A program made the translations under genes and the position numbers. From positions 100,087 through 140,126 of the forward strand of contig JAFYSJ010000002.1 in NCBI GenBank assembly GCA_017559445.1: DNA of 40,040 bases, given 5' to 3'. The stretch comes from Clostridia bacterium. GTDB lineage: Bacteria; Bacillota; Clostridia; RGIG7378. Below are positions 1 through 40,040 of the stretch, piece by piece; positions within the stretch are counted from its first letter, which is position 1; each line of letters starts with the position of its first letter. The notes under the pieces were generated by a model. The model worked only from the letters and a program-made list of their open reading frames with translations, made no database searches and was not told the DNA's origin.

Positions 1-1
1 A

Positions 2-328
2 AGCAAATATACTCTAACTTTTCCTAAAGGATATAACACTCCTTCTTTAGAAAAAGAAAATGTAATTATAAAAAGATCTATTCTCGAAAATTACAACCTA
101 GGTATAACAGAAGTGCAATCTCCCAGCGGCAATTTAATTCGTATCTATGACCTAGAAAGATCTTTGTGTGATATTCTTCGAGGTAATAATAATGACATCC
201 AGATTGTTAATGCTGCAATGAAAAAATATGCAGCATCCAAGGATAAAGACATTTACAAGCTAATGAAATATGCTGAGCAACTACATGTTAAACCAAAGGT
301 GCTGCGATATATGGAGGTTTTATTATAA
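2..328 (+). CDS. abiEi: AbiEi-family antitoxin, C-terminal part (5' end outside window)
   Basis: The reading frame is open from the window edge to the TAA at 326-328, so the gene starts upstream and only about 108 C-terminal residues are visible. The visible part contains the DLERSLCDIL segment and a helical KKYAASKDKDIYKLMKYAE tail, typical of the C-terminal domain of AbiEi antitoxins. In this family the N-terminal winged helix represses the abiE promoter and the C-terminal domain neutralises the AbiEii toxin. The next gene is a clear AbiEii, which strongly supports the call. The N-terminal DNA-binding domain cannot be checked here. A GTG at 113 could start a 71-aa product, but the frame continues unbroken upstream with family-like sequence, so an internal start is unlikely. 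Confidence 0.8.
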   Translation, partial: SKYTLTFPKGYNTPSLEKENVIIKRSILENYNLGITEVQSPSGNLIRIYDLERSLCDILRGNNNDIQIVNAAMKKYAASKDKDIYKLMKYAEQLHVKPKVLRYMEVLL

Positions 329-342
329 TTACAAGAAATCCT

Positions 343-1074
343 ATGCAGCTCAAGGCTTTTATAAAGAAAAAAGCCTTCGAAAAACACGTTTCTCCACAAT
401 TAGTCATGCAAAACTACATGCTGGAAAGGCTGTTAGAAAGAATATCTGTTTCAAAATACAAAAATAATTTCATTTTTAAGGGTGGTTTCCTAATTGGTGC
501 TATTATCGGTTTAGATGCTAGAACAACAATGGATTTGGACGCAACCATCAAAGGAATTACTTTGTCGAAGGAGTCTATCAACTATATTTTTAAAGAAATT
601 TGTAAAATATCCTGCGATGATAATGTAACTTTTGAAATTCTAGGCATAAATGGCATTCGCGAAGACGACGATTATCCTGGAGTTAGAGTTTCTTTAAAGG
701 CCACTTTCTCTCCTATTAACGTACCCTTAACCGTTGATATTACAACTGGAGATGTTATCACCCCTAGGGAAATCAAAACCTCAATACCTATGCTGTTTGA
801 ACAGGGTGAAATAAATATATTCTCGTATAACATCGAAACTATTCTAGCTGAGAAAATAGAGACTATATTATCTCGAGGTATCACAAATACACGTCCTAGG
901 GACTTCTATGATGTACACATACTATATGTACTACGTGGATCAATTTGTAATACACACGTTTTAAAAAATGCACTGTATAGAACAGCAACAAAAAGAGGAA
1001 GTCAAAAAGTTTTGGATCACTATGCAGCAATTTTGAAGGATATCCAATACAGTGAATTCTTAAATAAATTGTAG
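343..1074 (+). CDS. abiEii: AbiEii nucleotidyltransferase toxin (type IV abortive infection)
   Basis: This 243-aa protein belongs to the AbiEii/AbiGii nucleotidyltransferase toxin family, bacteriostatic toxins that transfer nucleotides. The DNA polymerase beta-like fold is marked by FKGG at residues 45-48, Arg60 and the metal-binding DLD at 64-66. Further conserved blocks are AEKIET (169-174) and RPRDFYD (184-190). It lies just downstream of the antitoxin and is probably cotranscribed with it. The ATG at 343 lacks a close ribosome binding site. A good GGAGG (314-318) lies 9-10 nt before an in-frame ATT at 328, so the true start may be that rare codon, adding ITRNP to the N terminus. The likely role is phage defence or plasmid-type addiction. 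Codon use is A/T-rich compared with the pyr genes downstream, suggesting acquisition by transfer. Confidence 0.88.
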   Translation: MQLKAFIKKKAFEKHVSPQLVMQNYMLERLLERISVSKYKNNFIFKGGFLIGAIIGLDARTTMDLDATIKGITLSKESINYIFKEICKISCDDNVTFEILGINGIREDDDYPGVRVSLKATFSPINVPLTVDITTGDVITPREIKTSIPMLFEQGEINIFSYNIETILAEKIETILSRGITNTRPRDFYDVHILYVLRGSICNTHVLKNALYRTATKRGSQKVLDHYAAILKDIQYSEFLNKL

Positions 1075-1179
1075 ACGACTTATAGCCAAAAGTACGAATA
1101 CGCAAAAGATCTTTCTTTTGATACTGTTTGTACAACCTTAATTCAAATTTTAGATTTAATATCGAATGTTTGAACATCA

Positions 1180-1209
1180 AAAGGTCATTCTAAAACCAGA
1201 ATGACCTTT
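1180..1209 (+). terminator. Hairpin after abiEii, probable terminator
   Basis: A perfect 12-bp stem, AAAGGTCATTCT pairing with AGAATGACCTTT around the 6-nt loop AAAACC, lies about 105 bp after the abiEii stop. The T-tract is short in both directions, so termination strength is uncertain. Confidence 0.55.
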
Positions 1210-1221
1210 CATGTTCTTTGC

Positions 1222-1250
1222 TATAAAAAACGGTGCCGAAGCACCGTTTT
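1222..1250 (-). terminator. Rho-independent terminator of the NCS2 permease gene
   Basis: Read on the minus strand this is AAAACGGTGC, a TTCG tetraloop, GCACCG and then a run of T. It starts 12 nt after the permease stop codon. The UUCG tetraloop and T-tract make it a textbook intrinsic terminator. Confidence 0.9.
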
Positions 1251-1261
1251 GATTTATTAAA

Positions 1262-2674
1262 TTACATTGTTACCAAGCAGAAACGCAAGATGAACAAAAT
1301 AGCAATGATTGTAACAGCAATGTCTGTCTTCTTGTACTTACCAGAGAAGAGAGTGATTACTGTGTAAGCAATACATCCGATACCAATACCATTGGAGATG
1401 GAGTATGTCAAAGGCATCATGATCAAAGCAAGGAATGCAGGAACTGCAGAACGAACATCGTTCATATCAACCTTGGAGAAGCCCTTAAGCATAAGTACAC
1501 CAACGTAAATAAGAGCAGGAGCTGTAGCACATGCAGGAACCAACTTAGCCAAAGGAGCCAAGAACAAGCAGAGCAAGAAGCAAGCTGCTGTAACAACACT
1601 TGTCAAACCTGTGCGTCCGCCAGCACCAACACCAGCAGCAGACTCAACGAATGTTGTACATGTGGATGTACCCATAACTGCACCAGCAACTGTAGCAACA
1701 GAGTCACATGTCATGCACTTGTCAACGTCGATTGGGTCGCCATTCTCATCGAGAAGGTTAGCCTGAGAAGCTGTACCATAGAGAGTACCAATTGTGTCGA
1801 ACATATCTACCAAGCAGAATGTAACAACCAACATGATTGCGGAAACAACGCCACCGATAGCAGGACCAGTGAATGCATCCTTCCAAGCATCAACATGGAA
1901 TACGCCTGTAACACCGATTGCTGCGAAATCCTTGAATGCCTGGCCAACCTGGCTCATATCAAAGGAAGGAACTGTCCAAGTAGAAAGATAGTAAGCAACA
2001 GTAACTGTAACGATAGAAATCAATACAGAACCCTTAACCTTAAGCTTCTCAAGAACTGCAATAAGAACCAAACCGCCCAAAGCCAACAATGCTGGCAAGG
2101 AAGCTGTCATGAACTCACCATTAGCAATAGCACCGTGGAAGTCATTGAACTGAACCAATGTGTACTGGTTAGCCTGGATAATACCTACGTTCTGGAAACC
2201 GATGAAAGCGATGAACAAACCAATACCTGCAGGAATTGCCTTCTTCAAACAATCAGGCAAAGCTCTTGCAACCTTGGAACGCAAGCCAGTGATGGAGAAA
2301 ATCAAGAAAACAATACCAGAAACAAGGATAATAACAAGTCCTGCCTGATATCCCTTAACTACATCACCGCCTGAAATCAAAGCAGGCAAAATGAAGCTTA
2401 CAAAGAAGAATGAGTTAAGACCCATACCACAAGCCTGAGCGAAAGGCATCTTTGCATAGAAAGCCATCAACAATGTACCAATTACAGCTGCCAAAATAGA
2501 TGCAACATAAACAGCATTCCAAATCTGTCCAAGAGCACCATCTGTGGAGAAGCTTGTAATCTGGTTAGGGTTCGTAATGACGATGTAAGCCATTGCGAAG
2601 AAGGTTGTCAAGCCAGCGATAATCTCTGTCTTAACATTTGAACCACGTTCGGAAATTTTGAAAAATTTATCCAT
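1262..2674 (-). CDS. NCS2-family purine permease (AzgA/PbuG type)
   Basis: A 470-aa polytopic membrane protein of the AzgA-like branch of the NCS2 (nucleobase:cation symporter-2) family, which imports adenine, guanine or hypoxanthine. Family marks include the N-terminal ERGSNVKTEIIAGLTTFFAM, the substrate-binding helix QACGMGLNSFFF and TCTTFVESAAGVGAGGRTGL. The length fits full-length members and about 12-14 hydrophobic segments are evident. The ATG at 2674 follows AGGAGAG. The gene is monocistronic, with its own promoter-like sequence upstream and a UUCG terminator downstream. No purine riboswitch core was recognised in the leader. Exact substrate (guanine/hypoxanthine versus adenine) cannot be told from sequence alone. 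Confidence 0.93.
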   Translation of the reverse strand: MDKFFKISERGSNVKTEIIAGLTTFFAMAYIVITNPNQITSFSTDGALGQIWNAVYVASILAAVIGTLLMAFYAKMPFAQACGMGLNSFFFVSFILPALISGGDVVKGYQAGLVIILVSGIVFLIFSITGLRSKVARALPDCLKKAIPAGIGLFIAFIGFQNVGIIQANQYTLVQFNDFHGAIANGEFMTASLPALLALGGLVLIAVLEKLKVKGSVLISIVTVTVAYYLSTWTVPSFDMSQVGQAFKDFAAIGVTGVFHVDAWKDAFTGPAIGGVVSAIMLVVTFCLVDMFDTIGTLYGTASQANLLDENGDPIDVDKCMTCDSVATVAGAVMGTSTCTTFVESAAGVGAGGRTGLTSVVTAACFLLCLFLAPLAKLVPACATAPALIYVGVLMLKGFSKVDMNDVRSAVPAFLALIMMPLTYSISNGIGIGCIAYTVITLFSGKYKKTDIAVTIIAILFILRFCLVTM

Positions 2675-2780
2675 AACCGTTCTCTCCTGTTAGAAATTTT
2701 ATTGTCTTGTTATAAAAACAAATACACTAAAATTTTAATCTTTCTGTGAACAGAAAACAAGAGCAAACCACACTTTTTTA

Positions 2781-2809
2781 TACATAAATGTAATATTCTG
2801 TTGATTCAA
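2781..2809 (-). promoter_or_regulatory. Candidate sigma-A promoter for the NCS2 permease
   Basis: On the minus strand TTGAAT (2809-2804) and TATGTA (2786-2781) are separated by exactly 17 bp, about 110 bp before the permease start. The hexamers are imperfect and there is no independent support. Confidence 0.4.
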
Positions 2810-2814
2810 AGCAA

Positions 2815-2855
2815 ACAAAAAAGCACAGCGTCCATTATTGTAGACAACTGTGCTT
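2815..2855 (-). terminator. Terminator at the end of the pyr operon
   Basis: On the minus strand AAGCACAG pairs with CTGTGCTT, with an inner GTC/GAC pairing, and is followed by TTTTTTG. It lies downstream of pyrB and beyond the repeat array, in the right orientation to end the pyr transcript, so the array would be part of the mRNA 3' end. Confidence 0.7.
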
Positions 2856-2873
2856 GTATTTGTTTAACATTAA

Positions 2874-3141
2874 CTAGCAAGCTCCGCTTGCGGCTCACTA
2901 GCCGAAGGCGACCTACTAGCGCGATAGCGCGTATACTAGCAAGCTCCGCTTGCGGCTCACTAGCGAATGCAATGAGCGATTACTAGCGCAGCGGTTCACT
3001 AGCCGAAGGCGGTTCACTAGCCAAGGGCGGCTCACTAGAGTGCAACGCACTCGAATCACTAGCCGAAGGCGAATCACTAGGCGCAGCCGGATCGTTAGAA
3101 CCGCAGGTCTGGAACACTAGCACCGCTAGGTGCGGAAATCA
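2874..3141 (+). repeat. Mosaic CTAG mini-hairpin repeat array A (about 13 units)
   Basis: About 13 units of 16-25 bp, each beginning with CTAG (once TTAG), holding a short inverted repeat and ending in CGG or CGA plus 3-4 bases such as CTCA, TTCA or ATCA. Examples of cores are CAAGC-TCC-GCTTG (twice), GCC-GAA-GGC (several), GAGTGC-AAC-GCACTC, GGC-GCA-GCC and GCACC-GCTA-GGTGC. The last unit runs into the pyrB stop codon: its terminal TCA is the TGA at 3141-3139. This fills most of the 464-bp gap between pyrB and the permease. No open frame with coding character exists here. Confidence 0.9.
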
Positions 3142-4245
3142 TTCTGGCTTTCTATCGCAGTAGATACATCTGTATCCGTTCTCTGTCTTAAAGAATGCCT
3201 GTGGCAACTCCTGCTCTACACTTGTGATGCAACGACCACTTGCGCAGTGGAATCCATGCTCCTTAGCATTTACAACAGCCTCTTCGTATCTAGCAACATC
3301 GTCGCCGATTACGTCTGAATCTGCAACCTCAGGTGCCAAACCAAGCAATGTGAGAATCAATGCCATACGGATGAACTTACCATTAAGTACCTGCTGGAAG
3401 TAGCAAGCTCTAGGATCCTTGTCTACTGCAACAGAGATTTCGTTAACTCTTGGCAATGGATGCATGATAATCATGTCAGCCTTTGCGTGAGCAAGCTTAT
3501 CTGTGTTAAGGATGTAGCTATCCTTAAGACGGTTGTACTGCTCTACGTCAGCGAATCTCTCCTGCTGTACGCGTGTCATGTACAATACGTCAAGCTCTGG
3601 CAATACTTCCTCAAGAGAAGTTGTCTCAACATATGGAACTCCAGCCTCATCGAGCTCCTTGCGAAGACCAACTGGCATGCGAAGCTCATCTGGTGCAATA
3701 AACACAAACTTTACACCCTCGTAACGAGACATAGCAGACACAAGGGAATGTACTGTACGGCCATACTTAAGGTCTCCACAGCAACCAACAACCATGTTGT
3801 TAAGTCTGCCCTTCTGGCGAGAAATTGTGAGAAGGTCTGTCAAAGTCTGTGTTGGGTGGTTGTGACCACCGTCACCTGCGTTAATTACAGGAATGCTTGC
3901 ATTGAGAGATGCAACCATGGGAGCACCCTCCTTGGGATGTCTCATGGCAATAATGTCTGCAAAGCAAGAAATTACCTGCGCTGTATCTGCAACGCTCTCG
4001 CCCTTAGATGCGGAACTGCTGCTGGCAGAGCTGAAACCGATTACGTTTCCGCCGAGCTCCATCATAGCAGACTCAAAGCTAAGTCTTGTTCTTGTGGAAG
4101 GCTCAAAGAAAAGTGTAGCCAACTTTTTGCCGTGGCATGCAGATGCATATCTTTCGCCGTGGGCAATAATATCCTTTGCCAAGCTAATAAGTCTATCTAC
4201 CTCAGCAATGGAAAAATCTCTAATATCAATCAGATTCTTTTTCAT
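3139..4245 (-). CDS. pyrB: Aspartate carbamoyltransferase with fused PyrI-like zinc tail
   Basis: Catalyses condensation of carbamoyl phosphate with aspartate, the first committed step of pyrimidine synthesis. The catalytic core (about residues 1-303) has the carbamoyl-phosphate loop FFEPSTRTRLSFE (47-59) and MHPLPRVNEI near its end. At 368 aa the protein is about 60 residues longer than ordinary PyrB. The extra tail has Cys334-x4-Cys339-x20-Cys360-x2-Cys363, and the CITSVEQELPQAF and YRCIYC segments resemble the zinc domain of the regulatory chain PyrI. The nucleotide-binding domain of PyrI is absent, so the tail may mediate assembly rather than CTP/ATP control (inference). It is the last gene of the operon, 15 bp after pyrE, and no separate pyrI is visible in the window. 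The stop codon overlaps the repeat array. Confidence 0.95.
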   Translation of the reverse strand: MKKNLIDIRDFSIAEVDRLISLAKDIIAHGERYASACHGKKLATLFFEPSTRTRLSFESAMMELGGNVIGFSSASSSSASKGESVADTAQVISCFADIIAMRHPKEGAPMVASLNASIPVINAGDGGHNHPTQTLTDLLTISRQKGRLNNMVVGCCGDLKYGRTVHSLVSAMSRYEGVKFVFIAPDELRMPVGLRKELDEAGVPYVETTSLEEVLPELDVLYMTRVQQERFADVEQYNRLKDSYILNTDKLAHAKADMIIMHPLPRVNEISVAVDKDPRACYFQQVLNGKFIRMALILTLLGLAPEVADSDVIGDDVARYEEAVVNAKEHGFHCASGRCITSVEQELPQAFFKTENGYRCIYCDRKPE

Positions 4246-4260
4246 AAAAATTCTCCGGAA

Positions 4261-4890
4261 TTAGTCTCTCCAGCTCTCATCTGCAGGGTTGGATCTGAAC
4301 TTAAGAAGTCTAGCTCTATCCTCTGGCTTAATGTAACCCTCTTCTACAGCTACCTCTGCAACTACGTCAAGATTTGTCAAGCTGATGTTCTTAACATTTG
4401 CATTTGCAAGACGGTCAAGACCCTTCTGCATGCCGTATGTGAAGATGCTAACTACGCCGAGAACGTCTGCGCCAGCTGCTCTAAGAACCTCAACTACCTC
4501 GATAACGCTACCGCCTGTGGAAATAAGGTCCTCAACAACTACAACCTTCTGACCTGGGAGAAGCTTACCCTCGATCTGGTTCTGACGGCCGTGGTCCTTA
4601 GCACCGCTTCTTACGTATCCCATTGGGAGCTCCATAAGGTGACCAACGATAGCTGCGTGAGCAATACCTGCTGTGGATGTTCCCATGAGAACCTCAACAT
4701 CAGGATAATTCTCTCTAATGAGCTGAGCGAGGCCCTGCTCTACATCAAGTCTAACCTGATGGTCAGAAAGTGTAAGTCTGTTGTCGCAGTAAATAGGGCT
4801 CTTGATGCCGGATGCCCATGTGAATGGCTCGTCAGGTCTCAAGAAAACTGCCTTAATCTTAAGTAAATCCTTAGCAATAACTGTCTTCAT
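4261..4890 (-). CDS. pyrE: Orotate phosphoribosyltransferase
   Basis: A 209-aa type I phosphoribosyltransferase that joins orotate to PRPP to give OMP. The PRPP-binding loop VVVVEDLISTGGS is at residues 116-128, and the mobile catalytic loop with K98-D-H-G-R102 is present. The length is normal for the family. It sits between pyrF (15-bp gap) and pyrB (15-bp gap) in the pyr operon and works directly upstream of PyrF, the next enzyme in the pathway. The ATG at 4890 follows an AGGAG-type site in the intergenic AAGGAGAT. Expression is expected to follow the operon-level PyrR attenuator. Confidence 0.96.
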   Translation of the reverse strand: MKTVIAKDLLKIKAVFLRPDEPFTWASGIKSPIYCDNRLTLSDHQVRLDVEQGLAQLIRENYPDVEVLMGTSTAGIAHAAIVGHLMELPMGYVRSGAKDHGRQNQIEGKLLPGQKVVVVEDLISTGGSVIEVVEVLRAAGADVLGVVSIFTYGMQKGLDRLANANVKNISLTNLDVVAEVAVEEGYIKPEDRARLLKFRSNPADESWRD

Positions 4891-4905
4891 CTTAAATCTC
4901 CTTAA

Positions 4906-5604
4906 TTATCCGATAAACTCGTCACAGCATCTCTTCCATGCTGCTACTGGATCCTCTGCTCTAGTGATAGGACGGCCTACTACGATGTAGTCAGAACCAA
5001 TTTCCTTAGCCTTTGCAGGTGTTGTAATACGTACCTGGTCGCCAACATCGCCATCTGCAAATCTAACACCAGGAGTAATTGTCAAGAACTCCTTGCCACA
5101 TCTGTCATGGATAATGCCTGCCTCCAATGGAGAACATACAACGCCATCCAAACCTGCTTCCTTGGTGTTCTCTGCATACTTGAGAACTGTGTTTGGCAAT
5201 GTCTCGCTAATAAGGAGCTCATCTCTCATACGCTCCTCGCTTGTAGAAGTGAGCTGTGTAACTGCGATAACCAATGGACGTGTGCCATCTGGACGAGTTA
5301 CGCCCTCAACTGCTGCCTCCATCATAGCCTTTGTACCAGCTGCGTGAAGGTTTACGATATCTGCGCCAAGGTCAGAGAGAACCTTCATTGCGCTCTTAAC
5401 TGTGTTTGGAATATCGTGCAACTTAAGGTCAAGGAAAACCTTATGGCCTCTAGCCTTGAGCTCCTTAACGATGTCTGGACCTGTTGCATAATAAAGCTCC
5501 ATGCCAATCTTCAAGAAAGGCTTCTCGTCACCGAACTTATCCAAAAAGTTCATTACATCCTGTCTGCTAGGAAAATCGCAGGCGATAATTACGTCCTTGC
5601 CCAT
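4906..5604 (-). CDS. pyrF: Orotidine 5'-phosphate decarboxylase
   Basis: A 232-aa TIM-barrel enzyme that decarboxylates OMP to UMP, the last step of the pathway. The catalytic signature [11 protein letters not shown] starts at residue 59 and contains the Asp-Lys-Asp charge network (D59, K61, D64). The C-terminal phosphate-binding segment TPGVRF and the [13 protein letters not shown] block are also present. Its ATG overlaps the pyrD stop codon by one base (TAATG), implying translational coupling. The length and motifs match the short bacterial PyrF group. Confidence 0.96.
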
Positions 5605-6515
5605 TAGTGCGCACCTCCAATAATATCTGTTAATTTTGTAATTCCGTATTTTGCCATTTCTGCAGGGAGAGCTTCTACAATATCTCTACATGCATATGGA
5701 TTAATCAAGTTTGCTGCGCCAACCTGTACTGCTGTTGCACCAGCCATCATCATCTCGAGAACGTCTGCTGCTGTGGATACGCCGCCGCAACCAATAATCG
5801 GCACCTTAACCTTGTCGTATACCTGGTAAATCATTCTAACCGCTACTGGGAATACTGCAGGTCCTGAGAAACCACCCATTTTGTTAGCCACAACAGGCTT
5901 ACCTGTCTTAAGGTTGATTCTCATGCCCATCAAAGTGTTGATCAAACAAATGCCGTCTGCACCTGCATCCTCACATGCCTTAGCAATGGATGCGATATCT
6001 GTTACGTTGGGGCTCAGTTTAATATAAACTGGCTTATCTGTTGCCTTTTTAACAGCTGCAGTAACTGCTGCTGCAGACTCGCAAGATGTACCAAGTGCCA
6101 TGCCTCCGTTGTGTACGTTGGGGCAACTAATATTTACCTCAAAAATACCAATCTGGTCCTGGCTACTTAGTCTGCTAACTGTGTGAACGTACTCGTCAAT
6201 AGAGAAGCCACTTACGTTAGCAATAACTTTTTTGTCAAATACCTTTGCAAGCTTAGGAAGCTCCTTAGAAATAACTGCCTCTACACCAGGATTCTGCAAA
6301 CCTACAGAGTTGATGATGCCGTTGGGGCACTCTGCAATTCTTGGCGTTGGGTTGCCAAAACGAGGATCCTTAGTTGTTCCCTTAAAGGAGAATGTACCAA
6401 GGCAGTTAATGTCGTAAATCTCTGCGAACTCGTAGCCGTATCCAAAAGTACCGCTAGCAGGGATAATGGGGTTATCTAGCTCCCAGCCAGATAAATTAAC
6501 TCTGGTATCTACCAT
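5604..6515 (-). CDS. pyrD: Dihydroorotate dehydrogenase, type 1B catalytic subunit
   Basis: A 303-aa FMN-dependent subunit that oxidises dihydroorotate to orotate. The class 1 active-site cysteine is C131 in NISCPNV, and FMN-binding glycines are seen in [21 protein letters not shown]. It is the 1B (NAD-linked) type because the pyrK electron-transfer gene precedes it and overlaps it by 7 bp. The ATG at 6515 is preceded by GGAGG at 7-bp spacing inside the end of pyrK. The enzyme acts in the cytoplasm as a PyrD2-PyrK2 heterotetramer. Confidence 0.96.
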
Positions 6516-7240
6516 ATGATTTCCTCCCTATCCATAACGGGTCCCTCTTTGCAAACTCTCTTTGGGCCATTCTTTGTCTCCATGGAGCATCCCATACATG
6601 CGCCAAAACCGCATCCCATACGCTGCTCGAAACTGTACTGACCATCTGTAGTTGCAACTGCCTCAATTGCTCTAAACATAGGCATTGGGCCACATGTGTA
6701 GAAGAAACTGTAATCCAAAGTCTTGAGAACATCTATTACAAAGCCCTTTGTACCTACGGAGCCGTCTACTGTTGTTACATATACCTTTGCGCCAATTTCC
6801 TCGAACTCCTTTGCATAGAAGATCTCAGAAGCGTTATTAAAGCCCAAGATAACTGTAACTTCCTTGCCTGCCTTAATGAGCTGCTTTGCAAGGTAGTACA
6901 TAGGAGGCACGCCTACGCCACCGCCAATGAGAACTGGCTTGTCTCCGCTTCGGGAAAGGTCATAACCATTGCCCAAACCTGTCAAAACATCAAGCTGCTG
7001 GCCTGCTGTCATGTTGGACATAGCGTCTGTACCTGTACCAACAACCTTGTAAATAAAGGTCATTGTCTTGTCATCCATATCGCAAAGGGAGATAGGTCTA
7101 CGAAGGTAGAGGCCAGGAATGCTGATATCAGCAAACTGACCTGGTGTTGTAAATCCTGATGTATCTCCCTCCAGCACCATGCGGTATACGCTAGGTGCCA
7201 GAAGTTCGTTGCTTACAATTGTAAATAATCCCTGTTTCAT
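6509..7240 (-). CDS. pyrK: Dihydroorotate dehydrogenase electron-transfer subunit
   Basis: A 243-aa iron-sulfur flavoprotein that passes electrons from PyrD to NAD+. The FAD-binding motif RRPISL is at 47-52 and the NAD-binding glycine loop GGGVGVPPMYYLAK starts at 106. Four cysteines that ligate the [2Fe-2S] cluster are C210, C215, C218 and C230. It overlaps pyrD by 7 bp and begins 7 bp after carB. All cofactor motifs look intact, so the complex should be functional. Confidence 0.95.
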   Translation of the reverse strand: MKQGLFTIVSNELLAPSVYRMVLEGDTSGFTTPGQFADISIPGLYLRRPISLCDMDDKTMTFIYKVVGTGTDAMSNMTAGQQLDVLTGLGNGYDLSRSGDKPVLIGGGVGVPPMYYLAKQLIKAGKEVTVILGFNNASEIFYAKEFEEIGAKVYVTTVDGSVGTKGFVIDVLKTLDYSFFYTCGPMPMFRAIEAVATTDGQYSFEQRMGCGFGACMGCSMETKNGPKRVCKEGPVMDREEIIW

Positions 7241-7247
7241 TTTTTCC

Positions 7248-10200
7248 TCACATGATAGTGGAAACTTCCATTGTGATCTCTTCCAATACGTCCAAGAGAA
7301 CTCTTACTGTATCCAAAGCTGTGAATACTGTTACGCCATTTTCTACAGCACACTGTCTGATCTGATGGCCGTCGGACAAGCCGCCTGCCTGTGCGGAGTA
7401 ATCTCTTGTGTTGATTACGTAGTTTACGTAACCCTGACGGATGGATGTGAGAATCTCATCGCTGTCGTCGCTAATCTTCTTCTTAACTCTTGTACGGATT
7501 CCATTCTCCTTGAGGAACTTAGCTGTACCCTCTGTAGCCTCAATGTTGAAACCAAGGTTGTAGAATCTGCGGATAAGAGGAAGTGCCTCTGGCTTATCTG
7601 CATCGGAAATTGTTACAAATACTGTACCGTAGTTAGATACCTGCATGCCGGATGCCTGAAGTGCCTTGTAGAGAGCTCTTGTCATTGTCTTGTCGTAACC
7701 AATAGCCTCACCTGTGGACTTCATTTCAGGAGAAAGGTATGCGTCCAAACCACGGAGCTTTGCGAAGGAGAATGCTGGTGCCTTAATGTACCAACGATCC
7801 TTTTCCTTGGGGTAAATCTCTGTGATGCCCTGCTCCTTAAGGGAAACGCCCAAAATTGCCAATGTACCGATATCTGCCAAGCAGTATCCTGTGGACTTGG
7901 ACAAGAATGGAACTGTTCTGGAGGAACGTGGGTTAATCTCGATAACGAATACGTTGTCCTCCTTGTCTACGATGAACTGGATGTTGTAAAGACCAACGAT
8001 ACCAATTCCGAGACCAAGTCTCTTAGTATAGTCAAGGATTGTGTCCTTAACCTTCTGGCTAATGGAGAAGGAAGGATATACGGAGATGGAGTCACCGGAG
8101 TGAACACCAGTACGCTCTACAAGCTCCATGATGCCTGGTACGAATACATCTGTACCGTCACAAACTGCATCAACCTCAACTTCCTTACCGATGATGTACT
8201 TGTCAACCAAAACTGGCTTATCTGCGTCAATTTCTACAGCTGTCTGCAAGTAGTGACGGAGCTGCTTCTCATTTGCAACGATCTGCATAGCTCTACCACC
8301 GAGAACGAAGGAAGGACGTACCAATACTGGGTAGCCGATTTCGTTAGCTGCTGCTACACCATCCTCGATCTTAGTTACAGCGTGACCCTTAGGCTGAGGA
8401 ATATCAAGTTCACGAAGAACCTTTTCGAATGCGTCTCTGTTCTCTGCTCTCTCGATAGCATCACAATCTGTACCGATAATCTTAACACCACGCTTCATGA
8501 GAGGCTCTGCCAAGTTAATAGCTGTCTGACCACCCAAGGAAGCGATAATACCCATTGGCTTCTCCAAATCAACGATGTTCATAACATCCTCAACTGTCAA
8601 AGGCTCAAAGTAAAGCTTATCGGAACATGTGTAGTCTGTAGATACAGTCTCAGGGTTGTTGTTAATAATAATTGCCTCGTAGCCATGCTCCTTAATGGTC
8701 ATAACTGCGTGTACTGTGGAGTAGTCGAACTCAACGCCCTGACCGATACGGATAGGACCAGAACCGAGAACGATAATCTTCTCTCTGTCGGAAACAACAC
8801 TCTCATTCTCTCCGCCATATGTGGAGTAGAAGTATGGAATGTAGGACTTGAACTCTGCAGCACATGTATCAATTGTCTTGTAGCAAGGACGAATCTCGTT
8901 TTCCTTACGCATGTTGTAGATATCAAGCTCCTTCATGCCCCAAAGGTCTGCAATTGCTCTATCGCAGAAGCCATAGTACTTAAGGCGGCGAAGTGTCTCC
9001 TTGTCACCTACATTTGCTGCACCCTCGCGCTCCAACTCAATGATATTGCGAAGCTTAGCAATGAACAACATGTCGATCATAGTTGCCTCGGAAATATCCT
9101 CGGAAGCTACATCTCTGCGAAGAAGCTCTGCCATAGCGTAGATTCTGTCGTCTGTTGCTGTCTTGATGTAGTTCATCATATCCTCTGTGGACATGTTGTC
9201 GAACTTCTTCATGTGCAAGTGGTAAACACCAATTTCGAGGGAGCGAATAGCCTTGAGCAAGCTCTCCTCAAGTGTTCTACCAATACTCATGCTCTCACCA
9301 GTTGCCTTCATCTGAGTAGACAAAGTGTTGTTTGCATCTGTGAACTTGTCGAATGGGAAACGAGGCATCTTAGTTACCACGTAGTCCAAAGCAGGCTCAA
9401 AGCTGGCAGGAATATGAGAAATCTGAATCTCGTCCAATGTCATACCTACAGCGATCTTAGCTGTAACTCTAGCAATTGGGAATCCGCTGGCCTTGGAAGC
9501 AAGAGCAGAGGAACGAGAAACTCTGGGGTTAACCTCAATAAGGTAGTAGTTAAAGGACTGAGGATCCAAAGCGAACTGTACGTTACAGCCACCCTCGATC
9601 TTGAGCTCACGAATAATCTTAAGTGCGCTCTCTCTAAGGAGACCTGCCTCCTTGTTTGTCAATGTCTGGCAAGGACATACAACGATGGAGTCACCTGTAT
9701 GTACGCCAACTGGGTCAAGGTTCTCCATGTTACAAATAGCAATTGCTGTGTCGTTACCGTCACGCATTACTTCGTACTCGATTTCCTTGTAACCACGGAT
9801 ACTCTTTTCTACCAAAACCTGGTGAACTGGGGAAAGCTGAAGAGCATTCTTCATGATCTCAACAAACTCTTCCTCGTTATCTGCGAAACCGCCACCTGTA
9901 CCGCCCAATGTGAAAGCAGGACGAAGAACAACAGGGAAACCGATTTCTCTAGCAGCTGCAAGACCCTCTTCCATTGTGTTAGCTGTTACAGAAGGAAGTA
10001 CTGGCTCACCAATAGCCTCGCACATATCCTTGAACAACTGACGGTCCTCAGCTCTCTCAATACTCTCGCTAGGTGTACCCAAAAGCTGCACCTGGCACTC
10101 CTTAAGAATACCCTTGCGCTCGAGCTGCATAGCAAGGTTAAGACCTGTCTGTCCGCCGATACCGGGAACGATAGCATCAGGTCTCTCGTATCTGATAATC

Positions 10201-10427
10201 TTAGCCACATACTCAAGTGTAAGGGGCTCCATGTAGATCTTATCTGCGATTGTCTTATCTGTCATGATTGTAGCTGGGTTAGAGTTAACCAGAACAACCT
10301 CATAGCCCTCTTCTCTAAGAGCCAAGCAGGCCTGTGTACCTGCGTAGTCGAACTCGGCTGCCTGACCAATAACAATTGGACCAGAACCGATAACCATTAT
10401 CTTGCGAATGTCTGTTCTCTTTGGCAT
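7248..10427 (-). CDS. carB: Carbamoyl-phosphate synthase large subunit
   Basis: A 1059-aa protein with the full domain order of the family. The N-terminal carboxyphosphate ATP-grasp half starts with [18 protein letters not shown]. An oligomerisation region follows, then a second carbamoyl-phosphate ATP-grasp half opening with [16 protein letters not shown], and a C-terminal MGS-like allosteric domain. It makes carbamoyl phosphate from bicarbonate, ammonia and two ATP. Ammonia normally arrives by tunnel from CarA, but the adjacent CarA here lacks key glutaminase residues, so CarB may run on free ammonia (inference). It directly abuts carA, starting one base after the carA stop. Confidence 0.97.
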
Positions 10428-11513
10428 TTACTTATCCTCCCCCATCATCTTAACGAACTGTGCCAAAAGGGCATCGTCCTGTGGTCCAGGTGCACCCTCT
10501 GGTCTGTACTGTACAGCCATAAGCTTATTAGCTGTATCTGCAACACCCTCAACTGTCTTATCAAGGATATTAAGGTGAGTTACCTCAAGGCCGGAGTTTG
10601 CGATAGAATCTGCATCTACTGCATAACCGTGATCCTGAGATGTAATGAGAACCTTGCCGTTCAAGAGGTTCTTAACTGGATAGTTAACGCCTCTGTGGCC
10701 AGACTTAAGCTTATTTACAGCACCACCGTATGCAAGGCCAACAAGCTGGAGACCCATGCCGATAGCCAATACTGGAGTCTTGCCCTTGAGCTCCTTGATG
10801 AGCTCAATAACACATGGAATATCCTGTGGATCGCCAGGGCCGTCAGAAATAACAACACCGCTGGGCTTCATTGCCATGATCTCCTGTGCTGTTGTGTTAT
10901 AAGGAACAACTGTAATGTTGCATCCAAGAGCGTTAAGGCAACGAATTACGTTCTGCTTAATGCCCAAGTCTACTGCAACTACGTTGTACTTGTGGTTAGG
11001 TGTTCTAGAATACCACTTCTTGCGGCAGCTAACTCTGCTTACAGAATCGTGAGGAATTGGTGTGCTCTTAATGAGCTCAAGTCCCTCCTCTGTTGTTACA
11101 CAAACATCTGCAATAACAGCTCTCATTGTGCCGTTGTCTCTGATGTGTCTTGTAAGTTCTCTTGTATCCAAGCCTTCGATGCCAGGGATGTTATAGTCAT
11201 CCATGATCTCGGAGAGAGTCTTAGTGCAACGGAAGTTAGATGGAAGATCGTTGTACTCGCTAACAACAAGACCGCTAATTGTAGGGAATCTTGTCTCATA
11301 GTCCTCATCAGTAATACCGTAGTTACCGATAAGGGGATATGTCATAACTACTGCCTGATCCAAGTATCCAGGGTCAGAAACCAACTCCTGATAACCGGAC
11401 ATAGTTGTATTGAATACCAATTCAAAAACTCTTGTGTCCTTGCTACCAAAGCCGTAGCCCTGATATCTCTTGCCGTCTTCGAGAATTAATACTCTGTCGT
11501 AAGCTCTTGCCAT
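10428..11513 (-). CDS. carA: Carbamoyl-phosphate synthase small subunit with degenerate glutaminase site
   Basis: A 361-aa CarA homologue with an N-terminal CPSase_sm_chain domain and a C-terminal class I glutamine amidotransferase domain. The start was set at ATG 11513, not the longer frame from 11546, because GGAGG lies 9 bp before it. The nucleophile elbow, normally G-I-C-L-G-H-Q, reads A-I-G-M-G-L-Q, so the catalytic Cys is Gly252 (codon GGC at 10760-10758). The normal Q-F-H-P-E reads Q-Y-R-P-E, so the catalytic His is Arg337 (AGA at 10505-10503). Glu339 remains. Two triad residues are therefore lost while the rest of the protein is well kept. It probably acts as a structural partner of CarB rather than as a glutaminase (inference). 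It overlaps the end of pyrC by 28 bp. Confidence 0.93.
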   Translation of the reverse strand: MARAYDRVLILEDGKRYQGYGFGSKDTRVFELVFNTTMSGYQELVSDPGYLDQAVVMTYPLIGNYGITDEDYETRFPTISGLVVSEYNDLPSNFRCTKTLSEIMDDYNIPGIEGLDTRELTRHIRDNGTMRAVIADVCVTTEEGLELIKSTPIPHDSVSRVSCRKKWYSRTPNHKYNVVAVDLGIKQNVIRCLNALGCNITVVPYNTTAQEIMAMKPSGVVISDGPGDPQDIPCVIELIKELKGKTPVLAIGMGLQLVGLAYGGAVNKLKSGHRGVNYPVKNLLNGKVLITSQDHGYAVDADSIANSGLEVTHLNILDKTVEGVADTANKLMAVQYRPEGAPGPQDDALLAQFVKMMGEDK

Positions 11514-12751
11514 ACTGCTAAACCTCCACAAACTGTCATTGCGCACCTGCCGTAAACTTTAACTCCCTCAAAGGGGGTGCTGCGCCCTTTAGAGAAGAAA
11601 TCTTCTGAATTTATTTCGTATTCACAACCCAAGTCAAATACTGTGTAATCCTTTGGGTCCTGAGCAATACCGAATCTCTGACGAGGGGCTGTTGCCATAA
11701 GTTCAATCAACCTCTCAAGTGTAATAACTCCTGGTCTAACCAGGTATGTATAAAGCACTGGGAATGCTGTCTCGATACCTACAATACCATTAAGGCTGCC
11801 TGCCAAACCCTTGCTCTTTTCCTCAGCGCTGTGAGGTGCGTGGTCTGTGGCAATCATGTCGATGGTACCGTCTACGATACCCTGGATCAAAGCAAGCCTG
11901 TCCTCTTCGCCGCGAATAGGAGGGTTCATCTTGAATCTACCCTCATCCTTAAGGTCCATGTCGTTGTAAACCAAGTAGTGAGGGGCTGTCTCACAAGTAA
12001 CGTCTAATCCCTCTGCCTTAGCCTTGCGAATAATCTCAACGCTCTCCTTGCAGGAAATGTGGCATACGTGGTAGCTGCAACCTGTCTCTCTAACAAGCTC
12101 GATGTCTCTAGCAATGGGACCCCATTCACTCTCTGAGCAAATACCCTTGTGTCCGTGGAGCTTAGCGTACTCTCCGTCGTGGATGTATCCGCCTCTTAAC
12201 AAGGAGTTGTCCTCGCAGTGTGCTACGATAACCTTGCCCAAAGCCTTGGCTCTAAGCATAGCCTGCTTCATGAGCTCTCTGTCCTGCACTCCTCTGCCAT
12301 CATCGGAGAAGGCGAAGGCTCCTGCCTGTGCCATTCCTTCAAGGTCTGCAAGTTCCTCTCCCATCTGTCCAACTGTAATGGCTCCGTATGGGTGAACATG
12401 AATACATGCATGGCTGTCGATAGCTCTCTGCTGCTGTGCCAAGTTCTCGATGCTGTCTGGAACTGGCTTAAGATTTGGCATGGAGCAAACGTCTGTGTAA
12501 CCGCCATGTGCAGATGCCAATGTGCCAGACTCAATGTCCTCTTTATACGAAAAACCCGGCTCACGCAAATGAACATGCACATCTGCTAAACCGGGGAGAA
12601 TTACGCCATCTATTAATGTATAGGAATCAAACTGATTGTCCTGATCCATAGGACAAGACACCTTGCTGGAAATACCGTCAACCACAAAAACTGCAGCCTT
12701 GGAAATCTGGCCGCTTGTGTAATCTTTGAGGTTGTACAATGCTTGCTTCAT
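11486..12751 (-). CDS. pyrC: Dihydroorotase
   Basis: A 421-aa metal-dependent amidohydrolase that cyclises carbamoyl aspartate to dihydroorotate. The metal-binding DVHVHLREPG is at 57-66, and MIATDHAPHSAEEK near the C terminus supplies the catalytic Asp and further ligands. The start is ATG 12751 with AGGAG 7 bp upstream. The frame remains open to 12871, but that extension would be translated from the attenuator terminator. It is the first gene of the pyr operon, and its stop lies 28 bp inside carA. Confidence 0.95.
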   Translation of the reverse strand: MKQALYNLKDYTSGQISKAAVFVVDGISSKVSCPMDQDNQFDSYTLIDGVILPGLADVHVHLREPGFSYKEDIESGTLASAHGGYTDVCSMPNLKPVPDSIENLAQQQRAIDSHACIHVHPYGAITVGQMGEELADLEGMAQAGAFAFSDDGRGVQDRELMKQAMLRAKALGKVIVAHCEDNSLLRGGYIHDGEYAKLHGHKGICSESEWGPIARDIELVRETGCSYHVCHISCKESVEIIRKAKAEGLDVTCETAPHYLVYNDMDLKDEGRFKMNPPIRGEEDRLALIQGIVDGTIDMIATDHAPHSAEEKSKGLAGSLNGIVGIETAFPVLYTYLVRPGVITLERLIELMATAPRQRFGIAQDPKDYTVFDLGCEYEINSEDFFSKGRSTPFEGVKVYGRCAMTVCGGLAVWQELTTEY

Positions 12752-12822
12752 AAATAAACTCCTATGTACCCTTGTACTCTTCATTATAATACTTTTTATA
12801 TAAGGGCCACAAGACTTATCTA

Positions 12823-12854
12823 CAAAAAAGAGTCTCGCGCTACCGCAAGACTCT
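12823..12854 (-). terminator. pyr operon attenuator terminator
   Basis: On the minus strand AGAGTCTTGCG pairs with CGCGAGACTCT around GTAG and is followed by TTTTTTG. It sits in the pyr leader about 72 bp before pyrC, so it must be conditional. Its 5' arm contains GTCTTG (12851-12846), which can pair instead with CAAGAC (12918-12913) from the upstream PyrR hairpin. Confidence 0.85.
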
Positions 12855-12874
12855 CTCAAAGACAGTTTCAAATT

Positions 12875-12891
12875 GCCTGGCTAGCCCAGGC
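12875..12891 (-). promoter_or_regulatory. Internal leader hairpin of the pyr attenuator
   Basis: GCCTGG and CCAGGC form a 6-bp stem around GCTAG between the PyrR element and the terminator. It would be enclosed by the predicted antiterminator pairing and may bring its arms together. Confidence 0.5.
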
Positions 12892-12912
12892 CACATAGGT
12901 CTAATTAAGCAT

Positions 12913-12946
12913 GTCTTGTCGGTATCTCTGTACCGCCCTTAAAGAC
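12913..12946 (-). promoter_or_regulatory. PyrR-binding anti-antiterminator hairpin
   Basis: On the minus strand a lower stem GTCTT/AAGAC, an internal bulge, an upper stem CGGTA/TACCG and the hexaloop CAGAGA form the shape of a PyrR binding loop. The hexaloop matches the CNGNGA core known from Bacillus-type pyr leaders. When UMP-bound PyrR holds this hairpin, the downstream terminator can form. When it opens, its 3' arm CAAGAC can pair with the terminator arm. No pyrR gene is in the window. Confidence 0.7.
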
Positions 12947-12953
12947 TGCAGTT

Positions 12954-12982
12954 ATTATTGTATATGGTGTCATTTTTGTCAA
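12954..12982 (-). promoter_or_regulatory. pyr operon promoter
   Basis: Consensus TTGACA (12982-12977), a 17-bp spacer and AATAAT (12959-12954) on the minus strand. The predicted transcript would start almost exactly at the first base of the PyrR hairpin, which supports the assignment. Confidence 0.75.
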
Positions 12983-13020
12983 GCATTTTTAACACAAAAA
13001 TGACTGTGTTTAATGGTGGT

Positions 13021-13054
13021 GTTAATTACTTTTGAATAACCAAAAGTAATTAAC
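13021..13054. repeat. Perfect 14-bp stem-loop, TTACTTTTG family
   Basis: GTTAATTACTTTTG and CAAAAGTAATTAAC form a perfect 14-bp stem with a 6-base loop (AATAAC on plus, GTTATT on minus). It lies just outside the IS remnant. The arms and loop resemble the CTTTGG/CCAAAG stem-loops at 20767 and 28338, so it may be a diverged member. It could also end transcription arriving from the toxin region. Confidence 0.6.
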
Positions 13055-13198
13055 AGTCATCTGGACTGCGCGGATTATACATTACATCCCATAAATTCCA
13101 TATGGGTACGCCATCCTTGATCTAAGCTGGTTTCTTCCGTTTGTTGTAAAGTCTTGAATAATGAGATTCTCAAAATATCTACCATCTACTTTTGTCTA

Positions 13199-13345
13199 TT
13201 TTCTTAATAAGAGATAGTTCTCCTTGAATTCTTTCTAACTTCTTTTTCTGTGTCTTCTGCCAACTATAATAACTTGCCGGATTTAGCTTTAGCACTTTAC
13301 ACATCTTCGACACACTAAACTCGGACTTGTACTACTCTATAGCGA
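13199..13345 (-). pseudogene. IS3 OrfB transposase fragment
   Basis: The minus-strand translation gives VAIE, an in-frame TAG, then YKSEFSVSKMCKVLKLNP and ASYYSWQKTQKKKLERIQ, ending at a TAG near 13199. This is the characteristic N-terminal HTH_21 region of IS3-family OrfB (K-S-E-F-x-V-x-K-M-C-x-V-L...YY.W). The integrase core with DDE residues is absent. It cannot produce an active transposase. Confidence 0.7.
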
Positions 13346-13351
13346 CCCACT

Positions 13352-13570
13352 TCATTCTTCTGGTTCCATGAAGATGTGCAGGGAATTTTTTAGGATCTCT
13401 ACCTTCCTTCTTTCATCCTCTACAACACTAGTTAGTTTCTTTATTTCTTTGTCTTTTTCTTTCAGCTTGTTTTCTAGTTCTTTAACTTTTAAAGCTAGAT
13501 TTTTAGACTCTGTAGGAGCATTAGGAACTATTCCTTTCTCCTCAGCATATTTACTGTTGTTGCTTGGCAT
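13352..13570 (-). CDS. IS3-type OrfA remnant, coiled-coil
   Basis: A 72-aa open frame with a good AGGAGG and a 6-bp spacer before ATG 13570. The second half is a leucine-zipper-like coiled coil (LALKVKELENKLKEKDKEI and onward) ending in VEILKNSLHIF, like the C-terminal multimerisation helix of IS3 OrfA. The N-terminal DNA-binding helix-turn-helix is missing, so it is probably an internally deleted OrfA. It lies inside the inverted repeats of the IS remnant, directly before the OrfB fragment. It may still be translated, but a function is doubtful. Confidence 0.6.
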   Translation of the reverse strand: MPSNNSKYAEEKGIVPNAPTESKNLALKVKELENKLKEKDKEIKKLTSVVEDERRKVEILKNSLHIFMEPEE

Positions 13571-13670
13571 TTTTTACCTCCTTTTCTACCCATATGATAG
13601 CACAAGGGGTGTTACATATTTTCGCCGCAGTCCAATATTTAATATTCCACCCTGCTTCAATTACAGTTCT

Positions 13671-13688
13671 AGCTACAACAGTCGTCGG
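13671..13688. repeat. 18-bp direct repeat flanking the toxin-immunity pair, copy 1
   Basis: AGCTACAACAGTCGTCGG here is identical to 14663-14680. On the minus strand both encode P-T-T-V-V-A. The two copies bracket the URI-type toxin tail and its immunity gene, as expected when toxin cassettes are exchanged by recombination. Confidence 0.7.
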
Positions 13689-13762
13689 GCGATCATACAA
13701 ATCAAGAAATCGACTCATATCTGAGTCATATATCTTGTACCTGTTATGTTTCGACAGTTATC

Positions 13763-14158
13763 TTATTCTACAACACAAGAAACAATATCTCTTTCCATTT
13801 GTGCATAATTAAATTTATTCTTTAATCTTCCTTTTACTACTTTTAAAGAACAGAAAATATTATCTAAAATAATCTCTCTCTTTTGATCTAGATTTGCTTC
13901 GCAAAATTTCGCATAGTCTGTTTGAAGTGATATAACTGCCATTCTATAGGGTAAGCTTATTTTTTTTACTTCCTTAAACATCCCTTGCTCTAAAACACTT
14001 TCTGGAGCAATAATAGGCACTATTCCAATGGTGTCAATACAATCCGTATATCTTTTTACATCTATCATCGATGAAATCTTTTTACACAAATCATATATTT
14101 CATCGATAACACCATGCTCTTGCGTATAATACGAAGGTGTATTAATAAACAAATTCAT
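13763..14158 (-). CDS. Probable immunity protein, Imm44-like
   Basis: A 131-aa soluble protein without signal or membrane segments. Its composition and pattern (N-terminal beta segment, then IDEIYDLCKKISSMI, a central KEVKKISLPYRMAVISLQTD stretch and a helical tail) resemble Imm44-family immunity proteins of polymorphic toxin systems. This assignment is from memory of the family and is moderate. Context supports it: it starts 22 bp after the end of a toxin tail, the usual toxin-then-immunity order. AGGA lies 10 bp before ATG 14158. The reading frame is intact, so it may persist as an orphan antidote. Confidence 0.55.
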   Translation of the reverse strand: MNLFINTPSYYTQEHGVIDEIYDLCKKISSMIDVKRYTDCIDTIGIVPIIAPESVLEQGMFKEVKKISLPYRMAVISLQTDYAKFCEANLDQKREIILDNIFCSLKVVKGRLKNKFNYAQMERDIVSCVVE

Positions 14159-14179
14159 AACACTACCATCCTCTCTTGT

Positions 14180-14644
14180 TCATTGGGAAAACATTCCGTA
14201 TTTGTCCTTATAATACATATTCATATCATATTGCCAATAATGAATATCAGCTTTACTTCCAGATTCAAGGATTTGCATAGTTAACCCATTCTCTGATAAA
14301 AATTTTTTTGAATATCGTTTCGTAGGATTTATTGTTTCTCCAAATTTCATAATATTATTATCAGAATCCAACAATGCATATCCATAATTTGTTTTTGAAC
14401 AATTCAACGAATTGCCATGCACTTTTGGAGTTATAACCTCTGTTGTATTATCTATACTTTTTCTGAAATCATTGACATTATCAACAGCTTCACTAATTCT
14501 ACCTGCAGTCTTTGCTGCGTCATGTACATCGTCTACAACTTCAACCGCAGCTTTTCCTGCCCTTAAAGCATCAACAACTTCTCCAACTCCACCAACAAAA
14601 GGAACTGCAACGTCTACTATATCTCCAACTAATCCTACCCAAGC
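14180..14644 (-). pseudogene. C-terminal toxin tail, URI/GIY-YIG-like nuclease (displaced polymorphic toxin)
   Basis: A contiguous frame runs from just after a TAG at 14647-14645 to the TGA at 14182-14180, about 154 codons. The first half (AWVGLVGDIVDVAVPFVGGV and a VVDALRAGKAA helix) resembles the glycine-rich pretoxin linker of RHS or WXG-type polymorphic toxins. The last 80 residues (YGYALLDSDNN, KFGETINPTKRYSKKFL, DIHYWQYDM) resemble Tox-URI-type nuclease domains related to GIY-YIG enzymes. No delivery domain or proper start precedes it. A GTG at 14422 could start the nuclease part alone. Immediately upstream the frame reads TTVVANPTDP then TAG, so a nonsense change may have separated it from a larger protein. 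Its immunity gene follows. Confidence 0.6.
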
Positions 14645-14662
14645 CTATGGATCTGTTGGATT

Positions 14663-14680
14663 AGCTACAACAGTCGTCGG
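14663..14680. repeat. 18-bp direct repeat flanking the toxin-immunity pair, copy 2
   Basis: Identical to 13671-13688 and in the same orientation, about 990 bp apart. It encodes P-T-T-V-V-A just before the toxin cassette on the minus strand. Confidence 0.7.
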
Positions 14681-14772
14681 AAAATCTCGATTTCAAAAAA
14701 CCTTATATCTTCATAAATATCTGGCTCTAATATTCCTTGCGTACTGAAGCAATCTTTCCACTAGGGTAATAT

Positions 14773-15141
14773 TCACCCTTCGTAGTAGTGCACATCTATT
14801 TTTTGACAATATATACTAAAAACGATAGAGTTCTCTAATTCAATTTTTATTTCTATAAATCCTTCGCTTAAAAGTCTTCCTCCATAATCAGCGTTTACAT
14901 CATACGCTCAAAATAAGTTTCGAATGAATTCGCTATTTGACTCACTTGCCGAAATCACTGTCGCATTACTAATTATCAAATCATCCCAAATACATAAATT
15001 AGTGATCCCTGCCAATCCATAACAATCAACAACCAAATTTTTTTGATATGCATCATTCCATATCAAAATTTTTGCATGATTGTATTCAATATAAATATTT
15101 TCTATTAAGCTATCTGCCCAATCAATTCTATAAAATTCCAT
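14773..15141 (-). pseudogene. Second immunity-like gene, interrupted by an in-frame stop
   Basis: From ATG 15141 (GGAG 11 bp upstream) the frame encodes 77 residues and meets TGA at 14910-14908. It then continues in the same frame for about 44 more codons with plausible protein sequence (AYDVNADYGGRLLSEGF, IKIELENSIVFSIY) to TGA at 14775-14773. The full ancestral product would be about 122 aa, a usual size for small immunity proteins. The exact family is not recognised. It follows a possible toxin C-terminal remnant, giving a second decayed toxin-immunity pair. Function is probably lost unless the stop is read through. Confidence 0.5.
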
Positions 15142-15144
15142 TAT

Positions 15145-15270
15145 TTAAACATCTCCATTGGTCCTGTAAAAGAATGATACCACGAACCAGTATTTCCTGT
15201 AATCTCTACAGTGTTCAAGATACAAAAGTGTTTCAATTTACAAGTGACCAATTCACATAAAATAAAGGGC
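15145..15270 (-). pseudogene. Possible 3' remnant of a second toxin gene
   Basis: An open minus-strand frame without its own start ends at TAA 15147-15145, four bases before the immunity-like gene. It reads LNTVEITGNTGSWYHSF then TGPMEMFK at its end. It could be the C-terminus of a secreted toxin whose body has been lost. The evidence is position and open frame only, and no family is recognised. Confidence 0.3.
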
Positions 15271-15324
15271 AAAAATCAACTTTTCACCCTTCACTTTACT
15301 TTTAAATTTAACTACTGCAAATCA

Positions 15325-15391
15325 CTAGCACCTGCGGTGCGGTTACTAGCAAGCTCTGCTTGCGGCTCACTAGCCGAAGGCGGCTCACTAA
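15325..15391 (+). repeat. Mosaic CTAG mini-hairpin repeat array B (3 units)
   Basis: Three units with cores GCACC-TGC-GGTGC, CAAGC-TCT-GCTTG and GCC-GAA-GGC, each starting CTAG. The array ends CTCACTAA, touching the TAA stop (15394-15392) of the DUF4340 gene on the minus strand. Same orientation and style as arrays A and C. Confidence 0.88.
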
Positions 15392-16765
15392 TTATCTCAT
15401 TGCTCCTTCAACATCTCTTGCTGAAACCAAGATACCTGTGTACTCTCCGTTGTCAAACAAGTAGTACTCGTAAACCTTGTTATCCTCTGGGTTAACCTTT
15501 GCGATAAAGGAGAACTCTCTCTTTGTGCCATCCTTCTTTTCGAAAACAATGGTCAAAGCCTTTTCACCCTCAGGCTTTGCATCTGCATCGATATCAGATG
15601 GCTGCAATGCAGACAACATAGCTGTGTAATACTCAGAAACAGTATCACTATTAACAGGAATGTTGTTGATGAAAGAATCTGTCTCATCACCAACTGGCAA
15701 ATCAAGAACAGAGCTTCCACCCTTCCATGTGGATGTTACATATGCGTGATCTACAACCTTTTCTGTGTAAATAACGTATGCAACCAAGTCAACTGCCTTG
15801 TTATCCAAGAATTCCAAATCGGATTTGCTAAGAGTAACTACAAGGCCAGAGTCCACATCCATTGCATAAATAAACGCAGAAGAAGATGAGTCATTACCGA
15901 AGTAAATTGTTCTCTCCTTGCCGCTATCACATGTGTACTTAATAACGTATCTTGGATTTACAAGACCATACTCCTCAAGCTTTTCTTGAGAGTTGTCTGT
16001 GCCCAAATACTGAACAATCTGACAATCCTGCATGGAAACGAAGATAACGGAAAGTGAAGTTGCCTCAGTTTCAATCTTAATGGGAGCTGTCATTGTCCAT
16101 GTCAGGTCCTCATTCTTGGATGTCTCAATAACAACCTGGTTATTTCTCTCAAAGTGCAAGTAATTATAGTCTGTCTCTGGGAAGAAATCTTTGTTAACTA
16201 CGATGGAAATAACATTCATAGCAAAGTATGTTCCCAAATCCAATGGAGCAAGGTTAAATGTGCTGTTTCCATCCAATGTGTAAACTGCAGTTTCGCCTTC
16301 CTTCATAACGTAGAATGTTTCGCCAGTTTTTGTAAGGCCTCCCAAGAGGAATGTTTCCTCTCCACCCCTAAGCTTTAGAGTAACTCTAATTGGGTTGTTA
16401 AGACCATATACAGACTTATCTGAAACATTTTCTTCAATAAGCTTTGCTCCCTTAATATAGGATGCAAGCATTACGTAAACCTCAATAAGTCCAGACTCTG
16501 CATCGATATCCTCAGAGATAAGTTCCCAACCATTGTCTGTATTGCTAAACTCTACTACTCCGTAGGAGTTATCGATAACCAATCCATCTATGAAGTTATA
16601 GTTTGTAATGTTGATCAAAACCTTAGATGTGTCTTCTGCATCTGTAGTTTCTGGAGTACGAACCGCCTCGATGTAATCGATCAAAGCCTTTGCTCCAAAT
16701 ACAGCACCGGCCAAAACAACAGCTACTACAACTACAATTATAAGATTTCTAGTGCTTTTGCTCAT
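15392..16765 (-). CDS. DUF4340 domain membrane-anchored protein of a Gld-like ABC exporter
   Basis: A 457-aa protein with one N-terminal transmembrane helix (about residues 7-30) and a large extracytoplasmic region, matching the DUF4340 pattern of repeated beta-rich halves. Such proteins regularly accompany GldG-like ABC auxiliary proteins, probably as an extracellular part of the transporter. It is the last gene of a four-gene operon and its ATG is one base after the gldG-like stop, with the ribosome site inside that gene. The molecular function is unknown. The stop codon abuts repeat array B. Confidence 0.85.
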   Translation of the reverse strand: MSKSTRNLIIVVVVAVVLAGAVFGAKALIDYIEAVRTPETTDAEDTSKVLINITNYNFIDGLVIDNSYGVVEFSNTDNGWELISEDIDAESGLIEVYVMLASYIKGAKLIEENVSDKSVYGLNNPIRVTLKLRGGEETFLLGGLTKTGETFYVMKEGETAVYTLDGNSTFNLAPLDLGTYFAMNVISIVVNKDFFPETDYNYLHFERNNQVVIETSKNEDLTWTMTAPIKIETEATSLSVIFVSMQDCQIVQYLGTDNSQEKLEEYGLVNPRYVIKYTCDSGKERTIYFGNDSSSSAFIYAMDVDSGLVVTLSKSDLEFLDNKAVDLVAYVIYTEKVVDHAYVTSTWKGGSSVLDLPVGDETDSFINNIPVNSDTVSEYYTAMLSALQPSDIDADAKPEGEKALTIVFEKKDGTKREFSFIAKVNPEDNKVYEYYLFDNGEYTGILVSARDVEGAMR

Positions 16766-16766
16766 G

Positions 16767-18278
16767 TTACATGTTTCTCCTCTTCATCCAAACAGCAACG
16801 CCAGCACCGATAACAATCAATGGAACGATGATTACGCAAACAATACCAACAATAATAACGTCGATATCAGATACGTAAAGGTTGTTATCTACGTGAATAA
16901 CCTTTGCCTGAATGTTGATTGTATTCTCTACGGGAACCATCCACTCAACAACTGCCTTGAATACAACAGCGCCTGCCATCCAGTTTGCAGTGTAGTTCTG
17001 GCAAACGAAGTCGGAAATAAATGTACTGCTACCAAAGAGTGCAACCTTGGAACCACTAGCTGCAGAAACTGCTGCGCCAAGCATCATCTTTCCGCTGGAA
17101 CCGTTCTGTCCCTCTACCATAGCCTGAGATGTGGCAGAAGCAGATGTTGTCAAAAGTTCGAACTGATTCAAAGACTGATTGTAGTTGCTAAGGAATCTAA
17201 TACTACGGCTAAAACCGAAAATGAGCTGATACTCATTCATGTTGCTTGCTGTCAAAATCTGATCATCCTTATTAGGCGTTGCTCTGAAAACTGTAGCACT
17301 GTTATACTCGGTTACCTGATACTTAGCAGCCTCTGCAATAAGGTCGTTGTTCATAGACAAGTTGTATGCAGAAAGAACGCTCTGCAAGTTGTTGTACTCT
17401 TCGCCCTTACTTGCTGCCTCACAGATAACAATCATCTTACCCTTGTTGGACTTAAGGTAATCGTTAAGCTTAACCTTTTCGTCTGTGGAAATATCTCTTG
17501 TAGGGTTAACAACCAAAACAATTGCTGCATCATCTGGAACCTGGTTAACTGCCACAAGGTCCAATGCCTCTACTGCATAGTTTGAGTAGTCGAGCTGCTC
17601 CACCATGTAAGTAAAAGTCTTCTTGAAATCTGGCTCTCCGTGTCCTGTAAGGAAGTAGATTGTAGGTGTTTTTTCGGAAGCAACATAGTTAATTGCGCCA
17701 CTGATAGCCTGCTCTGCTCTCATGGAGTAGTTGTAAACAACACCTGTTGCATCTGTCTCCTGATAGAACAATGCTGTAGCCTTAACTACCTTTTTCTTAG
17801 CGGAATAGTAGGAACCATCCTGGTCCACTCCATCTCCATTAACAACGATAAAGTCACCTGTGGAGTAATCCAAAGTGCCCATTGGGTCCAACTTTGTCAA
17901 AAATTCAGGATTCTTATCTGGGTCAAGGTATGTAACCTTGATGTTCTTGTAATTAGCCTGGTAGTCCTCAAGCAACTCCATAATGAGATTGTAGTCACTG
18001 CTGGGCAAGGAATTTACATCGAAAAGACCATAAATCTCAATGTTTGTGTCCTTTACCTGATCCAAGAACTCCTTGTTTTCCTCTGTCAATGTGTAAAGGT
18101 CGTTGGATGTCATGTCGAACTTAATGTCCAAAAGTCCAATAAACACATTGAGAACAACTGCGATAGCCACAACAGCTGCAACCAAGATAATAGATCCTGT
18201 GCCCTGCTTAAGGTTACGCATACGAGCTACTTTTTTAGCCAAGTTAACGGGCTTTACCTGTTTTGTATTCTTTTTCAT
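16767..18278 (-). CDS. GldG-like ABC transporter auxiliary protein
   Basis: A 503-aa protein with a transmembrane helix near residues 30-50, a long extracytoplasmic domain of the ABC_transp_aux (GldG) type, and a second transmembrane helix near the C terminus (VIIVGIVCVIIVPLIVIGAG) before a basic tail. In Bacteroidetes, GldG works with GldA and GldF in gliding. In Firmicutes the same set occurs without gliding and the substrate is unknown. It lies 13 bp after the permease gene and is probably translated together with it. Confidence 0.88.
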   Translation of the reverse strand: MKKNTKQVKPVNLAKKVARMRNLKQGTGSIILVAAVVAIAVVLNVFIGLLDIKFDMTSNDLYTLTEENKEFLDQVKDTNIEIYGLFDVNSLPSSDYNLIMELLEDYQANYKNIKVTYLDPDKNPEFLTKLDPMGTLDYSTGDFIVVNGDGVDQDGSYYSAKKKVVKATALFYQETDATGVVYNYSMRAEQAISGAINYVASEKTPTIYFLTGHGEPDFKKTFTYMVEQLDYSNYAVEALDLVAVNQVPDDAAIVLVVNPTRDISTDEKVKLNDYLKSNKGKMIVICEAASKGEEYNNLQSVLSAYNLSMNNDLIAEAAKYQVTEYNSATVFRATPNKDDQILTASNMNEYQLIFGFSRSIRFLSNYNQSLNQFELLTTSASATSQAMVEGQNGSSGKMMLGAAVSAASGSKVALFGSSTFISDFVCQNYTANWMAGAVVFKAVVEWMVPVENTINIQAKVIHVDNNLYVSDIDVIIVGIVCVIIVPLIVIGAGVAVWMKRRNM

Positions 18279-18291
18279 TGCAAAACCCTCC

Positions 18292-18999
18292 TTAGTTACT
18301 CTTCCATCTTCTGCGGTCCATGCTTACCATTGTGATAAACAAGAAAACAGCGACGAAAGTAATGTAGTAGAAAATGGAAGTCAAGCTAAGAACGCTAAGA
18401 GAGAATGGGTCGAAGCGAGAAAGCAAAGACAACCAAGAAAGTGCTGTACCAAACCAGCCACCGATAACTGCAACAAGGGCATCAATTACGAACATAAAGA
18501 TAATGAATACCAATGTAACAAGTGCAGAAACGATCTGGTTCTCTGTAAGAGAAGATGCAAACACACCAATAGCCAAGTAGCTAGCGCCAAGAAGGATGAA
18601 TCCCACATAGCAGCTGAAAATAGCTGCAAAGGATGGGCTACCATAAATGGATGTGATCATTGGGAAAATAGTAGATGTACCAACCATAATCAAGAATACG
18701 CAAAGAGCTGCCAAGTACTTACCCAAAACAACTTCCATTGTAGTTGTGGGGGATGTTACCAGCAAAACCTCAGTGCCGTTCTTACGGTCATCCGACATTA
18801 TTCTCATGGTCAAAATAGGTGTGATTACGATCAAAGCAAATGTCAAATTGCTGAGGATGTTAACAAAGTCACCATCACCAATAAGCAAGTTACCAATTAC
18901 ATACAAAAGAGATGCTACAAAGAAGAATGCACCAATAGCTACGTAGGCAATTGGGGACTGGAAATATGCGCGGAACTCACGCTTAAATACTGCCTTCAT
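18292..18999 (-). CDS. ABC-2 type permease (GldF-like)
   Basis: A 235-aa integral membrane protein with about six hydrophobic helices, beginning MKAVFKREFRAYFQSPIAYV, a hallmark opening of ABC-2 permeases that partner GldA-like ATPases. The MRIMSDDRKNGTEVLLVTSP coupling-helix region is present. Its ATG overlaps the ATPase stop codon by one base (TAATG). It would form the membrane channel of the exporter encoded by 15392-19940. Confidence 0.9.
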   Translation of the reverse strand: MKAVFKREFRAYFQSPIAYVAIGAFFFVASLLYVIGNLLIGDGDFVNILSNLTFALIVITPILTMRIMSDDRKNGTEVLLVTSPTTTMEVVLGKYLAALCVFLIMVGTSTIFPMITSIYGSPSFAAIFSCYVGFILLGASYLAIGVFASSLTENQIVSALVTLVFIIFMFVIDALVAVIGGWFGTALSWLSLLSRFDPFSLSVLSLTSIFYYITFVAVFLFITMVSMDRRRWKSN

Positions 19000-19940
19000 T
19001 ATTTATTGCCTCCTGTTGTAAGTTCGTGGAAGATCTGCTCCAAAGTCTTGTCTGTAGCCTTCATTTCAGTTACTGGGTAGCCAGCCTTACCAAGAGCCAA
19101 GGAAACGGACTTACGTACATCGAGTTCTCCATCGGAAACAACCTCGTAAACCTTGCCGTTTTCACCTCTATCTGCTCCAACGCGAACGCTTCTAACGCCC
19201 TCAACTGCGCGGATACATGCAATAATGGACTTCTCAGGACCAGAAACAGTAATAGAAAGAGAACCTGTACCAGAAAGGTGTCTAGACAAGTTATCTGGTG
19301 TGTCGATAGCAACGATGCGACCCTTGTTAATAATAACTACGCGGTCACAAACTGCACTAACTTCCTGCATGATGTGTGTACTAAGGATAATTGTGTGCTT
19401 CTGACCAAGCTTCTTGATAATCTTACGGATTTCGAGAATCTGGTTAGGGTCAAGACCTACTGTAGGCTCGTCCAAAACAAGCACCTCAGGATTGCCAAGC
19501 AAAGCCTGTGCAAAACCTACACGCTGCTTATAACCCTTGGAAAGGTTACGGATCAATCTGTGAGAGTGGTCTGTAATCTTAAGCATGTCCATAGCCATAG
19601 CAACCTGGCCAGGAATGTCCTTTTTAGCAATCTTTTTGAGCTCAGCAGCAAACTTGAGATACTCCTTTACTGTCATGTCCATGTAAAGGGGTGGAATCTC
19701 AGGCAAATAGCCAATCATCTTCTTAACTGCCTCAGGCTCTTCCATAATCTCATGTCCGTTAACACGAATCTCACCACTGGTGTATGGGATAAAGCCTGTG
19801 AGAATATTCATAGTAGTAGACTTACCGGCACCGTTAGGGCCCAAGAAACCCAAAACTTCGCCGTCTTCTACAGTAAAGCTGATGCCATTTACAGCGTGAA
19901 TATCGCCGTACTGTTTAATCAGGTTTGATATTTCTATCAT
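18999..19940 (-). CDS. ABC transporter ATP-binding protein (GldA-like)
   Basis: A 313-aa ATPase with Walker A GPNGAGKST (34-42), signature LSKGYKQR (133-140), Walker B VLVLDEP (153-159) and a C-terminal extension of about 90 residues, as in GldA/CcmA-type export ATPases. It is the first gene of the operon and starts at ATG 19940 after GGAGG. It would power the ABC-2 permease next to it. The transported substrate cannot be deduced. Confidence 0.93.
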   Translation of the reverse strand: MIEISNLIKQYGDIHAVNGISFTVEDGEVLGFLGPNGAGKSTTMNILTGFIPYTSGEIRVNGHEIMEEPEAVKKMIGYLPEIPPLYMDMTVKEYLKFAAELKKIAKKDIPGQVAMAMDMLKITDHSHRLIRNLSKGYKQRVGFAQALLGNPEVLVLDEPTVGLDPNQILEIRKIIKKLGQKHTIILSTHIMQEVSAVCDRVVIINKGRIVAIDTPDNLSRHLSGTGSLSITVSGPEKSIIACIRAVEGVRSVRVGADRGENGKVYEVVSDGELDVRKSVSLALGKAGYPVTEMKATDKTLEQIFHELTTGGNK

Positions 19941-20016
19941 GTGTCCTCCAATTATGTTGCAGATTCAACTGCATATATAAAGTACATTATGCCACAAAAC
20001 AACGGATTTTTCATAC

Positions 20017-20045
20017 CCTAATATATAAATATATGGTAAATCCAT
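20017..20045 (-). promoter_or_regulatory. Candidate promoter of the ABC exporter operon
   Basis: The minus strand between comFC and the ATPase gene has TTGATG and TATATT separated by 17 bp, roughly 80-105 bp before the ATPase start. A second possible pair (TTGTTT, 17 bp, TATATA) lies nearer the gene. Neither is decisive. Confidence 0.35.
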
Positions 20046-20081
20046 CAAATTTACGAACAGGAAATAAGTTTGTAACGAATT

Positions 20082-20753
20082 CTACTCCGGAATAAGGGGC
20101 AAATTTCCTGCTGCTGCGGCATAAAATACAGCTTTTGCTCCATTTTTAAGCAAAACCTCTGCTGCAGATTCTAATGTTGCGCCTGTAGTAATTACATCAT
20201 CCACCAAAACTACGGTCCTGCCACGCACCTGTCGTGACGCCACAAATCCAGCTTCCATCAAAAGTCTCTGAGCTCTGTTATTGTGGTGCTGTGGAAGTGT
20301 GTTGACAGAGCGCAAAAGCCACTGTGCCTCCATGGGTATGCCTGTAATATCCGAAACAGTTTTAGCGATGACTTCCGCCTGGTTGTATCCCCTGCGCCTT
20401 TCTCGATCTCGATGTAAGGGTATCGGAATTAGCACTACATCGTTACCCCGTCCAAGGAATCCACATCTGCGCACCTGCTGGGCCAAAATCTTACCAAGCA
20501 CAACTCCTGCTTCCCTATGACCGGAAAACTTAAGGCTGCTTATGAGACGTGGTACTTCACCGTAGTAATACAGGGGGCAAAGAACACCGCTACAGTGTCG
20601 GAAACCATCGTTTTTTGTCGGGATGCAAAAAGAAAAGCCCTTCCTGAATGGAAGAGCCTTATAACAGCTATTGCATATATGGGATGTGGTATTTTCTGTA
20701 ATCGCTCCACACACCACACAAGTTGTAGGGAAAAAGAAGTTTTTCAGTTTCAT
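20082..20753 (-). CDS. comFC: ComF-family phosphoribosyltransferase-like protein
   Basis: A ComFC homologue of 223 aa, a protein needed for DNA uptake in competent Firmicutes and also present in non-competent ones. It has an N-terminal zinc finger (CVVC and CNSC pairs), the RRGYNQAE motif, and the PRPP-type loop VVLVDDVITTGATLESA. The start is taken as ATG 20753, giving the typical MKLKNFFFPTTC opening. The frame could extend to TTG 20777, but those codons lie inside the conserved stem-loop at 20767-20784. No clear Shine-Dalgarno is seen before 20753. Confidence 0.88.
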   Translation of the reverse strand: MKLKNFFFPTTCVVCGAITENTTSHICNSCYKALPFRKGFSFCIPTKNDGFRHCSGVLCPLYYYGEVPRLISSLKFSGHREAGVVLGKILAQQVRRCGFLGRGNDVVLIPIPLHRDRERRRGYNQAEVIAKTVSDITGIPMEAQWLLRSVNTLPQHHNNRAQRLLMEAGFVASRQVRGRTVVLVDDVITTGATLESAAEVLLKNGAKAVFYAAAAGNLPLIPE

Positions 20754-20766
20754 ATATTTTTTATTG

Positions 20767-20784
20767 CTTTGGAACAACCCAAAG
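20767..20784 (-). repeat. Conserved CTTTGG stem-loop next to array C
   Basis: CTTTGG and CCAAAG frame the loop GTTGTT on the minus strand. It follows GTAGCGGGCGAC, which itself follows array C read on the minus strand. The same order (array, AGTAGCGGGCGAC, CTTTGG stem with loop GTCGTT) is found on the plus strand at 28318-28363. Confidence 0.75.
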
Positions 20785-20795
20785 GTCGCCCGCTA

Positions 20796-21024
20796 CTAGC
20801 GCGATAGCGCGGCTCACTAGCGAGTGAAACGAGCGGATACTAGCGCAGCGGCCTACTAGCCGAAGGCGGATACTAGCGCAGCGGCCTACTAGCGCGATAG
20901 CGCGGCTCACTAGCGAGTGAAACGAGCGGATACTAGCGTAGCGGCCTACTAGCCGAAGGCGGCTCACTAGCGACTGAAACGAGCGGATACTAGCACAGCG
21001 GCCTACTAGCGCAGCGGTCTACTA
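20796..21024 (+). repeat. Mosaic CTAG mini-hairpin repeat array C (12 units)
   Basis: Twelve units, many repeated in the same order. Cores are GCGC-GATA-GCGC, a GAGTGAAACGAG type, GC-GCA-GC, GCC-GAA-GGC and GC-GTA-GC. A five-unit group is partly duplicated (20796 and about 20890). The last unit is followed by CTA, the TAG stop codon (21024-21022) of the methyltransferase gene. No coding potential is apparent, although one frame stays open because the units lack stops. Confidence 0.92.
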
Positions 21025-22206
21025 TCTCAGCACACTTTCCAGTGTCGGATGCACCTGCATTTCACCAACCAAAGTCTCGTACTCTCTCCTCTTCATTGGT
21101 GAGGCTGGCTCTCCTGTATATACGCACTTGAGCATTAAATTCTTAGGAGTATGCTCCATATCTACAAATTCAATAATATCCACCTTGTAACCACAGAGTT
21201 CCAAGATACGTGCTCTCAAAGCATCTGTCAGCAAGGCAGCAAATCTCTCCTTGAGCAAACCATACTTAAGAAGTGGTGCCAATGTTTCGTTCTGCACCTG
21301 GCCGTTAAGTTCGTGCTGACAGCAAGGCACTGACAAAATAACAGGAACCTGACCCTTAATAGCCTTTTCTAAAGCAAAGTCAGTTGCTGTGTCGCATGCA
21401 TGCAATGTGACAACCATGTCTGTGTTGGAATATGCCTCCTGGTACTCCTCAATGCTACCCACTTCAAAGTGGAGCTTGTCAAAACCACAGGCCTCAGCCA
21501 ACTTATTACAGTCATGGATTACCTGCTCCTTAAGGTCAAGGCCAACCATATCAACCTTGCGCTCCTTAATCTTGGTGAAATAATGGTACATGGCAAATGT
21601 CAAATAAGACTTACCGCAACCAAAGTCCACGATTCTCAGCACATCTCTATTTGGCAAGGAATAGTAGATGTCATCCACAATCTCCAAAAATCTGTTAATC
21701 TGCACGAACTTTCTGCGCATAGGTTGAAGGACTCTACCTGTCTCATCCATAACACCAAGCTGCTGCAAAAAGTCCAAGGGCTGACCCTCTGGAATAATAT
21801 AATTTTTGGTTCTATTATGTGCCACTGGCTCTGGCTGAGCCTTGGGTGCATTTTGTGCACCGCCGTGGTGAATAATCTTAACGCTAGATCTATCGGGCTT
21901 AGCCATTATCTGGTACAAACCCTCTGTTGTCTTAAGGTTAAGAGTGGAGAACATGCACTTGTCTAGCAAAGCCTCCAACTGGTCAGCAAAAACGCTGGCC
22001 ACGTCAGACACATTAATATGCTGAACCTGCTTTGTAAGTCTAACCTCAAACTGCCAATTAATGCGGCCCTTGATCTCAACTCTGCGCGCAGACACCTTGG
22101 TGATGCCTGTATTTATACCCTTAGTTGGAGTAACTGTAAGGCTAATCAAATTGCCATTTGCAACAAGCTTAGTCACCAGTTCTCTGAGTTTGATGTCCGT
22201 TGTCAT
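21022..22206 (-). CDS. Class I SAM-dependent methyltransferase
   Basis: A 394-aa protein with an N-terminal domain of unknown role (about 1-140) and a Rossmann methyltransferase domain. Motif I is RIVDFGCGKSYLTFAMYHYF, followed by the acidic VGLDLKE and the LHACDTATDFALEKAI and SVPCCQHEL motifs. The CDTATD and PCCQHEL signatures match a subgroup of rRNA/tRNA-type methyltransferases annotated only as SAM-dependent methyltransferase (related to the GSTCD family). The target is unknown. Its start overlaps the end of the next upstream gene by 4 bp (ATGA). The stop codon is supplied at the edge of array C. Confidence 0.85.
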   Translation of the reverse strand: MTTDIKLRELVTKLVANGNLISLTVTPTKGINTGITKVSARRVEIKGRINWQFEVRLTKQVQHINVSDVASVFADQLEALLDKCMFSTLNLKTTEGLYQIMAKPDRSSVKIIHHGGAQNAPKAQPEPVAHNRTKNYIIPEGQPLDFLQQLGVMDETGRVLQPMRRKFVQINRFLEIVDDIYYSLPNRDVLRIVDFGCGKSYLTFAMYHYFTKIKERKVDMVGLDLKEQVIHDCNKLAEACGFDKLHFEVGSIEEYQEAYSNTDMVVTLHACDTATDFALEKAIKGQVPVILSVPCCQHELNGQVQNETLAPLLKYGLLKERFAALLTDALRARILELCGYKVDIIEFVDMEHTPKNLMLKCVYTGEPASPMKRREYETLVGEMQVHPTLESVLR

Positions 22207-23279
22207 TTATTTCCCTTTCTGAAAATAAGTCTCTTCTGAATCACGTAGTTAACAACAAATAACATAAGGTCAACCAAGGCCTTGATGAATGTTGTTGCCC
22301 ATGGAAGAACGTTGTCCACAAAACCTACGATCAAAGCAGATGTGATCATAACGCAAACTGCCAACAATGCGTACTCACCAAATGTAGTTGCTGTCTTGCC
22401 CTTATACTTAAATACGACCTTTTTGTTCATGGTGAAGTTATACACTGCGGAAACAACTCTGGCCAAAACAGTTGGAAGCAAAACCTTAGTGGAGAAAATT
22501 GCCTGAAAACTCTCTGGCAAGGTCACATCCAATGCCTTGATGGATGAGAACAATGCAAAAAGGCTCAAATCAATCACAACAGAAGACAAAGCCACTCCGA
22601 TAAACTTAAGCGGATTCTTGTAAATCAAGAAGGAGTCCCTAAGCACCTTGAAGTGGGAGGACTTGTTGCCATCCAAATAGATTGTCTCAATTGGAATTTC
22701 TCTAATATGTATGCCGTACTCTGCACAATCGGAAAGCACGTTCATTTCGTACTCGTATCTGTCTCCCTCGGAAACGCCTAAAATATCAAGTCTAGAAACT
22801 GGAATAGCACGAAGGCCTGTCTGTGTGTCGTAAACCTTGGCTCCGGACATGAGATAAAAAGCGCATCTGGAGAAAGCGTTACCAAAACGACTCTTAAGTG
22901 GCACGTTTCCTGTGAATCTGCGGCCGCCAAGGATCAAATCATCTGGATATTCCTTAGATGTCTCAATAACTCTGCAAATATCCTTAGGACTGTGCTGTCC
23001 GTCGCAGTCTGCTGTGATTACTCTGTGGCAATCCATATCCATTTCGGAAATCTTGGACATACCATACTTCATGGCATATCCTTTGCCTCTATTAGTTGCA
23101 TATCTATAAACTGCGCATCCCTTAGCTTCTGCTGCCTGGAAAATCTGGTCGAATGCCTCTCCGCCGCCATCGTCCACAACCATAATGTGGGTAATGCCTG
23201 CTGCGTGCAAGTCGTCAATCAAAGTAAGCAGTTTTTCGTCTGGTTTGTATGAAGGTAAAAGTACTAATGTGTTATTCAA
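22203..23279 (-). CDS. GT2 glycosyltransferase fused to GtrA membrane domain
   Basis: A 358-aa fusion. Residues 1-225 form a GT-A glycosyltransferase similar to dolichol/polyprenyl-phosphate mannose synthases, with VVDDGGG near 34 and the metal-binding D91-C-D93 in ADCDGQHSP. Residues 235-355 form a GtrA domain of four transmembrane helices, which is thought to flip polyprenyl-phosphate sugars. The combination suggests synthesis and translocation of a lipid-linked sugar for wall or surface glycosylation. It overlaps the methyltransferase gene by 4 bp. Confidence 0.92.
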   Translation of the reverse strand: MNNTLVLLPSYKPDEKLLTLIDDLHAAGITHIMVVDDGGGEAFDQIFQAAEAKGCAVYRYATNRGKGYAMKYGMSKISEMDMDCHRVITADCDGQHSPKDICRVIETSKEYPDDLILGGRRFTGNVPLKSRFGNAFSRCAFYLMSGAKVYDTQTGLRAIPVSRLDILGVSEGDRYEYEMNVLSDCAEYGIHIREIPIETIYLDGNKSSHFKVLRDSFLIYKNPLKFIGVALSSVVIDLSLFALFSSIKALDVTLPESFQAIFSTKVLLPTVLARVVSAVYNFTMNKKVVFKYKGKTATTFGEYALLAVCVMITSALIVGFVDNVLPWATTFIKALVDLMLFVVNYVIQKRLIFRKGNK

Positions 23280-23300
23280 AGTATCCCTCCTGTCTCTACC

Positions 23301-23984
23301 CTACAAAATTTGGTACAGATCTTCTATGTTATGTATCTCGTATTCAATATCAAAATCCACGTTGGCTGGCTCACCAGTTCTGTTGAACCAACACTTGTGC
23401 ATGCCTGCGTTATGTGCGCCCTTCATGTCGGAAGACAGTGAGTCTCCGATTACTAAGCATTCCTCTTTGCTGGCGCCCAAAGTCTCCAGTACAATGTCGA
23501 AAAATCTCTTTTCTGGCTTCTGTACGCCCATTTCATCAGAAATAAAAAGTCCTTCAAAATAAGGCTTAAGTCCAGACGCATCAAAACGTGTGTGCTGAAC
23601 ATATGCTACGCCGTTGGTTACGATGCTAAGACTATACTTTTTAGAAAGTTCCTTAACTACCTCTGTGGCGCCATCCAATAAGTAACATCCCTGGCCTAGG
23701 TGATACACATATCTCTCCCCCATAAGCACTGGATCTGCGTCCTTGAAGTTGAACATGTCGATAATGTGCTTGAACCTTTCTTTTTTGAGCTCAGTCTTGG
23801 TGATTTCCCCGCGCTCCAAGGCTCTCCACAAGCTCTTGTTGTACCTGTGGTACTCATCGATAATCTCTGTTGTTGGCTCCACACCAAATTCTGCAAAAGT
23901 ATTAGCAAGGCCCATGGCCTCTGTCTTACCAAAGTCAAAAAGTGTTTCGTCTGCGTCGAACAACAAATACTTATACTGGCTCAT
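23301..23984 (-). CDS. YjjG-family noncanonical pyrimidine nucleotidase (HAD)
   Basis: A 227-aa HAD-superfamily hydrolase. The nucleophile motif LFDADETLFDF has D10 and D12, motif II is IVTNGV, motif III includes KPEKRFFD, and motif IV is VIGDSLSSDMKGA. The sequence between the motifs best fits the YjjG group, which dephosphorylates noncanonical pyrimidine nucleotides as house-cleaning enzymes. It lies 21 bp upstream of the GT2-GtrA gene and may be cotranscribed with it. Confidence 0.88.
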   Translation of the reverse strand: MSQYKYLLFDADETLFDFGKTEAMGLANTFAEFGVEPTTEIIDEYHRYNKSLWRALERGEITKTELKKERFKHIIDMFNFKDADPVLMGERYVYHLGQGCYLLDGATEVVKELSKKYSLSIVTNGVAYVQHTRFDASGLKPYFEGLFISDEMGVQKPEKRFFDIVLETLGASKEECLVIGDSLSSDMKGAHNAGMHKCWFNRTGEPANVDFDIEYEIHNIEDLYQIL

Positions 23985-24095
23985 ACATTTCTCCTTCTAC
24001 TAGGCGTCATTTCTATAATATCACATTTAGCCGAAAGAAGGCACACTATTTAGCCTTATGCATAGTCTAGAATAAACTAAACTTTTGGAGACTTT

Positions 24096-25103
24096 ATGAA
24101 CATACTGAAAAAACTTTTGCTGCCGCTCCTGCTTGTGGCATCTCTTTTGCTAATGTGCTTTGGCCTTGGCGCATGCACTTCCACTGGAGAAAGCACCAAA
24201 ATCGTACTTAGCGAGGTAACCCACTCCGTATTCTATGCACCACAATATGTAGCCCTAAATCTAGGATATTTCAAAGACGAGGGCTTAAATGTGGAACTTA
24301 TTAATGGTGGTGGCGCTGACAAGGTCATGACCTCCGTTATTTCTGGAGAGGCACAGATTGGATTAGCAGGTCCAGAAGCCGCAGTTTACGTATACAATCA
24401 GGGCAACCCTAACTACTCTATCGTATTTGCCCAGCTAACACAGAGAGATGGTTCCTTCCTTGTTTCTCGCACTAAACTCAACTTTCTATCATGGGATTTA
24501 CTCAAAGGAAAGTATGTAATTGGTGGCCGTGTTGGTGGTGTTCCTGAGATGACTTTTGAACATGTGCTGAAGCAACAGGGCATCGACATCACAAAAGACA
24601 TTACTTTAGACACGTCCATTGCCTTTGCCTTAACTGCAGGCGCTTTTACAGGTGGAACTGGAGATTTCGTAACACTTTTTGAGCCCACTGCATCCCAGCT
24701 AGAACAGCAAGGTCAGGGATACGTGGTTGCATCCATTGGTGAAAACAGTGGTTACATACCTTATACTGCCTACTTTGCCAGCAAAGAATACATAGAGTCA
24801 AACCCAGAAGTAATTCAAAAGTTTACAAACGCCATTTACAGAGGACAGCAGTACTGCGCAACCCACACTGCCGAGGAAATTGCCAGGATAGTACTAACTA
24901 GCTTCCCCGATACAGATTTGGCCATTTTGACCAGTTCCATTGCACGCTACATGTCCATTGACGCATGGTGCACCGACCCCATTATGGAGGAAGAATCCCT
25001 TAACGCCCTGTTAGAAATCATGGAAGAAGCTGGAGAGCTTGATTCTCGCCCCGTATACGAAGATATGGTAGACATCAATTTTGCAGAAAAAGCTATGAAA
25101 TAA
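24096..25103 (+). CDS. ABC transporter substrate-binding lipoprotein (NMT1/THI5-like)
   Basis: A 335-aa lipoprotein with a signal peptide and lipobox LGAC, lipidated at C27. The mature part has the NMT1/THI5-like fold shared by binding proteins for pyrimidine precursors of thiamine, riboflavin, nitrate or sulfonates. Supporting stretches are FYAPQYVALNLGYFKDEGL and GEAQIGLAGPEAAVY. GGAG lies 5 bp before ATG 24096. No permease or ATPase gene is adjacent and the gene is flanked by opposite-strand genes, so it is an orphan here. No TPP riboswitch was recognised upstream. Confidence 0.88.
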   Translation: MNILKKLLLPLLLVASLLLMCFGLGACTSTGESTKIVLSEVTHSVFYAPQYVALNLGYFKDEGLNVELINGGGADKVMTSVISGEAQIGLAGPEAAVYVYNQGNPNYSIVFAQLTQRDGSFLVSRTKLNFLSWDLLKGKYVIGGRVGGVPEMTFEHVLKQQGIDITKDITLDTSIAFALTAGAFTGGTGDFVTLFEPTASQLEQQGQGYVVASIGENSGYIPYTAYFASKEYIESNPEVIQKFTNAIYRGQQYCATHTAEEIARIVLTSFPDTDLAILTSSIARYMSIDAWCTDPIMEEESLNALLEIMEEAGELDSRPVYEDMVDINFAEKAMK

Positions 25104-25106
25104 AAA

Positions 25107-25135
25107 ATAACCTAGGAGGTTCTCCCCTAGGTTAT
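25107..25135. terminator. Bidirectional terminator between converging genes
   Basis: AACCTAGG-A-GG, loop TTCT, and CC-CCTAGGTT form a strong stem, with an A-tract on the left that gives TTATTTTTTATT on the minus strand. It separates the binding-protein gene (+) from the RNA methyltransferase gene (-). Confidence 0.85.
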
Positions 25136-25139
25136 GTAC

Positions 25140-26321
25140 TTAATAATCTTTTCTAGAATTTTTAGAAATCAGGCTCTTGTTAATCAAAAGTGCAACGCAC
25201 TCTGTGTGTTCTGTCCATGGGAACTGGTCAAAGGGAATGGCTCTTGTGGCTGCGTAACCTCTTGAGCACATGTACTTTAAGTCTCTAGCCAAGGTCTCGG
25301 GGTTACAGGAAATATAAACAACTCTCCTAGGGGACAGACGGATTACAGAATCCATAAACTGTCTTGTGCTGCCTGTCCTTGGGGGATCCATGAACACCAC
25401 GTCAACCTCTTCGTTATCGTTAGCCATGGCCTCTAAGAACTCACCCGCGTCTCTACAGTACAAAGACATGTTGGTCAAGCCGTTTTCACGCTTGTTAATA
25501 ACAGCATCCTTAACTGCTGACTTGTTGTTTTCTACGCCAACTACGTGCCAGGCCTTATCAGCTGCAATAATTCCGATGGTACCGATGCCACAATAAGCAT
25601 CTACCACCAAGTCGCTGTCATTAATCTCTGCCAAATCGATGGCTGTCTGGTACAAAAGCTCTGTCTGAACAGGGTTAATCTGGAAGAAGGAGCTGGGAGA
25701 AATGCGGAAAACCTTGCCGCAAAGTGTATCCTCAATGTATCCCTTGCCAAATACAACCTCAGAGCGAGGTCCAAGAATAACTGGAGTAAATGCTCTGTTT
25801 ACGTTAAGGATGAGAGTGGAAATCTCTGGGTGATTCTGTCTCAAAACCTTCATGAAATCGTTCTTACATGGGAAAGCCAAGTCTGCAACAACCAAAACTA
25901 CCATAATCTCGCCTGTAGTTCTGGATGTACGGATGAGAACTCTGCGCATGTATCCACGCATGGTTGTTTCGTTGAATACTGGGATTCTGAAATCCTCAAC
26001 CAAAAGTCTAATACCCTCAACAATGGCTGCTGTACGACGATTTTCCAAAAGGCACTTATCTGCCTGAACCATTCTGTGGGAGCCTGGTTCATATGTACCT
26101 GTGTGCACTCTGCCTCTACGGTCGGAGGAGAATGTGCGGTGCACCTTGTTTCTGTAGTACCAAGGATCTGCCATACCGACGATTTTGTCTGTCTTAACAA
26201 TACCGCGAAGAATATCCTTGCACTTGTTTTCCTTAACCTTGAGCTGCTCCTCATAGGTCATGTTAAGCATGGTACATCCGCCGCACTTTTTAAATGATTC
26301 GCAATATCTCTGATTAACCAT
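25140..26321 (-). CDS. 23S rRNA (uracil-5-)-methyltransferase, RlmD/TrmA family, without TRAM domain
   Basis: A 393-aa enzyme of the TrmA/RlmC/RlmD family, which makes 5-methyluridine in RNA. Cysteines C7, C13 and C16 in the opening CESFKKCGGC fit the [4Fe-4S] motif. Conserved blocks include SPSSFFQINPVQTELLYQ, DAYCGIGTIG, DPPRTG and the catalytic SCNPETLARDL. Most clostridial relatives are about 450 aa and carry an N-terminal TRAM domain that is absent here. The start at ATG 26321 is almost directly after the dehydrogenase stop at 26326, so no TRAM-coding sequence lies upstream. The exact target uridine is uncertain. Confidence 0.9.
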   Translation of the reverse strand: MVNQRYCESFKKCGGCTMLNMTYEEQLKVKENKCKDILRGIVKTDKIVGMADPWYYRNKVHRTFSSDRRGRVHTGTYEPGSHRMVQADKCLLENRRTAAIVEGIRLLVEDFRIPVFNETTMRGYMRRVLIRTSRTTGEIMVVLVVADLAFPCKNDFMKVLRQNHPEISTLILNVNRAFTPVILGPRSEVVFGKGYIEDTLCGKVFRISPSSFFQINPVQTELLYQTAIDLAEINDSDLVVDAYCGIGTIGIIAADKAWHVVGVENNKSAVKDAVINKRENGLTNMSLYCRDAGEFLEAMANDNEEVDVVFMDPPRTGSTRQFMDSVIRLSPRRVVYISCNPETLARDLKYMCSRGYAATRAIPFDQFPWTEHTECVALLINKSLISKNSRKDY

Positions 26322-26325
26322 GTCT

Positions 26326-27279
26326 TTACCTAACCTTTACTGTATTTATAGGAGTTCCCCTCATGAAGGCTGAAAGGTTTTCTGCAACCTTGCCAATGAG
26401 GCGCTGTCTGCTCTCAATAGCAGCCCAAGCCACGTGGGGAGTGATGATCATATTGGGTGTGTACAAATAAGGATGTCCTGGAGTCATGGGCTCTACTGTG
26501 AGAACATCCATGCCAGCTCCTGCAATAACGCCTGCCTTAAGGGCCTCTGAAAGCTCATCTTCCTTAACAAGTCCACCTCTAGCTGTATTAATGATGTAAG
26601 CTGTGGGCTTCATCATGGCCAAAGTATCCTTGTTAACGATGTGTCTTGACTGGTCATTAAGTGGGCAGTGGAAAGTCAAGAAATCAGACCTCTTGAAAAT
26701 CTCATCCTTGGAAACAAACTCATAGGGACAATCCTTAGGTATGCTCCTGTTGTGCACGATAATTTCCATGCCCAAGGCCTCTGCAACCTTTGCAACCTGC
26801 TTACCAATTGCACCATATCCATAAATGCCAAGAACCTTACCCCTAAGCTCCATAATGGAGTAAGGCATATAAGAAAACTTGTTCATTCGTGTCCAGTCGC
26901 CGTTATGTGTGGACTGGTCATACTTTGCAATATTTGTGGCAAAGCTAAGGATCATGGAAATTGTGAGCTGTGCTACGGAGTCTGTAGAGTAGCCTGGTAC
27001 GTTACATACTGTGATGCCGCGCTTTTCTGCCGCTGCAATGTCGATATTGTTATATCCTGTGGCAAACAATCCCACGTACTTAAGATTAGGACATGCTTCC
27101 ATTACCGCATCTGTAATTTCGGCCTTGTTTACGATAACTGCCTTTGCATCTCCAATAGCATCTGGAACCATAGCTGCTGGCAAAACATCATACTTAACCA
27201 CCTCTCCAAGAGCTTCAATCTTATCAAGGGAAACGTCTCCATTTGTTATTGTGCAAACATCTAATACTGCAATCTTCAT
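26326..27279 (-). CDS. D-2-hydroxyacid dehydrogenase (glycerate/hydroxypyruvate type)
   Basis: A 317-aa NAD-dependent oxidoreductase. The dinucleotide-binding motif GIYGYGAIGKQ and the catalytic triad Arg (NTARGG), Glu (VEPMTPG) and His (PHVAW) are all present. The overall pattern best fits glycerate dehydrogenase or hydroxypyruvate reductase, but the family has many substrates. It overlaps the CPBP protease gene upstream by 4 bp (ATGA) and precedes the RNA methyltransferase by 4 bp, forming a compact operon. Confidence 0.9.
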   Translation of the reverse strand: MKIAVLDVCTITNGDVSLDKIEALGEVVKYDVLPAAMVPDAIGDAKAVIVNKAEITDAVMEACPNLKYVGLFATGYNNIDIAAAEKRGITVCNVPGYSTDSVAQLTISMILSFATNIAKYDQSTHNGDWTRMNKFSYMPYSIMELRGKVLGIYGYGAIGKQVAKVAEALGMEIIVHNRSIPKDCPYEFVSKDEIFKRSDFLTFHCPLNDQSRHIVNKDTLAMMKPTAYIINTARGGLVKEDELSEALKAGVIAGAGMDVLTVEPMTPGHPYLYTPNMIITPHVAWAAIESRQRLIGKVAENLSAFMRGTPINTVKVR

Positions 27280-28073
27280 AACAAAGCCTCCTTGGTATAA
27301 TTATCTATTGCCTTAACAGGCCTCATTATTACATAAGTACTTACTAAAACTACTGCTGAAATTATAGTCCATCCAATGCCTGTCATGTCCCAGCTCTCTG
27401 GCACAAACTGTGAAAATCCGTTGAATCCCATGTGCATAAGCAAGCATCCAATAAGGGACCCTGTGTTGTTGTATGCCATTATGAGGAAGAATCCACATGC
27501 TGCAGCATAGCATACCCACAAAAACTGACCGTGCACAACACCGAAAAGCAGTGCGCCAATTATAACTGCTGCTGCCATAGGCATACCCTTACGACAATTG
27601 TTATACACAAGTCCACGGAAAACGATTTCCTCACAAAGTGGAGCGGCAATTACTGTAAAAACAATCTGCGCCCACTTTGGTCCTTCCATAAGGGCCTGGG
27701 ATGCATCTGCGTACTCCTGCCAAACGCTTTCTGGAATTGGCAAAAAAGCAAGTACATTGTTAACCAAAACAACCAATGCTATACCACCAACTAAACATGC
27801 CAGAGCAGATTTTAAATTAATTGGGTTAATGTCTAACTCAGTCTTAATGTTTTTGCCAAAAGCACGGATAACAAGCAACAAAATTGCAATGCAGATAAAA
27901 TCTGCTACTACGCCAAGCATATTTGTGAAGTAATAAACAGCAGAGACAAATTCTGTTGGATCACAAAAAACAGCAATAGCAACGCTTGCAGCAATACTTA
28001 CCACAGTCTGCACAGTCTCAAAAATTAAGAGATATAAAATTGCTATTCCTAATGCCTTAAATGCCTTCTTCAT
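27276..28073 (-). CDS. CPBP family intramembrane metalloprotease
   Basis: A 265-aa membrane protein with about seven hydrophobic segments. It has the CPBP (Rce1/Abi) active-site motifs EEIVFR (EExxxR), a histidine in the next helix (GVVHGQF), and HMGFN as the HxxxN motif. These proteases cut prenylated or secreted peptides and are often linked to bacteriocin self-immunity. No bacteriocin gene is nearby. It is the first gene of the operon with the dehydrogenase and methyltransferase. Confidence 0.9.
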   Translation of the reverse strand: MKKAFKALGIAILYLLIFETVQTVVSIAASVAIAVFCDPTEFVSAVYYFTNMLGVVADFICIAILLLVIRAFGKNIKTELDINPINLKSALACLVGGIALVVLVNNVLAFLPIPESVWQEYADASQALMEGPKWAQIVFTVIAAPLCEEIVFRGLVYNNCRKGMPMAAAVIIGALLFGVVHGQFLWVCYAAACGFFLIMAYNNTGSLIGCLLMHMGFNGFSQFVPESWDMTGIGWTIISAVVLVSTYVIMRPVKAIDNYTKEALL

Positions 28074-28153
28074 ACTGCCTCCACATAGATAATTTCATTT
28101 TATCACCACTGTGAGAAATAGGCAAAGCTGGGGTTTTAGTGATCAGTGAAGAG

Positions 28154-28262
28154 TGATCCGCTACGCTAGTAGGCCGCAAGCAAAGCTTGCTAGTAACCGC
28201 AACTGCGTTGCTAGTGAAACGAACGCGTTGCGTTCTAGTGAAATGACCACAGGAACATAGTG
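28154..28262 (-). repeat. Mosaic CTAG mini-hairpin repeat array D (4 clear units plus degenerate ones)
   Basis: Read on the minus strand the units have cores GAACGC-AAC-GCGTTC, GCAAC-GCA-GTTGC, CAAGC-TTT-GCTTG and GC-GTA-GC, each preceded by CTAG. A diverged unit beginning CTATG adjoins. It lies in the 408-bp intergenic gap between diverging genes, and its orientation is opposite to arrays A, B and C. Confidence 0.85.
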
Positions 28263-28267
28263 ACAAT

Positions 28268-28468
28268 CACTAAACACTGCAAAGCAAAGCTTTGCGAATC
28301 GTGCCTCCCGCGCTTCGGAAGTAGCGGGCGACTTTTGATTACTTTGGGTCGTTCCAAAGTAATAGATAAACACTAAACACTAATCCTTTACCACCGAAGA
28401 ATTTAATGTTATCTTCATTGTATGTATTTATATTATTAGTGAGCAGTAGGCTCAACACTAAACACTAA
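28268..28468 (+). repeat. Three dispersed CACTAAACACTAA-type short repeats
   Basis: CACTAAACACT recurs at 28268, 28371 and 28456, the last two continuing as CACTAAACACTAA. They are spaced 103 and 85 bp apart between the CPBP gene and the MBOAT gene. A further hairpin (GCAAAGC-AAA-GCTTTGC, about 28278-28294) lies between the first two. No gene is seen in this gap. The role is unknown. Confidence 0.6.
28318..28363 (+). repeat. AGTAGCGGGCGAC plus ATTACTTTGG stem-loop
   Basis: AGTAGCGGGCGAC is followed by a perfect 10-bp stem ATTACTTTGG/CCAAAGTAAT with loop GTCGTT (28338-28363). It matches the element next to array C in order, orientation and sequence, so arrays C and D belong to a larger composite element. 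Confidence 0.75.
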
Positions 28469-28481
28469 CCTGGAGGTTATC

Positions 28482-29894
28482 GTGGTATTTTCAAGTTTAG
28501 AGTTTCTCTTTATGTATCTACCAGTGGTACTGCTTTTGTACTTTGCAGTTCCAGCCAAGTTTCTCTTTGCCCGCAATGTAGTATTGCTGGCAGTTAGCCT
28601 TGTTTTCTACGGATGGGGCGAGCCTCTTTATGTATTGCTCATGATCTTTACAATCGTGGCATCTTACCTAGGTGGTCTATTCGTACACAAGTTCAAAGGC
28701 ACTAAGAAAAGTCAGCGAGCTTTGGTCATTACAGCCATTGTAGACCTTGGTATTCTTGGCTTCTTTAAGTACTACGATTTCTTTGTAAATAACCTTCGCC
28801 TTATTCCTGGCATGGATTGGTTGCAGCCCTTGGGACTTGCTCTTCCCATCGGTATTTCCTTCTACACATTCCAGTCACTTTCCTACGTTGTGGACGTTTA
28901 CCGCGAGGATGCCAAGGTGCAGAACAACGTTCTTTCCTTTGGCGCCTACGTTACCATGTTCCCTCAGCTCATTGCAGGTCCTATCGTTAGATACAAGGAT
29001 GTTGACGATCAGCTGAGAAATAGAGACCACAACACAGCTATGTTTGCAGATGGTATCCGCACCTTCATGGCAGGTCTTGCTAAGAAAGTTTTGTTGGCTA
29101 ACCCTGCAGGTGAAATGTGGAACACCATGTCCGCCATTTCCGTGGATTCTCGCACAGTAGTTGGTAGCTGGCTTGGACTTATTTTCTACGCATTCCAGAT
29201 TTACTTCGACTTTTCCGCCTACTCCGACATGGCCATCGGTCTTGGCAAAATGTTAGGCTTCACATTCCTTGAGAACTTCAATTACCCCTATGTTTCTCGC
29301 AGCATTACAGAGTTCTGGCGTAGATGGCACATCTCCCTTTCCACATGGTTTAAGGAGTACGTTTACATCCCACTTGGTGGTAACCGCAAGGGCCCTGCTC
29401 GCACATACCTTAACTTGTTGGCCGTATGGTTCTTGACCGGTTTCTGGCACGGTGCCAACTGGAACTACATCCTTTGGGGACTTTACTTCTTTGTGTTGCT
29501 GGTAATTGAAAAAAGATTCTTGCTCAAAGCTCTTGAAAAGGCTCCAAAGTGGGTGGCACATATTTATACACTAGTATTTGTTCTCTTCGGATGGCTTCTC
29601 TTCGTATTCGAGGACATGTCCGCAGGCGTTGTATGGCTTGGTAACATGTTTGGCGTTGGCACAGCACAGTTCGTAAACCAGCGCGACTTGTACGATCTTT
29701 TGAGAAACATTCCTTTGCTCCTAATCCTTGGTGTTGCATCTACTGCTCTTCCCAAGAGAATCTGGCGCAAGCTCTACGACGCAAAGCCAGTGGTTAGAGT
29801 TTTGACCATGGTTGGATGCTTAGTGCTGCTCATTGTTTGCACAGCATATTTGGTGGATTCTTCTTTTAATCCATTCTTGTACTTTAGATTCTAA
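28482..29894 (+). CDS. MBOAT family O-acyltransferase (AlgI/DltB-like)
   Basis: A 470-aa polytopic membrane enzyme with the MBOAT signatures SITEFWRRWHISLSTWFKEY and the catalytic-histidine motif GFWHGANWNYILWG. It starts at GTG 28482 with GGAGG 5 bp upstream. AlgI-type MBOATs move acyl groups across the membrane to an exported polysaccharide, acting with a DHHW or SGNH partner, which is exactly the next gene (9-bp gap). The substrate could be a cell-wall or capsular polymer. It is not DltB in a dlt operon, because no dltA or dltC is present. Confidence 0.93.
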   Translation: MVFSSLEFLFMYLPVVLLLYFAVPAKFLFARNVVLLAVSLVFYGWGEPLYVLLMIFTIVASYLGGLFVHKFKGTKKSQRALVITAIVDLGILGFFKYYDFFVNNLRLIPGMDWLQPLGLALPIGISFYTFQSLSYVVDVYREDAKVQNNVLSFGAYVTMFPQLIAGPIVRYKDVDDQLRNRDHNTAMFADGIRTFMAGLAKKVLLANPAGEMWNTMSAISVDSRTVVGSWLGLIFYAFQIYFDFSAYSDMAIGLGKMLGFTFLENFNYPYVSRSITEFWRRWHISLSTWFKEYVYIPLGGNRKGPARTYLNLLAVWFLTGFWHGANWNYILWGLYFFVLLVIEKRFLLKALEKAPKWVAHIYTLVFVLFGWLLFVFEDMSAGVVWLGNMFGVGTAQFVNQRDLYDLLRNIPLLLILGVASTALPKRIWRKLYDAKPVVRVLTMVGCLVLLIVCTAYLVDSSFNPFLYFRF

Positions 29895-29903
29895 GGAGGT
29901 CCC

Positions 29904-31058
29904 ATGAATACACGTTTTGATAAAATCTTAAACATTGTAACCATCGTACTTGTAATGGGATTCATCTTTGGATTTGCCATTGCTTTCTGGCTTGTTCCAG
30001 ACAAAGATTTTTCCGAACAGGAAAATAGATTCTTACAGTCTACACCTGTGCTTGAGGCAGACAGCTTTTTCTCAGGTGAGTGGATGGAGGATGTGGCTTC
30101 CTACTACTCCGACCAGTTCCCACTTCGCAACAGCTTTGTAAATATTAAGGCAATTGCAGAGTTGGCCATGGGAAAGAGACAGAACCACGACGTAATCCTT
30201 TCATCTGGAGACTTTTTGGTAGCCTGGGAACACAATCCCAATTACGAAGTTCTTACCAAAAACCTTAAGGCTCTTAACACATTTGGGGCCAAGATGGAGG
30301 AGCAGAACATCCCCGTTACCATCGCATTGGCAGGCAGAACTGTTGACGTTGCACCTCAGGTATTGCCCCGCTCCTATCCTTACCAGGTTGACTGGGACCT
30401 TTGGAACGAAGCCTTGAGCCTTTTGAGCAAGAGAGATGCATTGGATCTTCGCATGAGCTTGAGACTTACTCAGCTTGAGCCAGAGACCATTTACTACAGA
30501 ACTGACCACCACTGGACAACAACTGGCGCATACCACGGATATGTTTCCCTCATGAAGCACTGGAACATGGACTACAAGGCAGCAGACTTCTTTGACGTAA
30601 CAGTTGTTAGCGACCAGTTCTACGGTACAATCTGGTCCAGCTCCGGTATGTCTTGGATTGGCCCTGACTCCATGGAATATTACAGATTTGACGGTGACAT
30701 GGACTACACCACATCTATTCCCGAGATCAACAAGTCCTTCGAAGGTTTCTACGACACTAGCTACCTGGAGCAAAAGGATAAATACAGCAGCTTTATCTCC
30801 GGAAACAATGGCGTTGTATATGTGACAAAGAACGGTGACAACACCGAACGCGAGACACTGCTTCTTGTTAAGGACAGCTTCGCACACAGCATGGTACCTT
30901 TCCTTGCCATCCACTATGACCTTGTTATTGTGGACATGAGATACTACGGAAAGCCCATTAGCAAGCTCCTTGAAACAGTGGAAGTTGATAGAGTTCTCGT
31001 ATTGGTAAACATGGAGACTTTGATTGACGAATATCAGTTCGGACTTATTACAAAATAA
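29904..31058 (+). CDS. DHHW family protein, acyltransferase partner of the MBOAT
   Basis: A 384-aa protein with one N-terminal transmembrane helix (about 15-35) and a large extracellular domain of the AlgX/AlgJ-like DHHW family. The signature YRTDHHWTTTGAYHGY holds the name-giving Asp-His-His-Trp, and LLVKDSFAHSMVPF supplies the SGNH-like serine near the C terminus. Together with the MBOAT it should O-acylate an exported polymer on the outer face. AGGAGG ends 6 bp before ATG 29904 and the two genes form an operon ending at the hairpin 31065-31090. Confidence 0.9.
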   Translation: MNTRFDKILNIVTIVLVMGFIFGFAIAFWLVPDKDFSEQENRFLQSTPVLEADSFFSGEWMEDVASYYSDQFPLRNSFVNIKAIAELAMGKRQNHDVILSSGDFLVAWEHNPNYEVLTKNLKALNTFGAKMEEQNIPVTIALAGRTVDVAPQVLPRSYPYQVDWDLWNEALSLLSKRDALDLRMSLRLTQLEPETIYYRTDHHWTTTGAYHGYVSLMKHWNMDYKAADFFDVTVVSDQFYGTIWSSSGMSWIGPDSMEYYRFDGDMDYTTSIPEINKSFEGFYDTSYLEQKDKYSSFISGNNGVVYVTKNGDNTERETLLLVKDSFAHSMVPFLAIHYDLVIVDMRYYGKPISKLLETVEVDRVLVLVNMETLIDEYQFGLITK

Positions 31059-31064
31059 AAAATT

Positions 31065-31090
31065 AAGGCTCTGCTAGACGGCAGGGCCTT
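31065..31090. terminator. Bidirectional terminator between the DHHW gene and hipT
   Basis: AAGGCTCTGC pairs with GCAGGGCCTT around TAGACG, with one G-T pair. TTTT follows on the plus strand and TTAATTTTTTATTTTG on the minus strand. It serves the two converging operons. Confidence 0.85.
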
Positions 31091-31095
31091 TTACT

Positions 31096-32064
31096 TTACT
31101 GGATCTGTTCTATTCTCTTATTAATAAGGTTTTCTAGATTTTCTTTCATATGTTGAGGCATTAACGACTCTCTACACATTGCAATATATGTTTCCTTGAG
31201 AGAAACTATCTTTGCGATCATTTTCTCTGCTGACTTTTTCTGAATTCCGCAATTCTCCGCAAAAATCAAAAAGTCCTTTCGCCTAATATTCTGCTTCTTA
31301 CCATTTAGCGTGAGAGCAACTTCTTCCTTGTCACTTGGCATGATCACATTAACAGGCAACATGTCATATGCGTCAGACAAGTGATACATTCCACTATTTA
31401 CATCCTTTTCGATTAACGAAAAGTTTTTGAGATGCATATCTGAATTTCCAACCACAAATGAGAAAACAAGTCTCAAAAACAGGTCTGTCTTATCCAATCC
31501 CACATCATAGGAATATGCTTCCAGAATCTTAGAACATCTCTCGTAAGAACCCCTATATTTATCTGCTGTTAAACGATTTTCCAGCTGACAAAAGTCTTCC
31601 ATTGCATACTTTAAAACGCCATTGCTAGACTTTAACCTATCGATTCTCTTAGTAATATATGCAAACTCTCCCTCTTCCAATCTTACTAAGGCAAAGGGAA
31701 CTGTCCTTATTCTTGTAGCAACTGCCATAGACATAACTAAATGTTCGGCCTCTGGTAATGCCTCGAACTCAGGCGTTTGAGGTTTGAGAATATATCCCGA
31801 CGGATAATTTACGAAAGTAAGTCGAGGAGCACTTCCATCGTCGTTTGTCAGATACAGAGACAACTTCTTTTGAACACCTGGAATAGTGTATCCCTTAATT
31901 ATACTTTTCCTGGCCAGCTCTTCCAACTTTTCTTTAGATATATCTAGATTCGGTAGAACTTTAGTGCCAAAAAATTTCTTAATGCATGACTGATGCCAAG
32001 ATACAGTTAACTCGTACTCTGTGGCCTTAGGACTAAACTCCTTTCCACAACAAAGACATCTCAT
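31096..32064 (-). CDS. hipT: HipT-like serine/threonine kinase toxin
   Basis: A 322-aa HipA-fold kinase lacking the N-terminal subdomain, which is encoded separately by the preceding gene. It opens with a short Cys motif (CLCCGKEF...C27). The gly-rich loop reads T60-I-P-G-V-Q65, where E. coli HipA/HipT carry serines that are autophosphorylated. Catalytic residues are in VGNSDMHLKNF (D209, N214) and the metal-binding LSDAYD (D231). Such kinases phosphorylate aminoacyl-tRNA synthetases (GltX for HipA, TrpS for HipT) and stop growth. The target here is unknown. It overlaps hipS by 4 bp (ATGA). Confidence 0.88.
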   Translation of the reverse strand: MRCLCCGKEFSPKATEYELTVSWHQSCIKKFFGTKVLPNLDISKEKLEELARKSIIKGYTIPGVQKKLSLYLTNDDGSAPRLTFVNYPSGYILKPQTPEFEALPEAEHLVMSMAVATRIRTVPFALVRLEEGEFAYITKRIDRLKSSNGVLKYAMEDFCQLENRLTADKYRGSYERCSKILEAYSYDVGLDKTDLFLRLVFSFVVGNSDMHLKNFSLIEKDVNSGMYHLSDAYDMLPVNVIMPSDKEEVALTLNGKKQNIRRKDFLIFAENCGIQKKSAEKMIAKIVSLKETYIAMCRESLMPQHMKENLENLINKRIEQIQ

Positions 32065-32390
32065 ACCTTTTCCTCCCTAATGCTCACATTTCCTATAGGG
32101 TCATGGCATGCCACAAGCAATATTCCAAATCTATCCCTTGCATCAATCTTCCAATTACGAGAAACAACGTTAAGAAGCCATCCCTCTGGGATTAAGCCGT
32201 CGAAAAAGGCGAACAAAGTCTTGGATGTATAGGGTTCTTCCCTTTTGGGCAAAGTTAAACTTACGTGTGAAGATGATTCGTCCATAAGAAACTCTTGATC
32301 ATAAGCAAAGGAATATCCTTCCTCTGTTTCCTTCAAATAGCCGGCAAACTTATCCCTTACGTATACATAAGCTGTGCGATATGCTGCCAT
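32061..32390 (-). CDS. hipS: HipS-like small protein (HipA N-subdomain 1)
   Basis: A 109-aa protein matching the HipA N-terminal subdomain 1 (couple_hipA), with the LFAFFDGLIPEGWLLN block. In the three-gene HipBST systems described in E. coli, this separate piece acts as the antitoxin of HipT. Its ATG overlaps the hipB stop by one base and its stop overlaps the hipT start, so the three are translationally coupled. Its presence as an intact small gene, not a broken HipA, is supported by the clean overlaps and the matching order hipB-hipS-hipT. Confidence 0.85.
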   Translation of the reverse strand: MAAYRTAYVYVRDKFAGYLKETEEGYSFAYDQEFLMDESSSHVSLTLPKREEPYTSKTLFAFFDGLIPEGWLLNVVSRNWKIDARDRFGILLVACHDPIGNVSIREEKV

Positions 32391-32593
32391 TATTCACGCA
32401 CCTTTCTACCTGGAATTGCTTCCATTCCAAACATTGCTAATGCCTGATTTACTTTGTCCATTCGAACAGTCTCCTTGCCCTGTTCGAGTTCTCGCACAAA
32501 ACGAAGCCCCAATCCTGAACGGATTGCAAACTCCTCCTGTGTAAGGCCAGTTTCTTTTCTCTTCTGTTTTACAAATTCTGCAATAGTATTCAT
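32390..32593 (-). CDS. hipB: HipB-like Xre-family transcriptional regulator
   Basis: A 67-aa helix-turn-helix protein of the Xre/HipB type (KETGLTQEEFAIRSGLGLRF, then VRELEQGKETVRMDKVNQAL). It is the first gene of the hip operon and probably represses it by binding the palindromes upstream (32604-32713). The predicted -10 region is very close to ATG 32593, so the message could have an extremely short leader. It ends one base inside hipS. Confidence 0.88.
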   Translation of the reverse strand: MNTIAEFVKQKRKETGLTQEEFAIRSGLGLRFVRELEQGKETVRMDKVNQALAMFGMEAIPGRKVRE

Positions 32594-32603
32594 AGGTTCT
32601 TTT

Positions 32604-32713
32604 TATACCTTTTAGGGTATAAAGTCAAGCAAATTTCCTTGTTTTATATAAATTTATACCCTAAAGGGTGTAAAACACATTTATTCAGTGCATTTTGTAC
32701 CCTTTAGGGTATA
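32604..32713. promoter_or_regulatory. Three palindromic operators of the hip operon
   Basis: Near-identical 18-bp palindromes TATACCTTTTAGGGTATA (32604-32621), TATACCCTAAAGGGTGTA (32655-32672) and TGTACCCTTTAGGGTATA (32696-32713) fill the gap between hipB and radA. Their centres are 51 and 41 bp apart. On the minus strand the middle one lies between TTTACA and TATATA, a possible promoter with an 18-bp spacer. They are most likely HipB operators. The third also borders the end of radA. Confidence 0.82.
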
Positions 32714-32719
32714 GTTTCC

Positions 32720-34087
32720 TTAAAACAACTCTTTCACATTAGCAATTGGGTGCAACTTAATGTCTCCAAACTCTTTAATCTGTGAAGCTGTCAACTTTAT
32801 GTAGTTTGCCTTTGGTAAATAAAAGTCTGTAAATCCTGTACGAGCAGCTTCCATAATTCGAGCATCAATCCTAGATACGGCTCTAACCTCGCCTGTAAGT
32901 CCAACCTCTCCGCAATATACTGCGCCTCTCTCAAGGGGCAAGTCCTTAACTGCAGAATATATTGTTGCCAATATACCAAGATCGCATGCAGGCTCAGTAA
33001 GCCTAATACCACCAGCCACGTTGATGAACACATCTCTCTCCCAAAGTGGCAGACGCATACTCTTTTCGGCCACTGCTAATAACATTCCAACTCTATTAGA
33101 ATCTGTGCCGTTAACTGTACGCTTAGGCAAATTGTATGGTGACTTAGATGCCAGTGCCTGAATCTCTGTAAGCAAGGGCCTTGTGCCCTCCATGCCACAC
33201 ACAACAGCCGCTCCGGAAATATTGCTGTCTCTCTGAGTCAACATTGCATCTGCAGGATTTTCTACTGGACAAAGACCGTCACCTGTCATTTCAAAAAGTC
33301 CAATTTCGTTGGTGGAACCGAATCTATTCTTTACGCCTCTCAAAACTCTAAAGGGCAAATTACGTTCGCCTTCGAAATAAAGAACTGTGTCCACCATGTG
33401 TTCCAAAACTCTAGGTCCTGCCAAGTTGCCTTCCTTAGTAACGTGGCCGATTATCATGGTTGTAATACCGGCTGTCTTTGCCACCTTAAGGAGCAGACCT
33501 GTTACCTCGCGAACCTGCCCTACACTGCCGGGGCTAGAGCTCATTTCATCGCTATATACTGTCTGGATTGAATCTATAATAAGAAAATCTGGCTTTTCTT
33601 TTTCCACACATGCCAAAATGACGGACATGGCATTTTCACTAAGGAGCTTTAAGTTTGAATTTTCTATTCCAAGCCTATGAGCTCTCATGCGAATCTGAGG
33701 AGCTGACTCCTCGCCAGATACGTAGAGGACCTTTTTGTCCTGTGGAAGCTTGCCACAAATCTGCAAAACAAGTGTGGACTTACCAATGCCTGGGTCTCCG
33801 CCTAAGAGAATCAAGGAAGATGGCACATATCCGCCTCCCAAAACTCTATCCATCTCTGGAATACCGGAGGAAAATCTAACACCATATTCGCTACTCTCAA
33901 TGTCAGACAACTTAACTGCGTTGCCGCGATTCTCTCCCTTAAGCATGGCAGGCCCCGGAGTCTTGTCCTGTACAACAAACTCCTCGATCATTGTATTCCA
34001 CTGGCCACATGTGGGACACTTGCCAAGCCACTTGGGGCTTGTATATCCACACTCCTGACACACAAAAACTGTCTTACTCTTTGCCAT
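32720..34087 (-). CDS. radA: DNA repair protein RadA
   Basis: A 455-aa RecA-like branch-migration helicase that helps process recombination intermediates. It shows the zinc finger C10-x2-C13-x10-C24-x2-C27, Walker A GGDPGIGKST (96-105), the RadA-specific KNRFG motif (253-257) and a C-terminal Lon-protease-like domain. The length is typical. It starts at ATG 34087 inside the sigH gene (14-bp overlap), indicating coupling. All motifs appear intact. Confidence 0.97.
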   Translation of the reverse strand: MAKSKTVFVCQECGYTSPKWLGKCPTCGQWNTMIEEFVVQDKTPGPAMLKGENRGNAVKLSDIESSEYGVRFSSGIPEMDRVLGGGYVPSSLILLGGDPGIGKSTLVLQICGKLPQDKKVLYVSGEESAPQIRMRAHRLGIENSNLKLLSENAMSVILACVEKEKPDFLIIDSIQTVYSDEMSSSPGSVGQVREVTGLLLKVAKTAGITTMIIGHVTKEGNLAGPRVLEHMVDTVLYFEGERNLPFRVLRGVKNRFGSTNEIGLFEMTGDGLCPVENPADAMLTQRDSNISGAAVVCGMEGTRPLLTEIQALASKSPYNLPKRTVNGTDSNRVGMLLAVAEKSMRLPLWERDVFINVAGGIRLTEPACDLGILATIYSAVKDLPLERGAVYCGEVGLTGEVRAVSRIDARIMEAARTGFTDFYLPKANYIKLTASQIKEFGDIKLHPIANVKELF

Positions 34088-34682
34088 TTGTCTTAACTAG
34101 CTTTCCCTTAATTCTAGACAAGGCATTATCCACTGACTTGCGGCTTATGCCTAATATTTCTGCTATTTCGCTCTGGGAATTTCCCTGCAAATACTGCCTT
34201 AAAACTTGTAATTCCTTGGAAGAAAGATGCTCCTCTGCGTACTTGTGAAGCATCTGTGTATGGCTCTTGCGAAGGTAGATCTCCTCTGGATCTCCAGACT
34301 TGCCATCCTCAAGGATTTCCTCTAATCCCTCGCCGTCCTGATCTGAAATTGAAACTACCTTTTCCACAGGAATCTGACTTATGGCTGTGGCCTTACGTAC
34401 TGCACTTACCATGGCTCTCTCCACGCACAATGTGGCGAATGTCTTAAAGCTGGCGTCCTTATCCTCGTCGTATGAGGCATATGCATTGTACAAGCCAATC
34501 ATTCCCTCTTGGATGGTGTCCTCCATGTCGGCGCCTGCAATGTAATACCCACGTGCCTTGGCCTTTACCATGGTCTTATACCTTTCCATAAGAGCATTGA
34601 GGGCTTCCCTATCTCCCCCGCGAGCCTGCTGGATTAAATCCCTGTCATCTAATTGTAAAAAATCTGTGTAAATATCTGTCAT
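34074..34682 (-). CDS. sigH: RNA polymerase sigma factor SigH/Spo0H-like
   Basis: A 202-aa sigma-70 family factor. It has region 2 with DMEDTIQEGMIGLYNA and FKTFATLCVERAMVSAVRKA, and region 4 helix-turn-helix with GNSQSEIAEILGISRKSVDN. The size and motifs fit SigH, the transition-state sigma factor that starts sporulation and competence programmes in Firmicutes. It lies 2 bp after the sortase gene and overlaps radA by 14 bp. In many clostridia sigH is beside cysS, mrnC and rlmB, so this srtB-sigH-radA arrangement is a different context. Confidence 0.92.
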   Translation of the reverse strand: MTDIYTDFLQLDDRDLIQQARGGDREALNALMERYKTMVKAKARGYYIAGADMEDTIQEGMIGLYNAYASYDEDKDASFKTFATLCVERAMVSAVRKATAISQIPVEKVVSISDQDGEGLEEILEDGKSGDPEEIYLRKSHTQMLHKYAEEHLSSKELQVLRQYLQGNSQSEIAEILGISRKSVDNALSRIKGKLVKTNGKE

Positions 34683-34684
34683 CC

Positions 34685-36031
34685 CTATTTCCAGGATCCA
34701 CTTACTCTAGGTGTAGTGGGTTTCCAATCTCTACTTGAATCCATTTCGCCGCTACGTTCAACCAGTCTAAAAATAGCAAATGTTCTCTCATTAGAGTATG
34801 TTCCGTTGTAGCTACATGTAACTAATGTCAAAATCTTGTCATTGGGGCCGAATTCTACATTTTGAGCCAGCTTAACAACTGACCTGTCCTTACATGCATT
34901 GCAGAATTCGATGAACTCCTGAGATGTTGCAAAAGAATATGGAATGGTCTCTTCGGCTGCATCTACCAGGAAGCAGGCAAAAATCTCCCACTCATAGTTC
35001 TCGTACAATGAATCAAAATAAATAATTGGATTCTGCTTCCACATGTATGCACTGGTATAGTTTGCAATCTGTCTAAACATCTCGCCATCCTGCATGTGGT
35101 GACCAGAAATAATAGTGTTTCTGCCCAAGTTATCAGAAGAACAAGCATAGTCCATGAAAATGGAACCATAGTAGTTTGCCTTGCCGTAAATATCGTGGTC
35201 TATATAGAAACTCTTGTTGTTCTCATCCTTACTCTGCAAAACAGGATAATTGATAACTGTGCCTGTCAGCTGAATCCAACCAACTACGTCTCTGTTAACT
35301 GACAGTAAGCTAGCAAAAGAAGGTCTGGGCTGTGGAACAGGTGTAGAAACTGGTGGTGGTGTCGGAATAAAAGGGGTTGGCTGTGCATCCAAAGTCACAT
35401 CCTGAGTCAAATCACCTGTAAGATCCCCCACCAAACCCTCTGTCTTATCCTCATTAGGTGTAGGAGTTGGAACTGCAGTTGGGGCGTCTGTATATGTTGG
35501 AGCTGGTACTCTAGTGCTAATAGGTGGTCTCTCAAAGTCTGCATACAAGTCCTTAATGGCATCCATCTGTTGACGGTGTGTCATGTAAATGTATCCTCTA
35601 CCTGCCAAAACACCTAAAGAAACACAGAAAACCACTAAACATACGTAGTAAAGAATCTCGTATATCTTGCCTCCAAGAGGTAAGTCTCTCCACTTTTTCT
35701 CCTTATGTCTAGGCATGCCCTGTGGCTTAAGTCTTGGGTCATAACTGCGGCCCCTACCTGTTCTGCCACCTCTATCAAAAGCAGAAACTGTGAGTTCTGG
35801 GTCCTCTAAGCTATTATTCTCAAACTCTGAGTACTGGTCATCAAAATCAAGGGATTCAGAATCGTCTGAATTAAGCGCAACAACCATAGGGGCTTCAATT
35901 TCTGAAGTCTCTTGGACGTTTAGAGCAGCTACTTCCACTGTAGCATCTACATCTTCATGCAATGCATCCAACACAGCTTCCTTAACCTTCTGCTCCTCAA
36001 CTATGCGCTTTTTGTTCTTTTTATGTCCCAT
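34685..36031 (-). CDS. srtB: Class B sortase with long N-terminal and proline-rich regions
   Basis: A 448-aa membrane-bound transpeptidase. Residues 1-120 are a charged cytoplasmic extension, 124-147 a transmembrane helix, and about 176-238 a Pro/Thr-rich linker (for example PTPFIPTPPPVSTPVPQPRP). The sortase domain follows with catalytic H311 (ISGHHMQDG), C406 (TLVTCSY) and R416 (NERTF). The GHHM and TLVTC context is of SrtB type, which often anchors haem proteins or pilus parts. Typical SrtB enzymes are about 250 aa, so both added regions are unusual. No obvious substrate with a sorting signal lies in the window. Confidence 0.92.
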   Translation of the reverse strand: MGHKKNKKRIVEEQKVKEAVLDALHEDVDATVEVAALNVQETSEIEAPMVVALNSDDSESLDFDDQYSEFENNSLEDPELTVSAFDRGGRTGRGRSYDPRLKPQGMPRHKEKKWRDLPLGGKIYEILYYVCLVVFCVSLGVLAGRGYIYMTHRQQMDAIKDLYADFERPPISTRVPAPTYTDAPTAVPTPTPNEDKTEGLVGDLTGDLTQDVTLDAQPTPFIPTPPPVSTPVPQPRPSFASLLSVNRDVVGWIQLTGTVINYPVLQSKDENNKSFYIDHDIYGKANYYGSIFMDYACSSDNLGRNTIISGHHMQDGEMFRQIANYTSAYMWKQNPIIYFDSLYENYEWEIFACFLVDAAEETIPYSFATSQEFIEFCNACKDRSVVKLAQNVEFGPNDKILTLVTCSYNGTYSNERTFAIFRLVERSGEMDSSRDWKPTTPRVSGSWK

Positions 36032-36117
36032 ATTACTCCCTAGGTGCTGAATAAATGCATTTTACCATATGCCATGGCAGAAAAACAAATTAACACCTAA
36101 CTTTAATCTCTGTTTTC

Positions 36118-36151
36118 TTGGACGATTGCCTATACAAAAATGTTCGTCCAA
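36118..36151. terminator. Long-loop inverted repeat after the GH36-like gene
   Basis: TTGGACGA (36118-36125) and TCGTCCAA (36144-36151) form an 8-bp stem with an 18-base loop, 7 bp beyond the stop codon of the GH36-like gene. There is no T-tract, so termination is only a possibility. Confidence 0.35.
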
Positions 36152-36157
36152 AATGGG

Positions 36158-37762
36158 CTAAAGCTTTACACTACAAAGCTTTTCACCATCTGTATATTCG
36201 ACTATTACCTTGTTCTTTACATCGTAAATACGGGTAATTTTACGCTCTGTGCCCTGCATGTTCTCAAGTATCAGTTTTTGCTGTTCTTCGTCGTAATCTG
36301 TCGGATTGTCAGTTATTAACTGTGGCATTCCTACCATTCCACTTACGATGGCACAAGATTTTCTAGATGCATCAAAAAATCTAAGACCCTGGTTCATCAA
36401 GGTATATTCCTTAGGCGTATTTACCCATGCTCTACCGTTAAGCTGTCTTCTAAAAAGAGCACCTAAAAAAGACCTATCTGGTGTAAGGTAATCCACCAAG
36501 GATCTAATGGATCGGATTGCTGTCTTAGGTGTAACTGTGGCACCTGTGGAAATATGGCAATAATCCACCATTCCGAAGGCTGGCATAAGAGGTACATCCT
36601 CTGCCATAACAGGAATACCATCTGTAAGCTCCTTGAGTGTTTCCATTGCCTGGTACATGGAAGCGGCGCGGCTCTGTCCCTCTACAGCAACAAGACCTGC
36701 CATGTAAAGGTCACCTGCTACAATCATGTCGTAACCCCATTTGTTGACCACTGTGTCAATCAATCTACGGATATAGTCCTTAACGTCTGCACGAGATACG
36801 TCCAAGGCCACAAGGTTCACGTCCATTGGACTATTTACAATCTTATTATTTCTATCTCTCTTTATCCAATCCCTATGGTCAACTGCCAATTGGCTGCGAC
36901 GGTCGATGGAAAATGGGGATATCCACAATGCGGCCTTAAATCCCCTATCATGGATTCTCTTGGCCACCTGTGCCATGCCCTCTGGGAATTTGTATGGTGC
37001 TGGAGACCAATCTCCCTTGGCCATATTCCAACCCTCTGCAACCAAAACCATGTTATCCTGGCCTGTTATGGACTCCATGTTGTCCAAGGCTTCCTCTATT
37101 CCCAAGGCGTCCACGTGGTAACCCATGTTGTTTGTGCTAAATCCGCCCATTGGCTTAACATCCAGTTTAGGCAGCTTAAGATCATCAAACCACTGATCAA
37201 AAACATACTCCTCAGGTCCATCGTAAATTTTAATAGACATGAGTTTGTACTCACCTGCCTCAAGGCTAATACCCTCTACATCCTTAGAAATATAGATAGT
37301 GCTGTCTAATCCATCGTACTGGAAAATAGTATATCCTGTTCGTTCATCCAAAGAGGCAATGAGCCTGTAGTTATTACGGGATGTGCGGAAATAACAGTAG
37401 GAAAATCCCATGGGAGAACCGTTATGTATGTCATATGCACCAAAAAGCTTGGCTGCAGTACTTACTCTCAAGCGGCTTCTCAAGTTTGCCGGGATGGCCA
37501 AAAGCTTGTTGTCTCTGCTCGTCTCCATGCATGGTGAGTCTGAACGGAATCCATTCATGAAAAAACGCTCGTCTGTTTCACATATCCAGTGGAATGTCAT
37601 TGTAAAGGAAACAAGACGAATGGACTCCATTGGATTAATGGATACACTAATCTCGCCATTACGGTCTTGGACCTGCGCCTTAAGACCACTGTTCTTAAGG
37701 GCTCCGCTATACTGACGACCGTCCTTATGCTGATATGTGATTGTACATTCTGGTATATACAT
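36158..37762 (-). CDS. GH36-like (alpha-galactosidase family) protein with altered catalytic motifs
   Basis: A 534-aa protein with an N-terminal beta-sandwich (about 1-200) and a (beta/alpha)8 barrel resembling GH36/clan GH-D enzymes. Supporting blocks are GDWSPAPYKFPEGMAQVAKR, DRGFKAALWISPF and DHRDWIKRD. The catalytic positions differ. The segment normally read as W-G-F-D-x-x-K-x-D-F-L-Y is W-G-Y-D-M-I-V-A-G-D-L-Y, putting Gly350 where the nucleophile Asp is expected. The acid/base region, usually R-I-x-x-D, reads C-H-I-S-T-G (402-407). It may be a non-catalytic or mechanistically different relative. GGGAGC precedes ATG 37762. It is cytoplasmic (no signal peptide). Confidence 0.75.
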   Translation of the reverse strand: MYIPECTITYQHKDGRQYSGALKNSGLKAQVQDRNGEISVSINPMESIRLVSFTMTFHWICETDERFFMNGFRSDSPCMETSRDNKLLAIPANLRSRLRVSTAAKLFGAYDIHNGSPMGFSYCYFRTSRNNYRLIASLDERTGYTIFQYDGLDSTIYISKDVEGISLEAGEYKLMSIKIYDGPEEYVFDQWFDDLKLPKLDVKPMGGFSTNNMGYHVDALGIEEALDNMESITGQDNMVLVAEGWNMAKGDWSPAPYKFPEGMAQVAKRIHDRGFKAALWISPFSIDRRSQLAVDHRDWIKRDRNNKIVNSPMDVNLVALDVSRADVKDYIRRLIDTVVNKWGYDMIVAGDLYMAGLVAVEGQSRAASMYQAMETLKELTDGIPVMAEDVPLMPAFGMVDYCHISTGATVTPKTAIRSIRSLVDYLTPDRSFLGALFRRQLNGRAWVNTPKEYTLMNQGLRFFDASRKSCAIVSGMVGMPQLITDNPTDYDEEQQKLILENMQGTERKITRIYDVKNKVIVEYTDGEKLCSVKL

Positions 37763-37813
37763 AGCTTTGCTCCCAGCGTAAATTCATGTCTGTTTATTAT
37801 AACACATTTTTTA

Positions 37814-38182
37814 ATGAGCCACGAGAAGCGCTGTCGCGCTAGTAACCGCACCGTTGGTGCTAGTGGGCCGCTGCGCTAGTAGCCGCACCGTTGGTGCTAG
37901 TAGGCCGCCTTCGGCTAGTGAGCCGCTGCGCTAGTAGGCCGCTGCGCTAGTAGCCGCACCGTTGGTGCTAGTATCCGCTGCGCTAGTGAACCGGCTACGC
38001 CTAATGAACCGCTGCGCTAGTAGCCGCAACTACGTTGCTAGTGGCCGCTCGTTTCACTCGCTAGTAGGCCGCCTTCGGCTAGTGAACCGCTGCGCTAGTA
38101 GCCGCACCGTTGGTGCTAGTATCCGCTCGTTTCACTCGCTAGTGAAACGGCTACGCCTAGTGAACCGCAACTGCGTTGCTAG
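37814..38182 (-). repeat. Mosaic CTAG mini-hairpin repeat array E (19 units)
   Basis: The largest array, about 370 bp, lies between the GH36-like gene and tRNA-Cys. Read on the minus strand its units include GC-GCA-GC, GCC-GAA-GGC, GCACC-AAC-GGTGC (five copies), GCAAC-GCA-GTTGC, GCAAC-GTA-GTTGC, GGC-GTA-GCC (two copies), GAGTGAAACGAG types and one GCGC-GACA-GCGC. Every unit is led by CTAG (one TTAG). A frame stays open through much of it but is not a gene. Confidence 0.93.
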
Positions 38183-38250
38183 TTATGTGAGGAGTTGGAT
38201 TTTTAACAAAAATATACAAAAAACAATACAAAACATACTAAAATTCTGCG

Positions 38251-38279
38251 TTGACACATGCATATCTCTTTGTTACAAT
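38251..38279 (+). promoter_or_regulatory. Promoter of tRNA-Cys
   Basis: Consensus TTGACA (38251-38256), a 17-bp spacer and TACAAT (38274-38279), ending 13 bp before the tRNA. This is one of the best sigma-A promoters in the window. Confidence 0.85.
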
Positions 38280-38292
38280 AGCTAAGCGATGT

Positions 38293-38362
<70 letters not shown>

Positions 38363-38366
<4 letters not shown>

Positions 38367-38450
38367 AAATAAGCAACCCAAATGGGGTGCTTATTTTTTT
38401 GTCTTTCTATGATATACTCAAGATACAAATCTATATATTGGAAAGGCGGA
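38363..38450 (+). repeat. 88-bp duplicated terminator-promoter module, copy 1
   Basis: It begins with the last four bases of tRNA-Cys (TCCA), contains a terminator hairpin (AAATAAGCAACCC/GGGGTGCTTATTT then T7), an extended -10 promoter (TG-A-TATACT, 38410-38418) and the ribosome site GGCGG of the next gene. It differs from 39144-39231 at only two positions. Confidence 0.85.
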
Positions 38451-38456
38451 ATGTTT

Positions 38457-39125
38457 ATGAAGAAACTTCTTATATTGGTCATGTTATCCACCATATTGCT
38501 GTTTTCTTTTTGTGGATGTTGCTTGCTCTACGATTATGAACTTTATGCCATTGATTCCTTTAATATTGGATATACTAAATTATTAAAGGACGCTTATGTA
38601 GGTGATTATAATTGGGACGGAAGTGATGAGAGCAAAACCATTATCATTCCAGAAACCTATGGTAATTGCACTATCTCTGCTCTTGGAGGATATTCTGGAA
38701 GAGGTTATCCAAGTGCATTTCAAATAATTCCAACCGAAGATGCAAGAAATATACTTTGTCCAAATGCTACCGAATGGTCATATGTATCTAACACGAAAAA
38801 TATCGAGCCTAACTCTGTGCAATATTTAAGATTCAAAGTTCACATTAGCAAATATATTAGCGACATTAATGAGTTAAATGCTGGAGGAATTATTCTTGCA
38901 GAATTTATTGAAGGAGAAGAGACAAAAAACAACGTATATGTTTTGACCTGCTACGTTACATGTGATGAAGAAAATAAGCATTTTTACGCAAAGGACGGAA
39001 AACTTTATTTCAAAGAAAATGACATGCTTGTTGACGATATTTTTTATGAGGACTTTGTTTTAGAGCAACATAATGAGACGCATAAAGATGAACCTGTAGT
39101 TGCGGTTCCTTTTGCCAGAAAATGA
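38457..39125 (+). CDS. Putative lipoprotein, tandem paralogue 1
   Basis: A 222-aa secreted protein starting at ATG 38457 (GGCGG, 7-bp spacing); the frame extends upstream only through the terminator-promoter module. The N terminus MKKLLILVMLSTILLFSFCG is a lipoprotein signal with Cys around position 20. The mature part contains YNWDGSDESKTIIIPETYG and CTISALGGYSGRGYPSAF, echoing the IP..y.g..ITa.G pattern of BspA-type leucine-rich repeats. The function is unknown. It is paralogous to the next gene over its entire length, with the CDEENKHFYAKDGKLYFKEN block conserved. Confidence 0.75.
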   Translation: MKKLLILVMLSTILLFSFCGCCLLYDYELYAIDSFNIGYTKLLKDAYVGDYNWDGSDESKTIIIPETYGNCTISALGGYSGRGYPSAFQIIPTEDARNILCPNATEWSYVSNTKNIEPNSVQYLRFKVHISKYISDINELNAGGIILAEFIEGEETKNNVYVLTCYVTCDEENKHFYAKDGKLYFKENDMLVDDIFYEDFVLEQHNETHKDEPVVAVPFARK

Positions 39126-39143
39126 TTCTCCCCATTAACACGA

Positions 39144-39231
39144 TCCAAAATAAGCAACCCAAATGGGTTGCTTATTTTTTTGTCTTTCTGTGATATACTC
39201 AAGATACAAATCTATATATTGGAAAGGCGGA
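39144..39231 (+). repeat. 88-bp duplicated terminator-promoter module, copy 2
   Basis: This is 86 of 88 bases identical to 38363-38450. It ends paralogue 1 transcription (AAATAAGCAACCC/GGGTTGCTTATTT, T7) and restarts it with an extended -10 (TATACT at 39194-39199) for paralogue 2. It even retains the tRNA-derived TCCA, indicating that the duplication began at the 3' end of the tRNA. Confidence 0.85.
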
Positions 39232-39237
39232 TTATTT

Positions 39238-39846
39238 ATGAAGAAACTTCTTGTTGCACTTATTTCAATTTTGCTACTTTTCTCACTATGTGGATGTTGC
39301 CTGTATTACGATAGCCGCGGCATTACAGAAAACTCTCTTGAGGTTTTCTACGCCCCAACAATTAAAGAAGCTTTTATTCATACATATTACTGGGACGGAA
39401 GTGATGAAGGCAAAACCATCGTCATACCAGAAACCTATGAGGGATGTACCATTACTGCCTTCGGTGGATACTATGGAAGAGGCGTTCCTTCTCCATTTCA
39501 CGTTGTTTTCACAGAAGAAGCTCAGGAGCTCTTACGCCCCGATGCCTTTCGATGGGATATGAACTATTTAGATAACATAAAAGATTACAATGTTGAATAT
39601 ATCCACTTTAATCTACACATTAGCCAATACATCGAAGAAATTCACGAGGTAAATTTTGATAAATACCACGTGGCAAGATACGGAATGGTCCCCATGGTAT
39701 ATGTAATCACCTTTAATGTGACATGTGACGAAAACAACAAAACATTCTATGCCAAGGACGGAAAACTGTATTACAGAGAAAACGATGCCCTGGTGGAAGA
39801 ATTCCCCTACAGTGACTTTGTTTTAGAAACACCAACTGAAGAATAA
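39238..39846 (+). CDS. Putative lipoprotein, tandem paralogue 2
   Basis: A 202-aa lipoprotein starting at ATG 39238 after GGCGG. The signal ends in the lipobox-like LCGC. The mature part has YYWDGSDEGKTIVIPETYEG and CTITAFGGYYGRGVPSPF, then CDENNKTFYAKDGKLYYREN near the end, mirroring paralogue 1. The C-terminal tail after LVEEFPYSDFVLE is shorter than in paralogue 1. The family function is not recognised. An exported, cell-surface role is inferred from the signal peptide. Confidence 0.75.
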   Translation: MKKLLVALISILLLFSLCGCCLYYDSRGITENSLEVFYAPTIKEAFIHTYYWDGSDEGKTIVIPETYEGCTITAFGGYYGRGVPSPFHVVFTEEAQELLRPDAFRWDMNYLDNIKDYNVEYIHFNLHISQYIEEIHEVNFDKYHVARYGMVPMVYVITFNVTCDENNKTFYAKDGKLYYRENDALVEEFPYSDFVLETPTEE

Positions 39847-39851
39847 CCCTG

Positions 39852-39884
39852 CGATACCGATACTTTTGTCGGTATCGTTTTTTG
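39852..39884 (+). terminator. Terminator after lipoprotein paralogue 2
   Basis: CGATACCGA pairs with TCGGTATCG around TACTTTTG and is followed by TTTTTTG, six bases after the stop codon. Confidence 0.9.
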
Positions 39885-39986
39885 TTGATATTTAAAATTT
39901 GGTTCTTCACATTTTTTGTGGGAGTGAAATAAAAGATGCTGGTAGCGACAAGTAACGAACCAGAGTAAAAAAGTAGTCATCATCAC

Positions 39987-40023
39987 GGTAGCCATAGCCT
40001 ACGCGCTTGGCTACCTTTATTTT
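39987..40023 (+). terminator. Terminator-like hairpin at the window edge
   Basis: GGTAGCCA (39987-39994) and TGGCTACC (40008-40015) form an 8-bp stem followed by TTTATTTT. No gene ends just before it on either strand, and 39887-40040 contains no other feature I can support, so its purpose is unclear. Confidence 0.45.
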
Positions 40024-40040
40024 GTTGTTAAGTCCTTCTA

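Follow-up and report, generated by a model that had tools for sequence, protein, structure and literature searches.

Strand-bound GNA loops in tandem arrays of ACTA-tagged mini-hairpins: a candidate REP-like family in a Clostridia genome

Introduction

REPs are short, multi-copy extragenic hairpins that reach hundreds of copies per genome, fall into stem sub-types and have four unpaired bases immediately upstream of the stem. They are often restricted to single species, and their partner enzyme is RAYT/TnpA-REP, a Y1 HUH transposase. Passages of PMC8266576 state that the identity of the REP loop can matter for the enzyme.

The units described in this work, which come from the genome of a Clostridia bacterium, share all these architectural features and were likewise found in a single one of the genomes searched. 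In copy number and extragenic location they agree with REPs, and with mostly 15–24 nt they are somewhat below the REP size of 20–40 bp. Their tag, however, is ACTA instead of GTAG or CGTC, their stems have 2–6 bp in contrast to mostly 6–9 bp in REPs, and their loops are GNA or GNNA, whereas REP loops are mostly TY or CMA. The units are strictly arranged head-to-tail, an orientation that is rare among REP pairs, which are mostly inverted. Moreover, no Y1 transposase was found here, although the CGTC REPs likewise lack a dedicated transposase according to passages of PMC3733652. We hence regard the architecture as REP-like but, given the differences in tag, orientation and partner enzyme, do not assign the units to REPs. 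An IS200/IS605 element was rejected because neither TnpA (Y1) nor TnpB scored over cut-off. Also a CRISPR array was rejected, as linkers of a few nt between variable hairpins do not correspond to identical repeats with unique, similar-sized spacers.

Two further systems resemble the units at the level of the single hairpin. DNA mini-hairpins are extraordinarily stable when a GNA or GNNA loop sits on two or more G-C pairs: GCGAAGC melts at 78 °C (PMC4686876), and a mini-hairpin with a 2-bp stem at 76.5 °C (PMC10527192). The first-pass annotation of our locus had referred to the exceptional stability of d(GCGAAGC)-type hairpins. Loop rule, C-G closing pair and at least two G-C pairs are shared by 325 of 565 units analyzed here and by most GCGC tetraloop units; the published C(GNA)G and C(GNNA)G mini-hairpins are oligonucleotides with measured melting, whereas here hundreds of them occur in one genome and are known from sequence. 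The promoters of the phage N4 virion RNA polymerase are also small hairpins in which a C-G pair closes the loop and the loop bases are G..A, on one strand only. PMC4496689 describes them as strand-specific and the closing pair and both loop bases as needed for extrusion. N4 has three promoters and a known polymerase, in contrast to the tandem arrays with exchangeable stems found here.

Mitochondrial mobile hairpin elements, i.e., double-hairpin elements, repetitive hairpin-forming elements and the yeast mobile DNA family, are short palindromic units as well and spread without a known transposase. They are organellar, to our knowledge not ACTA-tagged, and we liken them to the ACTA units by description. 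Among the papers listed in a literature search, none describes the ACTA-tagged hairpin repeats.

Results

The window, i.e., the whole stretch of 40,040 nucleotides that was analyzed, lies on contig C28 of a 1.68-Mb draft genome (40 contigs, 96.4% complete). One protein encoded in the window has its best named matches mainly in Lachnospiraceae and in part in Paenibacillus, at 41–56% identity, which points to a probable member of the Clostridia. Between a comF-like gene (20082-20777, minus strand) and a methyltransferase-like gene (21022-22206, minus strand), a plus-strand array of 12 head-to-tail units with a terminal ACTA foot extends over 20795..21024, with the first ACTA at 20795 and the terminal one at 21021-21024. 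It opens with the GNNA tetraloop unit GCGC-GATA-GCGC (20795..20815) and with GCGAGT-GAA-ACGAGC (20816..20838), which has a tandem G·A mismatch in its stem and a T-A pair closing the GNA loop. Two GC-GCA-GC units (20839..20854 and 20872..20887) then enclose GCC-GAA-GGC (20855..20871), after which GCGC-GATA-GCGC (20888..20908) and GCGAGT-GAA-ACGAGC (20909..20931) recur. The array continues with GC-GTA-GC (20932..20947), GCC-GAA-GGC (20948..20965), a damaged and unparsed copy of the tandem-G·A unit (GCGACTGAAACGAGC, 20966..20988) and GC-ACA-GC with its non-GNA loop (20989..21004), and ends with a further GC-GCA-GC (21005..21020), all on the plus strand. The 12 units thus comprise six C-G-closed GNA triloops, two T-A-closed GNA units of the GCGAGT-GAA-ACGAGC type and the damaged copy of the latter, two tetraloops and one ACA loop.

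The first-pass annotation had described the loops as mostly C-G-closed GNA triloops; in this array they account for half (6/12), and the description holds when all 58 arrays analyzed below are taken together. The cores it had named exist, GC-GCA-GC, GC-GTA-GC and GCC-GAA-GGC in this array and GCAAC-GNA-GTTGC and GGC-GNA-GCC in others, and its tandem G-A mismatch units are real, both as GCGAGT-GAA-ACGAGC and, elsewhere, as GCGAAT-GCA-ATGAGC. The GCGC-GATA-GCGC units were missing from its list.

Four further arrays lie in the window: at 2873..3140 (plus strand), a short one at 15324..15393 (plus strand), a four-unit array at 28146..28239 (minus strand) with the stem order GAACGC, GCAAC, GCAAGC, GC inside a longer dispersed composite repeat, and an 18-anchor array upstream of tRNA-Cys at 37819..38183 (minus strand). 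With a parsed row from flanking repeat (28240-28261) set aside, the five arrays contain 43 parsed units, distributed over 22 C-G-closed GNA loops, 5 GNA loops with another closing pair, 3 GNNA, 4 YYY, 6 AAC and 3 others. At some array 3′ ends, as in the window at 21018-21027, arrays start right at the stop codon of a gene on the opposite strand, whose TAG is then provided or overlapped by the terminal ACTA. Open reading frames of about 107–138 codons traverse arrays at L026 (2476-2889), L010 (2567-2899) and in the window (37962-38285); they are probably spurious.

Genome-wide, the loose pattern ACTAG-N3-25-GCGG gave 633 matches versus 87 for the reversed pattern, and tandem pairs numbered 393 versus 0. 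From stretches round the listed arrays we obtained 58 arrays with at least three anchors, which cover 303 of the 393 tandem pairs. Their 638 ACTA intervals were reduced by 50 on account of length, and 23 of the remaining 588 stayed unparsed, which left 565 units, at least one of them a false row (the flanking repeat at 28240-28261). A hold-out of 19 further arrays was taken afterwards; 18 of its 156 intervals were dropped (14 by length, 4 unparsed). Many arrays lie near contig ends (C9, C18, C19, C27, C29, C30, C36, C39), where assembly may limit array lengths and some block repeats.

Each unit consists of ACTA, the hairpin, G (usually GG) and 2–3 linker bases that lead to the next ACTA, and a lone ACTA foot closes many arrays. 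Most of the 58 arrays are located between genes, and in every array all units have the same orientation. To avoid circularity in testing the foot, we anchored on ten hairpin cores with the foot left out. ACTA directly preceded 377 of 394 copies, G directly followed in 98%, and the linker was variable.

The stems fall into about 13 classes: GC/GC, GCC/GGC, GCAAC/GTTGC, GCGC/GCGC, GCAAGC/GCTTGC, GCGAGT/ACGAGC, GCACC/GGTGC, GGC/GCC, ACGAGC/GCTCGT, GCGAAT/ATGAGC, GGACC/GGTCC, GAACGC/GCGTTC and AC/GT. Their arms are nearly perfect. Single G·T or A·C intermediates link GCAAGC/GCTTGC with ACGAGC/GCTCGT, and the GC/GC class has GC/GT and AC/GT relatives; pairing is thus maintained while the stem sequence changes. 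In a wobble test for strand specificity, seven stem mismatches were G·T and three A·C, a lean that is not significant (one-sided p 0.17, n=10, two rows judged non-unit or mis-parsed excluded); the hold-out had about two G·T to one A·C (one row excluded). Tandem G·A mismatches occur in the stems of about 50 units, always in a pyrimidine-GA-purine context. This context favours sheared G·A pairs.

Of the 565 units in the 58 arrays, 508 carry triloops. Read on the ACTA strand, 373 of these are GNA, 75 all-pyrimidine, 42 ANC-like and 16 TNC, the TNC and all-pyrimidine groups overlapping; TNC on the ACTA strand corresponds to GNA on the opposite strand. GNA loops closed by C-G make up 325 of the 565 units. 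Among hairpins outside the arrays, taken as the chance level, the GNA fraction was 4–6%, with 81 of 1360 GC-NNN-GC sites and, for C-G-closed arms, 73/1614 at 3 bp, 26/450 at 4 bp and 6/112 at 5 bp. A genome scan with free loop (ACTAGCNNNGCGG) returned 204 sites, against 0 when reversed, and an eye count found 91 GNA loops among the 100 matches listed. In the hold-out, GNA occurred in 74 of 128 triloops and in 27 of 30 GC stems, and GTCA appeared as a further GNNA loop. The loop rule is hence real and bound to the ACTA strand.

Within the loop, the first and third bases are nearly fixed. In the seven GNA stem classes, which comprise 381 triloop units, 70 units deviated from their class consensus at position 2 alone, 12 at position 1 alone and none at position 3 alone. 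The non-GNA loops within these classes were found at one to four loci per type, in contrast to GTA of the GC class at 19 loci. The tetraloops on GCGC arms (n=43) were GATA (15), GACA (13), GTTA (6), CATA (6), GACT (2) and GAAA (1), i.e., G came first in 37 and A last in 41, and the GNRA form was seen once. Four-base loops therefore follow GNNA with a pyrimidine at position 3 and not the RNA-type GNRA. Over the 58 arrays and the hold-out, the share of GNA or GNNA loops was 170/196, 126/136, 97/112, 98/153 and 0/104 for stems with two, three, four, five and six Watson-Crick pairs, respectively. The loops published as stabilizing thus sit on weak stems while the strongest stems do without them, although such class-level statistics rest on roughly 9–13 stem lineages, and the pattern may partly reflect descent from a few of them. 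In about a quarter to a third of all units, the loop is neither GNA nor GNNA.

The ACTA strand showed no fixed relation to its surroundings. Between tandem gene pairs it was sense in 12 arrays and antisense in 19 (p 0.28), while 10 arrays lay between convergent and 8 between divergent genes; this count covers those 49 of the 58 arrays for which both flanking genes were known (9 had an unknown neighbour) and uses simple ORF calls, some of which fall inside arrays and are probably spurious. Of the adjacent arrays on a contig, 17 pairs shared a strand and 19 did not. Since arrays thus point at random relative to genes and to the arrays next to them, neither a strand-specific function as RNA nor a signal of replication polarity is likely, and the strand preference is a property of the unit itself, not of its genomic context.

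Transcribed hairpins, acting as terminators, mRNA stabilizers or small RNAs, would agree with the stop codons that are often close to arrays, and for REPs of other genomes an action partly at the RNA level has been proposed (PMC3733652). However, the GNA strand is found in both senses relative to tandem genes, the pyrimidine at position 3 of the tetraloops shows that they are not RNA GNRA loops, and the RNA model leaves the 2-bp stem of the most frequent class unfolded. In addition, no Rfam family matched the arrays, the window's single match being the tRNA. We consider an RNA role quite improbable.

Even less probable is a role as palindromic sites that a protein recognizes and binds in the duplex. 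Multi-copy palindromes within a fixed ACTA/G frame are what such a protein might require, but arm sequence and length vary between classes while the loops keep a strand-specific G-N-A, and a duplex palindrome gives no reason for a strand preference of its loop. Taken together, the strand-bound GNA excess, the fixed G1 and A3, the GNNA tetraloops, the stabilizing loops on weak stems and the random orientation support folding as single-stranded DNA, which would fit better than RNA structure or arm recognition in the duplex.

The proposal of the first-pass annotation, selection for single-stranded DNA folding on one particular strand, agrees with these features but finds no echo in nearest-neighbour calculations. 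With DNA parameters, ViennaRNA assigned equal energy to both strands in 86% of units and left two-pair units unfolded, and the loop letters were immaterial for most units. The strands come out equal for most units because this model shows no GNA bonus. Folding of whole arrays with nearest-neighbour DNA parameters formed 32% of the intended pairs. A stable DNA hairpin on the ACTA strand is predicted and well supported by sequence, the physical side of the claim leaning on published oligonucleotide melting.

We further analyzed how the arrays are composed. In arrays of at least five units, 482 of 651 units, 94 of 589 neighbouring pairs and 22 of 527 triples recurred exactly in another array. Arrays are thus mosaics whose units come from a common set of about 13 stem types shared across the genome. 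Order was tested in contiguous runs of at least three units. L164 was excluded as a possible duplicate of L155 at contig ends, and 10 repetitive runs were removed for one sub-test. Adjacent units had the same arms in 22 of 582 cases, whereas shuffling within arrays predicted 82.1, and leaving out the GC class gave 5 versus 44.7. Individually, 52 arrays stayed below their own shuffle and 4 exceeded it. Such neighbour avoidance concerns the arrays as a whole, e.g., L034 (minus strand), L040 and L011, and an alternation of short and long stems accounts for part of it. Identity at lag 4, on the other hand, was raised (88 versus 51.6 expected), which indicates that blocks were duplicated, and a few arrays consist of repeated dimers (bdbdbd, dadada; letters denote stem classes). 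A protective role of unit order against mis-pairing was not supported, as real and shuffled orders of 50 arrays folded alike. Assembly collapse of identical neighbours is unlikely with pairs below 50 bp, whereas longer block repeats may be mis-assembled.

Discussion

The order of units bears on whether the arrays need a dedicated enzyme at all. As passive tandem repeats, they could grow by slippage, promoted by GNA hairpins, while hairpin-templated quasi-palindrome correction keeps the arms matched. The plain block duplications seen at lag 4, the dimer-repeat arrays and the nearly perfect arms are as expected from such processes. Slippage of single units, however, predicts identical neighbours, and these are almost 4-fold depleted; arrays thus grow mainly in another way, or such neighbours soon disappear again. 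Moreover, the arrays share one genome-wide pool of types, and about 50 units retain tandem G·A mismatches that templated correction would be expected to remove. An origin of the arrays as passive repeats is therefore possible but rather doubtful.

The distribution of the units is narrow. The tandem pattern was found in this genome alone among 99 genomes, and a looser pattern gave 134 matches here and 1–3 each in 8 others of 291 genomes, where none of the matches listed contained the unit hairpins of this genome. Pattern scans found no units in the one congener compared (about 70% DNA identity). In this congener, the comF-like and methyltransferase-like genes nearly touch with no array between them, and 95 bases beside tRNA-Cys stand against 471 in our genome; at such identity, insertion points in the alignment of empty sites are not base-exact. 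Blastn against plasmids and phages returned no match, and three viral pattern scans and one genome-contig pattern scan were empty, with the qualification that these collections may leave out the genome itself.

As an alternative, the hairpins could be DNA structures of benefit to the host: like N4 promoters, they would be extruded under supercoiling and then either attract a host protein or take up torsion. The C-G closing pair and the G..A loop bases are those that N4 promoter extrusion needs (PMC4496689), and arrays occur in all kinds of intergenic regions, including the 8 divergent ones. Essential host functions, however, are usually older and better conserved than units that are absent from the congener and from other relatives searched, and arrays with random orientation keep no fixed relation to gene ends. 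We regard a host function as unlikely.

We favour the view that the units are tiny hairpin elements of a REP-like, lineage-specific family that would be moved via single-stranded DNA by a putative enzyme, and assign this reading a probability of roughly one half. Each unit consists of an unpaired 5′ ACTA foot with a hairpin of 2–6 bp, a 3′ G or GG and a linker of 2–3 nt, joined head-to-tail between genes. Whenever the DNA is single-stranded or supercoiled, the ACTA strand would fold into C(GNA)G or C(GNNA)G mini-hairpins. A putative enzyme acting on single strands might then read hairpin and foot and insert or exchange units beside an existing ACTA, so that copying of the element itself would select for stable loops on one strand. 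Selection for stable loops could hence act on the mobility of the element rather than on the host.

The putative enzyme is not a recognizable Y1 transposase of this genome. Y1_Tnp (PF01797) had no matches in this genome and in the congener, while it was present in 25 of the 41 genomes searched. In both genomes also TnpB (PF07282), reverse transcriptase (PF00078) and Rep_trans (PF02486) gave nothing over cut-off. That the assembly missed a mobilizer gene is possible but, given the completeness of the draft, not likely.

More speculatively, the units might form a selfish system of mini-hairpins only, in which several hundred ACTA units would be moved singly between arrays by a putative non-Y1 enzyme, with a choice for stability on one strand and a neighbour-exclusion rule by which adjacent arms differ. 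We put this extended version forward as a tentative and rather unlikely one. If the favoured reading holds true, a genome would be seen to make natural use, on a large scale, of the C(GNA)G mini-hairpin rule, for which oligonucleotides and N4 promoters are otherwise the main examples, and this rule would become testable as an evolutionary constraint. REP-like elements would then extend to a new tag, a strictly tandem layout and a genome without recognizable RAYT, and a new hairpin-reading enzyme would have to be sought.

Several arrays adjoin a second dispersed palindromic repeat (CGTGCCTCCCGCGCTTCGGAAGTAGCGGGCGAC...ATTACTTTGGGTCGTTCCAAAGTAAT), located in the window at 28285-28370; four places in the congener resemble it, with no plasmid match. 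The composite element (ATGTTCC..TGGTC..TTT) occurs with and without hairpin units, in the window at 28215-28480 and at L009, L010, L018, L034 and L037, and runs of heptamer-like ACACTAA/TTAGTGT repeats are found at the same places. Copies of the composite repeat carry the unit string l-c-e-a at four places and l-c-a-b-f-c-a at another (letters again denote stem classes), and these strings are a trace of unit turnover within one context.

Follow-up and report, generated by a model that had tools for sequence, protein, structure and literature searches.

The window analyzed here, a stretch of 40,040 nucleotides, is the terminal part of a 140-kb contig in a MAG-like assembly (1.68 Mb in 40 contigs, 96% completeness) of an uncultured gut Clostridia species. 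We recovered in it all five arrays of small hairpins that a preliminary description had listed. Array 1 (2874..3141, plus strand) comprises 11 parsed units arranged head-to-tail, and its right end supplies the TGA stop codon of a PyrB-like gene on the minus strand (3139-4245). Array 2 (15325..15391, plus) has three units; a few bases separate its right-end CACT, at 15389, from the stop of a DUF4340 gene (15392-16765, minus). In array 3 (20796..21024, plus), which has 12 units including a repeated multi-unit block, the terminal CTA doubles as the TAG stop codon of a methyltransferase gene (21022-22206, minus). The four units of array 4 (28154..28262, minus) form a block with paralogous copies elsewhere in the genome. 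Array 5 (37814..38182, minus), with 18 units, lies between a melibiase-like gene (36158-37762, minus) and a tRNA-Cys (38293, plus); downstream of the latter two tandem paralogous lipoprotein-like genes with no Pfam match are found (38382-39125 and 39163-39846). The token finder hence arrives at a window total of 48 units (11+3+12+4+18), in keeping with the initial estimate of about 50, and a generic unit pattern (CTA, a perfect stem, a foot and ACT) yields 38 matches as against a mean of 1.1 (maximum 4) in 50 Markov-randomised windows.

The arrays extend genome-wide beyond the window, and both their reality and this extent are solid. A search with the pattern CTAG-N-CGR-N-ACTAG recovered 301 forward and 201 reverse matches, compared to 3 and 11 for a reversed control. 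In the 1.60 Mb of unmasked sequence to which our counts apply (contigs C12 and C16, 68 kb, being left out), we identified 827 units, distributed over 91 arrays with a minimum of two units each, with a median span of 174 bp and a summed length of 17.1 kb, or 1.07% of the readable genome. Within an array the units all point the same way, and only three close array pairs occur, all in minus/plus order. Eight contigs (C9, C13, C19, C23, C27, C29, C36 and C39) end inside arrays, so that arrays break the assembly and array content is probably underestimated.

The parsed unit takes the form CTA-[stem-loop-stem]-GR-N(1-3)-(C)ACT, with a stem of 2-6 bp. Every unit had initially been said to read CTAG, which does not hold, as 62 units of one common type read CTA-ACGAGC-TTT-GCTCGT, with a CTAA head, T as the last stem base and, consequently, an A-T pair at the fourth head base. 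Thus, the conserved unpaired head is CTA, and the fourth base of the supposed CTAG is the first stem base, which covaries with its partner. Since the hairpin includes this base, most stems start with G and end with C, and the CGG or CGA tail of the preliminary description resolves into the closing C of the stem followed by GR. About 11 stem families share this one frame across the readable genome. The short ones are GC-GNA-GC, GCC-GAA-GGC, GGC-GNA-GCC and GCGC-GNNA-GCGC; those with 5 bp are GCAAC-GNA-GTTGC, GCACC-AAC-GGTGC and GGACC-GAA-GGTCC; those with 6 bp are GCAAGC-TYY-GCTTGC, ACGAGC-TTT-GCTCGT, GAACGC-AAC-GCGTTC and GAGTGC-AAC-GCACTC; and a GA-type family reads GC-GA-GT-GAA-AC-GA-GC. The commonest core is GC-GNA-GC, with 207 tokens, and the H12 core is mostly GCGC-GNNA-GCGC.

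The joint change of both arms, for which a statistical check had been suggested, is borne out, with perfect covariation in representative sets: the 15-nt hairpins are 100% paired, as against 76.9% with their 3' letters shuffled, and score 0.704 versus 0.249 for covariation (reached in 0 of 500 shuffles), while the 13-nt hairpins score 0.386 versus 0.093 (1 of 500 shuffles). In units of the type GC-GA-xx-GNA-yy-GA-GC, the inner pairs covary (GT/AC, AT/AT, AC/GT and GA/TC) around a constant, non-Watson-Crick GA/GA. We take the latter to be tandem sheared mismatches, which could form on the CTA strand and not on the other strand, where they would read UC/UC.

The loops are likewise strand-specific. 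On the CTA strand, 576 of 826 units have GNA (521) or GNNA (55) loops, compared to 21 such loops on the other strand, and all regular stem families close the loop with a C-G pair. Mini-hairpin DNAs whose loop is GNA or GNNA and that have two or more G-C pairs show extraordinary stability; for GCGAAGC, the Tm is 78 C (PMC4686876). Under the standard parameters for DNA folding, neither the 2-bp nor the GA-mismatch hairpins come out as stable, and their stability hence rests on such published measurements and general knowledge. From the concentration of these loops on one strand, their published stability, the antisense position of the CTA strand relative to docked genes and the lack of strand bias in wobble-type stem changes, we infer that selection acts on single-stranded DNA in its folded form. 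The explanation that we tentatively prefer, giving it not far short of an even chance, is that the arrays are species-specific, REP-like mobile mini-hairpins that are recognized and moved as folded single-stranded DNA.

The array family is species-specific. The comparison set our own genome (G000, a single strain) against a single congeneric genome (G001), in which a strict genome-wide pattern finds no unit. The congener keeps the gene order at 14 tested places; array 5 is absent from it, and both flanks of that array are syntenic there. The congener is too divergent (about 70%) to show empty sites at base level. Patterns with CTAG heads, which arrays with another head would escape, detected no comparable arrays in the congener or 289 others of a 291-genome sample of the class, nor in the others of 398 genomes from the phylum, a few of which have simple heptamer or coding repeats; runs of ACTAG-containing heptamers were seen in three of the phylum genomes (G345, G399 and G448). 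The GCAAC-GNA-GTTGC unit was matched neither in viral contigs nor in GTDB contigs, from among which its own genome may be left out, and the literature that we searched holds no account of such arrays. Given its absence from an otherwise syntenic congener, the origin, spread and mover of the family should be traceable over a short time.

A profile search of the readable genomes for Y1_Tnp (PF01797) gave no match in our genome or the congener, while as a control it matched 36 of 60 genomes of the class. We detected no TnpB or reverse transcriptase (RVT_1) in our own genome, and a scan of its ORFs for HUH motifs returned 25 regex matches, mostly apparently spurious antisense frames and none plausible. 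The unit-flanked Y1 HUH transposase gene that had been proposed as a check was, therefore, not recovered. As candidates for a REPtron we tried 20 array-bracketed genes, including those for SmpB, pyruvate kinase, NFACT, HisKA and TspO and a few without a Pfam match, and found no recognizable transposase among them; a four-helix-bundle IVP gene (PF05635) next to an array was set aside because it is single-copy. As a potential source of the hairpins we considered RAYT-type loci of other Clostridia, and rejected them because 20 loci with long Y1 proteins carry no comparable hairpins.

These results bear most directly on the proposal that the arrays are true REPs moved by a RAYT, that is, a TnpA-REP-like Y1 enzyme with an altered motif preference, whose gene is either missing from the assembly or lost. 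A foot motif, a small hairpin and a CT site fit the logic of REPs: TnpA-REP enzymes cut at CT, chosen through the AG of the foot motif, and the enzyme of S. maltophilia still cuts a CTAG mutant REP, at a reduced level (PMC8266576). Y1 genes are common in the class; with assembly gaps, contigs ending in arrays and 68 kb outside the sequence read, such a gene could be hidden; and most units are intact (27 stems carry a single mismatch), so the activity may be recent. Against this stand the missing Y1 match in both genomes, the absence of transposases from the array-bracketed genes and the lack of comparable hairpins at the long-Y1 loci, and we deem the proposal unlikely. The suggestion that CTAG takes the place of GTAG is not supported, as the fourth base pairs in the stem and is not part of an unpaired REP tetranucleotide. 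Of the REP-like architecture earlier perceived, the extragenic palindromes with a short conserved foot motif stand, whereas the RAYT attribution is not supported. As the tag and orientation differ from those of REPs and no RAYT was found, we do not file the arrays as REPs; nevertheless, they may still work in a REP-like manner.

The organization of the units points to where their boundaries lie. The hairpin is tied mainly to its own 3' spacer (mutual information z of 8.7 over unique triples, versus 2.7 for the 5' spacer and 1.5 for the neighboring hairpin), which places the joint at ACT/A. An A precedes CTA in 84 of 87 arrays at the left flank (CTA itself being required by the finder), and 73 of 87 right ends have the foot and ACT, with A as the next base in 53 and another base in 20. 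Judged from sequence, the boundaries thus appear to agree with CACT^A junctions. The unit order is nearly random while hairpins stay with their 3' spacer, in line with the earlier idea of shuffling at the level of units. Among the paralogues of the array 4 block, one copy has a GCAAGC unit swapped for ACGAGC with unchanged spacers, and others differ by whole units. Across the genome, units are locally enriched (0.049 versus 0.011), repeats at lag 4 are enriched in the adjacent-unit analysis and 14 blocks of three units are common to separate loci as against 0.3 expected. Identical long hairpins are adjacent in only 2 of 216 cases versus 30 expected, a scarcity that slippage deletion or misfolding would explain. 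This avoidance is the opposite of what simple tandem duplication predicts, and the arrays, with their variable hairpins and few, short linkers, also lack the constant repeat and unique spacers of CRISPR; both exclusions in the preliminary description were, hence, sound.

The same patterns could be produced without a dedicated enzyme, through slippage, template switching and recombination via short CACTA homologies, with the paired arm changes arising as palindrome correction through intrastrand template switching. The local enrichment and shared three-unit blocks are compatible with this, the rarity of identical neighbors is what slippage deletion leaves, and runs of (CACTAAA)n share the CACTA motif. 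However, about 90 separate, clean-bounded sites require dispersal and not expansion alone; correction would yield a perfect inverted repeat, whereas the GA/GA mismatch is kept while the inner pairs covary; and the near-random order, with hairpins retained beside their 3' spacers, also speaks against it. We regard this scenario as rather unlikely.

The placement of the arrays is extragenic: only 2 of 91 lie inside ORFs, as called by a simple greedy script. Of 57 array 3' ends, 31 lie no more than 6 nt from a gene stop, compared to 2 of 40 array 5' ends (p=2e-7). The docked stops (TAG 16, TGA 8, TAA 7) are enriched in TAG and TGA relative to the background (267, 223 and 904, respectively), and the proteins of genes that carry an array are, for the most part, as long as their counterparts in the congener. 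Where a unit that ends in CACT meets an A, TAG is restored on the strand of the gene; this would account for both the docking and its orientation. A role for the host at gene 3' ends of the sort put forward for REPs, such as mRNA 3' stabilization, control of transcription or supercoiling, or a platform for a protein that binds hairpins, would suit this extragenic, stop-docked placement, but is quite improbable given that the loop and GA-mismatch rules apply to the CTA strand, antisense to the docked gene, that stem changes of the G-T type are as common as those of the A-C type (9 versus 10, with no strand bias), leading us to reject G-U wobble as an RNA signature, that the units have no T-tract, that the orthologous genes of the congener have no arrays and that an Rfam search gave no match for the arrays, recovering only tRNAs.

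Other elements are found in the vicinity of arrays. Many arrays adjoin a larger hairpin repeat (GTGCCTCCCGCGCTTCGGAAGTAGCGGGCGAC...TTTGGGTCGTTCCAAAGTAA) that is dispersed in many copies genome-wide (e.g. window positions 28290-28360 and 20765-20795); unlike the arrays, this repeat is shared with the congener, with related copies in G001 (L130 5700-6030 and L131 4800-4870). Runs of 7-nt repeats (CACTAAA, CACTCAA or CACCAAA) also occur beside arrays, for example in contigs C26, C22 and C3, and share the CACTA motif. Further, the genome's only PF05635 gene, a single-copy gene for a four-helix-bundle 23S-rRNA-intervening-sequence protein (L059 12782-13150, contig C24), is located between two arrays and ends within the first CACTAG of one of them.

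Returning to the preferred reading of mini-hairpins moved as folded single-stranded DNA, we posit that the mobile unit would be A-[hairpin]-GR-N(1-3)-(C)ACT, and that its mover would be a single-strand nuclease or strand-transferase cutting after CT in CACT^A. With CACT at its end and ACT before it, a unit would bring along the target of the next one, which would give rise to head-to-tail arrays. Insertion at CACT^A opposite a gene end would rebuild a TAG stop or supply a TGA, so that, in one orientation, the 3' ends of genes would be safe places to land. Identical neighbors would then be deleted and blocks copied through replication slippage and recombination between arrays. Some observations count against this explanation: the CTA strand is the GC-skew leading (G-rich) strand in only 34 of 90 arrays, which is opposite to the IS200/IS605 bias, though confounded with gene orientation; the fourth head base covaries with the stem and cannot be a fixed guide base; and our own genome has no Y1, TnpB, reverse transcriptase or HUH-motif ORF candidate. 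A more specific version, namely a RAYT-independent system in which an undescribed nuclease recognizes the GNA/GNNA loop and CTA foot of a single-stranded mini-hairpin unit of 15-25 nt and grows arrays unit by unit through the self-targeting CACT^A, we hold to be unlikely. In sum, we regard the arrays as a REP-like variant, for which a single-stranded-DNA mechanism acting at CACT^A is tentatively suggested.

If true, a simple loop rule would reveal the folding strand, and as about ten stem families share one frame, the arrays provide a ready-made structure-activity series for a protein reading them. They also bear on whether REP-like elements need RAYTs, a question already raised by the CGTC-tagged REPs. 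The latter are REP-like hairpins without a dedicated transposase (PMC3733652), but have another tag and occur in other taxa, and the literature searched does not describe them as shuffled head-to-tail arrays. A diversity-generating or other retroelement would require a reverse transcriptase, and none is present in our genome. The ends of IS200/IS605 elements resemble the arrays as read here, their hairpins being recognized in single strands, with a motif at the 5' foot and a cut close to it; in contrast, our genome has neither tnpA nor tnpB, and the arrays have no element body. The skew noted above, opposite in direction to the lagging-strand-template bias of those elements, is confounded with gene orientation. 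The closest known kind are the GTAG REP/BIME elements with their RAYTs, which are similarly short, extragenic, high-copy hairpins making up about 1% of the genome, mainly downstream of genes, with a 5'-foot motif, variable covarying stems and a CT beside the hairpin (PMC3733652, PMC8266576, PMC6006769). Their tag, however, is an unpaired GTAG or GTGG 0-2 nt 5' of the stem rather than CTA with a pairing G or A; BIMEs and REPINs are paired or alternating and not head-to-tail; and a RAYT gene flanked by the repeats has no transposase counterpart here. Stems as short as 2 bp, the GNA/GNNA loop rule and the interleaving of ten or more stem families in one array further set our arrays apart. Finally, the super-stable mini-hairpins d(GCGNAGC) and d(GCGNNAGC) are known from in vitro chemistry as synthetic oligonucleotides and aptamer add-ons, and the literature searched describes no genomic repeat family built from them. 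The GC-GNA-GC core of the arrays is exactly that molecule, and, if our reading is true, the arrays constitute a natural genomic family made according to the same rules as the most stable DNA mini-hairpins known.
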